A DNA stretch of 64,000 bases from NCBI GenBank assembly GCA_021307315.1, contig JAJSPD010000091.1, positions 62,001-126,000 of the forward strand, read 5' to 3'. Positions 1 through 64,000 of the stretch are shown here, piece by piece (within the stretch, counting starts at the first letter, position 1; every line of letters starts with the position of its first letter). A program made the translations under genes and the position numbers. Origin of the DNA: Bisporella sp. PMI_857 (Eukaryota; Ascomycota; Leotiomycetes; Helotiales; Helotiaceae). The notes under the pieces are model-generated. The model ran no database searches, was not told where the DNA came from, and was given only the letters and a program-made list of their open reading frames with translations.

Positions 1-1107
1 TCAGACCCGGGTATGCCAAGCTGTTGGGCCACTTTTAGGTACGCTTGGTGAAGGCTCTCTTTGTTAGTCGCGGGAATCCAGATTATTGAGCACTTCTTAT
101 TCTTTGCTTTGATCCGGTACATCAGCTCAATCACTAGTTGTGTCTTTCCTACGCCTCCAAGCCCCGTGACTGCGAGTTTGGTGGTATGGTTTTGACGGAA
201 TACCATTTCTTCTAGCTTTGCGAGCTGGATTGTTCGCCCTGTGAAATTGGGGTTTCTATTAAATGGTACAATAAAATGACCCTCATTCTCTATCAAACAC
301 GAATAAGCTAAGCTCAAGTCACGTTGAATTCACCCTACCTTCAGCACTGTTCGGCTGACTGTTGCTCTTGGAGAATTCCCTGACAGTCATTTCCAGCCGT
401 TTCTGTGCGGCCCTTTTCCCTTCACCATAGATCAGAGCCATCGACACTTCACAAAGGCCTAATAAACAGTAAATCATGTCCTCCTCTTCTGTTGTTTCGC
501 GATGTGCTGCCCATTCTATCCGTGTAGCTATGTTGAAGTCAGACAAGTTATTTCCTGGCAATGCTTCAAACGGAATCCGCGTTATCTCGTGAACCAGCAT
601 CCCGAGGGACTTTTTGCTGCCTAATCGCTTGCGATCCTTGGAGAAGAATTCTACTACAGTCGGAGCAATGAGTTCTTGAAGTGTCCAACCTCTAGTAAAC
701 CATTTACTCATCCGAAATGCCGCTTCCCATACGGTTTGATCTATCAAGGTTTGCTTGTTGGAACTCGCCGCTGACACATCCGCGAGATACACATAGCATT
801 TCGTCGCATTTTGGTACCAACGGAACATAGAATTAATAGCGGTTGTAAGCTCAGTATTGTTTGACTTATCTATGCAGCAAGTATCTACCCAGAAGTATCG
901 TAGGCCGTCTTTATGAGCTTGCTCTCCACAGAATTTGATCTTTTCATATCCAGCTTTATGAATCCCGGTCCCACTGGTAAAATCCTGATATGTCACCTCT
1001 TCACCATAGATCCAAGTGTGCGAAAGTATGGCATACGACAGGTTATTGTGAGTAGGAACCTGGATGAGGTGGAAGTTCCCGGGGCTGATAATCTCTAAGA
1101 GTCGCAT
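1..1107 (-). CDS. HET-domain / NB-ARC incompatibility protein (5' part, runs off the window)
   Basis: Two exons are visible: 339-1107 and 1-289, with a 49-nt intron (290-338). The ATG at 1107 opens with a short MRLLEI leader. A HET domain fills about residues 25-170: its first motif reads YAILSHTW, followed by FWVDTCCIDK and the RGWTLQEL motif. After the intron the frame continues through HFIVPFNRNPNFTGR and a Walker A loop GLGGVGKTQ (near 155-180), which marks an NB-ARC/NACHT NTPase. HET proteins of this build act in vegetative incompatibility and NLR-type non-self recognition, where the C-terminus is usually a TPR, WD or ankyrin repeat sensor. That part lies outside the window. No stop occurs in the joined frame, so the gene looks intact here. 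The family call is firm; the recognition target is unknown. Confidence 0.9.
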
Positions 1108-1868
1108 GCTGTAGGCTGAATTAACTTTATCAAACGATAACTAAGCAGTGGGACAGAATTTAATGGCTATCTCATGGATATTGTGGACGATGTGTCTGGC
1201 AGTGAGCAGAAGCCCAACTGTGTCAGGAATCAGCTTACGTAATTAGGCCAAGGAGCTAATTAGAAAATCTCGTACCTACATATTCTAGCAATAACCGGAA
1301 AAAAATATATATTGTCGTAACGCTTTTAATAGGCCCGTATTCTATTTCTTATGAGATCCTTGCAGATCCTCTAACTGATCCTCTAGCCAATAGATCCTAT
1401 TTCTAACAAACCGCGAGGCTGCCTTCTCGTCACGTGTAGTGAATGATCATCAAGTATTGCTGACTAATAGAACATTCGACTAAGCGGGCTGCGAAGTTGG
1501 AAGAACAGTTGTATTTTTGTAAACTGATTTAATATGCGACACAAAAGCTTTAAGAATGAGATCCCAAAGGTCAGTTCTTTTTGGTCTCAGCATTAATGAG
1601 GCCGTGGAATCATGGCAATCATAACTTTTTGCGTAGATTAATGTCAAGGAGTGAGTCTGAACGTAATTAAATGAGCCGCTATACAATTCATTGTGAAGTT
1701 AATATCTCTTGGGGATAGAGAAGTTTTTAATTTACGCTATCAGAAGCATAGAACAATGACTAGGTACTCCTTTATTACTGTCATCTGCACTTGATCTTAT
1801 CTGTAGCTTACACATTGGGCACAACACCAGGAGCATCAGCCACGTTCGGCAGCCACGTTCGGCAGCAA
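1108..1868. other. AT-rich upstream region of the HET gene, no gene seen
   Basis: This stretch holds only short ORFs without recognisable motifs and is AT-rich. It presumably contains the promoter of the leftward HET gene. A 13-nt unit AGCCACGTTCGGC is directly repeated twice at 1838-1863, just outside the MITE-like element that follows. Confidence 0.5.
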
Positions 1869-2267
1869 CTTAATGCCTCAGGCAGCAATAACCTACGGAT
1901 ATGCAATAAGTCTGCACCACCCCCCTTGTAGGCCAAGATCTACTTTACTACTTTGATCACTTTTACACCGCCGCTTTTTTAAAGCTTTCTTCCTAAATAT
2001 ACAATACATTTATTATATTTAGTACAAAAGTTTCGACTACAAGCATTTTTACGGATATATAAATATATATGCACACTAGTACTTACTATTTAAAATCACG
2101 TACAAAATAACATACAAAATAGTAATATACTTTTGATTTCTGTGTTCACAATTGTAATATTTAAAAGCAGCAGCATAAAACTGATCAAAATAGAATAGTG
2201 CATCTTGGCTGACAAGGGTGGTGGTGCAGACTTATTGCACCCTACTGTAGGCAGCATACCTGATAAG
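1869..2267. repeat. MITE-like element with long imperfect terminal inverted repeats
   Basis: The left arm (about 1869-1985) and the right arm (about 2161-2267, read in reverse complement) align over roughly 110 nt. The best conserved block, GCAATAAGTCTGCACCACC, is identical in both arms (from 1903, and in reverse complement ending at 2238). It is followed by CCCTTGT, GCCAAGAT, TTTGATCA and TTTTA blocks. Many of the arm mismatches are C/T transitions. The interior, about 175 nt, is very AT-rich and non-coding. The size (about 400 bp), the inverted arms and the absence of an ORF fit a non-autonomous DNA transposon. I could not identify a clear target-site duplication, so the outer ends are approximate. 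Confidence 0.65.
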
Positions 2268-4101
2268 CTGAAACTTAACTAATTTTAACACAGGTATACG
2301 CTTTTTCACTATATCATATTCTTGACTCAATTGTATAATTTGTCAACATCACAATCAACTAGGTGCTAAATGAGATGTTCTCTTTTATTAAAGTCTCTTC
2401 AATACTAGGACACTTCAAGATATTGGACGCCAACATCAAGATCGACCGCGAAGTTCCCAGCCGAATAGGCATATGCGTTTAGTCTCGTATCCTATATTCC
2501 CCTTTCTTTCCTTAACCTAGTATTATCGGCAAATTCCCATTACCGTGCTCCGCGTGGTTAAGAATACCTGAATATGAAATTGCCTTGCGAGCCCTTGTTT
2601 ATTGTAGGCTTTGCATCTACTATCGATCAGTTAGCAAGTGATGCATTAATAGGATTGAACATAGTGAATAAGAAATCCAACTCTTACAATGCGACAGGCT
2701 ACAAAACTATTCGCTAGCTAATCAGATTCATGCTATAACGACATGCAAGAAGCAAAGACTAAAGCATGCTACAAGAAGCAAAAGATTAGGCTGATGACAA
2801 ATTTCGTGGATGTTCGGGACTTATGGCACCCTAATTGGCGCTGCTGTGCAGAGTGCTCTGGCATACACCGTGGATGTTACTGTTTCCATATGTACCATCT
2901 TTGGGCATCTTTTTAAGGATGAACCGGCTGTTTTCCTTTTTCTAGTGAGCAATATGGCTCCTATTAGTGTAAACGAATATGCTTTTGGGCCACCGCCCGG
3001 AGAACTACTTGTGTTATGGCCTGCCTGCCTGCTGGCCTGTATATGATTGAGCTTTATCACCCGACTTCCACTTTGAAAATAGGGAATATACGCTTCTCAA
3101 ACAAGATATTGAGGTTTTTGTCTTTGGCCAAGCCCAGAGCCAGCGCCATGGAGCGAATGATCCGAAATCACCCTAAAGTCGTGTTTCAAGGTAGTACATG
3201 CCATTCTGGAGCGTTACGTCACTTTTCACAACGAAGCGAATCCCCAAGGGCTCCTATTAATATATTATATATTATTGGATATATTCCTATCATATCTCAA
3301 ACTATCGGCAACGGGAGGCGTCCGCCTATGCATGTCAACAACCTACACGCCACCTAGGAAGGAAAAGGCGAGGCTGAGCATGCTATTTCAAAAATTGAAG
3401 CTTGCCTTGGCTTTCTGATTTCTAAGCTCAACATTCTTTTCAATGGTGGAAAATCGAGGATTGCATCGCGTTTGCCAAGATATCGGATGGCAATTACGAC
3501 ATCAAGGCGTAGGAGGGGCGGGGGGAAAGATAAAACCTGCATCGGGTGTATTGTATTCTGTGCATGTTTAGCGCTTGAACGGGTCGGCACTTGCTCTCTT
3601 CCTGCCGCCCTTGGCACACATGCTTCGGCATAGGTGTGTGTTATAGGCATGCATAAAATTCATAACCCCTTCATAATATTTCGCAACGGGCATCGCGGGA
3701 TCTCAAGCTCCCAGCTTCGTGCATGTATGATGTGTGCAACGCTGCCATCACGACTGATGGCCTTGTATGTAATAGGGTGGCTCTGGTTTGCCGGCAGCAT
3801 TATATTGGGCCTGTCCTGAATCAGTTCTGCGCAGATCTACCTCTGGACTGAAAGGATACCCAATGTTTCTTGAATACACCTGATACATTGTGATGCAACG
3901 TTTTCATAAAGGAAATCACGGCATATGCGCATAGAAAGAATTCTGGATGAGGTATATAGGTTCCTTCTATGTTTTTAGATAGAATGATTTGAATAAATAT
4001 ATTCATTCCCCTCTGCTTCACACGTCAAACATTGAATCTTATATTACTTTTTTTTAAGTTAAATCTCAAACAGATAAATAAGTTTCGTCTTCCACGACTA
4101 G
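2268..4101. other. Gene-poor intergenic stretch before the P450 gene
   Basis: ORFs up to 113 codons occur here on both strands, for example around 2810-3357, but they overlap each other and show no family motif, ATG context or splicing logic. I see no supported gene. The last 100-200 bases before 4102 should carry the P450 promoter. Confidence 0.45.
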
Positions 4102-5774
4102 ATGGCTTTGCTAGAACTTCCATTCCCTTTCTTAGGGCTTTGTGTAGTTTTTGGTCTTGTAAGCCCTACCGATATACATGCTAGCCGTTTCTGACTAACC
4201 CGATATAGTTGCCCTGCTATATTATTGGACTAGCAATTTACAGAGTGTATTTCCATCCCCTGGCTGCATTCCCTGGTCCAAAGCTATGTGCCATCACTCG
4301 AATTCCATGGTTATACAACTTTACCCTGGGCCGACAATCTCATTTTGCGCTCGAGCTACATGAATCCTACGGCCAAGTTGTTCGAATTGCGCCAAATGAG
4401 CTCTCGTATACCCTTGAAGAGGCAGCGAAGGACATTTACGGCTTTCGCCTGGGCAAGCCTGAGATGGGGAAGAATCGGAAGAACTATAGATCCGATCCTT
4501 CAGGCGAGAACATCATCACTGCCAACCGCGAGGACCACTCTCGGTTTCGCAAGAATCTTTCTCATGGATTTTCCGATTCGTCCATGCGCCAACAAGAGCA
4601 ATTGATTCAGAATTATGTCAATCTCCTCATCCAACGACTTGAGGAACACTGCAAGGACGGCGAGGCACCTCTGAACATGTGTTCATGGTACAATTGGACA
4701 ACCTTTGACATCATAGGAGACCTGACTTTCGGGGAGTCATTCGGATGCCTGGAAAATTCGGACTATCATCCTTGGGTCAGCATAATCTTCGATAACATCA
4801 AAGGCGGGGCCATCATGCGTGCGTTCAGCTACATACCATACGGAGAGGAGGCAGCCGAATACTTTGTGCCCAAGAAATTGGTCGCCCGCCACAAGCTTCA
4901 CCGTCAAATGACGCTCGAAAAGGTCACGCACAGGACGCAGCTGGAAGAAGAACGGCCAGATTTCCTGGGCCACATCATGAAGCGGAAGGAGAAGGGTTTC
5001 ACATTCCCCGAGCTGGTGAACAATTCGAATGTTCTCATTCTAGCCGGCAGCGAGACCACAGCAACTATGCTTTCTGGCATGACGTATCTACTGCTGAAAC
5101 ATCCCGCTGTGATGTCCAAGGTCCTGCACGAGGTGCGCTCTTCGTTCAGCAGCATGGACGAAATCACCATTCACTCGACCACCAACCTGAAGTACTTGAT
5201 AGCTTGTATTGAAGAGGGACTGCGCATTTACCCCCCCGTGCCTAACGGGTTCTCGAGAATTGTACCAGAAGGGGGAGATTTCGTCGCCGGAAAATGGGTT
5301 CCAGGTGGAGTAAGTTTTGTCAGAAAAAAAAAACGCCTTGTTCGGGTAGGCGTGTTTACGGCGAGCTAACACCCCCCCCCTCTATAGACAATCGTAGGGT
5401 TAAATTTTCTGGCGGCACAACACTCGCGACACAACTTTCAGGATCCGGACTCGTATATACCGGAGCGATTCCTCAACGAGACCCGTTATGAGAATGATAA
5501 AACGGGGGCTTTCATCCCATTTTCGGCCGGCCCAAGGAACTGCATCGGCAAGAAGTATGATTTCTGAAAACAAAATCTGGCTTTACGTACCATCTTTTGC
5601 TAACCATATATCAACAGCTTGGCATGGGCGGAAATGCGAGTGATTCTGGCGAAAATGCTGCTGAACTTCGACTGGGAACTTGCTCAAGGGGGCGACGACT
5701 GGCTAAACCAAAAGGCTTATGTCATTTGGGAGAAAGGTCCCTTGAATGTGAAGCTAAAGAAGGTTGTTGCATAG
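4102..5774 (+). CDS. Cytochrome P450 monooxygenase (CYP65/Tri11-like)
   Basis: The gene is join(4102-4158, 4209-5309, 5388-5554, 5618-5774), 493 residues. Introns of 50, 78 and 63 nt have GTAAGC, GTAAGT and GTATGA donors. Exon 1 supplies the hydrophobic N-terminal anchor, followed by a VYFHPLAAFPGPK hinge. The I-helix oxygen-binding motif is AGSETT, the K-helix ExxR is EEGLR, PERF follows, and the heme loop FSAGPRNCIG has the thiolate cysteine near residue 438. The AGPRN|CIGKN region spans the last intron, and the frame is kept in every join. The overall look (NWTTFDIIGDLTFGESF) resembles the CYP65 group, which includes isotrichodermin C-15 hydroxylase. Such enzymes hydroxylate secondary metabolites at the ER membrane; the substrate here is unknown. 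It converges on a Zn2Cys6 regulator 590 bp downstream, with no other biosynthetic gene adjacent. Confidence 0.93.
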
Positions 5775-6360
5775 TTTTGGCGCTACGCTTCGGCTTACTA
5801 ATGATGGCAAGTTCTACTGGGTGGGCGTGGGCATTTGATGATAAAGTGTCACCGAGATGTGGACAAGAGGTAAGCGGTCGTTGCGATGTTGGTAATACTA
5901 TGTCCCTTAACTGAACACCTCCTACATGGCTATACGGCGCAGGCAACGTTTTCCAACCCAAGGCGCAGAATGTTAGTTCTCCAGATCACAACATATTTAA
6001 GCCCGTTTCTGTATAAGGAAATATGTAAAAACTTTGGACATTTATGCTGTAAAACCTGAAAATCAACCGTAGCAACGCTTATAAAACGCCGTAACAGCAT
6101 ACCGCGATATACATCTCTTGCTTAAAGGTTTTGCTCTGGTCCAGTGTACTCTGTATCGCTATTTTCTGTTGTCCAACAGGGCTCAGAAGTCGTCAACGCG
6201 TTATGGGTTGAGTGGCATGCATCTTGTTGGGGCAAGATCACAAGCCAAATGCAAAGCAGCTGCAGCGAGGTTTGGTGGAGGGTGGTAGCAAAGTTCGGAT
6301 AAAAAGAGCCATCCAATATGCAGATTATATGGCCATGACATTTCATTTCACCTGCAGCCG
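5775..6360. other. Convergent intergenic region between P450 and Zn2Cys6 gene
   Basis: Both flanking genes end into this 586-nt gap, so it should hold two 3' UTRs. Short ORFs (5722-5961 minus, 6122-6346 minus) lack recognisable motifs. Nothing else is seen. Confidence 0.45.
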
Positions 6361-8186
6361 CTACCCAAACAACTGCGCTTCCTGCCGCAATTTATCCACC
6401 TCTCGATGAACAACCTGACCGGAGTCTGCTCTACCCCAAGTAACAGACCCATTAACCTCCTCCTCGGCCCCATTCTCGCCCACTCTCACGCAGCTGACAT
6501 CGAACTTCTTGCCCACTGGATCAATACTAATATTAGCGCCCCTCAACCTCCACCTCTCCTCGATGAACCCCTCGCTAAGCCTATCCGAGCACCCTACAAG
6601 ACCAAGCGGCAGCCCCTCCTCCTCGGTCTTGATAATCCATTCGCCGATAGCCGCCATGCTCTCTCCCTCGAGCACCGGCTCACTGCCGGCCAGCTTAAGC
6701 ACCTTTACCGCCCTCCTTCTGATCTTCCCATCACGGCACTTCTGCGCCACGTAGAAGAGCGGTTGGATGAACGGCACGTCCGCCGTGAAGAAGTACCATT
6801 TCTTCTGGCGCTCTGGCTGCATAGCGACGACCTTTTCGCCGAGGGACGTGATGGTGTCGAAAACGGCGAGGTACGAATCAAACGCTGTTTGCACAGAGGC
6901 GAAGGCCGTGCCGAGCCAGAGAAAGCAGTGCCAGTATAGTATCATGAGGGTGTGGAGGGCGATCTGGCGACGGGTATCTAGGGGGCTGATACGCGGGATA
7001 AGGTCGTTGAAAGCGTCGAGCCAGCTTTGCAGCTTTGCTTTCAGCTCAGCCCATCGCTTTACCACGGTTTTGGGGATGTCATCCGGGAATGCATATGAGA
7101 TAGGTAAGTTGAGCTGCGGCCGGGGATCATACTGCAGATGTCGGCGTATCAAGCGCAGAATGTTGGGCACGATGGCCTCGATATTGCGTTTTGCATGCGT
7201 CATGCTGTCAAATGCATGGGGGACATCCGGGGAGAGCAATGCCTGAGTTTCGTAGAGGGCTGATGTGGTGCTACCAAGGGTATCCATGCGATTGAATGAG
7301 TACGCCGTCTCTTCCAGCGTGCTTGGGATTTTCATTTTCGTCCCGTACTCTTGCAGCGCCGTCTTGATAAGCATAAAACCATTCTGGAGATGCCAGTACG
7401 CGCCAGCAACATTGCCCGACAAGCTCTCAAAGGAGACGAAGAGGTGGCTGGCCAGCAGGGAGATATCCCAAGCCAAAATCGACCCCTGACCATTCGCATC
7501 ATCAAGGACTTTTTGCAAGACCTTGACAGATTGCGCATAATGCTGTAAACCATTATTGTAAAGCTCCTTGCGTCGGTCACTCGCCATGCCGCGGGAGATA
7601 TGGTGCATCATGGCCATACCGAGGACGATGTGCCGAATACATGGCTCGGCTTGCACAGACTGAAAAAGCTGTGCGGAATCAACGCACGAGGACTCGAAGG
7701 GGGAAGCAAACTGGTCGAAAAAGAAGGCGCCAGCGTACTGGAGATAATTACCGTCCTCCATGTTTACTTGAAAAGGTTGAGGTGGTGGCCGAGCGGGTCG
7801 GGGCGCAAGGTTGGTAGTTGATACGATGGGAGGGAAGTCACATATCCAACCAGAAGTGCTGCAATTGATGCAGGCTGGATGTGTTTCGTCGCATTTGATA
7901 TGCCTTTTTCTATAAACTAATCAGGATGATCAAAGCCGAATGTAGTTGGATATGGGACTGACTTGCAGGTTTTGCAACCGCTCTTGGACGTTGTGGTGCG
8001 TTCCCTAGTCTGTTTGTGCCTGAACCGTATTACTTTTTTCACGGGTGTTGATTTTGGTCTTGGTGTAGATAGCGTACTTGACCTGGTCGTCCTAATATCC
8101 TGGCGTAGATTACTAGTGATTTTTGGAATAAGCGGTCGTAAAGAATGACCGGGAAGGTCCATATCAGACGGCTCACGAAATCCCAA
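6361..8186 (-). CDS. Zn2Cys6 transcription factor with fungal regulatory middle region
   Basis: Exon 1 is 8186-7963 and exon 2 is 7909-6361, separated by a 53-nt intron (7910-7962); the product is 590 residues. The intron cuts the DNA-binding cluster after its second cysteine. Once joined, the cluster is C-x2-C-x6-C-x6-C-x2-C-x6-C from about residue 71, beginning SGCKTC and continuing with HIKCDETHPACINC. The remainder is mostly helical, like the C-terminal halves of fungal binuclear-cluster activators, and ends at a stop at 6361. A basic stretch just ahead of the cluster (VIRFRHKQTRER) may be a nuclear localisation signal. It lies tail to tail with the P450, so it could regulate it, but that is only proximity. 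Confidence 0.9.
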
Positions 8187-9269
8187 GCCTACAAGGCGAT
8201 GCGAGTGGCAGAGTGGAGGTCACATTTAGAATTAGGTGACGTGGAAGCATTTGTATATACCCTCCTACGGTAGATGCCGCGTGGAGAATCAATTTTATCA
8301 AGAAAAAGTATGCATGCCAAGAAGAATATCCATTGGCCAACTCCTAAGTGGTTCCCGGCAACCCGATGTTACAGCTCAGCCCTACGATAGGGCTTGAGTA
8401 ATTTGTGGTTTATTCAATTAAGGTTGCATCTTTCATGTATTCTGTATTTATAGTTACCCGAATCATAGGAATGAAAGCCTTACTTATGCGCTTAAGAGAT
8501 GCCGTCTCACCATATATACAATCTCGTCTAGACATTGTGGTCTCATCTATACAAGCGAGGCATTTAATGTTGTGGGGAAGAACACCAAATGAGAAGAGCA
8601 TTCTGCTGCATTGTGGATACCAGGTCATACGAAAAGATATGATTCTGGCTGACTCGAATATGGGAGGAAAGGCTCACAAATCTGAAATGCGTAATAAAAG
8701 GGGACCTAGCCCTGTCCGACTTAACGGGCATTCCCAACCCAAAGACGAGAAATATAGGAAATGAACTGCGACGGCTCTTTAGAGAGTTCAAGAATGATAA
8801 ATTATGATTGGAGGTAGAATCAGAATGCATGGGATAATATCGGCATTTGTATCGCTATCTATCTGTCTGTATTTGAACCTCAAAACGGATCCATTCCACA
8901 AAGCCAGATGCCCTGCCCAGCAAGGGGTTCCCTCCATTCATCCACCATCTCTGCGAATCCTTGAACGCCAAAGAATGCATATGCCGATGTTGTATATCCT
9001 CGCACCGGAGTCGGTGCTGATCGAGCAGGACAAAGGAAAATGGAAGATAAGTATTCATATCCTCAAGTCTAGCAAAGAGAATATATATATGCATTAAAAA
9101 TCGTAAGCATCTCGAAATGCGATGGTTTTGTATGCATTGACGGAAGGAAATATAAATGAGGGCGTCGTGTAACCATTGTGTTGCCATATTAATACATCGG
9201 CGGAAGCGATAGTGTCAAAGGTAATTCCTTATATCGTACACGTTATCACTGTTTCGCCACTTGCCGTGA
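8187..9269. other. Intergenic region, no gene seen
   Basis: This is the upstream side of the Zn2Cys6 gene and the 3' side of the BAR gene. Overlapping ORFs of 70-119 codons on both strands (8405-8830, 8804-9187) have no motif and contradict each other, so none is called. Confidence 0.45.
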
Positions 9270-10759
9270 TCAGTAACGGTTCACGCTGTTAGAACTAATC
9301 TCTGCTCGCTTCATTGGTGGAGGTGGAGGTGGCTTTTTCGATCTGCTGGGTGGTGGAGGTGGCGGTTGCTTTCTTCCGTTGGTGTTCAAATTTTCCCTCG
9401 CGGCACTACCATGACTTGTAGCAGGACTGACGCTTCTTGCACCATACGACCGATCTGGACTCGCACTGTTTAGCGTTGAGTCGTCCGACGGGTCACCAAA
9501 CAAATCATTGCCACTAGTATTTATGCGCTGTGTTGGTCGAAGTTGTGCCCGAAGAGCTCCAGCATCGCCGATGTTGGAGTTCTGGCGGCTGATCGGCGAC
9601 TCGCGGTAGATGGAGGTTGGACCTTGGAACGTGGAGGAACGACTCATGCTCGGGCGTTGAGCCTGTGGAGACTCGACCGCGTAGTCGTCGTTGGTATTCA
9701 GACGTTCGAGACGGGTGCTTAGATGAGTTGATGGGACTCGGCTTCCCGACCGGATGGATGGCCGAACTGGCTCGGGTTCTGCAGGTTCATCGTTGTATCT
9801 TTCGTGGTAGGAATGAGCAGTATTTGCCCGCGGTCTAGCAGCGGGACGCCTCTGGTTACGACCTGGAGACGAAGATGTGTTGCTAGAACTATTAGCTTAT
9901 TTTCATCAGATCAACGTATGTACCTACCCAGCAGGCCAATCTCTCTTTAAACGGAGGAGTTCATCGCGGCATCTATCGTAGTATTCCAACTCGGCATCCA
10001 AGAAAGCCCCAAGATCCGCGACGCTTTCCGCCTCCGCCTCCTTGATGTCCTCCATACGTCTGAGAACATCCTCGCTAGACTCTTCGTATTTGGCTTTTTG
10101 TGATCGAAGCTCTTCTTCTGTTCTGAAATCCTCCTTCTTGGCTTTCTGCATTTTCGAGAGGGAAGCATCATAGGCAAGTCTACGATTTTCGAGCTTCTTT
10201 CGTGCAGCCTAGATGCGTTAGGATAGCTTGGAGATATTGTTGTCTAATAGACATACCTGATACTCCTTCATCATAGCCAAGGAACGCTCCAGCGACTCAA
10301 GCCATCCATTTGTAGCATTCACGACATAAGTCTCCTGCAATCGTGCGATACGATCATTCGCTCTTCCCATACCTATAATAGTCAGTATAATTCGTCCTAC
10401 CCACGCCAATATACGCACTGATCAAGCAATTGCCGAACTCGGAGTCAGGCTCAAAGTCCTCGCCATGATGCATCATGGTATGACCCAAATATGCCACCGG
10501 CAGGACCTTCTCCCTCTCCTCTATCTCGTTGCGCTTCGAGAGGGACTTGACGTAGACGGTCATGGACTTGTGCAGCTTCTCCATTCCTAGAAAAGGTTAG
10601 AAATGGTGGCGGTATGTATGTAGAAGGCGTACCATCGTGCCTGAGCGACATCTCTGTCTCCAGCGCCTTGAACTCGTCCGACACATTGGTCTTGGACTCC
10701 GCGCCCATCTTCTCTCCGGCCCATTGCTTCACTCGATCAAGCTTCTTGTTGATGTTCAT
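9270..10759 (-). CDS. BAR-domain membrane-curvature protein with proline-rich tail (endophilin-like)
   Basis: Five exons: 10759-10633, 10586-10419, 10372-10257, 10208-9928 and 9882-9270, giving 434 residues; the four introns are 45-52 nt and every junction keeps frame. The first 230 or so residues form a charged, helical BAR domain (MNINKKLDRVKQWAGEKMG at the start, then long Lys/Arg/Glu-rich helices). BAR dimers bind and bend membranes during endocytosis and trafficking. The C-terminal 200 residues are low complexity (Ser, Arg, Asn) and end in two runs of six prolines separated by a short basic spacer, which are good SH3 ligands. No SH3 domain is present, unlike Rvs167 or canonical endophilin, so partners would have to bring the SH3. 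An unusually long CT-rich leader precedes the gene. Confidence 0.88.
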
Positions 10760-12872
10760 TTTTGTGATTGATTGCGTGCGGGGAAAATATGATTGATGTA
10801 GGGTATTTGAAAGATAATCTGCCTCCTGAAGGAAGGAAGTGGATTTCTGTAGCTCCTTTGCCGGATTGGCCGGGGGGGTGAATGCGTTGTTGATTTTATA
10901 ACGTTCGTCGTCAAAGGGCAACGCAACCACGATCTACTGGTGGTGCCGAACCCCTGTCCCAATACCAAGGATCGCAATTTGTTGATTTTACCCAAGAGAT
11001 TGGCGATTGCTGGAGCAATTAAGCCGGTGAATTTGAGTGAGACAGCGATGCGGGTTGTGGGATATTTGGGATTAAATGCAGAAGCAATGCAGAAGAAAAA
11101 ACGAGCGAGGTGTCCCCTTAGAAGGAATGCGGATTCGGCGGAATTTCGAGAGAGCACTCGAGGCTGTCGGAAGGATTTGTAATGGATTTTGAGAGAGTGT
11201 GAGAGAGGGAAAAGGAGGGTCACAATCAAAAGAGAGAGTGAATGTGGGAAGATGACACAGTGAGTACTGTAGGAGGTGGTAACAGGTATTTGGGATTGTG
11301 TGTGTGAGTGTGTAAGAGAGGAGAGATGGTAACTTCCGGATCGGATGGGGGGGGAAGGCTGGTGCTGATGCTGATGCTGTTGCTGGTGGATGATGTGTAA
11401 TAATAACGTTACAGATAATTCATGCAAAAGTCGAGAGAAGAAAAACGAGAAATTGTCGAACGATCATACCGGATGGTGGAATTATATATCTTTCATCTTT
11501 ATTTGTCTTTCAATTCTGTTCCTGTTCCTGTACCTGGCCTGTTCCTGTGGCTGTGAATGGACGCATCTCCCAAGCCAAGAGCCCGCCACTAGATAAACGT
11601 TCGTGTGTGTACGACCACGAGTACGACAGGAGGTTGTTATCCCTGGTTGTAACCACTCTTCTTCTGCTGCTTCTTCTTCTTTTGGTATACCTCCTCTCCT
11701 CAAACGCGCGCTCGCTCGCCGTTCGTTGGACCAGAGGCGACAAATAAGAAGCTGACTCTACGTCAGAGAAGGGGGGGAGGGGAGGGGAGGAATGTGCGCC
11801 AATTGATGCGTACACATATATTTTATTATATTACTTTATCCCCATAAATGCGTGCATTCCTTAGATATCATCAAACAGAACTTTTTGATGAGGGGGATAT
11901 TTTCCCTCTAATCAAATATACCTTGGACTATCTGATGATCCATTCATTGAAAAATAAATAAATAATAAATAATAAATAATAAAAATGGCTGAGAGGCGTC
12001 GTACTGTATTGTAGTGTATGCAAGGTCCGTCGCAGGGGGGCCCGACAACCCGACACGCTTTTTAAGGTTACCACCACTACAACGTAGGCGCAGCATCATC
12101 TTTTTTGGGGATCGCTCCATGGCCACTCAATTCCCAAGTCACGGCAAAATCCCAGACTTCTTCCGCCCTTTTACCTCTTTCCCAACCCAACACAGCGCTT
12201 GATGAAGGTTTTTGCCACAGATCCTCACAGAACCTGTCCTCTCTCTCTCCATGTTTCTTGGTTTGCCAGATGATATTCATTTGATTCGCGATGATCAAGC
12301 CCGGACATTCCTAACCATGAAACGGACTATATATAGAATTTTACTTGGTTTCGAAAGAATCAATCGAGTTTAGGTCGAGAAGAGAGGGTGGAGTCTGGTG
12401 GTTTTCCCCTTTTTCTGGCGTGAACCACCACCATCCAGCTGCCCCGTCGTGACGCCGATGCTGTCGAAGCCGCTGGCGTGACCTCCCATCACCCCACCAC
12501 GTAATGCTTGATCCATGGCCAGAACTCGTGCACTGATATGGATTGGAAACTAAATATATATATACATATAAAAAAAGAAAGGAAAAAGAAGTGATTGCAG
12601 GAATGAGTGTGCAACAATTTTTGAAATAGAAATACGCGAGAGTTGCATTATTATCCATTTCAGTGCCGGAATGCCCGGAGCAGAAGCGCTCCTGGCTGAA
12701 TGTATGAAAAGTTTACCGTAAGAAAGTTAAATCGTACAGGAATCTGAAGTTATTCTCCCCTTGTGCATCCTCTTTTTAAAGTAACCAGTTCATTTGAAAC
12801 ATTGGAATGGAAAGCTTATTATACTTGGCAACCAAAAGGCATCCTCCCAAAAAGACAAACTGTGAAAGGAAG
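10760..12872. other. Long leader/promoter region of the BAR gene and simple repeats, no gene seen
   Basis: On the minus strand the 700 nt upstream of the BAR start are strongly pyrimidine-rich (GAGAG and GTGTG repeats on the plus strand, 11180-11340), as seen in long fungal 5' leaders. A CTT/CTG-rich run occurs near 11655-11690, a G-rich run near 11770-11790, and an AATA/AAT microsatellite at about 11949-11985. ORFs here owe their length to biased composition and are not called. Confidence 0.5.
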
Positions 12873-12883
12873 AAAAAAAAAAA
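12873..12883 (-). terminator. Pol III terminator of tRNA-Met
   Basis: An 11-nt A run on the plus strand is a T11 run on the transcribed strand, 15 nt past the tRNA 3' end. RNA polymerase III stops at such T runs. Confidence 0.75.
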
Positions 12884-12897
12884 CTTTCAAGGAAACT

Positions 12898-13004
12898 TGT
12901 CCTCGGTGAGACTCGAACTCACGACCTTTGGATAGCCCCAGGGTTTATCCGGATCATATTGAAGAATATGAGACCAACGCTCTAACCAACTGAGCCACGA
13001 AGAC
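12898..13004 (-). tRNA. Elongator tRNA-Met (CAT) with a 33-nt intron
   Basis: On the minus strand the acceptor halves GTCTTCG and CGAGGAC pair over 7 bp, one of them a G-U. The D arm is GCTC/GAGC, and the T arm is GTGAG-TTCGAGT-CTCAC. The anticodon arm starts TTGGTCTCATA, so U33 is followed by anticodon CAT, and the 3' strand ATCCAA comes after a 33-nt insert placed one base 3' of the anticodon, the normal intron position. The unpaired T31/T39 is also seen in yeast elongator tRNA-Met as I recall it. An Ile(TAT) reading fails because it would lack U33. The discriminator base is A. Confidence 0.9.
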
Positions 13005-13317
13005 TGAAAATGTTTTGTTGCGGACGAGGTTATGTTAATTCATGACTGCTGTACATGCAGCCAAGACCCCTTTAAGACATCCGTTCACATGATGTCATCA
13101 TGCCATCTCATCTTGTCCTTCCTTTCACCATCACAAGAATTCATTTCGATTAACTAGTGTTATAATTGTTCTCTTATGAAAATTATTGACTCCAAATCAA
13201 CTATTGAAGAGTTTGTTCCTCAAGACTCCAAACCAGCCTTGTCAATAACGAGCATCTCAAGCTGGACTAGAGGCTGTTACCCAACACCAACAAGGCTCCC
13301 CTCCGCGTATCGCCAGC

Positions 13318-15969
13318 ATGAGCGGCTACGGAGGGCATCGTAGCGATGAGTCCAAATCTGGTGCCTCCATCCTCGCAGCCTTCATTCCGACATTCACTAC
13401 AGCCATCGTCTACATAGCCATTTTTGTTCTCATCCGCCCAAAGTCCCAAAAGTTCTACGCCCCGAGAACTTTCCTTGGCACCATCCCCGAGAAAGATCGT
13501 ACTCCAGGCTCGAGAGCCAGCGGGAAATCGTGGTTCCATGACTTCAGGAGCCTTCCTGACCACTTTGTGTTACAGCATAACTCTCTTGATGCCTTTCTCT
13601 ATTTACGCTTCTTGAAATTTATCATTGCGTTGTGTTTTTTTGGAGGTTGCATCACATGGCCAATCCTCATACCAATTCACGCTACTGGCGGAGGTCGATC
13701 AAGTCAACTTGACAGGTTTAGCTTTAGTAATATTGCTCGAAATGACTATCTTTGGGCTCATATCGCAGTGTCTTTCGTGCTATTTGGAGGCACCTTCTGC
13801 CTCATTGTGAGAGAACGTTTACAGCTTATTGGAGCACGCCAAGCATACCTGTTAGATGAAGCAAGAGCCAGACGATTGTCATCGAGGACGGTACTCTTTC
13901 TCCATGTACCTCAGGGAGCCCTGGATCCTGGAAATTTGAAGGAGTATTTCGGCCAGGATGCAGAGCAATCATGGCCGGTTGAAGATTGCCGTAACCTAGA
14001 CGACCTGGTGGAGAAGCGGAAGGCGGCAGCGTTCAATTTGGAGCGCTCCCAGCTCGATCTCATAAGAGCCACCAGCAAGCACTTTCGTAGAGGCCAGCAG
14101 GTCCAGGAAGCCGCTACTTCAGCCGAAGAGGAGGCCCTCCTCCCAGGACCCAAAGCACTTCAAAAGGTCCTCCCTCTCACTAGATCTATCCATGACAAAA
14201 TCAAAAGGTCACTTGCTACTGTGGTCGAGACATCAGAAAACATCGATAATCGTCGAACAACAGGAAATAATAATTTGTCAAGACATTCAGCAATATTCGT
14301 TAGCTTCAAAACGCAAGCTGCCGCCCATACAGCGTACGAGGAGATCTCATTTAAGCCTAATTTGCCCAACCATACACGCTTTTTGAATGTTCAGCCCAAA
14401 GAGGTTCTTTGGAAAAATCTGGCAATGCCTCCTGAAGCACGAGTGTCCAAAGCTTCACTCGCCCTATCTTCTGCAGTTGCCTTCATAATTTTCTACTCTA
14501 TCCCGTCAGGTCTCATTGGTACACTCAGCAATGTCAGCTACTTGGCTGAGAAAGTCAAATGGCTTAGATGGCTCGAAGATCTGCCAGATTGGGTGCTGGC
14601 TCTCCTTACCGGCCTTGTCCCACCAGCACTCGTCAGCTGGCTTCAGTCCTACGTTCCAAAACTATTCAGGCGTAAGCGTAACTCGTTTCGTTTGTCTCAT
14701 GATCGCTCGCTCACCTCATTGCAGATATCGCGAAGCTCAGCGGCGAGCCTACAATTCCACAAGCGGAGTTGAAGACCCAAGCATGGACATTCGCTTTCCA
14801 AATTATCCAAGTATTCCTCGTTACAACCTTCTCTTCTGGTGCTGCTGCTGTGGCGAAGAAGACTATCAACGATCCTATGGGTACACCAGCTCTTCTGGCA
14901 GAAGCACTACCTAAAGCAAGTAATTTCTACCTAACCTACTTCACCCTTCAAGGTACAGCTGGCGCAGCAGATAATATCCTCAACTACTCCGACCTCCTCG
15001 AGTATTGGTTCTTTAGATACGTCTGGCACAAGACCCCCAGAGACCAATTTGGTGATCATGCACAGATGAAGGGTACTCCTTGGGGGTCATGGTATCCCAA
15101 ATTCACGAATCTATTCGTCATTGGTAAGTTTGCGTATAACCTGGAGATCCTCTAAGACTTGCTCATTTTGAGTAGCCATTGCATACGCCTGTATTGCACC
15201 ATTACTTCTCGGTTTTGCGGTCGTCGGCATCTCACTCCAGTACCTCGCTTACCGATATAGCCTCCTGTATGTCCGCCAAACAAAGGTCGACACGCGTGGG
15301 GAGAACTATCAACGCGCTCTTAAGCAAATGGTTACTGGCATCTACCTGGCTCAACTTGTTCTTATTGGTCTTTTCGGCGCCCGCAAGGCAGGCAAACAGG
15401 CAACAGTCATGACTGCACAGTTGGTCATCACAGCTATTCTAAATGCAGCGGTTGATCTCAAGGTACGACCGCTGGAACTCTATCTAGGCAGAGATAAGTG
15501 GTACACGGATGAAGCGCCACTTATCGCACAAGTGGAAGGCATAGATCAGGACGATGAGGAACAGGTGCACGTCTCCCAGCATATTCGACGGCTGGGCCTC
15601 CAGCCCCTTGGAAAGAACATATCGAGCTGGCTGTCTAATTTTTTAGACGCGGCTATCGGCTCGTCCCGCGATCGTATCAATACATGGATGCATGAGCCGA
15701 GGTCGAGGCACTTCGATGATGCGGAGCAAGTTGAACTCAGCAATGACGAGCTGGAGAAAGCATACGAAAATCCAGCGCTGACGGCCAAGACGCCGAAACT
15801 ATGGGTTCCAAAGGATAGGCTAGGCATTTCCAAACAGATTATTGAGGAAAATAAAGAAGTGGGTATACAAACCACGGATGATGGTGCGGAGATTGATGAC
15901 AAAGGAAGGCTACACTGGGAGAGAGATTTTGAGAAGGTACCCATTTTCTCACAGCCGAAGATTATATGA
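13318..15969 (+). CDS. CSC1/DUF221 (TMEM63-type) stress-gated cation channel
   Basis: Three exons, 13318-14671, 14725-15123 and 15176-15969, give 848 residues. The introns (53 and 52 nt) have GTAAGC and GTAAGT donors and all joins keep frame. The N-terminus has a first membrane helix (TTAIVYIAIFVLI), then a loop and two more helices up to about residue 165 (RNDYLWAHIAVSF). A long cytosolic segment follows, with the family's RFLNVQPKEVLWKNLAM motif. A block of helices then runs from about residue 385 to 700, including SWYPKFTNLFVIAIAY and the YRYSLLYVRQTKVDTRGENY stretch. The C-terminus is hydrophilic. Members are osmotically or mechanically gated Ca2+-permeable channels of the plasma or inner membranes. 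This is a complete, normal-looking copy. Confidence 0.92.
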
Positions 15970-16771
15970 TAATTTGTGAATCACTTGAGAAGCTATGTAT
16001 GATTGCGATTAATTTGGACTATATTATCTGCCGTACCATTTACAAGAAAGGAATTTTGGGGGGGGACCTCAAACGGGGAAACGAATCTAGGCACACAATA
16101 TTGAATTGGCAAGGCAACATTTTAATTTTACAAAGCTCTCCGAATACCAAGTCTTGCAAGCGTCCTTACCGTTCTACAGCAATGTGCGTTAATTTTTGAG
16201 ATATTCAGACGCAGGTAGCAGCGACTATGACCCTGACAACGGCAGTTCTAAGCATAAAAGCAAGACCTATCCACTGCGCTAATTTTGAAGGCTACGGGTC
16301 TACCAGTTATGCATATCAAGATCCGAAATCAGACATGGCTTGGGCACGTGGAATATAGGCCCCTTGCTTTAGTAAACTATCACTATTTGAAGGATTTCCA
16401 CTTCTTACGCCTAGCACGCATTTGTGAATGGTGTTCTTGGGCCAGCATGGTAAGAATGAGACGGTTGTGCTTTTTTATACTGGAGATTAGGAAAGTCGAA
16501 GCCAGCCTTGCAGTGTACATAAACTTGGAGGATTGTGCAGAACTGCGCATTGGGGCATTGGGATCCTGTTTTCCGATGAAGCATGTCCACGGCCGCTGAT
16601 CCTGCAAGTTGGCTTGGTAGCGTGCGTGGTCCTAAATGATATATAATGCCGGGAAGCGGAAGGGCGGCTGCCCTGTCAAATCAGATCACGCTTAAACTGG
16701 GAAGATCCATTAATATATTTGTATATCTTACGATTCTTTCTTGTCGAGTTTGCTGAATCCACAGAATTAAC
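15970..16771. other. Intergenic region, no gene seen
   Basis: About 800 nt between the channel gene and a small minus-strand ORF. Two antiparallel ORFs around 16285-16607 have no recognisable content. Nothing else is supported. Confidence 0.4.
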
Positions 16772-17230
16772 CTATCGTGCTAGACTAACTCGTACAGGAC
16801 AATCATTGCTACGACCGTTTAGATGAAGAGAAGGACCGTGTGGACAAGATTCCGTCGAGACACCCGGGTCCCTACGGTGGCCAAAAGTTGATATACGATG
16901 ATCTAGCGTTGCGGCGAGCTTACGATGCAAGAAAAAGTCGTCAGCACACAAAGACGCCAACACAGCAAAAATGACAGAATTCGAAATCAATACCACAACG
17001 CGCATCCATGGCCTTGGATAACCGACTGCGAATCCTCCAAGAAATAAAAATGCCAGGAAGCAAATTGTCGACCAAAAGACGTGAGATGCGCAAGGCGTAC
17101 TATTATCGAGAGGGTCAATGTAATGAAGCGCGGAGAGATATTTCCTTCTGAGCGTCTTGCAGGTAAAGCTGATGTTTGCAGACACTTTAGATGTTGCAAA
17201 CTCGAACATGCGCACCAATCTTATCGACAT
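16772..17230 (-). CDS. Small hypothetical membrane protein
   Basis: A single ATG-started ORF of 152 codons. Two hydrophobic stretches, around residues 52-69 (FWSTICFLAFLFLGGFAVGY) and 77-95 (VVVLISNSVIFAVLASLCA), look like a membrane hairpin separated by a short loop. The N-terminal 45 residues are basic and the tail is polar with His and Arg. I recognise no family. An ATG, two credible helices and no competing gene on the other strand favour a real gene, but the length is near what chance allows, so this is a weak call. It could also be one exon of a larger gene. Confidence 0.35.
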   Translation of the reverse strand: MSIRLVRMFEFATSKVSANISFTCKTLRRKYLSALHYIDPLDNSTPCASHVFWSTICFLAFLFLGGFAVGYPRPWMRVVVLISNSVIFAVLASLCADDFFLHRKLAATLDHRISTFGHRRDPGVSTESCPHGPSLHLNGRSNDCPVRVSLAR

Positions 17231-17934
17231 TTTGCTGGATTTGAATGGGAAATAGTAGATTGAAACAGTCGGAGCTTTGTTGCTGAAATATTAGAGAGTC
17301 CACGATTATCTACTTCTCGTCCTCTTACGAACCATTATCAGCATCGGGGCATTGTGTAACATTGGGCTGCGGTGAGGCAACGGCGAGGCATCCAATTTGT
17401 ATATTGTACTTGACCTAATATTTCAGCTCGGGTACCAGCACTTGTTTCCGGGTATGCCACACCGCAGAGTGAAGCGTGAGGGGTTTTTGGGAATAGACGC
17501 CAATGACGGCACAGAAGCTAGGGCAGAACCTCCCATAATCTTGGCTCCATATAGATCGAGATCGTGACTGGATCCTGAGAAATACGTTGAATTGATTGTT
17601 CAAACTGAGCAATGTTCTCTCCTAAGTGTATGTTGAGCATGCCATAATAGAATGTAGTTTCTCAATTTGAACTAGCAGGGAATGAAGCATAACATAAAGC
17701 GAGTAGATATTGATATCAGAGAATGCATTAGATTCTCTAGTCCTTATTTATGCAACAAGCTGTTGTTGGCTTTTTCGTTCCCACAAACTCATTGAGCCAA
17801 GTAGAACCCTCCATAGCCTCCACCATTCATATTTGTATTCATACATGCACCATTTATCTCTATACGAACCTTTTAGCCATCCTTAACTCCGCGCTAAACC
17901 GATCAGAGAAAGCAAAGCAGAGCATTACCACTAA
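17231..17934. other. Intergenic region, no gene seen
   Basis: The stretch contains the 3' side of Arp8 (after 17935) and the upstream side of the small membrane ORF. No motif-bearing ORF or RNA gene was found. Confidence 0.4.
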
Positions 17935-20315
17935 TCAGTAATTCCATAACACCTTGTTGTGGAGCGCTCGCGAACCCAAACGTTCAAACTCCAATTGCCC
18001 AATCCAGCTCTCGTGGGTAGTTAGCTGCGCATAGACCGCTGCTCCTTTCCACACCACGACTTGGTTGTCGAGATCGCGAGGACTGGTACTAACCAATATC
18101 TTGTCCCCTAATTCAGGCCGCTTGAGCTTCAGTTTTTCCTCCAAAAAGGATGTCAGCCCAGGTGTCTTAGCTCCACCACCAATGACCAGAATGTTGCCGA
18201 AGAAGTCTCGAGCTTTCTTTCCTGTCTCATCACCCTTGGTCGCATGCGTAATGGAGGTGATAATCGCAGAGTCGAGAGGAGCGATGGCAAGGACACTATC
18301 ACGCTCATCGGCAATCGAATGTGCAGTACGTGCAAGAGGATCGGTAAAACTTGGAAAAGCTGGGCCCGGGGTGCCAGAATGAGAGCCATTGCCAAACTGA
18401 AAGGCACCACCATTAGGGGCTGGTGAACCGCCATTCGCGCCATTCGTCCCAAATTGAAACATTGGATTAGGAGTATCCGCTCCTTCTGGAGCGGGTGAAG
18501 TTGCTGCTGAGGTAACCCGCGAATCGCCGTTGGTTTGGCTGTCCACATGAGAGAGATGATTGAAAGGGTTAGGTCTTTCCTTTTGAGGCGTAGAGAAGTC
18601 GCCAGTGTCATTCCCGTTCGAAGTTACGACACTATTGATTAGAGAAGGCTTGATGCTTGCCAGGATCGCGAGCTGGGCAGTAGACTCTGGATCGTTAGGT
18701 TTGTCCACATCGTAGGCGTCGGTGGAGCGCGCGAACAGCTTTCGCCGGCCAACGAGCTTATTCTTATTATAAAATAAAGAGGGCTCAAAAAACCCCAATG
18801 GCGCTAGGATAGGCTCATCGTAGGTTTTGTATTTGTAAAGGAAGGTAGGTCGGTTTGGGGCTCGAAGATGGAACTGCTGATTCTGGACATAGATATCAGG
18901 GTGATACATGGTGCATACCTTGATCTTCTGCTCCTCAGCAAGTAAGAAATCGTGGCGACGAACGAGATCAATGTCCCGGTAGGGAAAGCTATTACACAGC
19001 ATCATCTTGACCAGCGTCTCTGTAACATCATAGCCACCAAACTTCAGGTTGATGCGGGAGTCCTCAATTATCATGCCATCCTCTATGCAAGATATTGATG
19101 TCTTTTGCGCACCAATGTCGATAAGACAATTCAAAGGATAGCCAGCGCCGTAGGTAGCGGCGAGGCCCTCCTGTATAAATGCAACCTGCTTGAACTCTAT
19201 CTCTTTCAAACAGCTTTCAAGCATCGCCTCAACATATTTCTTATCGTAAAGGTCTGGAATCACGAAGACACAGCTGTAATTTTTGAACTCTTTAGGGCTC
19301 ACGCCAAGTTCCTTCGTCATCGCCATGTGGAAGATGTTGTCCATACAGTCCGTAAGGCCGTCAGCAGAACCGAAATCGTGCTCGTTGAGCCAGCCATGGC
19401 GGATGGGCCAGCGCAGTCTGTATTTCTGTTTCTCGCCTTTGACAACCACAGTCGCATCGAAAGGAACGCGTTGAGCTTCAAGTCCAATGAATCCGAGGCC
19501 GTCATCCATGGATACTTCGGTCCACTCGATGCGAATAGGATCATTGTGCTCTGGGATCTTCTCGGGATGGGACGTCCCGTTGAACTTGATGACCAGATCT
19601 CTTGAATTGGGCAGAACCTTAACCTTCCTAGCTCGCATAGCGACTTTCATCTCATTGTGGACCTTGGTGAACTTTTTCGTGAATTCTTCTCCAAACCACT
19701 CCTCTGGTGTATCACTCAACTCGGCGCGAATTGGCAGAGGTTTGTACACATCTGTCTCGGTATCCCGCCATTGATGGGCGATACAGAAAGGAATCGTCTT
19801 TGGTAGAGAGTCGCTGGCGAAACCAATCCGAAGATTCTGGCTTCCGGGATGAATGATAATGATCTTTGATGCGTCGTTTGTGTCCCGGCCTGTTCCTTCC
19901 TCATCCTCATCGTCCTCGGGAACTGGCACATCTGTGCTGCCGGTGCGCGCAAGGTCCCGGTCCCGGTCTTTAGCATTCCGAACCATATTATTTCGATTTA
20001 CATCTTGCTGCAGTCGCAGGGAGAGGATTTGATGAGGTTCTTTCATATATGTTCTTGGAAATGAATATTTAGTACAAGTAATTGATTGTCCATGGAAATA
20101 CCCACGTATAATAGTTCTTTTGGTTGGTAATGGTCGGCTCTGGCCAACTGGATTGCTTCATGCCATTGTCAGTCCGCTCCAGACCTGTGTTCATCACGAT
20201 CAGTAATTGTTCTCAAGTGCACTTTCCCTTGTTGCTACTACAAGGCCAAAAGGAAAAGCAGCTCATCCTCACCCTCTTCGCGCAGTAGCGCCTTTCCAGA
20301 CTTTTTGCCCACCAT
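17935..20315 (-). CDS. arp8: Actin-related protein 8, INO80 chromatin-remodelling subunit
   Basis: Three exons, 20315-20273, 20184-20106 and 20053-17935, give 746 residues. The first two are tiny: exon 1 encodes MVGKKSGKALLREEG and exon 2 continues with LERTDN and WPEPTITNQKNYYT, a conserved Arp8 N-terminal signature, which is why I start at 20315. An in-frame ATG at 20420 would add 35 residues. Exon 3 holds the actin fold: IIIHPGSQNLRIGFASD (phosphate-1-like), CLIDIGAQKTSISCIEDG (phosphate-2-like) and ILVIGGGAKTPGLTSFL. A Ser/Gly/Asn-rich insertion around residues 530-620 (TPNPMFQFG, GGAFQFG) is an Arp8-type insert. The protein works in the nucleus in the INO80 Arp module, binding nucleosomes. 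A housekeeping gene and a good anchor for synteny. Confidence 0.95.
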
Positions 20316-21832
20316 ATCGCTGCCGTCTGTGTCGTCTTCGGACGAGCACAAGTTGATGATAGGCACAGCACAGCTGTGACAACTCTGGTGCTCAGGTTGA
20401 GCTTCCATTGTGGCTCGCAAGGTTTGATTAGTCCTGAAGTAGTTAGATCAATGCCGCTTTTATTGAAAGGGGTGAACCAAAAAGCGGCAGCTGACATTTG
20501 AGGCTGGATGACCAAAATGGCTAGTCTTATATTCACAGGATCTTAGCTTTACTTTCAAGACTTCCTGCACTAAATACTGTGGGTGCACATCTACTGGAAT
20601 CCTGGTGCGACATGACATGGTCCTGATCTGAGTGCCTCGATATATTAGGCCCTAGTCTCTTACAATATTTAGTACTACCTATGTAAGGCAAGTATAGTTG
20701 TGCAAAGTTCTGGATGGCTCAAGAATCATTTGCTGCATAAACTAAGACTGACGCAGGAGAACTTCTCACCCAATTTAAGATCTATGGTCATTGCTGGGTG
20801 CTAGGTGCTGATGCCTATAATATTGCCGTGATGTATTCCGGAAGTAAGGAAACAAAGAAGCTCATACCTAGCTATGATCACCTCTGGAAACTACTCTTGC
20901 TAGGTTAGATTATCCGACACACATCAAAAAGACCACGTTGAAGCTGGAAGATCTCACAACTCCGTGCTGCCACAGCGCTACCCAGCGCAGACCTTACGCT
21001 TCTATGTAGATAGCCTTTTTTTTCTCTGCGGTAGTCCATCAACCTGATCACATTACCTAGCGCTTAAAACTTCTTAAGTGATTAATAAAGGCTTAATTCT
21101 TCAGATGTCCGCTTTTGCAATATTCTAAGAGCATCTGGAGCGAAAAACCACAGCCAAGCCCCCTATATCTATAGCCATTGCAATCATTTGCTCTTCATTT
21201 ATGTGAACATTTATACTCGTAACCCAGGTTAAGTAGGAAAGGCATTACAGCTTGGGTTAGAGTTACGCCGAGTAGAATCCAAAGCGAATTACCACGTCTA
21301 GTTCAAATTCTGAGACCGTCGAATCTCAAGATATTAGTTAGCGCTTTATAAGAAAAATCTGGGGCAGTGATCTACCATACAACTGTGAGCATAATGCAGT
21401 TGCACTTTGAATTCGTAGTCACCTGAGATGATATATTAATAAAGCAGAGCCAAACTTATCATTAAATCATGATGCCATTTCCTTTCTAGGATCTTGTTGC
21501 ACATGCCAAGGAAAAGAGAGGTTGGCTCTCTCAGAATCTCAAAGGCCCATAAGTCTAATCAGTTGTCCTAGTCCCTCAGTTATTTGAAGGGGCATAACTC
21601 TTTAGTACTTGGCCATCTGGATAGTCTTCTCCTACCAAGAGACCTTACAAATTCATGTCCACAATAGAACCATTATAAGTCCCCATATACACAGAAGTAT
21701 CCATTGCGAGTAAGAAACAAGCATTAAACTCGCGGTTCGTCTCGCTATGACGGGCATAGTTCTCAACTATTTGTAAATAATTAAATACAATATTAAAATT
21801 ATGCATTGTACATTGTTTTTCTGTTGGCTGAT
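20316..21832. other. AT-rich gene-free region
   Basis: About 1.5 kb without a supported ORF; all frames are heavily interrupted. It may contain a decayed repeat but no inverted or direct repeat was obvious by eye. Confidence 0.45.
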
Positions 21833-23196
21833 CTACAAGCTTCCCAGAATTCCTACTGGGCTTAGCAAGCTTCCGACAGATGAGAACAAGCCTTTTGCAG
21901 CAGCATGAACCTCATTAATCTCCCCTGAAGAGTCAGCAACTTCACCAACAACGGTATAAGCGTAATCGGAAACGGGAGCCACTAATGGCATCGCGATAGA
22001 TAATACGAGTGCAACGTCATTCTTGATGGTTTTTTTGGTTTCTGTCAATGTCAGATATTGTCGAGAACAGGCAGGTTGGCCAACATACCTTCGGAAACAG
22101 TGTTCACGGTAGTGAGGATGTTGTCTTCAAGGTCACCAAGGACACTCTTAATGCCAGTCAGAGCATTAAGGAGGGAACCAATTTCGCCAAGCGAGAGGGG
22201 TTCAGCAACTTCGCTTACGGAAGGAGTGATAGTTGTGATAGTCTTATTCATGACGGTAGCGATCTTTCCAAGGGACGTTTGCAACGTTGGCGCGATTGAG
22301 TCCACAACCACTGGCTCAGCTCCTGGAGCTGGGGCAGGGATATCTGCCAAGGACTGAACAGCGTTGGCTAGGGCAAGTCAGTTGAATGAAGACAAATGAT
22401 AACGGGTTCTTTGCGTTTATGGAACTTACTCATGGAAAGGAGTTCCCAACCAATGGTCCATTTCAGTGTGGAGACAGCACCTGACAAGACAGACACTGGT
22501 GAACGTTTTGTTATAGATGAAGGTGGAGAAGCACGCTTAAGGACAGTGTCGAGAACTGGCCCAGCAACAGGAATGGATTCGGCGGTATCTTCGACCTGAA
22601 TATTATTAGGGCCAATTCTATAACGGATCATGCTTCAACATACTGTATCTAAAGCTGGTCCAACTGTGGATGTTATAGTGCTGGAAACGCCATTTACCAA
22701 AGGACCAACATCAGGGGCCGCAGCGCCTTCGGCAGTGCTGAGAACAGGATCGACAAGTGAGCCAACAACTGGAAGCTCTTTCTTAATGATGGAGCCGCTG
22801 ACGCTAGTGACAGTGCCGACGTTATTTCCAACAATGGGTCCAGCAGCTGGAACAGATGACACCGTTGTCTCGACTATATGATTTCTTAGTCGACTTCACT
22901 CTTTAAGCCGTTTCCCGTAAACACTCACCAGTGTCAACAGCAGCACCTTCTTCATCCGTGACCGAACCGACAAGAGAGCCAACGACAGGGAGCGAATTGA
23001 CGGTAGGTTCAACAGTTCCAACGGTGGGGACAATCGGAATGTCTCTTTTGGTGATACATGTTAGGTCCCCAGTATTTACACATCCCACGGCCTCATATTC
23101 AATCTCGCTGATGGTCTGTCTACCTTGTGCTGTTGGAGCTGTGAGCACCTGCGAGCCAAACCCGAGGGCCGCAATAGTGATGGTGAAAAGCTGCAT
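21833..23196 (-). CDS. Secreted Val/Pro/Gly-rich repetitive protein of unknown function
   Basis: Five exons, 23196-22929, 22873-22644, 22595-22430, 22367-22089 and 22041-21833, give 383 residues; all four introns (47-62 nt) have good borders and keep frame. I start at MQLFTITIAALGFG because a signal peptide (about residues 1-20, ending VLTA) begins there. The upstream MYIIE start is possible. The mature part has only two early cysteines (about 39 and 47) and then imperfect repeats around LPVVGSLV and IPVAGPVL with EGAA spacers. Lys-Arg pairs follow CIT (residues 50-51) and flank the SPPSSI segment, so KEX2 cutting is possible. The C-terminal 180 residues are helical and hydrophobic-rich. I do not recognise a family; a cell-wall or surface protein is the best guess. 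Confidence 0.7.
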
Positions 23197-25518
23197 GATT
23201 TCAATGATGTACAATTCGAAAGTAGGTATTATTTTGTGAGCTAAAAAGAAAGAAACAACTTTTGAAGGAGTGTAATGTCAAATCTGACAATAATGAAAGG
23301 ACTGGCAGGACGCGAAAGATTGTGATGGTACTGATGATTCTCTAAGAAAACTTCTCTACTGATATATATACCTGTATCCAACACAAGTAAAGGTAAGATA
23401 TGACGTCGGTTACCAAGAGCGAATGATAAGCTTACCATGATCGTTTAAGTTTGATCGACGGGTTAGCATCTCTTCTGTCTGGAGAAGGCCCGGAGGTGGA
23501 ATTGCGATCATCGAACAAATAACTAGGTTTCGGGCTTTTGAAACTGAGGGTTGTCCACTGTGCGCTGACATTTAACGCCAGAGCAATTTGATAATGATTT
23601 CAAGTTAATGATTTATTTCTTCTGCAGTATCCAATCATAAACCAGGCATGTGAGCTTTTTTCGTCAAAAATACCACAGAAAACCCTCATTCGGGTTCTAT
23701 CAACTACATTCTTTGTTCTTTGAGGAACTGGGGCAAGGTAGCGCCAAGCCAGTCCCAATCCATATCAAGAGATATTGAAGCGATCGTTGTGTCGATCATC
23801 TACTACCCCTGGCAATCATATTCCTTTCTCGGCCAACGCACAAACTTTTGTTGTAGCATGATGATCACGGTGCCTGAATCCTATGGTACACGCTGCATGA
23901 ATCGCCTGCTTTTAATTCTCCCGAACCAGTGGTGATAGCCTCACAGCCCCATTGCCGTTGCTGATCAGGGGTATTATTATTATTCTTTTCAATTGAGAAA
24001 AGTATTCACTTGTTTGATCGCAAATCAATTCAAACTTCGGATCTTTATTATCGCAATGACATCCTGTGAGGATATCAACAATACTCAGAGTTACTTACAT
24101 TTCTTGCCAAAGCAACCAATAATCGCCGAGTAATGGGAACTGTTGATAGCAGTTCTATCTTTATCCTAAGCAACTAGATTACTCTTTGAGATATTTTGAG
24201 ATTATGCAACACAATCTATCCACTAAAGCTGAAACGAATATATGTCTCTTGCCGCCATCCATACCTTTTCAAATCAGATCCTTAGACCTTCCTGGATAAC
24301 TCTTGCATATACTACTACAATTCATTGTTTCTGGTTCACCCTTCTCAACTTCTAATTTTCGAAGAACATATTCTATTGAGGGAGGCAGACTCTCATTTCA
24401 TCCCAGAACAGTCTCGACAACTGCCTTGGTATTATATTTCCAATCAGCCTAAGATATGTCATATCAGACATCTCGCTGTGGTCATAGCTTGTGTTGAATT
24501 ATCTTAACAGCAACCATGGCATCATGGTAAATTGGCATATCAAAAATTGAGCATGCCATGTGTGCGCATCATATTCCGTTTGAGATTCCTTGTATCTAAA
24601 TGGCTCGCTCTACCACGGATTTGGGACTCCCAGGACATGGCTTTGATATTGGCCGTACCGAAGTGATGCATTTAGTCCCTCCCAGGTACTGGATAAAATC
24701 TCTTCAAAATTGACTATCAAGGGTATAAGAAGATTCAAGTGTAAAAGCGTATGCAGTGAATATTAAAGCGGCCGAGAGTAACCCGGTAACCTAGCTACTA
24801 TAGAGATTAAGGTTTACAGAGCTGATTGTCTGGTTGCTATCATTAAAAAGGACAAGTATCATCAATTGACGCTCATTTGGATAAGTTGGTAGTAGGTAGA
24901 AATCTAATCAACACTAAAACTAACTAAACTCGAGTTATTCTATGTATCCCGAAGCAGAAACTGTATACGCTCACTAGAATAATCTGTCTGCGTAGGGAAT
25001 AGCCTGAAGACTGATTATTAGTACATTCATCCCACCAAGTCGATTGTCTAGCATCCTGGCAAATATCCCATTCGGTAGGTTGGTCGAAATCTTGGCGATC
25101 TATTTGTTAATGATGTTAAATTTATTTGCAACTGCGGATCCTCTGGTAGAATTCCAGGTTGTCCGGGAGGGTTTGGACGTGGCTCATGGAGCAACGCAGG
25201 ACTCGTAATCCCTGCTCCTATGAAAGAAAGTACAGCAAGTCAAGTCCTTGCTAGCTCGCATGTGTTAAATATAGTCATTTCAAAACGAAGCTTACTCTTC
25301 GACGAGGAAACAAGCTAGTTTGTAAATGCTTATGCTCTAGTGTCAAGTTTATAGAGGCGCTATATTCGCCGGGCAAATTAAGTTGAACATTATGAAGCTG
25401 GAGTAATTAACCTTGGTTCTTTCTACACTTCTATGACTGGATGCCAGAACACAATCTCCAACATATGAGTTTTTATGCCCAAGACTTTGTGGCAACCACC
25501 ACTAATAATAGGTTTCAA
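23197..25518. other. Long AT-rich gene-free region
   Basis: About 2.3 kb in which no ORF exceeds 75 codons with any motif. It separates the secreted protein from a degenerate gene. Sequence decay of an old insertion would fit, but I found no terminal repeats. Confidence 0.45.
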
Positions 25519-27100
25519 CTATTTGTATCCTATCAAATTCCTGCTCTTTCGCAGCCGTTTTCGTGTCTTACGTCCAGAAGTCGCCTGAATCCCATCACTA
25601 GCCTCGGCAGATGCATCAGACGAGCCTTCTGCTCTATGCTTTAAAGCGCTCCTATAACCAGAGCTTATGGCCTTAGTACTGATTCAGGCTCGCTAGACTC
25701 ACAGCCCTCTTCTTCCAACGGCCCTTCATGTAGCGAATCATCTTCGGAGTAATGCAAGATCTGTTCGGGGATGCCATCTTCTTGCTCAACATCCATGCAG
25801 GTATTGATGCCACTTGGGATAGCATCTATGAAATACTCGCCCATTTGACGGAAAGCAAACCTCTTCACAGCTTTGTGTGTAGTATTGACAACAACATAGC
25901 GTTGCCCAATCCATTTGGTGATGAAGTGTGGCAGCTAGTGTGGCAGCTCTCTTACCCTCAGTAGTTAGACATCGTCGTTCTTAGTACCTTCTCGTATTCG
26001 CTGCAGTGGCATCGCTTCAAGATTCGGATTCAGAAACAGCTGCTGTTGAGCCAGGCGTCTCGCTTTCTTCCGGTAATCCTGCGATCTGCCGTCTACTTGA
26101 CCGACAATGGCAAGCAGGAAACTTGCAGTTACCCATTGTTCGACCTCCAAAGAAGGTGGTTTCCCTATACTCTCATCGATTGCCTTTTCTAACTCTCTTG
26201 ATATCTTCAAGGTGCCGTAGAAGGGTGCCTTTGCATTTATATTGGCGTCGATGAACTTAATATTTGCAACGCCGTGGCTGTATACTAGGAAAGTATCGAT
26301 AATGCGGCCATATTTCTCTTCACGTGCCACAGCTCCATTATCGGCAACTTCATGTGAGGCCTTAGTTTTGATGCTCGCGATGTCTTGAGAAAATTGCAGA
26401 ATATCCGGGCGATCTGGGATGATACGCGTTTCATCTTCATGGCATTCGAGCACGAGTATTTCTTTAGTCGGAAATCCAATGCCACTCCAAGAGCACTGCC
26501 TCGGACCGCCAGCCTTCTGTTTCTTCTCTTTTGGCCAGTCTCCAGTATCATACATGGACTTCAAGGGAAGGTGAACCCATCTATGATCAGTAGTCGACTT
26601 CTTTGGTTCTTTATCTTTTATCAAGGAACTTGAGCTAATTTTTGCTGTCTGGCTGGGTTTTCATTTCTGTAACGCCTTCGCCATCTGGATTGGCTGTTGA
26701 TATCATAGGCATTTCGTCTCCTCCTCCTTCTACGCTGCTTTTCCTACGCTTGACTAGGGCTTCATAAGCTTGTGTTACTAGCTCCCATGCTTTAATATCA
26801 TTTTCTTCAGTCCTATTTGGAATCGGAGCCTCATGTGGATATCGAGGAGGACATTGGCCTTCACCAGTTGAAATCGTCGCATCGAGCGATCTGATCGATA
26901 TCACTGCATGAAGTTGGTTTTTACTATTTGAAGTGTCTTTCCGGGATTCTCCGTGCTCCTAATTTCCTTTTCTGCATGTAATGATTTTGAGGTGAGGTTG
27001 ACCTACCCGTTTGTTTCTAATTGACAAACCCGGATATCAGTACCTGCAACATGAGGCTATGGTCTCTAGCGGCGAAACCGGCCGTTGTTCCCTGTGCCAT
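25519..27100 (-). pseudogene. Uncharacterised gene, apparently frameshifted
   Basis: Coding-like segments follow each other on the minus strand but not in one frame. A first exon at 27100-27044 would start MAQGTTAGFAAR and end at a GTACTG donor. A segment at about 26900-26635 (YEALVKRRKSS) ends in a stop. The next frame, about 26645-25988, carries WVHLPLKSMYDTGDWPKEKK and DTFLVYSHGVANIKFIDA. A convincing 117-nt intron (25871-25987) leads to VKRFAFRQMGEYFIDAIP. That frame stops at 25665, while a third frame runs on to 25519 with a basic GRKTRKRLRKSR tail. At least two shifts (near 26635 and 25675) are needed to join it all. I do not recognise the family; the basic tail suggests a nuclear protein. 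An unusual exon structure or sequencing error could mimic the damage. Confidence 0.45.
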
Positions 27101-27193
27101 CTGAGAGTAAAGAGATACTAAAAAAACATCGTTCTCTCGTTGACTAGAAATAAACTTCACTTAAATTTGTATTATTATTGCAAGCTACATTAT

Positions 27194-28465
27194 CTATAAG
27201 GGGCTGTATTCATGCTTTAAAGCTCCGAAGCCGACCTGTGGCCGATATTCTTCCACATCCGTAGCCCCAAAATCCCATACGGAATACATTTGCCTCAACA
27301 GCGGTGTGCCAAATAGAAAGAAGCCATCATTATTTCCTCCATTAAAAGGTGGCCAGCATGCATCGTCGCGATATGCAAAGCCTGGCCGCCGCAGCTGCTC
27401 ACCAGTGAGGATGATCTCCCTTTGGTCTAAAATATCTCCAAATCTGAATGCAACCGACCACGATGAGTTGAATTCAGTACACAGCGGAATGTGGCCTCCT
27501 TCCAGTATTGCTCTGTAGTTCATGCCGATCGATGCATAGATCTCGTCGACCTTGTTTTCGGGAACGCTGATGGATCCAGCTCCTGTGTCGAAGACTCCCC
27601 ATGAATAGTCGAGGGGAACATAAGTCTCATTCACAACACCGTCTACTTCCGTTTTGAAGCCGCTCATTGTGACCAGAGATGACCGCCAAACTTGATATTG
27701 ATTATCTCGTGTCTGCAACGGGACCCACGTGAGGTTACCTTCCACATAAACGTCCTCTTTGGAGCCGCCAAGGGTAAGCACACCTTCACCAGCCGAACTC
27801 CCCGTGTCATTGAACTCCTTGCCGTAGTACAACCCAAAGCGCGGTTCATCCAAGGCTCCCTCCTCGATGAGCGTTTCTACTAACGTAGTGGTATTCGCAT
27901 CAGAGATTGTTGAGAAGGCCAATCCTAAGAAACCATCGCCAGCTGTCTGCGCCCAATCAGTTACATCAACGGACATGAATGTCTGGTTCCAGGTCAGGTC
28001 TCCAATTTGGAATTGATCATAGACACCTGAGCCCGAGGTATCACCGCCTAGGTACTCGATTGTGGCGTATGTTCCTAGAGAACCGCTTGTCGTCGATGCG
28101 CTGGCATTGTAACCATTACGAGGGAACCTTATATTATTTAGTATTTAGATCCAAGTCAATTGGACAATTAAAAAAAAAGGCTTACGTACCCGCTGTAATT
28201 ATTGCATTCTGTTACACAAAACTCATCCCTCACCCACACCGTGGAACTGCCCGTGTCGAAAAGAAGCAAATACTCCTCTGCCGGTGTGCCAATAGCGACT
28301 TTAACGAGTGACTACATATCGAAAATTATTTAGCTGTCAAATGAAAAAGTGTAGATAGAAACTTACATAGGAGTTTTTGACCCAGATTGGAAGATCAAGA
28401 ACAGCTGCTGACGCAACTGACGACAGGGAAGCGACCAGTACGAGCGAGTGGAAGAGTGTTGACAT
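27194..28465 (-). CDS. Secreted pepsin-like aspartic protease (A1)
   Basis: Three exons, 28465-28367, 28311-28190 and 28127-27194, give 384 residues; introns are 55 and 62 nt. A signal peptide covers residues 1-20 (MSTLFHSLVLVASLSSVASA). The first catalytic motif is LLLFDTGSSTVWV (in exon 2) and the second is WGVFDTGAGSISVP (in exon 3), so both lobes and both aspartates are present. The VGFGAL near the C-terminus and a cysteine pair around CTEF and CWPP fit the fold. The length is about that of other secreted fungal aspartic proteases with no propeptide or a very short one, which is a little unusual. No GPI-like tail is seen. It probably digests extracellular protein at acidic pH. It sits upstream of the methyltransferase on the same strand. 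Confidence 0.93.
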
Positions 28466-28852
28466 TTTTAATGAATGGAAAACAGCCCTGAGAGCAGTGA
28501 TGTTGGCACATGAGCATCGATGCTCTCTCTACATATATTTAATGTTGATGGCCAGGAGGGGAAGGTTCCAAGAGCATCTCGTATCCGTCAGTAGACTTTC
28601 CCCTGTGTCGATCATGGTCATCAGTGTCAATGCCGAATTACGAGATCCAAAGTGGGGGGGGAAACAAGTACGTGCCGGATGGCTGAGCGCATGGTAATAA
28701 ACATCTCCTAATTTTAACTGGTCCGGATTGTTTCACTAGTCGCAGTTCGTATCTAAAAATGAGAATTATGTCATAGGGAAGAGAGATGTCAAGCGCAAAG
28801 TCCTCAATCAACAACTCAACTCATCCATTCCATTCAACTCTCCTATGGAATC

Positions 28853-29692
28853 TTAGGCTCTACACAATATCTCACCATGTAAAATTGAGAACCATGCATC
28901 CTCATCTTTACCCCATCTCCTCCAACACGCCGCCATCCTCTCCAGATCTTCTTGCTTACAATGTCCACCATCAACCGCAAATCCCCTGAAACTAGACTGT
29001 GTCAACCTCTCCGCCCAAAGATCACTCCACCATGCCCTCTCTTCCTGTGTACTATAACACCAGCTGCCTGTGCTACACGTGATATCCTCCCTTGCAAACC
29101 CAGCTTGGCGGGCCCAAACATGGATATGGGATCCCGGATTTGGATTGCCTCCTTTGGCCTCCGAGACTCGAGTATGGACGTCTTTCCACTCAGCCAGCTC
29201 TGGTAACTCGGGATACCAGGTCATGACGGCGCTCTCGCGCACCGCCACAAGCCCACCGGGCTTCGCAACCCTTCTCATCTCCCTGAGACCCTGGACCGGA
29301 TCTCTGATATGTTGCAGAACCTGATGGGCGTGCACGATGTCAAAGGCGTCATCTTCGAAAGGCAGAGCATGGATGTCGCCTATTTTGAACTCGATGTTCG
29401 TGACATTTTGCTCAGCAGCCAAGGCACGCGCGTGTGCCAGGGGCTCATCTGTATACTCAACTCCAGTGAGATGACCGTCGGAGATGTATTTGGCGAGGTC
29501 AACTGATATGCTGCCTGGTCCGCAGCCTACATCTAGAATTTTCATGTTAGGTTTTAGGCGTGGCAGGAGATACGGGATTGAATTTGTAGCTGTGCGCCAC
29601 GAATGAGTGCGAAGGACGGAAGCACTATGATCTGAGGCGTAGACTCCATCCTTGAGCGCCATATCGGTGTTCTTCGATGCATTGATAGTCAT
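28853..29692 (-). CDS. Class I SAM-dependent methyltransferase (UbiE/COQ5-like)
   Basis: A single-exon gene of 279 codons with an ATG at 29692. The SAM-binding glycine loop is MKILDVGCGPGSIS (about residues 49-62), an acidic residue follows strand 2 (TGVEYTDEP), and motifs II/III read GDIHALPFEDDAFDIVHAHQ and GGLVAVRE. This is the Methyltransf_11/25 fold. The C-terminal 100 residues (HVWARQAGF and a Trp-rich stretch) form the cap. The substrate cannot be read from sequence; relatives methylate quinones, sterols and secondary metabolites. It lies 9 kb from the peptide precursor, so a role as a tailoring enzyme there is possible but unproven. The gene is intact. Confidence 0.92.
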   Translation of the reverse strand: MTINASKNTDMALKDGVYASDHSASVLRTHSWRTATNSIPYLLPRLKPNMKILDVGCGPGSISVDLAKYISDGHLTGVEYTDEPLAHARALAAEQNVTNIEFKIGDIHALPFEDDAFDIVHAHQVLQHIRDPVQGLREMRRVAKPGGLVAVRESAVMTWYPELPELAEWKDVHTRVSEAKGGNPNPGSHIHVWARQAGFAREDITCSTGSWCYSTQEERAWWSDLWAERLTQSSFRGFAVDGGHCKQEDLERMAACWRRWGKDEDAWFSILHGEILCRA

Positions 29693-30332
29693 GCTCTCGG
29701 GTATCTCATGTCACGATGTTGGGCGATCCTCACTTTGAATTTTTATGGGTAGCTTTATCTGAGCATGCGCCGGTGCTTTCTTAGGTAATAGATACTTCAC
29801 ACGCCTCTTGGTACAATGATTTGACTAGTTTTATCAGCGTACTGACTTCATATGCTTTGTGAAATGTTGATTTCAGTTTGTAAGTGGATCACTTGCAGAC
29901 CTCAGGCAGCCATGAAGCACAGCCACACCAATCTGTGATCAAAAACTGATGGCCGAGTGCCTTCTGCTGTACTAGGGCCCGAGGCTACCAGCTTAGAGTC
30001 AGAATACATATTCGGAAGATATAATGGAAGATATAATAGTAGATACCCAAAGCGCGTAATGATAAGACTTAGATTCTGAAGCTAGTTTGCTCACATAAAA
30101 TCAATTATAACAGACTAAAGCCAGATGTACCATATACTATGCAAGTTTTATGTGCTGAACTCCTCGACCAATGCAGTCGAACCGCAAAAGGCGAATGCTC
30201 TTGCAGAGGCACAGTTGCGCCTTGTAGTCTTACAAATACCTCCTAGTCATGCAACCCCTAGCCCAGCGCTCGCAGCAAAAAGTAACAACCGTATAGTTGA
30301 TATGTACATGCTAACCACATGTGCATCCCAAG
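29693..30332. other. Intergenic region, no gene seen
   Basis: This is the promoter side of the methyltransferase gene and the 3' side of the nucleoside-hydrolase-like gene. No supported ORF or RNA gene. Confidence 0.4.
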
Positions 30333-31958
30333 CTACTTTGCAAACAAAAGACCCCCCTTCATCAGAGCCTTGATAGCTGTTGCCATTTTCCGGCCATTAA
30401 CACCCGGGATGGCCGGGCTTTCCTCCACTGCTTTGAGGTTCTTCTCTAGATCCCCTTCGACTCCGGGAATTCTCTCAATGCCAACAACCCTGTGTAAAAT
30501 TTCCCACTTGACTGTTTCTTCATTGACGACGCCAAGTTTCTTCACCACGTCGTCACCAGCTACACCGAGAGCCGCGAGAGCATCATAAAGTGTACATTTA
30601 TCGAGTAATGCGAAAGCTTCATCTGCGCTTGCTGGGTGATTCGTTCGTATCTGCTTTCCCTCTGGATTCAACAGGTAATTCCCAACCACATCTCTCTTGT
30701 AGGATGAGCTTGGTGTCCAGCTCGTTTTGTTTATGAGGTACCACTCTTCGTTCATAAATGATGCGAATCGTGTATCTTGGTGGCCACAAGATGTATAGAA
30801 ATGCCGCTCCTGATGCCAATGTATTCTTTTGAGATATCGGCCAATGTCATGCCCATCCTTGCTCAGCTCTTGAAAGAAATCAACCGAGATAGGGGTGGCA
30901 AATGCGGCTGCCTTGCCCCACACAGTGGATGGGATATCATTCAAGTTCATGAAGTCATGCCACACTGTTGCTGCCTTGAAATGATACTTGTTATTTGCGC
31001 CAGCCTTTAAGGGTGTCGTATAGTTAGTTTGGGGGTCCACACTATAAGCTCCTTGAATGTGTACATGATCCAAAGAATCTTTAGTTAAAAGTCCAGGGAA
31101 TTTGCTTGAGAATTCGGCGATATCCATCAAAGATGAAATGAGGAGAAGTTTGACCTTGCACTTGTCCTTGATAGCATTGCTGAAGATGTTATGGAGGAGA
31201 CTTGAGCCATCTTCAATGCGATCATTCTCTGCAGCCAAGAAATCGCAATAACCAAACTCATAGTGGTTTTCTTTGTGGATCTTGCTCGCCTCATCCTCAG
31301 GTGGAATTCCCTGGGAGCCGATGCCAACCGGGATGTCTCGTAGACTCATCTTATCCAACGCGCCTCTTGCCAGTCTGGCACGCTTTGCTGCAGGGTGAAG
31401 ATTTGTGACGACACCGACCAGTTCAATCACTTGTAAGCGATGAAGCTCTGCTAGAACAACAAGAGCCGTAAGATCGTCGAGATCCTTCCCAATATCGCTG
31501 ATAACGGCAACTCGAGGAGGCGAGATGCCTTTGGCTCTTCGTGTTTGAACAACCTCTCCAAGCGCGAGATAAACACTCTTATACTCATCACTCAAGCCTC
31601 TATGCATCATCCTGGCGATCCTTCTTGATAATTTATTTTTTAGTTTTCGAAACATTTTGAGAAGAGGTTGTTGACTGCCATAGGGTAGGACTGCTGTTTG
31701 CGATAATTCTGGGCAGGTTTTTGTTTGCAGTCTTGGGTTCTTTGTTAGCAACTGGCGCATTGTTTGGCTCTTTGAAGTGTACCCTTGGGAGTGAATCACA
31801 GGCTTAGTCCTGACGCTCCAACCCAAGTCATAGATACGTAGTAGTGTATCGTAACATCGCGACTTGAGTTCTATCTGATCAGACCAACTCGTTTCCAGTG
31901 CATCAAAAAGTTTTATAAACATTTCGAAGAGAATGATCGAAATGGTATTGTAAGCCAT
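30333..31958 (-). CDS. Inosine/uridine-preferring nucleoside hydrolase-like protein
   Basis: The start chosen is the ATG at 31958 (541 residues); the open frame extends to a TTG at 31997. The N-terminal 150 residues are basic and match nothing I know. From about residue 150 comes VAVISDIGKDLDDLTAL, a variant of the DxDxGxDD calcium/ribose-binding motif of nucleoside hydrolases, followed by VIELVGVVTN, VKLLLISSLMDIAEF and DHVHIQGAY at the positions of later active-site strands. Canonical enzymes have DTDxGxDDA; here the first Asp pair is D-I-G-K-D, so catalysis needs testing. Typical family length is 310-350, making this about 200 residues longer, partly the N-terminal extension. The C-terminal half (residues 300-541) resembles fungal members with extra helices. 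Confidence 0.72.
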   Translation of the reverse strand: MAYNTISIILFEMFIKLFDALETSWSDQIELKSRCYDTLLRIYDLGWSVRTKPVIHSQGYTSKSQTMRQLLTKNPRLQTKTCPELSQTAVLPYGSQQPLLKMFRKLKNKLSRRIARMMHRGLSDEYKSVYLALGEVVQTRRAKGISPPRVAVISDIGKDLDDLTALVVLAELHRLQVIELVGVVTNLHPAAKRARLARGALDKMSLRDIPVGIGSQGIPPEDEASKIHKENHYEFGYCDFLAAENDRIEDGSSLLHNIFSNAIKDKCKVKLLLISSLMDIAEFSSKFPGLLTKDSLDHVHIQGAYSVDPQTNYTTPLKAGANNKYHFKAATVWHDFMNLNDIPSTVWGKAAAFATPISVDFFQELSKDGHDIGRYLKRIHWHQERHFYTSCGHQDTRFASFMNEEWYLINKTSWTPSSSYKRDVVGNYLLNPEGKQIRTNHPASADEAFALLDKCTLYDALAALGVAGDDVVKKLGVVNEETVKWEILHRVVGIERIPGVEGDLEKNLKAVEESPAIPGVNGRKMATAIKALMKGGLLFAK

Positions 31959-33167
31959 TATACTTGTGCTGACAGCTAATTTAAAGCCTATTTCCAACCC
32001 TGACTGACCTTTCTCTGTAGTCGGCTTTTGTAACGTGAATGTAGATTGCTTGTGACATATTAGAACTAAGCTAATCTATTCTATTTCAGGGTATTAGCAA
32101 CTCGTGTTTCGGTGAGTCTCGTGAGATATCAAACGAACTGGCCAACGGCCGCTGCATAGCCGCTAAGCTAACAACCTTATTATGTGGTATGGTAGTAGAG
32201 TATTACTCTGAAGAGCTTCGCAGCCTAGCTGAACAGCAATAGAAGAAATATTTGGCTGTGGCAGCTACTTCTTCCAACCAATTGCGTGACTCTAGTCCTC
32301 TTCCTTACAGATGAGCCTACGCTCCAAATAGGATCTTCTCCTTTCACCGTTACTATATCCCGAGTCTTATCCATAATCCCTTGAACTGTCTCGTGATTTG
32401 TTGGTTCACGAAGGATATGTAAATTTGAGCAGGGTATCGTGGTCAAGCCTCATTGTCATCCTAAGAATCTTGGCAAGCTACTTTAATGACCCGCCATGAG
32501 CATGTGGAATATCCACCCAATCGCAAGCGTTTAAATCAAGCGGTTAATCGTGTCCGCCCTTTCTGCGATTTGCAACAAAACCACAATTTAAGTGATTCTT
32601 TGATGCTTATTGGATAGAGAATCGCTAAATTATTGGTCCATCGACATTGCCACTCAAACTGTGGCCATAATAGATAGCCGAAGGAAGTCAAGAGCCCAGA
32701 TCCCGACCATATGGTAATTCGTGAATGCATTTGCGCAAAAAGTCAGAGTCATGACGGATTTTGACTCCAGATTCCGTTTCCAGATCCTCGAATGCCTGCA
32801 GGAGCGACCGTAAATTTCTGTTGGAAAAGGTGTCACCGATTGGAATCGCGCGCGAAACGCCTGTCAAAGATGCCAGAGGCGGTGCTCATCGGTAAGCGAA
32901 GCATGTTTCCCACATGCTCAGCCTTGTGTCATGACCGGGCCATAATACCTGGACCCCGGAAATACAGTCAGGCCGTTGGTTTTTGCGACCAAAATCGCCT
33001 CGTGATTGCCTTCAGTCGAACTAAGCTAGGCTACTGTTTGTTCTATAAGGCTGGCTCGGTTCGTAATCCCAAACCAACATTCAAATCCTCATTTTCCAGT
33101 GGACATATTGCTCAGGGTCTCGTTTTCTAGAAATTGTTTTCCCCAATATTTCATTTATTTGCCAAAG
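31959..33167. other. Intergenic region with possible gene relics
   Basis: Short minus-strand open segments around 32536-33000 are broken by stops. They have coding-like composition, but I could not assign them to a family. No gene is called. Confidence 0.35.
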
Positions 33168-33827
33168 ATGGCTCTCTATACCTTTGCACATTCGGAGACG
33201 ATGCCTCTCGATATCGTTCCCAAAATATTCCAGAATTTAGGAATCGTTGACGGCGCTTCTCCTCCGCCATCAATTAATGCTGAAGACAAGGAAGATACAC
33301 GAGCAGGGAGGACTCAGCAGGCCAAGATCATTGTTGGATTTCCTGGTATAGGGAAGAGTACTATCGTGAAAGATATCGCCACCAACCCAGAGAAGTACAA
33401 ATGGCTGGGAATTGCCCAGATCCTGGACGAGCCAAATTATGCCAAAGGAAGAGAGGTCGAGTTCCTGACTGCTCTCCTTAATCTGGTTCAAGAACCAGGT
33501 CATGTTCTTCTGCTTCCTGCACACTCTTGGGTATGTGCATTGACATTCCTCCGAAGAGTATACTTATATATTTCACAGATTGGAGAATTTCTTGTTGAGC
33601 AGAAGCTATCCTTCACCTCTGTCTTCCCAACACGCGATGCGAAGGAAGAGTATCGAACTCGATATGTAAACAGAGGAAGCCCTATGGCCCTAATAGAAAA
33701 GGTTTACAGCCTGTGGGATATTTTCATCGACAGTATGAAATTCACGCAGCAATACTGTAACCATGTTATCCTTGAGAAGGAACAATATCTTGCGGATGTG
33801 TTTCCAATAATCATGAAGAGACTCTAG
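33168..33827 (+). CDS. P-loop NTPase of a family otherwise typical of phage-like genomes
   Basis: Two exons, 33168-33530 and 33579-33827, give 203 residues; the 48-nt intron (GTATGT...CACAG) is a multiple of three, so it also reads through as an ORF. Walker A is IIVGFPGIGKST (residues 54-65). The second half has FPTRDAKEEYRTRYVNRG, then a Trp-containing helix and VILEKEQYLADVFPII. From memory, that succession (P-loop, a short aliphatic Walker-B-like strand LLLPAH, EEY..RY..RG, a helix, then a strand and YLADV) is seen in small ATP-binding proteins of phages and large DNA viruses with unknown substrates. Codon use and the intron look fungal, so the gene is at home. It may be a small-molecule or nucleoside kinase. 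No partner is evident. Confidence 0.7.
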   Translation: MALYTFAHSETMPLDIVPKIFQNLGIVDGASPPPSINAEDKEDTRAGRTQQAKIIVGFPGIGKSTIVKDIATNPEKYKWLGIAQILDEPNYAKGREVEFLTALLNLVQEPGHVLLLPAHSWVCALTFLRRVYLYISQIGEFLVEQKLSFTSVFPTRDAKEEYRTRYVNRGSPMALIEKVYSLWDIFIDSMKFTQQYCNHVILEKEQYLADVFPIIMKRL

Positions 33828-35390
33828 ATCAGATTGATGATTAAAGCCCATAATGGATTCGGTCTAAATAAATCGGAACCTGAACTATAAAGGAAAACGA
33901 GAAGAACCTCAATTAGGTGGACTCTCATGTAAGTCGAATCGCAATGCTCGAAGTGTGGTCTGTTCTAATCAAGCATAGAGCATGATCTCCACCAAGAGCT
34001 GAGCCGCGAGGATGGCGAGAGGTGCAAATACAGGGCCTATAACCCCTTTCGTAAGTAGTAGGGTAGCAGGAGGAGAATGATCGCTTGAGAACGTGCGGGG
34101 GTAGATACTGTAACCAGTGAAAACCTTAGCACGCCATTGTTAACGGAGACTCCGTTCCGGTCCACCAAAATCAACATACTAAAGTTGCTTTATGAAGCTT
34201 TCTGGTGTAGTTTCCTATTCTCCAAATGTTCCACTCCAATCCCGATTGTATGATCGTTTGGGTTTAACGCCGCCGTTGAAGAGAAAGGGCATGCAAAATG
34301 CGGCACCGCGATCTCCTCTGCGCATTCAATGTTTGACTTGTCGTGTCGTCTCGGGCTGGGTTTCAAGTCCTTCAGGAATATAAGGTATCGGATAACGTTT
34401 GAAGTCCAAAATGTAGGGTCTAACCTTTAGGATCTTGTGTCGCATCCTACTGTGTTGTTAGCCGAATTAGATCGCAATATAGCTTATTAGCCTGTTCACC
34501 AATGAAACACCACCTATCTGTCCCATCCTTCCTCTCAGCAAGTATCAAACGCAACCTAGCTCTGCGTTTGAAATCCTTCTGTAATGTCATTGCAATGGTT
34601 GGACCCTCCACCCATAGTCAAGCGCTGAAGGATTTGTTCCCGGGATCCGGTGAGGATGTCCACCTCGCCTTCTCCAGACATGCACGGCGCATCGGATTCC
34701 GAATGGTCCTATTGCAGACCCCATTGGACCCATTTCAGCACAATGTGACATGATAGAGGTGTGCTGAGGTACCTAGGTTGAGGCAAATCAAAATCGCAGA
34801 GTTGACGAGAAGGTACTGCGCCCGTGCCATTGTGCCAAGGCACCATATTAGCCTCACCAACTCACGAACCAGGCAAGTTCTCAACCACAAAAGTCGATAT
34901 CACTGGCAATGTGAAACTTATATCCTCTCTTACCACGTCTCTTATATGAAGCGATAATTGCAGTACATACCAGAGAGCGCTCTTGCCTCTACTATACGTG
35001 CGGAGTAGAAGCACGGCTCCAACTTCGGCAAAGTGTTTTCAGACACAATGGCAGATCGATGAATTCTATGCCTTGGGCTATCTCGTGTCATTTTTCTTTG
35101 ATGGGATATCTCTCCAAGGCGAAGTACGTAGATATTTAGTTACTTGCCTATGACGACCAGGCTAGTATGAGGCAAAGTTTGTTCTTGATTAAAGTACAGA
35201 AAGTGACAACAACCTTAGAGTGCGGGAAAAAAAAAGGTTAACTTTACAAGCCAATTGGCATATTATTATATTAAAAGGCAGGTTGCTTCTCCCTTGAGCA
35301 CTCCCAGTATTCCCTCTATAACATTCAAAAGGTTTTCTGTATATCATAATATTAAACAAGCTACTATTTCAAAGCTTGCAGAGAGACGCG
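33828..35390. other. Intergenic region, no gene seen
   Basis: About 1.6 kb without supported genes. Small ORFs at 34192-34383 and 34502-34753 carry no motif. Confidence 0.4.
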
Positions 35391-35427
35391 CCTTAGGAGT
35401 CTCACTCTCGTGAGACCTAGTTTAGGG
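35391..35427. repeat. Perfect 7-bp stem hairpin
   Basis: GTCTCAC (35399-35405) and GTGAGAC (35410-35416) are exact reverse complements around a TCTC loop, with partial extension outward (CCTTAG against TTTAGG). It lies in non-coding DNA about 370 nt upstream of the S33 peptidase start. It could be a relic of a transposon end or a protein-binding palindrome. Confidence 0.45.
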
Positions 35428-35780
35428 GTACTGGATTGATTAGTAGTTCTAAGTTTAACCTTTTGAGTCTGCGGCTGCAATGTCAAAGTCGAAAAGTCTT
35501 GACTCGAGTTAGAGTGGTTTCAGTGTTTCCACGGCCAAACCAACAATATACGTATGTTAATCATTGACGGCAGGTAGAGAAGAATCCAGGAAGGGCAACT
35601 GGATGATAAAGGGCGGAAGTAATTCTCTAAATTCTATTAGTTCTATATCTCTAAGGCCCCACTCTCACAAGCGAGGGCTGCGATAACCTTAATCCACATC
35701 CCTCCAATCGGCCGCATGACAGATTTCCTAAGTGTTTCACCCTTTTCTTCTCTTCTCATATTCAACAAGCAACTTTCATC

Positions 35781-38051
35781 ATGGATGCCAAAGGAGTACA
35801 TGGGCCGGCCTGCCATAGAGGTGGTACTTCTTTGGCAGCACAAGAAAAACGAATGGGGAGGATGATCAGGCTGAGCCTTACACTTAGCGTGATGAGTCTG
35901 TGTTTCGTGACCCAGATGTTCTTGACAATGTGGAAGAATGGCTCATTTGACTCTTTCGGCATGCATGCATCGTCACAGAAGGAATATCCAGAGAAGAGAG
36001 GCTGGTGGAGCGTACGAGCTCGGGGCCCTAGACTAGATTCCAGCTAACAGGCATCAGATAACTCCTACCACAGACCTAGTGTGGCATAACTGCTATGAGA
36101 AGTATGACTGTGCAAAATTAGATGTAAGAGAAACCAAACTCGATATAATGAAATGTATTAAATCAGAAAATAGGTTCCGCTCGATTGGATTGATCCTTCA
36201 GATGAACTTCGAGCTTCAATAGCTATTATAAGATATAATGCCACAGATCGAGAAAACTACAGAGGGCCAGTGTTCATTAATCCTGGTCTGTTCTAAACCC
36301 CTTAACTAGCATAAACTTACCTGGTGTACAGGCGGCCCTGGAGGATCTGGTGTGTGGTTTGTGAAACGCCTCGCACCATACTATCAAATGGTTGTTGGGA
36401 AGAATCACGTAAGACGCCTTATGAACGTCCTGAACAATATTCTAATGGTCTTCGGCTTAGGATATCATCAGCTTCGATCCTCGTGGCGGTGAGTGATGTT
36501 CTTTTTGTGTAGAGTTGTGACCCTTATAAGCTCATACTTCTAGTGGGAATATCCACGCCTCGAATCGACTGCTGGGAATCCGACGAGAATGCTCGTATCT
36601 GGGAAATGAAAGATGTAGAAGTTATCGATGCACATCAGGGTACATTGTATGATGCCTATGCTCATGCGTCGGCCTTCTCAAAGCAATGTGCAAGCATGAT
36701 TGGGGGTGGCAACCGGACAAGCACACTTCTATCGGATAGAAGTCTAGCAGAAGCAGGTCCTGGTAGGTTTGTATCAACAGCATCTGTGGCCCGTGACATG
36801 CTTGAAATTATGGAAAAGGCTGGCCAGAAGAAGTTGAGATACTGGGGCTTTAGCTATGGCACGGTGTTGGGAACCACGTTTGCAACAATGTTCCCCGACA
36901 GAATCGATCGAATGGTAAACGACGGTACGTTTTAGCTTGATCTGACAGAAACTTCCTAATGTATGTAGGCAACGTAGATGCAGTAGAGTTTACCGCGGGA
37001 AATGGCACACACTTCGTTCAGGACACAGACAAGGTAATGGATGCGTTCTACCGATTCTGCCATCAGGCTGGCCCTGAAAATTGCACATTTTATGCCTCGT
37101 CGCCAGGAGAGATCGAAGCTAGACTTGAACGCCTTCTAAAAACCATTCGAAAGCATCCAATCATCGTTCCAGCTCCGCAGTTCTCCAACAAGAGGCCCGA
37201 AGTGGTGTCTTTCTCCTCCGTACGGCGTATGATCGCCAGTGCACTATACAGGCCATTGGTGATGTTTCCTTCACTCGCAGATGCTCTTGCAGCGCTCGAA
37301 GAAGGTAATGGGCGTCCATTTATCGATTTCTCCGGCCAGGGAGCTGGGGATCCCATTCTCTGTGAAAACGAGCCTGGTCCAACACCCGAGCTACCAGAAG
37401 TAGAAGACTCCCCAGATGCTACCAACGCAATCCTTTGCTCCGATGGTGGGCTTATGACGGATACTGCTGATGAATTTGGAAGTTATGTGGATAAGTTGGT
37501 AGCTTTGAGCAAGAGCGCAGGAGCCACAATGGCCCACATGCGGTTAGCATGTATGGGTTGGACGGTTGAGGCAAAATGGAGATTCGCAGGTATGGAAAAC
37601 CCATATTCTCGTCATATGATTCTGACAAATCGCGTTAGGTCCATTTGAAGGAAACACTAGCTTCCCAATCTTGTGGGTGGCAAACACAGGAGATAACGTA
37701 ACACCTCTACGGAGTGCAGTGCAAAATGCCAAAGGATTTCCAGGATCCGTGATCCTTGTTCTCGATACCTATGGTGTAAGTATTGCTCCTCATGCATGTA
37801 ATATGCACTTGTGATGCTGATTAGATAAATAGCACACAAGCTTAACCATGCCATCACGATGCGCAGCAAAGGCAATTAATGCATATTTCCAGGACGGAAA
37901 GCTCCCGCCACCAGATACCGTCTGTGATCCAGATATGATGCCGTTTGATAAATTCAACATTACGGCTTTACGTCCCGGCAGCAGCGACGCAATTGAAGAA
38001 TTAGACTCTGCTTTACTGAACTTGATGTTAGCACCGGTTATCAAACCATGA
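35781..38051 (+). CDS. Membrane-anchored S33 / tripeptidyl aminopeptidase-like alpha/beta hydrolase
   Basis: Nine exons: 35781-36011, 36058-36123, 36174-36285, 36332-36408, 36461-36488, 36544-36924, 36969-37589, 37639-37775 and 37833-38051; 623 residues, eight introns of 44-57 nt, all in frame. A short cytosolic N-terminus and one hydrophobic helix (about residues 29-48, LSLTLSVMSLCFVTQMF) suggest a type II membrane protein. The hydrolase core has VPLDWIDPSD, the oxyanion region NPGGPGGSG, DIISFDPRGVG, the nucleophile elbow WGFSYGTVLG with the catalytic Ser, the acid in NTGDNVTPL, and the catalytic His in YGHTSL, followed by a TAP-like C-terminal domain. Such enzymes release short peptides from N-termini. 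It is 560 bp from the UstYa gene, so a role in trimming the neighbouring peptide precursor is an attractive inference. Confidence 0.92.
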
Positions 38052-38607
38052 TGTGGTATCTCTCCTGTTGTATTGCGCAATTTTGAATTATGAACAAAGT
38101 GTGCATTGATGTTTGTGTTACGCAGGGTTGTTTTTGGCGTTAGGAAGCTACAAAGAAGTCACCTTTACATACTCTAATACTCAAATTGTATGATGTTATC
38201 CACACCTAAGTCTTCACCAGAGTCTGTGCTTTGTTTTAATTATTGTATGTAGTCATAGGCTCTCATACTCATTTTTCTACATTATCCAAAAATAACGAGC
38301 CAGTCTAGTTTCCTAAATAATTGTTGTCTGGCAGTTTCTGTTTTGAACTGTCCTCAACTATTTAAGAAGGCTGGCCATCAACCTCCATTTCAAGAATATA
38401 TGAATGAAGTGTAGGAACACGCCAATAAGTTAAATTCAGTGGTAGCCGTAGTCTATTTATTTACCTAATGCGTGTAGCTCTTAAACCAGGTGACTAAATA
38501 ACTACTAAATTGGGGCACATTTCCGCCGCTACATAAATTTTGCTTGTCATACAGGTGAGCTTGATCATAAAGACGGAATTAAATACCTTTTATGAAGTAT
38601 CTCCAGG

Positions 38608-39873
38608 CTATAGAAGATCATGGTTCTTAAAATTGAGACTAGGGTCAAGTCTGTGTCCCAGTTCTGTACCGCCATGTCCAAGCCACGGAGCTGGCCAAAC
38701 CCATGTATCATTTGGCAAAGGGAATTTCGCCATAGCCCCAAACTTTTCTCTATCCACTGCATTGCTATTTGCCCAATCTACTAAAGCGCCAAAGTCGCGG
38801 CATTTGTGGCTGATGCTGAAGTCGGGCCACGGCTCTTTGAAAGTTTCCATCCACGAGTAGGTGTACATGTCGGTCGACCCATAGCATTTTAGATTTTGAA
38901 GCAGATTATCTACGCAGTGGGTGAGATGGACCCACGGAAAGGTATCATTATTAGGAAGATCGGTTTCGGCACCCGGATATCTGCTGAAAGCTGCTCGACG
39001 AAGCATGTTTACGCAACTGGTGCGTATGACTCAAATTAGCATAATTGTTTGTTTCACCTTGAAGCCACGAATATCCGAGATTCAAGCTGAAAATATTGGA
39101 ATTTTGAATACATACTGAATTTGGTGAAACTTCATAATTTAGTTTTTATCTCGAAAATATCAGGGGAGGAAACCTACCATATCCATCGATGCCATATATG
39201 CATTGCCACCGAGCCCCCACTGAGGGGTTTAGGTAGTTTTTAGGTGAATTTGGATAGGTACTTACGTATTCATCTGGATACCTGGCAGCAGTATTGGGAT
39301 CTTTACCCAGCTTCAACACCTGCTCTTTGGTAATCACAAACATCGGGAATTGCTCATATGTATCGTGCCAGAGAGCATCTGTTGCTGGCCCGGGACCTAT
39401 TCTGCCCATTCCACGGGACTCGGGTGCGAAGAGAGTACCGTTCATTTGTGTGGTATGTATTGGGATTTCGGTGTCATCTAATATTGGAGCTGCATGTCAT
39501 TTGAGCTAAGTTAGTCGAAGGTCTCTTTGCGCCGGGGATAAGAGAAACAATGGAGTTTACAGAAGTATGATGTCAACTTTAGCGCACTTCTATAGTCGCA
39601 ATATCCCTCGGTTAGATGATTTGATCTGTCATAAGGCGAGAAATAGAGGGGCTTGATAAAGATAAAGGTCATGACGATATTCGAAGTCAATGATATCCAT
39701 AGCAAGAACTCGAAATATCTAAGCCTAATACATTGCGGAAATAGTGTCTGATTAAGGACGGCCACCCCTTTCTGTACCTCGCAAACCTGTTCCGAAGGCA
39801 TGATATTGTATTTGAATTGCATGAGCATCGTGGGTATCATGAAGGAAAGGAATGAGGAGGTGGAAGTTTTCAT
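38608..39873 (-). CDS. UstYa-family (DUF3328) oxidase with a 14-nt microexon
   Basis: Five exons: 39873-39561, 39489-39266, 39219-39178, 39129-39116 and 39016-38608; 333 residues. One membrane helix lies near residue 60-80 (FEFLLWISLTSNIVMTFIF). The family landmarks then follow: YFSPILDDTE, ITKEQVLKLG, YPDEYWG, NAYMASMDM, the first HxxHC (FHQIHC) and NMLRR, then the second HxxHC (HLTHC). The first HxxHC is encoded by the 14-nt exon TTTCACCAAATTCA, bounded by AG and GTATGT; skipping it destroys both motif and frame. UstYa proteins crosslink Tyr-containing cores of ribosomal peptides or hydroxylate and halogenate small molecules. The C-terminus is rich in Trp-Pro (WVWPAPW). The start could also be the ATG at 39801. 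It is transcribed away from the repeat precursor. Confidence 0.9.
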
Positions 39874-40562
39874 CCCCCTGTCAGAGCTGCCCAAGATTTA
39901 GAGAGGAGAAAAGCAATGTAACTTCATAATGGTTGCGCACGAAAAACCAAACGTTACTATACATGACCAAACCAAGCTGCATCTAGCCGCCTACCGCGCA
40001 TCACTCCAAGGCTCTGCAATCCGAAGGGTTTTTTTCTATGTCGAGGCCGAACGATATCACTCATATAAACTACATAAACAGTCACAGTCTCCCAATTCTC
40101 CAAGTTCCAATGTCCATCGCTTTAATAAGCATAGATGGGTGCTTAAGTTAGTCCATAACACAGAGTAACCACCTGCCGTTAACTAGGTTGATGATGTTGC
40201 AAAAGTCGGAAGCATGATATATGCGACTCGCCGCAACACATTTGATGGCACACGAAATTTTTGCAGTACTTGATTCCACTACCTTTAAACCTTGGCAGCC
40301 TGCGATGCTTACTCCGTTAGGTGGGGACGATTTATGACTTGCTGAGAGTAAGTCATAACACAAGTAGGACAGTACAGCCATAGTGGCATGATCATTCTAT
40401 AAGTATGCATTCTATGTTATCGTGTGTTTTACAGCACGACTTTAGTTCCGAGTCCTGCGTCACCTATCTTGTATTTAAGGGTGGCTTTCCCCTCTTAAAC
40501 ATCGTAGAAATACCAATCGATCCAATTAGTCTATATTAGGAGATCGTTTACCACATCGAAAT
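39874..40562. promoter_or_regulatory. Divergent promoter region of the UstYa gene and peptide precursor
   Basis: The 689 nt between the two starts contain no supported ORF. A TATA-like TATTTAA at 40472-40478 lies 85 nt upstream of the precursor ATG, and the DNA just after it (TTTCCCCTC) is pyrimidine-rich as in fungal initiator regions. A shared region would let one regulator switch both genes, but I cannot name a binding site. Confidence 0.45.
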
Positions 40563-40979
40563 ATGCATTTCATCAAGTTCACCACCTTCCTCAGTCTTTC
40601 TCTTCTCACTGTTGCCCTCCCGCTCTACGATGCATCTTCGTCAAGCTCGGCCAATGCCGGTTCAGAGATCCAGAAACGACTTGTAACATACCTGCTCTCA
40701 GATGGAGAAGTGCAGAAGCGGCTCGCGACGTACGCGCTTTCCGATGGAGAATTAGAGAAAAGATTTACCACATATATACGCTCCGATGAAGAGCTGGAGA
40801 AACGGTAAGACGACTTTCTTCATTCTAGCTAAATTTCAAACGCAACAAAAGTCCTGGAGCTCGAGGTTCTAATGCTAATGTTTGTATGTAGATTCGCAAC
40901 GTATCTTGTGGATCTTCCAACAGAGGTGGCTAGCAAGGGAATGGCAAGAGACGCTATCGGTGTTGAACGGAAGGCATAA
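40563..40979 (+). CDS. KEX2-processed repeat precursor of a dikaritin-type ribosomal peptide
   Basis: Two exons, 40563-40804 and 40892-40979, give 109 residues; the 87-nt intron splits the last Lys-Arg site and keeps frame. A signal peptide occupies about residues 1-20, followed by a Ser-rich spacer. Lys-Arg pairs stand at 38-39, 52-53, 66-67 and 80-81, exactly every 14 residues. Each is followed by a segment with Thr-Tyr at fixed spacing: LVTYLLSDGEVQ, LATYALSDGELE, FTTYIRSDEELE, and a last, diverged FATYLVDLP. Acidic linkers before Lys-Arg (SDGE) are typical of this precursor class. Cutting by KexB in the Golgi would free up to four related peptides whose Tyr is the expected substrate of the neighbouring UstYa enzyme. 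Core length and final product cannot be told from sequence. No family beyond the general pattern is recognised. Confidence 0.85.
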
Positions 40980-41397
40980 AAGGCTGAATTTGAGGAATAT
41001 ATAGCCAGACCAAAGCTATTTCAAGACACTCTTTGTACTTCCCCAAAGCCGATGGCCAGAATATATCATGTTGCAATCAAAGCCGCCTGTCAAGGACAAT
41101 ATAAGATAGATCACATGATTAAAACCGGGTCGGCTATCCTCCGGCTCTAGCCGAGGCAGCACTTGATGCATTGCGAATGATCAATACACTTTCTTTTAAT
41201 TTCTCAAGGATTAGTTTTTATTTTATTAATTACTGTCTATTTAAACCTTTAGAATAATATTACTTTTACTGTGTACTCTCAAGCCTATATCAACCGCTGG
41301 TGACCCTTACACCGCCCCTTTTCTGCTCGCTTAATGGATCGACACGCTCACATCGTCCCACTTGCAAATTCTGCAAAAATTTAGTAGAAAAATTGCC

Positions 41398-41403
41398 AAA
41401 AAA
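41398..41403 (-). terminator. Pol III terminator of tRNA-Arg
   Basis: A six-A run on the plus strand is a T6 on the transcribed strand, 13 nt past the tRNA 3' end. Confidence 0.6.
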
Positions 41404-41416
41404 GCAGATGAATTAT

Positions 41417-41488
41417 TGACCTGCGCAGGGATCGAACCTGCAATCTCCTGATTCGTAGTCAGACGCCTTGCCATTGGGCCAGCAGGCC
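41417..41488 (-). tRNA. tRNA-Arg (ACG), no intron
   Basis: The acceptor GGCCTGC pairs with GCAGGTC (one G-U). The D arm is GCCC/GGCG-like, and the T arm contains GTTCGAT. The anticodon arm is TCTGA-CTACGAA-TCAGG, so U33 precedes anticodon ACG, which reads CGN arginine codons after A34-to-I editing. The discriminator is A. It lies between the peptide precursor and the old yellow enzyme. Confidence 0.92.
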
Positions 41489-42683
41489 ATACTTTGTTGC
41501 ATATCTGAGTTTTGCGTTTCGTATTTGGCTACATATGTAGAATAAAAACCAGCTGTATGGGATAACAGGGTCCCAGAAGCACCCCTGAACTGGAGCGGTA
41601 CTTCTAAACTTTCATAATGTCTAATTGTTTTGCTGAGATCCTTTGAAAGATCAGTAGTCATGATATCAGTAGTTATTTCAGGAAACGAAACATACCAATG
41701 TGCGCTTCGCTCCGCAGATCTCTGCAGTAGCGCTGATCGAGCTTGCTTCTATATTAGTTGCCCTTTATATGTATATTAGTTACCATAGGAGACCTACGGG
41801 ATGTCATAACTTTCACTCCGGGATCTGTAGATTCACCTCCTTACAGGCTCCACATTCACACGCCAGACTACACCGTAAGGAGCATTATGGTGCATCGATA
41901 TGTTTTAATCCGACGCTGCTTGCTTCCTGTAGCAGCTATTTCAGAAGAATATGTTTAAATATCAATTTTGCCAGTTGATATGGCTGATGCTAACCTCTAA
42001 TCCTGGCCAAGACTCTGGCGTTAAGCCATTTAGCATTTGGTGCACATGATTTTGACCTTAGGTCCGCAAACAAGTCATGAAAACAAAAATAATTTGTCCC
42101 CCTTTTATATTAATGAGACTGTGATTCATTAGAATACAACAGCTGGCCATACAACTCCCTTGTCATTAATCCGGGCTACCACAGTTATTCTGGAACAATG
42201 TATACAATGGGTCTATCTTTAGATTTGTTATGGGAGGACTCATTATGAAACCATTGGATTAAGTACTGTCATATTCTCATAAAATATCCTAGGCTTTTGC
42301 ATAATCAAAGCAGGAAATCTTCCGACCCCGCCTTGGCATATGCGATATGGCTTGTGGTAGCTCAATATTATATGCAGCATCATGCATACATGCTTATTAA
42401 CATATACTTTCACGATCCATTGGCTACCGTATGTATCTCGAAAATTTCGTGTTTTTTTGCTTCAGCCAACGGGGCTCCGGCAAGCCAATATAGCAGTACT
42501 ATTCACCAAAGCGGGATAACCGGGAAGTCTACGGGATTGTTCTATAAATCCCACATCTCCCCTCAGCATTTCCATATCGAATATGATATACTACCATTTT
42601 ATATTGATTTGATCGGCACCCAGTAGTGTATCCTCCATCGCCATCTTGAGTTATTCCTTTGTCATATTAATTATACACGCAAC
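41489..42683. other. Intergenic region, no gene seen
   Basis: Two overlapping ORFs at 41700-41978 and one at 42297-42626 have hydrophobic patches but no start context or motif, and are not called. The region upstream of 42684 should hold the old yellow enzyme promoter. Confidence 0.4.
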
Positions 42684-44268
<1,585 letters not shown>

Positions 44269-46327
44269 GTGGGTGTATTTGAAGCGCATAATATTTTTCA
44301 AATGTTGGTTAAATTTTCAAGCTTGCAATGAACCATGCTCTCAAGACTTCGGCTGAGACATTCATTTCTCTCGATTACAATTCACGGCGCTCAGCCAAGA
44401 TGCAAGTGACGAATCCTTGAAGTGGTACAGAGCGTAGCCCGGAAGGAACAGTCATGCTGCCTTTGCCCTTCTAGCACTCTTCAAATCGTGTCCTACTATT
44501 CAGAGGCAAAATCCAAGTTCTGATTACGCGTCTCAGAGTACAGTATTCGTCACATTCCTCATCATCTCTATGGGATTCTGATTACCCAGCGAGGCACATT
44601 CTCTGGCCCCCAACACTCAGCTGAACAACCCATCCCTTATCTGAGAAAAAGAAAAGAAAAACAGGGAAATTTTGGAAAATATTCGAAAGCCATGGAATCA
44701 ATGAGGCAATTAGGACTTGTGGAATTCTTTGTGTGTGTGAATACTTTGGAAAATGGAATCTGATACTATCTGTAATAGACTATATCAGGTATAAAGGGTG
44801 TATATCACGTGCTAGCATGCTGTGGACAGAATTTGGGTCTTACTTTTCAGGCAACAATAATACACAAATGAACTGACATCCTGTAGGTGAAAGCTGAGGG
44901 GTGGAGGATGGAAGCGAATGGTTGCGACTGGAGATAGCAAATTTGATATCGCCGCGACAGCGCCAAGCTCTCGTAACTCAAATATTAATGTCTCCACTTT
45001 GGAATGCGAAACAAAACCCGGCCCAACCGTGTCGGATGACCGGTGAAATATATTAAATTTGCGATTATAAACGCAGACATGGGGGAAGTGAAAGCAAAAA
45101 TGACCACACGACCAGCCGGCCAAGCACGAAGGAATGAGGTCAATACCTGGGTTTGCAATCATCCACTGCACCTCTTGCGGCAGAAAACGATACCAACACG
45201 AGAATTTTTCATCAATCCTTGTCGGGCTGAGCTGATGGTTGCACACCAAAGGCAGTGCTGACGTGTCAAAGTGAGAGCGAGCGCAAGCAGATGCTGTATG
45301 CCTGCGCTTGCATAGACATTGGCTTGGCCGACAGGGTCAAGTTTGAGATCGTGATTCCTGCCTGATAGCGCTCTTCCCGTGCCTCCTTCGGTGCCGCCGA
45401 TCGCGAATGGCTGTGCTATTGAATGCGCGCGCATCCAAGTCATGCTCATTTCCACCTTTCTGCTCGTTGATTGACAGCGTGACCAGTCAAAGACGCCGTT
45501 TCCTGAACACAGCCTCCACGGCCACCCCTCCATCATCATGAAATCTGCCTCGCTTCTTGTTTGTCCATCCTTTTGACGACACCAAAATCTGACCCGCCAC
45601 AGTCAGTAGGTGGCTCTCGAGATGACTCTTCCTGTGGTATGGTGATTTCCCGGTTCCCAACCGTTTTGAGTCGTTCGGATTTTTGACGGAGTCTGCAGAA
45701 GGAGCAAGGTAGCTATGTTTGTCTTTCTCACTAAGGCCAGATCTGGTCACAGATTTATGTCAACGAAACCAGCAAGTGTTGGTTATGATTCAACACGCGT
45801 TCAGTTGAACAATTCATTTGTTCTCTGTGTTACTCCAGACGCCATCTTGTTGTGGCTTGACCTTCAGCAGGCCATTGGGGACAACTTGAATCTGGTAATC
45901 TAGAGCTTCTTGCGTGCATGTAGCTGCTGATTTGCTTGAGATGGCGCATGTTGGTGCATACGTTATGGTTGGTTGTGGCGGAGGCTTGATAGTCCTAGTC
46001 TCCACCCATCCCTGTCCCATATGTACAACCCCTGGGCCGTGTCCACCACAACCCCCCCTCCCCATGCCCACTTTCTTTCACCGAGCACAAGTCTGGGGTT
46101 ATGTGCTACATACGTGTAAATCAGAGATGTATATATATTCTCACAGAGCCCACCATGGTTTACTTCTTTCTTGCATATTCAAAAACATATCCATACGGAA
46201 AGTCAAACAATAACCAAGAGTTCATTCTCACGATATCATACCATCTTACACAATAAACCAACCACTCTTCAAGTTGGCGTCTCCATACTATACCACTTAC
46301 TACCCTTCGTACACCTACGAAGAACCA
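44269..46327. other. Intergenic region, no gene seen
   Basis: About 2 kb. ORFs such as 44812-45249 and 45159-45750 (minus) overlap each other in different frames and show no motif. A polypyrimidine and CCCC-rich stretch occurs near 46030-46065. Confidence 0.4.
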
Positions 46328-47077
46328 ATGGCTCCCTCCGACCTCAAATACCTGGTGGGCCAGCTCACACTCAAGATCCAAAGCTGCGATGACCTGTGCA
46401 ACGATATCCACAAGTACCGACGCCTAGGTGCCAAGCACGAGAACCTCGACAGTTTACAACTCGAGCTCCGGTCCAGCGGGCGTTCCATCTCCCAAGAGTT
46501 TTCTGCCCAGCGCAAAGTCTACGGCTCACGATTCGAGCATGGTGACGATATCTCCAGAGCTCTTGTCAACTCCAGCATCACCAAAATATCAGACATAGAG
46601 CAGCGCTTGAACGCCATTGCCAGAAGGGAGAATGAGGGTTCGCCTGGATTCAGCAACATGCTGAAGAAACTACGGGCGGTTGAGGATGATGTCCATGAGA
46701 TGCTTTCGACACTGGGACCTCGTCTCGACTACCAAGCTCCAAAGGCACCACCAAAGAGAGACGAAGCCAAGATCCAAGCCAGAGATGTCGAGCGATACGT
46801 TGCACACATGAAGAACAGCTGGGCAGAGAAGCTTATTGACGGGAGAATCTTCTATGAGAATGCATTGGATCCGAATCTAGACACATGGGAATGCCCTAAG
46901 GGAGGATACATCAAGAAGCTGCCAGAGCTTAAGAGTGCGCTTAAGAAGCGGGCGGTGTTCGAGGAACCCATAATCAGGCCAAATATTGAGACTCCGGTCT
47001 ACAGGCGGCCAGCGCCAATTCCAGCGGGCTACAAGCGGCCGACCGTGGAGGATGATGGATATGACCTAGAGTACTAA
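46328..47077 (+). CDS. Hypothetical helical protein, possibly coiled-coil
   Basis: The frame is open from a TTG at 46274, but the first ATG is 46328 (249 residues). The upstream residues (SPYYTTYYPSYTY) look coding, so a short first exon with an ATG further upstream is possible. Residues 1-130 are charged and helical (KISDIEQRLNAIARREN), consistent with a coiled coil. A compact aromatic segment WECPKGGYIKKLP near residue 200 and a Pro/Arg-rich tail follow. I do not recognise the family. Its even codon use and single clean frame support a real gene. Confidence 0.7.
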   Translation: MAPSDLKYLVGQLTLKIQSCDDLCNDIHKYRRLGAKHENLDSLQLELRSSGRSISQEFSAQRKVYGSRFEHGDDISRALVNSSITKISDIEQRLNAIARRENEGSPGFSNMLKKLRAVEDDVHEMLSTLGPRLDYQAPKAPPKRDEAKIQARDVERYVAHMKNSWAEKLIDGRIFYENALDPNLDTWECPKGGYIKKLPELKSALKKRAVFEEPIIRPNIETPVYRRPAPIPAGYKRPTVEDDGYDLEY

Positions 47078-47623
47078 AGATGGATTTATTTTGGGAGCAC
47101 TGCTATTGGAAGCGATGGAGTTGAGGATTTAAAATGGGTTGTACTAGTATTTTAGGGACTATGATACCACGGTTGGAAACCATACATGGTTATTGGGAGT
47201 TTGGTTACATCATTATGCCGTCTTGGCAGCCGGCTTACCTTCATGTATATTTGCTTAACATCAATGAATTTTATTTAGCAAAATGGACCACGAATCCTCG
47301 CATTGTCATAAATTTTTTTTTAAAAAAAAAATTGTTATTTCCCATTGGTGATTATTCTCCGCGATTATTTCTGTCTCAAGATCCCAAGATGGGTCCCGCC
47401 TGTAGTTCAGAGCGAGAACACGTGACGTCCAGACATGATGATCAGCTGGGCAGCTGAAAATGTTGATTCCAACACTGCCTCAGCCACACTTCCACCTCGT
47501 CAGGCATGCATGAGATGGCTCTAGCAACAATACATTAGAGGCTCTGATTCCCAAGCGTTTGAAGGATGGAGAAGAGATGCTTTCAACTCCAATATCTTCG
47601 TTTATTAGAGCGAAGCTCCGAAG

Positions 47624-49329
47624 ATGTCCAGTTCAGCGTTTCCTGAAACGGTGACAGGCGCTCGCTTAGGCGAGTCCTCTGGCTCAAATAGCTCTATATT
47701 TAGAACCCCAGAGGAATCGTCGTCCTCAGAATGCTCGGCTGCCGGACAAGCTGCTGCTTCTTCTTCTAGCAGCAGCGGCGGCGGGGACAGTGAGAAGCCC
47801 AAGTCACGTGGTAGGAAGGGACATACGAAGTCGAGAAGAGGGTGTTTTAATTGCAAGAGAGCACGCATAAAGGTCCTTTTAAGATATTCTATTACTTGTA
47901 TCCGTGGTAGGGGTATTGCTAATCCGTCCTATTCAGTGTAAGGAGAACAAGCCGGCATGTGATTACTGTGCTCATCGTGGCCTGCGCTGCGAGTGGCCGG
48001 ATCTCCAGGTCAATATGATGGGAGGCAGCCAGGACGAGCCTGTGGTGCCGGTGGCATATGCACAGCCGCTCACTACGGTTTCTCCACAGAGCCAGGGTCC
48101 TGTCTTCACGATGCAGGATTTTAGGCTCTTCAACCACTTCATACAGACAGCGTACCCGCATCATCCCGTAAGGAATGACTCCGTATGGACGCACGAGATC
48201 CCCAGTCTATCTTCCGATGTACTTCTCTTCACCTTGTCACCGCTTTTGGGATGACTAAAATGAATGTAGTATGATTTCCTCCTGCACTCCATGCTCGCGC
48301 TCGCGGCGTCCGATCTTGCGAATTCGAGAGATGCGTCGCTATATAGGGACGAAGAGCATCGCGCTCAACTGAACCACACGGCGCTCACATATCGCGTAAA
48401 GGCCATCACATCTTTGAATCAAGCCATCAATGCGCCGATTCAAAGTTTTCAGCAAGGAAATGCGATGCTGGCGACTTGTTTTTCGCTGCTGTTTCAGAGC
48501 GTGCTGATGGATGATGGACTAATCGAGTATATGACTTTCATACGTGGCGTCGTTGCGGTTGGTATACATAGTATGTACCCTACTTTTCCTAGACGCGATG
48601 TAATGGACCAGTTTGGCTGAAAGGATTCAGTGGGTGTCAACAATCTCCGTTTCCTGTTTGAACGTCTATTCGATCAAACAGAGATGATCCAAGCCGGGCT
48701 CCAAAGTAGCCCGCTTGTGGATCCTGAACTTGCAAAGGGTGCTTGCCGTTCCGTCGAAAAGTTCGCGCATCTGGTAACGAACCCGCGAGAGTTGGAGTAC
48801 CTTACATATCTGCTTGGGGCAGCCCGAGATCTGTTCACGTCCTCTTCTGAAGGTAAAAGCCTCTACCCCATCAACACTGACCTCTTTCTCTTCCTTGAAG
48901 TGAATTTTGACTCATTGATGAAAGCATACGGCAACCTGGCCAAGATATACGGGCTGTTCTGCTACCACATGTCCCATCCTGAGTTTGCGCTTTTCGTTTC
49001 TCCCACAAACGAAGCTGGGAAACTTCTACAATCCCATTTTGCCGCTCTTCAAATCATCATGACTCCGATCACGTTGAGCGAGGCTGCGGGTGGCAGAGAG
49101 GAGCAGGGAGGTGGTAGTGGAACGACTGGGCCGGGTAGAGGTACTACAGCGAGGTGGTTGAAGCATTTGTAAGTTTAGCTATTTGTCACTGGATGTAAAA
49201 ATTTGCTGACGGAAGCTCCGCGACAGGCATAAAAATATCCATCCCGAGATGAAGATGTATTATGAGTGGCCGATTATGATTGAGCAAGGGGTGGCTGATG
49301 GATGGGTGCCTTTAAAATTTGAGCAATGA
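47624..49329 (+). CDS. Zn2Cys6 transcription factor (UPC2/sterol-regulator-like build)
   Basis: Five exons: 47624-47872, 47937-48218, 48270-48570, 48631-49168 and 49227-49329; 490 residues. The N-terminus is Ser-rich, then basic (SRGRKGHTKSRRG), and the first intron cuts the binuclear cluster. Joined, it reads C-x2-C-x6-C-x6-C-x2-C-x6-C: CFNCKRARIK from exon 1 and CKENKPACDYC from exon 2. The middle contains MQDFRLFNHFI and YDFLLHSMLALAASDL, which resemble the ligand-binding C-terminal domain of UPC2/ECM22-type fungal regulators, and the end reads WPIMIEQGVADGWVPL. It would bind CGG-type half-sites in the nucleus. It lies 3.4 kb beyond the old yellow enzyme, and a link to the peptide cluster is unproven. 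Confidence 0.9.
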
Positions 49330-49937
49330 GCAAGGTTTAGCGTTACCTTTTAGTTGAAAATTATAGAATGATATTCTCCTATGTAAGGAAGAAAGGAATA
49401 TATTCAAAATTATCGCGATGTACTACTCATTTCTGACACCGAGTGTGGATTTTCCTGTGGCATTGTTTGGGTGTAATGATGTTCCAATAATATTGAGCTA
49501 CATCCTCTAATGACGGTCCGGAACCGAGAAGAGCAAGATCTGTCGCACATCGAAGAAGCGCGACGTTGCGTGAGATGCATACAACGTTGTAACTTGTAAG
49601 CTGAAACTTTCGTGGGACCATAATGGCGGTCGTGTTATTGAACAATCTGACCTCTTGGCATATATTGAAGACACCATCAAAAGACCAAAGAATAATATTG
49701 TTTCAGAGTATCCAAAATTATTGCATTGATATAGTCTGAGTGGCTTTTCTCTTTATGACCCTCCGAGGACCTTCAGCTAGCTCTCTGCACCAGAAAACCT
49801 ACATCATGCCGACTCTGTAAACCCTTTTGGCATTTTCTATTGAATGGACCGTCAATATAACGGAACTATATACGCTGGTAGGGTCCATTGCAAATGGGTA
49901 ATAATATGAGACAAGATAAAAGAGCTTCTGTGCCGGT
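49330..49937. other. Convergent intergenic region, no gene seen
   Basis: The flanking Zn2Cys6 and AlkB-like genes both end here, so it should hold two 3' UTRs. The 72-codon minus ORF is not supported. Confidence 0.4.
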
Positions 49938-51039
49938 TTAATCTTTCATTTGTCTTACATTTACGTTGATCCGCTTATTTTGCATCCAGCCTTTCCAGTC
50001 TTGGTACTTGTCCCCATCAGCGGGCCAATCTGCCAAAAAGTCTGGACAAGTCCCTTTCAGAACTTTGGGAACGCCATGCCAGGCATAGCGGGACTCCTCC
50101 GTCATGTATATAGCGTCACCTGACCTCAATCGAAGCAGCAGGTAAGGCTTTCGCTGAGACTTCTCCTCGTCAGTCTTGCGTGTGGCATAGTCATTTGGTG
50201 CGATCATGAACAGCGCATCGCATCCGATGCTAAGACTGATCAGCCCTTTGTCTGATTTCTCACTTACGTCCCGATGCATCATCATGGTGTCTCCAGGACT
50301 GTAGAAATTGACAATAGCGGCTTGAGCCTTGGTCTCCGGAAACAGAGTTTGAAGGAACCGCGCGATATCGGGCGGGAATTCCTCAGGTCTTTGTTCAGGA
50401 TATAATCGGTTGGTCCAGTCGTATTGGCCACCTAACGTGACCCAACTTAACCTGCGCTCTAAAACCTGCTTTATCGAGAGAGGCTTGTGGATTGATGGGT
50501 CCTTTGGCCTGAATTGAATTTGTGAATCCTGAGGCAGGGAGAAGAACGATTGATTCTCAATAGCATCGCCTTCTAAATATGGTAGCTCATAATGCAGATG
50601 CAAGTTTGTCTGATGTGTAGGATTGCTCAAATCTCTGTGAATCATGCTCGATAATAGAGCCTTTTGAGTACTGGGTGGTATTAGAGAGGGTGCGATGAGC
50701 AAACCTAGAATCTCGTCAGCAGTCTGTCCCATGCGGAGAAGCATGTTTTCGAAATGACAGACCTGGAAGCATCGGATGAAATAACGTGGGTGCATCGTCA
50801 ACTATTTTCTCCTCATCCCAGCCATCACCCTCAATATGTCGAAATGCGCTGACTAACTGTTCCGAGGGTATGTGCCCCGCCGAGCAAAATTCACTTGCCT
50901 TCTCAGGTATCGACAAGTCATCAATATCTGGATGGCTCAAAAAGGCTGAGTGATCTGTTCTGGAATATGTCTTCCACGTGCCTTTCAGGTCGGCTGAAGG
51001 CTGCTCATGAGCGTCGAGCGTTGTGAGATCTATAGCCAT
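49938..51039 (-). CDS. AlkB-like 2-oxoglutarate/Fe(II) dioxygenase
   Basis: Two exons, 51039-50763 and 50704-49938, give 347 residues; the 58-nt intron splits a Gly codon in LPG|LLIAPSLIPP. The double-stranded beta-helix core has NFYSPGDTMMMHRD with iron ligands His236 and Asp238, the distal iron His in YAWHGVPK, and the 2-oxoglutarate-binding NKRINVNVRQ near the end. A region just before (WTNRLYP) is the nucleotide recognition part seen in eukaryotic ALKBH1-type enzymes. These proteins demethylate bases in DNA or tRNA; which one this acts on is not visible. The gene is complete, with all ligands conserved. Confidence 0.92.
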
Positions 51040-51615
51040 CTAGTTATATCGCTTGTTTTTGTGGTGAGTGGAGAAATTATTGTTTGGGCAAGGGGCAATA
51101 GCGAGAGATATGGGGAATCAGAACACTAGATCATTCGGTAGAGCAAGTATATATATGCAAAAGGAAAAGAAATAGATAGGCTTCATATGCTGCTGCGGCT
51201 TTTGCAGATTTTACAGAATAGTAGTGGCTTGATCGGAGATAAGATAAGGGTAGCGACTTTCATGCCTGAGGTTGTAAGTAGGCGCAACCAACCCAAACTA
51301 GGCTACAACATCGATATATACGCCTTGCTGCTCTAGTGAAATTGAGAAGTGCCACTTCGACCCCAGGCGATGGGGAGATTGACATAAATCTGCTATCTAC
51401 ACCTTCCATCTTCTTGGCTTCGAGTTACCCCGAACGGATTGCATGTCGAGACCAGCCAGATGTTGTTGTAGTACACGTTTACACTTAGGAAAGATGTACT
51501 TTACTGATTGTTCCGTTATTACGATACAATTTATTCGCGTCTGAGAATCTCTACTATTCTAAACATTACAATCACTCATACGAACCACGCTCTTGCCCCA
51601 TATTATCTTTCCTAT
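51040..51615. other. Intergenic region, no gene seen
   Basis: The region holds the AlkB-like gene's upstream side and the 3' side of the next minus-strand gene. No supported ORF. Confidence 0.4.
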
Positions 51616-52416
51616 TTAAGAACCACCACCGCTCAGAGCTCCGGTCAGAACCGCAATCTGTGCCCCTCTAAGGCGATCAATTTCTTTCTTCAGCATCACC
51701 AAGCAAGTGACTACAATGATGATCTCGAGCTCTTCAGACTCCAATATACCACCCAAAAACATCTCCAGCCTACCTCCATTTCCAGCATCTCGTTTCTTTG
51801 TACCTGGCGTTCTCGTACTTTCGCCTCTCTTCAGCCTAGCGATCATGTTCCAATCTTTAGGGCCCCCTTCTCTTTCTAATATCAAGAGATTATCGACTCC
51901 CATATTACGCTCCTTTTTGCCAACATACCGCCAACGATATGTACCCCAACGACGGGTCGTGAACAGCATGGTACGACTCATGATGGACTCCGACCGGATC
52001 TCAAACACATCCGCGCACAAATCGTCATCCTTCCCGATCTTTATCACCGGGCAGTGTACGGGTCCAAACCGATATGTGGTACGTGCGATGCTGGTTGCCG
52101 ACTCATCCTCTCCGAGTACTAAATGGCATGTACCAGATCTAGTCTGTGGACGAATACTGAGATATTTCGGGTATCCAGAATCATCAAAGATTGGAATTTC
52201 AAGCTCTGTGGGTGGTCGAGGAAAGGATATGGGAGATTTTCCAACGGCTTGAACCTGTAAAATTTGGCTAGGCGCAGCATCATCTGTAGGAAGAATGGGT
52301 CGAAGCGTTGATGCGGAGGTCCAGGTAGGTGAAAGATCAAGACTTGAAGACTTATAAGTTGACAGGTAAGAGCTTGAAAGTCTCCCAAGCGGGATATCGG
52401 TACTGATGCGTGCCAT
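51616..52416 (-). CDS. Conserved-looking hypothetical protein
   Basis: The ORF is open from 52455 but I start at the ATG of MARISTDIPLGRL (52416), giving 266 residues. The body has beta-rich, family-like stretches (YLSIRPQTRSGTCHLVLG, TTYRFGPVHCPVIKIG, SRTMLFTTRRWGTYRWRYVG) that suggest a barrel fold. A hydrophobic segment EIIIVVTCLVMLKKEIDRL near the C-terminus could be a buried helix or anchor. The pattern recalls tubby/LURP-like fungal proteins, but I cannot confirm that. Single exon, no damage seen. Confidence 0.65.
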   Translation of the reverse strand: MARISTDIPLGRLSSSYLSTYKSSSLDLSPTWTSASTLRPILPTDDAAPSQILQVQAVGKSPISFPRPPTELEIPIFDDSGYPKYLSIRPQTRSGTCHLVLGEDESATSIARTTYRFGPVHCPVIKIGKDDDLCADVFEIRSESIMSRTMLFTTRRWGTYRWRYVGKKERNMGVDNLLILEREGGPKDWNMIARLKRGESTRTPGTKKRDAGNGGRLEMFLGGILESEELEIIIVVTCLVMLKKEIDRLRGAQIAVLTGALSGGGS

Positions 52417-53846
52417 TTTGAAATCCCCTTTCGTTATGTAATCGTTCCTTATCAATTCTTATGTTCTGCTCAGATAATCGCCAACAGTTTGTAAGAGAAG
52501 AATCAGTAATCTCCTCAACGGCTACTCGATCAGACATTCTAGAAAGCTATATACCAGCTCTCCATAGCATAGCCTCAAGAATTATCCCTTGAAGTGGGCC
52601 ATGCATGTCCTAGGAAGGGACATCAGTACGAAATGCGAAGCGGAGGCGATGCCGCAACCAATCCTTGATCATGCTCGCTTCGAGGCGGACGCAGGCGGCG
52701 AAATTATGGTCCGGGACTTACTATATCAGCAGTCTTGTCTTGGCGTTCTGTTGAATTATAAACTGTATCAAGTGCATGACCATCACGAATTCTAGCATGG
52801 AAAATTCGCTGTACAATAATTTGAGATAAATTGCAAATCAGAATTTCAACTAAGCAACTGATATATTGACCTGGAGCACAAAGACCAATTTAACGAAGCC
52901 AGCAGAGTCTTGGCACGGCGGATATCTTCAGTTTCCAACAGGCGAAAATCCTCAGGACCTTAACACACCAAGCACCTTTAAAATCCTAGCCCTCTAGGGT
53001 TACCAAAACTGGATTATTTACCTGGGGAGGTAGCATTTTTCGGCGGAGCTCCAGGAATAGCCTCTTCAGCAGTAACCAGAGTCCTACCTCACCGAGTTTG
53101 CATGCGACAACCACCATTTGCGAAATCGCCTGGATACTCAGGCGTAGATCCTTCTTAATTACAATTACAGCTACAGATTTGTTTCGCACAGGACGCCCGC
53201 AACATTGGCGTACACGGGTTATCGTTGCGCTCGCGACCAGGCGTGTTTAAGATACCAGCGGTCTTCGCAAAGATTTCCCGATGGATGCAGCCCACATCTG
53301 ACTGGTTCGTAATGAGGCACCGCCATATTTGGCATCAATATTCCCATTATTATCCGTGTGGTGGAAATATTAGAAGCCATACGATATTTGTGAGTAGAGG
53401 TTGACCTTGAAAATGGCCGCGTGAGATACGAGAGCTATCTGTAGCATCCGGTATCATCTCTTCCTCTGCCCAATGCCACCGACGCCTCAGGAATACGATA
53501 TGTATGGTTATCTGCTTATTGGGCATGAACAAATGTGTTGAAGTTGGCTGTGGTGTCTGTGTGGGCGCATGTATAACTGGCAGGATTACTCGTCTCAAGA
53601 CTATCGCATTCAGGAACGCCACCCAACCTAGATAAGCCCTACCCTACCATTATTGTAATCGAGGAAGATAATCCGCTGTTCTATCTCTTTCCGAGCATAA
53701 GAGAGGACCTATCTATTGATCAGTCAGACAGGTATTGTGTTTCCGATTGGTCGAGCAGAGGCTGCGCCATAATTAAGCGACTGTCGGAATCATCATATGT
53801 TGAGCATATCTACCGTATTGGGACAACGGTGGTATCCAGTGGCTAA
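52417..53846. other. AT-rich region with no supported gene
   Basis: About 1.4 kb. ORFs at 52589-52795, 52986-53189 and 53350-53622 show no family motif. The region leads into a zone of broken genes and may itself be decayed coding DNA. Confidence 0.4.
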
Positions 53847-54113
53847 GTGCTGCTAAGCCATAAGAGCACTGAAGTCCATTGGGCTTTATCCCTCTCACAT
53901 CGTCGCCTGAAGAAAACAACACTTCCCATTCATCTTGATTTACCCCTGAAACTATGGTGCTTGCTTATGGATATGTCAAATGAATTGCTCTTGCAGATAT
54001 CCGGCGACCTCGACCATCAAAGGCCTATAAGCCACTTCAATCGAACGAATCGCCGCTTGTATTTTCTTCTCCAAACCTTTCTTTTACGCCATAATATTAC
54101 ACATTCAGATTAA
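53847..54113 (+). pseudogene. F-box-like gene fragment
   Basis: An open frame of 88 codons contains SNELLLQISGDLDHQRPISHFNRTNRRLYFLL, whose first part looks like the core of a fungal F-box, with the Leu/Ile spacing expected there. The likely ATG is about 53967. The frame stops soon after the F-box, where fungal proteins of this type normally continue with ankyrin repeats. Directly beyond it begins a truncated kinase-like pseudogene on the other strand, which suggests a rearrangement breakpoint near 54100. I call it a fragment, not a working gene. Confidence 0.4.
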
Positions 54114-54569
54114 CGACGTCTCGGTCGTGCAATTCAGCAATCCCTTGTAGACTAGCCTTGAGTATTTCCTCCCTGGCTATCATCAAGATTTGCTTCCTAA
54201 CGAGTTTTAGGGAGTCATCCTTTAAGTACTTGTACACAAAAATGCGCTGATCCGGGATAGTGTCCCATGGCAACCGTATGTATGGGGAGTCGCGCAGCTG
54301 GGAGCATATGTTCTCGCAAAAACCAGAGAGTATGTCTTTAGGAAATTTCCTTCAAGACAAACTTATCCTGTCTAGGTCTGCAATATTGTCAGTTCGCGCT
54401 TTGGATGCTAGTACTAAGAGCGATCAAATGTTGCCAACCAAACGCGACCTCCGTGTGGTCTTTCCTGGATTAGCCCTTTAAACACATAGCGACGTCCAGT
54501 AGCGCCAATCAATTCACCGGATGCAGATGCCAGTTTCACAGTTTTGTGAAGCATGCTGCTGCTAGCCAT
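54097..54569 (-). pseudogene. Protein-kinase-like gene, broken and truncated
   Basis: Reading leftwards from an ATG at 54569, the first segment includes YVFKGLIQERPHGGRVWLA and then hits a stop. Further on, KFVLKEI is followed by another stop, and after a 1-nt frame change come ILSGFCENI, SPYIRLPWDTIPDQRIFVY and ILKASLQGIAELHDRDVV. The last is a kinase catalytic-loop motif (HxRD-like); the frame then stops immediately, before the metal-binding residues. This succession is that of a fungal kinase-like family often found in many decayed copies. At least two stops, one frameshift and loss of the C-lobe make it a pseudogene. Confidence 0.7.
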
Positions 54570-54680
54570 GTGAAAATTGACCGTTCAAAGGATACGAAAT
54601 GAGTGACTTAAAGCATGATCTCACGAGCACGTTGGCCGCGGCGGAGAGGGATCCAAAAATAATAATATTCCGCAATTGTG

Positions 54681-54716
54681 GAGGCGGGGGTGGGGGTGGG
54701 GGAGGGGGAGGATGGG
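54681..54716 (+). repeat. G-rich tract
   Basis: Runs of five Gs separated by single T or A occur on the plus strand (CGGGGGTGGGGGTGGGGGAGGGGGAGG). This could form a G-quadruplex. It lies 40 bp before the second MITE-like element. Confidence 0.6.
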
Positions 54717-54753
54717 CTAATTTGATCATCACGAGGAGCAATGGGCTGCCGCC

Positions 54754-55205
54754 CAGTGAAAAAAAATAGTATTGCGTTGTCTTAGCATACGGCGCCTTAG
54801 TACATCTGGTATCAACCTTTTTGGTACTATGCTAGTATTGGTATGAGATTCCTATAGAAAGCGTAGTGTTGATATGAAAATCTAATATCGTACTATACGC
54901 TCCGTAATACTAAGTACGGCGCCAAGCTGAAGTCTGCTTATATGCGAAAGCTTCAATTGTCTTAAAAATAAAAGTATTCCTTATTAAAAAAGAGTTTTCT
55001 TGGCATTAATACCACGTAACGCGTTTTGTTTTTTTGTTTTTTTCTACTTTAAGTATAGTTTTATTTTCTGCATTACGTAGCAATACTACAATATACCACG
55101 GTACAGTACAATATTGCTGATCTAAAGCGTAGTACGTATTCGAATCAACAATAAAGTACAGCAATATCGGGGTCGGATACGGTGATAATACTATTGTTTT
55201 CACTG
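54754..55205. repeat. MITE-like element, 452 bp, CAGTG termini
   Basis: The left end CAGTGAAAAAAAATAGTATT and the reverse complement of the right end CAGTGAAAACAATAGTATT match except for an A-rich difference. Internally, GGCGCC with flanking TTAGTAC/GTACTAAG makes a further inverted pair (near 54812 and 54920). The interior is AT-rich and non-coding. Short inverted repeats starting CAGTG would suit a pogo/Tc1-like non-autonomous element, but I see no clear target-site duplication. Confidence 0.6.
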
Positions 55206-55592
55206 CTGCGCCTAACCAAAGCGTTACCGACTGGTTCTAGCAAGAGCTCAATTGCCATTTCAAATTTGTCCGTAGACCTGGTTAGGAAGAGTGGTGCTTT
55301 CATGCTTAGACTAAGCTTATAACCCTGTTGGGAATATAATATTTTTCAAGAGTTCATAGTACCAACCAAAATCTGCACCCTTCTGACGTGATTCAGGCAG
55401 AAAGGATCACTGAGTCTCCAAAGAGGCCTGGGAATTATGCTCGATGTCATATTTACTTTTGATCTATTGTACATCAAGACACCATCAAATTTGGCTTTCC
55501 ACCGCCGCAAACGCCGTTGTTTGACGGTTAAAATTTCCAGGCCTAGAATTAGGATGTTAAGAAAGGTTCCTATAATCACACAGATGCGAAGT

Positions 55593-57593
55593 TTACACAA
55601 CCCAATCGGTACCAAGCATTGTGCACCACATCTGAGTCACTACTGGCTCAAGCTTCTCGATAGTATTGTGAGCTTCGCTTGAAACACATTGCCTCAAACC
55701 TCTTCTGCAGGCCTGGCGCACCTGTATGAGTATCGAACGGTCGTGCTCATGGATGGACTGCGGATCTAAAGAATCAATCCTCTGAGCCCACCGGCGGAGA
55801 AACCTAGCCGATGCCACAGCGCAGTGACGCCCTGGCCGGCTGACTGTTGCACGGCAAGTCTTGGATACCTTTGGAGTTCAAGTTAGCGAACATTGCAGTC
55901 TTAGCTGTGTGTGCAAACATAAGGGATCCACTTGACCCTTACCTCTAGGAATCCCACTTTCGAGCAACTGGTAAATATCTCGGTTGCCGATTGCGCAGCA
56001 AACCGGTAATGATTGTATTCACATACGTCTCCAACGGTTTTACGGTCATTCAGCGCAATGAACATGTATTGTAGGAGCATGATATTCTCCTCCTGCAGGT
56101 GAGCGCAAGCGTCGTTCTGCCACAGACATTCTGCGCTCGCCCACCATAGGCTCTTGCATATTTCTAGGGTTTCATTCAAGTCTTGCCGCGGACGGAATGC
56201 CTCCATTCTTCGGGCGTACCAACCCTGAAAAGAAGTGTAGTTGCTGGCTAGTGATTTTGCCAGGCAAATCTCCTCCAGTATGGCAGACAGTAGGATATAC
56301 TGGTTGAAGGTGCCAGCTGACTCATGGTAGTAATCTCGCGTGTTATCGCGAACAAGCAAGGCGTAGATTGTTTCTGGGAAGCTCACCTCCGTATAGTTTG
56401 AGGCACTAAGTCGTTCTCTAGCCCGGTTCCAGCTGACTTCTGAGTCAGCTTCCCAAAGAGACACATCACAAGGCAAGCTAAGTGGAATTTCCTGACTTGT
56501 GATAGGCATAGGCACGCCGAGGAAGGCGTATGCCAGTGAAGCAGTAATGTAGAATGCGAATACTGTCCTTTTGTACCTGTAAGTGACGACTGGTCAGGAA
56601 CTGACTAATGACTGACCGCTTACCGCTTGAAGCTTTCGGCTCTTAGCCAACTGTTCCAGTTAGATGTGGCATCCGTCTCGCGCTCACACCTCACCTGGTT
56701 ACGAATAGACTGTCGCATATGATATCAGCATGCGTCTCTGCATCTCAGAAACCGGTAGTCCCCACCGTTGCAACAACACTCATTTCGCTGATCGCCCACT
56801 GTCGTCGGCTTTCCTTGCGCGACCATATGGCAAAGTCGACCGCGAGCACCTGGCTCTGCAGTTGACAGAGCTCCGACTAGTACCGAATCAGTCCATACTG
56901 CCGCAAGTTGTAACGCGACTCCTCACTCACCTCAGCTGCGTGAACCATCTGGATTGATTTGTGGTGGAATTCGCTGGCGGTTGCTTTCAACCTGTCCGAA
57001 TGTGAGGCGCCGAGGGCGGCCATGGAGTACTGCAGGCGCGTAGATTGAGACGATTTGCAATTGGAAATGCATGGTAGCCGAGGCAAATCATGCTGGAAGA
57101 ACAGATTAACGCATTCAGACAGGGTAGCAGAGGATATCTCATTATCCTGTGGTCTAGTTCGATCAAGAGAGGCTGAGTCTAGTGGTGGAAAGAGAGGGAA
57201 GATGTTAAGATCGATATCGATGCCAAGCTCGTTCGATGCAAAATCGGATATGCATGTATCATAACTCCCATCGAATGTCCAAGGATCCGCGTGCCGGTCT
57301 GTAAGAGTATTTTGGTCGAGGTGAATTTGGTCCTCAATGGCCGTGGACAACTTTGTCTGAGCTTTCTTGGGAATCTGAGCATGTGCCTCCTTTACGTGTG
57401 CAGTGTGATGTCTGTTTAGAACATCTCGCCGATGAAACCGCAAGTCACATCCAAGATAGGCGCAGACGTACTGTGGTGATTGATGATTTAACTCGTGACG
57501 CTTCAAGTGGTCTTCGCGGCTGAACGTTTTGAAACATTGTCTACATTGTGACCTCCTATGTCCAATCCGTCGTGTGTCGAGTGGAGCTGCCAT
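55593..57593 (-). CDS. C2H2 zinc-finger transcription factor with fungal regulatory domain
   Basis: Five exons: 57593-56931, 56855-56766, 56709-56624, 56576-55943 and 55868-55593; 582 residues, all joins in frame. Two fingers start the protein: CRQCFKTFSREDHLKRHELNH (C-x2-C-x12-H-x3-H) and CAYLGCDLRFHRRDVLNRHHTAH (C-x4-C-x12-H-x3-H). The middle and C-terminus (SWLRAESFKRYKRTVFAFYI, IPLSLPCDVSLWEADS) are typical of the fungal_trans domain found with paired C2H2 fingers. The C-terminal end is uncertain: the frame stops at 55593, but a GTACCG...TTATAG intron could splice to a further open segment ending at 55346. No neighbour suggests its targets. Confidence 0.85.
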
Positions 57594-58262
57594 GGAAACC
57601 TCCGGGAACACATTTATGTTAATAGTAAATATAATTTCAGCATTCAACGTATATACAAGGACGAGATCCTATGGACCTCTCGTGAGGTTGCTGTAGATCC
57701 CAGTGCCAAGATCCGTCAAGCAGCACCTCGGCAAGGAGCTCATCATACTGCACCTCCTAGTCCCCAAAAGGCAACTTTTAGGCCCCACAATGTCGCGAGT
57801 AACATTTATTTAACCCATAGCGACGCTATAATAGACGAGAGGGAGCTAACACCGATCAATAACAAATGTAAGTGCTGAGTGTTAGTCTGGTATATCATGC
57901 GCGAATCGCCTGTGATTTTGTCATAAATCGTTAACCTTTTATACCCTTACCACTCCCGTGAAATCAAGTATTCTAAGTACGATTAGGGCAAAGAATTAGG
58001 GTGAGTAGTTGAATCAAAATTAAATTCTGGCCAAGCTAGTAGTAAGTATTAGAAAAAGCGTGAAAAGGGCTAGCCATTAGTGTTCGAGGTTTTAGAAGGA
58101 AATTTTCGAGAGATTTCTATACTATCAGGACTTTAATTAACCCTCACCATTTTCCGCACTTTGATGGACAGGTCGAAAAGCGATGTTACACGAATTGCTG
58201 TTCAACCCATTCAAGTTTCGATGCAAACAACTAGATTAACCTTGAACTGCTGGTTTCGACAT
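57594..58262. other. Intergenic region, no gene seen
   Basis: Upstream of the C2H2 gene and downstream of the crotonase. No supported ORF. Confidence 0.4.
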
Positions 58263-59150
58263 TCACAATGAGCTTCTCCACATCTTCCGATATGCATCGG
58301 TCCCTCCAGGGCTATCGCGTTCAGCAATCGCTTGCTTAAAGCCTCGCGTCGCTGCTAGTTGCTGAAAGGCGATTCCCTCTGGCGAGTTTCGTGTCAGTCC
58401 GTCGAAGATTGTTGCCAACTGTTGACTTGACGCGACTGAACCTTCAATAATACTGTTTACCACTCTCTTTTGCATCCAGAGCTGATTGATAGGGACAGTT
58501 TTGATACGATCCGTCAGCAGTCGAACAGCTTCGTCTAACTCGCTCTGTGGCACAGCTTTCAATACTAGGCCCATCGCCTCCGCAGCCTTCCCGTCAATAA
58601 GGTCACCAGTAAAGAGCATTCTCTTTGCCTTCTCAGGACCAAGTCGATAGGTCCACATTGCCGCAGTAGGACATCCCCACACCCTAGTCGCAGTATATCC
58701 AATTCGTGCATCCTCTGCGATGATGACGAGGTCGCAGGAGAGAGCGATGTCCGTCCCGCCACAGGTAGCGGCCCCATGCACCTGCGCGATTGTAGGTTTG
58801 TGGCTGTGAAACAGCTCAGCATAACATTCCGTGTATTCTTTCATCATTTGATAATCCAAGAATGGATCATATCCGTTGGTGACGTCTTGACTCCCCCCTG
58901 TCACTCCACGCTCCGCGTCTTGGGCGCTCTGCACCAGATCATATCCTCCACAGAAACCTGGGCCATTGCCTTTCACCACTATAACATGAACTTTGCTATC
59001 AGCATTCGCACGCCTAACTGTGGCACGAATCTCGCCTGGTAAGTCTGGGTCAATTGCGTTGAAACGTGCAGGTCGATTCAAAATGATTGTTGCGACTTTG
59101 CCATCATTGGATATCTCATACAAGAGTGACTTATAGGATAGTTGCATCAT
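58263..59150 (-). CDS. Enoyl-CoA hydratase/isomerase (crotonase) family protein
   Basis: The open frame reaches 59225, but I start at the ATG of MMQLSYKSLLY (59150), giving 295 residues. The crotonase fold shows VATIILNRPARFNAID, the first oxyanion loop GPGFCGGYDL, a long loop, and the second oxyanion loop HGAATCGGTDIALSCDLVI. RIGYTATRVWG and LDEAVRLLTDRI follow. The usual catalytic Glu positions read as Thr and Val-Trp-type residues, so hydratase activity is uncertain and isomerase or hydrolase chemistry on a CoA thioester is possible. It ends SSL, a weak PTS1-like tripeptide. It is divergent from a dead acyl-CoA ligase 195 bp away. Confidence 0.92.
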   Translation of the reverse strand: MMQLSYKSLLYEISNDGKVATIILNRPARFNAIDPDLPGEIRATVRRANADSKVHVIVVKGNGPGFCGGYDLVQSAQDAERGVTGGSQDVTNGYDPFLDYQMMKEYTECYAELFHSHKPTIAQVHGAATCGGTDIALSCDLVIIAEDARIGYTATRVWGCPTAAMWTYRLGPEKAKRMLFTGDLIDGKAAEAMGLVLKAVPQSELDEAVRLLTDRIKTVPINQLWMQKRVVNSIIEGSVASSQQLATIFDGLTRNSPEGIAFQQLAATRGFKQAIAERDSPGGTDAYRKMWRSSL

Positions 59151-59344
59151 GTCCGTTCGTCCCGTGTTTGCCTTTGTTGAGGAAAAATTCTCCGGATGAA
59201 GAAACAGATACAGGTATAAGGACAACCTTTATAACCAATGCGAAAGCCACATATCGGGTCTGCAGGCAGGTGCCAAGCCCCCACCCCCATCCGCCTAGAC
59301 AACGCTCGCATCTCTGTCACGCTCAAGCCCCATTACCTATTTCA

Positions 59345-61032
59345 ATGGACGAGTAGCTCTTCGGCTGAATCCCTTTTACATCCCAAAATTCATACCCGGA
59401 TCGGTACGTCTTCCATAGAGTATGCTCTGGGCAGTGTCCCACGTCAAAACTTATTGGATATTCTATTCGCCCAAAATGACATCCTAGAAGACTTTTTTGT
59501 TTGGAGAAACCTGCAAGTCCCAAATCAGAATCTGACAAAATCTCAAGGGCGAGCATTGGTCCGACGTTTAGCAGATGGATGCATTTCTAACGAGGTCATC
59601 AACCCTCAGAAAAGGACAAAGACAAAGTCATTACTGTGACAGAGAATCAAGTGAATGGGTTTCCGAATATCCTAGCTGCTATTGCAGCAGGTGGAGTTGT
59701 TGCAACATTCCCATAGTGGGCCAGCTCTCGGGAGCTCTTGTTTCGCATAAACATTCTTCGGCCAAGTGCCATAATTGCTTCAAAAACAACACAAGCTTTG
59801 GTTACAGCCACTCTTGCCCTAAGCCAGCATAAGTTCAGAGTCATAATCCAAGACTCCGAAAATATGGCAGTATAAGATGACCAAGGTATATCTTATATCT
59901 CGGATAGGGAATGGTCTTGGAGTACGGACTGGGATAAGCAAATTGCAACTACTCCGGCCGTGCTTGTCTTTCCAAGTGGTACTATAGGGATTCCGAAAGA
60001 TAAATGCTCAACCCTTTGCAAATGGAGAATCCATCTCACCTCAACCGTCTCCAGGTGTCTGTATATCCCAGCGAAATATCATATCTATGATCTTCCAGCG
60101 GCGCCACCTCTTCAAACAGATTCGGCAACAAGGCCAGACCCTCAAAATTCTCGGTGTACTAGACAGCGCACAACTTGCCGGAATGTTCATCAACGTGTTC
60201 TGTGGCCTCGGGGTAGGCATTGAGAATATCCTGGTTCCAGCGACCGACATCAACCTTATCCTCCAATCATTGGAACTCTATCCCATAAATGTTTTCCTGA
60301 CCGTGCCAACCGTTCTGGCGCGTATGTTATGCCATCCACGATTCCATTAAACCCTTCTTAGAAGCCTTAGATTTGTTTGCACAGGGGCCGCCAAAACTAC
60401 AAAGACAATACAACAAGCATTCAGTAAAGCGCTTTCACCGGGCATGTTCTGCTAAATGGCTTGGGGTATGACGGAGCTCACCTTCTTAGCAACGATGCAT
60501 GAGCCAGGTGTCGAGGGTCCCTGGAGCAGCATTGGTAAGCTGTTAGCTGGGAACTCTATAGAGATTCGCAATGATCGGGGTATACTGCTATCGGCAGGTT
60601 AGACTGGCGAGCTTTGGGTATGTGACTGGCCGAAACAAGGTATGTCCAAAATCCACTAGACATATCCTTAATACTAATAAAGAACAGGATCTCATCAAGT
60701 ACAATGGAGCACAAACAGCCCAACAAGAGCTCGAGGATGTTGTCCGGAAACATGAAGCCGTCTCTGATGTTGGCATTGCGGGGATGGAACTTGCGGATGG
60801 GAATGAGCTACCGACAGCATTTGTAGTCTTGAAGCAGGGAATATCTGCAACTATCGTTAAAGAGATCGCCGAGAACATAAACAAGGAGGTCAGCCTCTAC
60901 AAGAGATTACGCGGAGACGTGCATGTTATTAAAACTATACCTAAGAATCCTATGGGCAAAATTTTATACAACGAGCTACGGGATTTGACAAAGAGACTTG
61001 CTGTGTTGAGGTCGTGCCTAGCAAAGCTTTAA
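59345..61032 (+). pseudogene. Acyl-CoA / 4-coumarate-CoA ligase-like gene, dead
   Basis: Segments in several frames match the order of an adenylate-forming ligase. From an ATG at 59345, SQNSYPDRYVFH is preceded by in-frame TAG and TGA. GFPNILAAIAAGGVVATFP follows near 59660. The AMP-binding loop is degraded to LVFPSGTIGIPK (about 59965-60000), then come GIENILVPATDINLILQSLE and ELYPINVFLTVPTVLARM (60200-60350), and ENDNK-like hinge material is missing. The last segment (about 60690-61032), with IKTIPKNPMGKILYNELR and a C-terminal AKL, is still open. AKL is a strong peroxisomal signal. Stops of CAG-to-TAG and CGA-to-TGA type are C-to-T changes, as repeat-induced mutation makes. The functional gene would have activated a carboxylic acid to its CoA thioester. 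Confidence 0.8.
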
Positions 61033-62345
61033 GCGGATCCCAGCATCTCCACAGCATCTCCACAGCATCAGATGCTGAGAAGGTATATTATTATTGTCGA
61101 GGTTATGTAGTATCGGGGACGTCCCAGCTCATGTAGTAAAATCCAAATATTTAATCAGATAAAATGGGCAGGAGTAATCTCTCGATAATATTTCTGTGTT
61201 TTATACTGAGCTGTAAGTGTTTTCCTCGAGATATTATCGCTGTCTATCTGAGCCCTAAACCTTACTGACATTAGGTGGTGGGCATGTCGATCAAATGTAA
61301 TTGTTAGTGTTTGTTTTGCTGGTAATAATAGTATTATTAATTAAAGCTTTGTGTTTAAATATTTTAGTTGGAAATTTATATCAAACCTTTGTCAGTTTGT
61401 AACACTTTTACTTTTTAGATTTAACAAGTCCACATCTGTTATACTTTGTAAACAGGATCAACCAACAAACTATTGGCCGGTAACCAGACTCATAGTTCAA
61501 AGGTGAAGAAACAGAATAATAACAAATGCTGGCACTGTGGAGCAAGCCCTGCGGATATCTGCCATGCTAATAGGAACAGAAACAATGCTGTAAGTAGCGC
61601 ACGAATTCGGGTAAGGGGTAGAGAAGAAGAGCAATTCTGACTTCGTTCCAGTTTCGAAACGCCATTGCAGATAGTCTGATCGATTTCCAAGAGAAGCAAA
61701 GCTCACCAAACGCGATCGCACTTTGCGGTACTTGCCATACAAATTTTAATCATATCTATAGCCTCTTGTTCTTCTTTTTACCAACTGATTTGGATTATTT
61801 CCGTATACCGACATGGACAGAAACTTCAACAAAGACTTACCGGTGGCCATGTGAATCTTGCGAGTTATTAAAATAAAACCCAAGGAGCAAGGTTTAATAC
61901 TACTGGCTATGCCCGCCTTTAGCATTTTCCACATACACCGGTCTGACTTCGTTCCCAAAGATGATCAGCGAGGCAGAACACTTGCGCGTCTATTGCTTGG
62001 AACATATGGATATGCCTAAGCTCTCACTTCTCTGAAACAAGCGTAGTTTAGTTATCATAATTATTTCGCAGACTTGTTCACCAAAAGCGAATTCTACCTC
62101 TAATGAGAGACACACTTGGCCCTCTCATGTATTCAAAACTTGAACGCTAATGAAATAGCACTCGCTATGTCTCAGGAAACTCGAAAAGAACAAGCCTCTA
62201 AATAAACATCACTTCTAGAAGCAAGTTTGTACATATCGCATAAGTGTAATAGTTCATTCCCAAGCTAACAGATGTAATCACTCAACCATGTATTGAGTCC
62301 GGTACGCCCCTTCCATCTTCCCAGCTATCAATCGATGCATATTAG
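61033..62345. other. AT-rich gene-free region
   Basis: About 1.3 kb. Overlapping ORFs at 61490-61958 (minus) carry no motif. A short direct repeat ATCTCCACAGC occurs at 61045-61070. Nothing is called. Confidence 0.4.
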
Positions 62346-62730
62346 TTATGCATCATCTAGCTCAATGCTCTTCGGCTCGCCATTCGCCTCCCCACTGACG
62401 ACCGTCTTCCCCGTCTTCTTGATGGTCCTCAGCACTGTCTCGTAAGGCAGTGTGTCGGCGGTGACGACAGTGACGGTTTGTTTTTCTAGTGACTCATCGT
62501 GTGACTTGACACCTGCATAACCCATCAGCATCTGTTGTTCGGGAAACATATCACAATCGGAGACAAGCGACCATCGCTTATAATCATCATCACACATTGT
62601 GGTATGCAGATAGTCCGCCGTTTGCGCAGGAGGACTCACCGTCGAGCTTGTCCAGCACGCGCTTGATAGCTCCCGAGCATCCACCGCAGCTCATCTTGAC
62701 GTCGAACTTGTATGTGTGTTCTGCAGACAT
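62346..62730 (-). CDS. atx1: Atx1-type copper metallochaperone (HMA domain)
   Basis: Two exons, 62730-62640 and 62512-62346, give 85 residues; the 127-nt intron splits the Gly codon after LDKLDG. The copper-binding loop MSCGGC is at residues 13-18 with Cys15 and Cys18, within the sequence FDVKMSCGGCSGAIKRVLDKL. The second half has the family's alternating strands and the KKTGK loop 5 lysine. Atx1 hands Cu(I) to the Golgi copper ATPase in the cytosol. The tail GEPKSIELDDA is slightly longer than in yeast. The intron is longer than its neighbours. Complete, normal gene. Confidence 0.93.
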
Positions 62731-63453
62731 CTTTACTGTTTCTGTGGTATCTCTGACGTCCAATGAGGGGTATTCTGCTTGCTAGCGGGGTACAGCTTTA
62801 CGTTCGAATCTGACAGTGATGACTTGTTGATTCAGACGGTGAATTAATCCGTGAATGGTGTGCTGATTGTTACGACTGAAAGCAGAGATGTAACTGCAAG
62901 GTCCGGGTATATGTACTTCGGTGTTGAGGCCAGCTTGCTTTCGCAATCAGCTTATCAATCCTCGGGAAGGAGGTGTCGTCGGCTGCCAAGGATTGTGTTT
63001 CGTATGGCTTCTGAAACCCAACCTGAGGTCTGTGAGATCTGTGGAAACTTGCTCAAATAATATGCTCATTTAATCTGGCATACGTACTGTATAAGATTTA
63101 TAGATTGCTTTTTGTTGAATGTATTGCTTTTTATTTATAGACCAGAGCGAAAGTGTTAATTAAGCCACATTTGCCGGTGCAAAGCACGTCAATTGGTGGA
63201 ACATGGCGAATGGGATAGTCACGTGCGAGTTGTCTCAAATGGATAGTCGAAGCTAAGCATGATGGTGATTACTATAGCCTCTATATATCCAGAAAGTCAA
63301 TTAGCTCTTTCTGACCTGTTAATATATTTAGTTGATGATGGTTAATGCTCTCAGACATACACGGCTGTCTCGATTTGAGTATTAGAGTGATACTATGTAC
63401 AGAACGCAAGTAATAGAAACTAATTCGTTCTATTTCCAACCAAACGAGAAATC
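62731..63453. other. Intergenic region, no gene seen
   Basis: Upstream of the copper chaperone and downstream of the edge gene. The plus ORF at 62851-63060 is not supported. Confidence 0.4.
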
Positions 63454-64000
63454 TCATTGAGGCAGCTCGCCGTCGCTGTCAATTAGTGGTGGCATCTCAT
63501 CGTCGCTTTCACCATCGTCAATCGGTTCCTCTAGATCCGGCATCCCATCAAAGTCTGTATCAGTACTAATAGGCATTAGGTTAATTATAGATATGGTAGA
63601 TGGCAACACCATGGGAAGTAATATGTCTATCTGAAGAAGGGAACTTACTCTTCGTTTTGATGCTCTTCGGCGTCGTTTTGCCTCGAACCTGAGCCAAAGA
63701 GCATCTGCATAAATCTATTAGCTAGACCTTGTGGAACCTGAATACGTTGACCTTGTTCTCCCTAAATCAGATATTAGCACACATTACTTTGTTATACATT
63801 GTAGACATATACTTCTCCTATTTGAAGCTCCAATATATTATTGGCATTTGGCATTTCGGCATCATCTGGACCATCGCTTTGGCTATCATCATCCGCCCCT
63901 TGATGAGCACCCGGTTGACGACCGTTGTAGAGGAGCCGGAATAGACGAGCAATAGGGCCAGGAAGGCCAGCAGAAGAAACCGGATTATTATCCGCTTGGT
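63454..64000 (-). CDS. 3' end of an acidic hypothetical protein (runs off the window)
   Basis: Three exons are visible on the minus strand: 64000-63813, 63761-63649 and 63565-63454, with introns of 51 and 83 nt. The visible 137 residues open in frame with GLPGPIARLFRLLYNG, then become strongly acidic (DDDSQSDGPDDAE), continue with FMQMLFGSGSRQ after the first intron, and end DSDGELPQ with many Asp-Asp pairs. No catalytic motif is visible; the N-terminal part, which would identify it, lies outside. Acidic tails of this type are common in chromatin or ubiquitin-pathway proteins. Confidence 0.6.

Follow-up and report, generated by a model that had tools for sequence, protein, structure and literature searches.

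A candidate dikaritin-type locus in Bisporella sp. PMI_857 pairing a Lys-Arg repeat precursor with a divergent UstYa-family oxidase

The DNA analysed here, hereafter the window, is a stretch of 64,000 nucleotides (C276:62001-126000) from a genome of 55.6 Mb in 284 contigs. Its central part carries the following features:

35781..38051, plus strand: gene for a TAP-like alpha/beta hydrolase of S33 type, 623 aa, with a model of nine exons built by eye
38608..39873, minus strand: UstYa/DUF3328 oxidase gene, five exons, 333 aa
39874..40562, no strand: divergent intergenic (promoter) region, 689 bp
40563-40804, plus strand: precursor exon 1, signal-like N-terminus, then three full units of 14 residues, each with KR at its end
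40805-40891, plus strand: precursor intron, GTAAGA...TAG
40892-40979, plus strand: precursor exon 2, with FATYLV as the fourth unit, followed by the C-terminal tail

According to our splice model, the two-exon gene at 40563-40979 (plus strand) encodes a precursor of 109 aa that contains no Trp and whose N-terminus is signal-like by eye, with a hydropathy maximum of 1.71 at residues 3-21 (19-residue window). The initial annotation had described a 109-residue precursor with KR sites 14 residues apart and a Thr-Tyr at a fixed place after each, and both descriptions were borne out: the KR pairs lie at residues 38, 52, 66 and 80, spaced by exactly 14, and Thr-Tyr occupies positions 3-4 in 4/4 units (LVTYLLSDGEVQKR, LATYALSDGELEKR, FTTYIRSDEELEKR and FATYLVDLPTEVAS). 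The sequences following the four KR pairs are LVTYLLSDGEVQ, LATYALSDGELE, FTTYIRSDEELE and FATYLVDLPTEV. All four copies have only [LF]-x-T-Y-x-x in common: exactly three residues stand before each repeat Tyr, the residue at Tyr +2 is L, L, R or V, and the acidic SDGExx stretch has no counterpart in the last copy. The intron divides the Arg codon of the last KR and is supported by the fourth unit (FATY) of exon 2, which stays in the repeat register. At 40803-40808 the intron donor reads as a stop codon right after the KR of the third unit; retention of the intron would give an 81-aa form with three complete units, ending in KR.

The precursor found nothing above the cut-off in Pfam and NCBIfam (best E 0.07 and 0.095) and no paralogue in its own genome at E values up to 10, the two matches there being its own exons. 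The missing family match and the single copy would suit a frame that is an accidental repetitive ORF and not a gene, a reading that we consider extremely improbable in view of the simulations, the register of the exon 2 repeat and the third-position bias among the copies. Our repeat scan looked, in open stretches no shorter than 40 residues, for two KR- or RR-bounded units that are equally spaced, by 8-40 residues, and identical at 45% or more of their positions (5 residues as a minimum). The precursor was the single place found in the 64-kb window, and 0 of 150 third-order Markov sequences of 64 kb contained such a place; the repeat pattern is not due to chance. KR spacing alone is uninformative: an unrelated frame at locus L051, discussed below, has a hydrophobic start and two KR 14 apart without a repeat, so that KR pairs at this distance are by themselves no evidence. 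Among repeats 1-3, differences at codon positions 1, 2 and 3 numbered 14, 8 and 23 (each of 42), and among the first six codons of the four copies 15, 9 and 27 (each of 36); the pairs compared are not independent, and the counts are hence given without a P value. Since the differences fall mostly on third codon positions, the peptide sequence of the repeats is probably what is kept, as would be expected under selection on the peptide.

The minus-strand gene next to the precursor was modelled with exons at 39873-39561, 39489-39266, 39219-39178, 39129-39116 and 39016-38608, open throughout. Its product matches PF11807 over the full length (profile 9-220 of 220, 172.8 bits against a curated cut-off of 25, E 1.2e-50) and carries HQIHC at 195 and HLTHC at 228, as the earlier claim of a neighbour with both HxxHC motifs had it. 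It also has one hydrophobic segment, at about 54-74, which fits the N-terminal anchor of the family; the score, both motifs and this segment are together the marks by which membership of PF11807 was judged. The HQIHC motif is interrupted by an intron and HLTHC is not, and the 14-base exon that starts HQIHC follows a less usual AAG acceptor, the weakest point of the gene model. A search of solved structures for sequence relatives of the protein gave 0 matches up to E 10.

The start codons of the two genes face away from each other; the pair had been described as divergent and 690 bp apart, of which the orientation stands and the distance measures 689 bp. The divergent region contains one 12-nt inverted repeat (40332-40358) and two 11-nt direct pairs, none of them convincing; shared promoter motifs gave nothing convincing.

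We surveyed the surroundings with an exon-wise six-frame Pfam scan of 26-51 kb of the window (E up to 0.001), which genes of short exons can escape. The scan returned a single DUF3328 gene and no S41 peptidase, transporter or tyrosinase. Besides the TAP-like hydrolase and Oxidored_FMN, it brought up a 2OG-FeII oxygenase (PF13532), an aspartyl protease and a methyltransferase domain (28853-29710), the last of these about 9 kb away from the UstYa gene. The NADH:flavin oxidoreductase gene (PF00724, Oxidored_FMN) lies at about 43.03-44.27 kb (43034-44268) on the plus strand; its two matching frames are separated by a tract of 29 A (43435-43463). A tRNA-Arg (acg) gene is situated at 41416-41489 on the minus strand, between this gene and the precursor. 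We rejected the Oxidored_FMN gene as a cluster member: the tRNA-Arg gene intervenes and nothing links it to the pair.

UstYa/DUF3328 is a large, expanded family in this genome, with 75 exon matches to PF11807 that we grouped into about 39 places. The kexin P domain (PF01483) has one match. A first neighbour scan covered, in addition to the window, 32 loci of about 3.4 kb (108,378 bases), namely 30 UstYa matches, including the window's own and some overlapping ones, and 2 precursor matches. Within 1.5 kb on each side of the 30 UstYa places it detected no repeat precursor besides the known one. A wider scan of 51 loci (207,639 bases, overlaps, ten TAP-like loci and one kexin locus included) added one repeat precursor, on C216, and none in the stretches around C275, C200, C112, C207 and C1 at the same setting. 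A filter for a hydrophobic start and at least two KR, applied to eight stretches, returned one unrelated frame with KR 14 apart and no repeat.

The additional precursor lies at locus L051 (C216:2000-11900), where a repeat frame (3179-2493, minus) is divergent from a UstYa match (4417-4962, plus) at a distance of 1.2-1.6 kb. The frame, modelled over its repeat part, has four Tyr-bearing units, 23-24 residues long, of which GEAVYDNPKTATLPYAPNSLEAKR gives the type. The UstYa gene of this pair (L004) is the paralogue with the best single match to the UstYa protein of the window (35% identity over 217 residues, 154 bits). The fungus thus probably has at least two precursor/UstYa pairs, and the finding of the C216 pair indicates that the scan detects others of this kind. 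The UstYa paralogue closest by identity is at C1:1127035 (57% over 70 residues); in the 9.9 kb around it, the other clear Pfam matches, from a search of 5/6 frames, were THOC5-like and alternative oxidase, and no KR-repeat precursor was found. Near this paralogue, at L050 3664-3863 (C1), a short and imperfect repeat has a period of 33 nt; read by eye, EIDS-like units recur in it.

We consider it likely that the locus is a small dikaritin-type (ust-RiPS) system, in which a single UstYa enzyme would oxidise the precursor units at Tyr, and its product would probably be a cyclic peptide that belongs to a known class but has yet to be characterised. In this class the signal directs the precursor into the secretory route, kexin cuts it, a carboxypeptidase takes off the KR and a DUF3328 enzyme oxidises the Tyr-containing unit. 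For the present locus we infer the processing, the enzyme-peptide pairing, the crosslink and the product as follows. The precursor would enter the secretory pathway, where kexin would cut after each Lys-Arg and a carboxypeptidase would trim KR from the released units. UstYa, probably luminal, membrane-anchored and equipped with an HxxHC...HxxHC-type binuclear copper site, would then oxidise the invariant Tyr, most likely by ring closure from the Tyr oxygen to a nearby beta-carbon. The core probably lies within the first six residues of the unit, and the acidic SDGExx part, which the last copy lacks and which is for that reason likelier a spacer or recognition element, would stand outside it. 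An ether from Tyr to the +2 residue would be a guess, weakened by the Arg at +2 of unit 3. The crosslink of ustiloxin and phomopsin runs from Tyr to the Ile at +2 (YAIG, YVIG, YVIP; PMC7329392), and it is the place of this Ile that one unit here fills with Arg. The units contain none of YAIG, YVIG, YVIP and FYYTGY (PMC7329392, PMC6514808), in agreement with the earlier expectation of a core unlike those known.

The initial annotation had gone further in proposing that the two genes form a dikaritin-type pair. The published sequence hallmarks of such a pair are in place, and the action of UstYa, the Tyr crosslink and expression are predicted from them. By the DUF3328-based definition (as cited in PMC12048977), tandem KR repeats and a neighbouring gene with the double HxxHC motif are both present. 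An older definition with five genes (Ding 2015, cited in PMC12048977) lists a tyrosinase, a methyltransferase, several DUF3328 genes and a transporter or peptidase, and against it the locus falls short, with one DUF3328 gene, a methyltransferase domain, a TAP-like hydrolase and no tyrosinase or transporter in 26-51 kb; functional dikaritin clusters missing some of these genes are described as later reports (PMC12048977). In the survey of KR-repeat precursors (KEPs), DUF3328 genes are most frequent right beside the precursor gene; Tyr is present in 65.6% of the repeats of DUF3328 pairs and in 38.2% of those without DUF3328 (PMC7329392). The kexin P-domain match in the genome and the second pair on C216 also speak for the dikaritin reading. 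Counting against it, there are only four units and they are variable, most UstYa genes of the genome have no precursor within 1.5 kb, and the scan of 26-51 kb shows neither a tyrosinase nor a transporter nor an S41 peptidase.

Alternatively, kexin may process the repeat precursor into linear peptides with a signalling or surface role, with UstYa as a chance neighbour or a member of another pathway. Most published repeat precursors (6,120/7,878) indeed have no DUF3328 gene nearby (PMC7329392), and the many UstYa genes of this genome (the 75 exon matches) make chance neighbours possible. About 39 UstYa places in 55.6 Mb, on the other hand, render chance adjacency unlikely, at roughly <1% by an estimate that assumes some 16,000 genes, and the divergent arrangement at 689 bp and the Tyr kept in every unit also speak against it. 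The absence of Trp sets the precursor apart from alpha-factor-type pheromones, which have a WXW motif (PMC7329392). On balance we regard linear peptides as unlikely. There is a slim chance that the two genes do cooperate and that UstYa adds a hydroxyl group to the units, or oxidises them in another way, with no ring being formed. Hydroxylation and halogenation are on record for PF11807 enzymes, as is their presence in polyketide and non-ribosomal pathways (PMC12435403; PMC12048977); one DUF3328 enzyme that shares the double motif, CctR, acts as a hydroxylase (PMC12435403). In the characterised precursor-type pathways of ustiloxin, asperipin and phomopsin, by contrast, it is ring formation at Tyr that has been linked to DUF3328 enzymes (PMC7329392, PMC6514808); the Tyr of the present precursor is invariant. 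Oxidation with ring closure at this Tyr is the reading that we prefer and follow below.

On the side of the UstYa gene away from the precursor, and tail to tail with it, lies the TAP-like hydrolase gene, which the initial annotation does not mention. Its product matches PF00561 (E 3.8e-12) and PF08386 (E 9.1e-10) and has a hydrophobic anchor at about 31-49, ahead of the alpha/beta hydrolase core, as well as a TAP-like C-terminal domain. Among solved chains it comes closest to Hip1 and carboxylesterase A (E about 7e-26), both mycobacterial. By eye, the candidate triad consists of the Ser in GFSYG, the Asp in NTGDN (NTGDNVTP) and the His in GHTS; these three stretches align with Hip1, and the triad looks apparently intact. 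Both Pfam domains and a Ser-Asp-His triad, the features that define the TAP-like family, are thus found.

The TAP family is named for tripeptidyl aminopeptidase, and the hydrolase is a possible trimming peptidase for the precursor units; its membership in the cluster is one that we infer. In a three-gene dikaritin system of this kind, which we hold to be rather improbable, a membrane-anchored TAP-like tripeptidyl peptidase would remove LVT, LAT, FTT and FAT from the units that kexin releases. Because exactly three residues precede each repeat Tyr, the Tyr would become the N-terminus, and the trimmed units would read YLLS, YALS, YIRS and YLVD. The ustiloxin and phomopsin cores YAIG and YVIP begin with Tyr, as units trimmed by three would. 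A precedent for N-terminal trimming is found in pheromone precursors, from which STE13 removes XA or XP dipeptides (PMC7329392); maturation there proceeds in steps of two, whereas the proposed TAP-like counterpart would take steps of three. A 2019 review describes the proteases that cut away the flanks of the ustiloxin core as still unknown (PMC6514808), and tripeptide trimming, if true, would fill this gap in dikaritin maturation. Tripeptide trimming is speculative though testable.

Several points count against trimming. Substrate specificity of a TAP-like enzyme cannot be read from its sequence, and TAP-like genes are ordinary in this genome, with 10 matches to PF08386 (two of which, on C241 and C263, have similar scores and may represent a single gene). 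Two of the 10 have a UstYa place at no more than 10 kb (P 0.009, and 0.13 once the match in the window is left out); for a distance of 6 kb the values are P 0.004 and 0.08, respectively. The proximity is a hint only. At C275:57146-73962 (L047-L049) there are several UstYa genes and a TAP-like match about 5 kb past the last one. This TAP-like protein is a distant relative of that in the window (28% identity), and the C275 UstYa cluster contains no repeat precursor at the settings used. Among the papers listed by literature searches, none pairs DUF3328 with a tripeptidyl term.

As a kind, precursor/UstYa pairs are common and the field is crowded, and the locus adds another. The survey of 1,461 fungal genomes lists 7,878 KEPs, 1,758 of them with DUF3328 nearby, in 838 types and 2,560 stand-alone cases (PMC7329392); nine dikaritin clusters are reported from Venturia inaequalis (PMC9632046), and in lichen fungi double-motif DUF3328 genes are described as widespread, there without repeat precursors (PMC12048977). 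A full-text literature search with the core strings and their KR borders, its scope excluding published KEP tables, returned one string once, in work on a tryptophan side-chain oxidase. Without a trimming role for the TAP-like hydrolase, the locus is one more among many such loci. Its value lies in repeats that vary naturally around an invariant Thr-Tyr, the last of them without the acidic follower, and the clean minimal system of one precursor and one UstYa is suited to asking which substrate features a DUF3328 copper enzyme reads.

In UstA, KR presumably follows the core directly, in which case the order here is the reverse. The gigA repeats presumably differ from those of the present precursor. 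The UstA core is flanked by ED and KR (PMC6514808), whereas here TY stands just after KR and the acidic part comes after TY. Epichloecyclins (gigA) have four repeats, KR sites and oxidative Tyr cyclisation (PMC6514808), and the locus likewise has four KR repeats with Tyr. More generally, KEPs consist of a secretion signal and KR-separated repeats (PMC7329392); a signal-like N-terminus and such repeats are present here in kind, the numerical thresholds of the survey aside.

On the enzyme side, CctR has HxxHC(x)nHxxHC and a single hydrophobic segment near its N-terminus (PMC12435403), as does the UstYa protein of the window. The double motif of CctR is a copper site required for activity, which alanine mutants lose (PMC12435403). 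The CctR substrate is a non-ribosomal cyclic peptide that becomes hydroxylated, whereas UstYa here adjoins the repeat precursor gene.

The ustiloxin and phomopsin systems have a signal peptide, to which the signal-like N-terminus here would correspond, and resemble the present one in their KR repeats of typically 13 and 14 residues, UstYa-type enzymes and core Tyr (PMC7329392, PMC6514808); they differ in having a tyrosinase and two or five DUF3328 genes, against one UstYa and no tyrosinase in 26-51 kb here. Asperipin-2a has a core FYYTGY and repeats of typically 8 residues (PMC7329392), unlike the 14-residue repeats with one Tyr each of the present precursor, and its cluster includes a transporter and an isoflavone-type reductase, neither of which was found near this pair, where a TAP-like hydrolase stands instead. 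In gene content it is nevertheless alike: the asperipin-2a cluster of Aspergillus flavus (aprA, aprY, aprT, aprR) is described as four genes without a tyrosinase, as in 26-51 kb here, and combines, like the present locus, a repeat precursor with a single UstYa homologue (PMC6514808).
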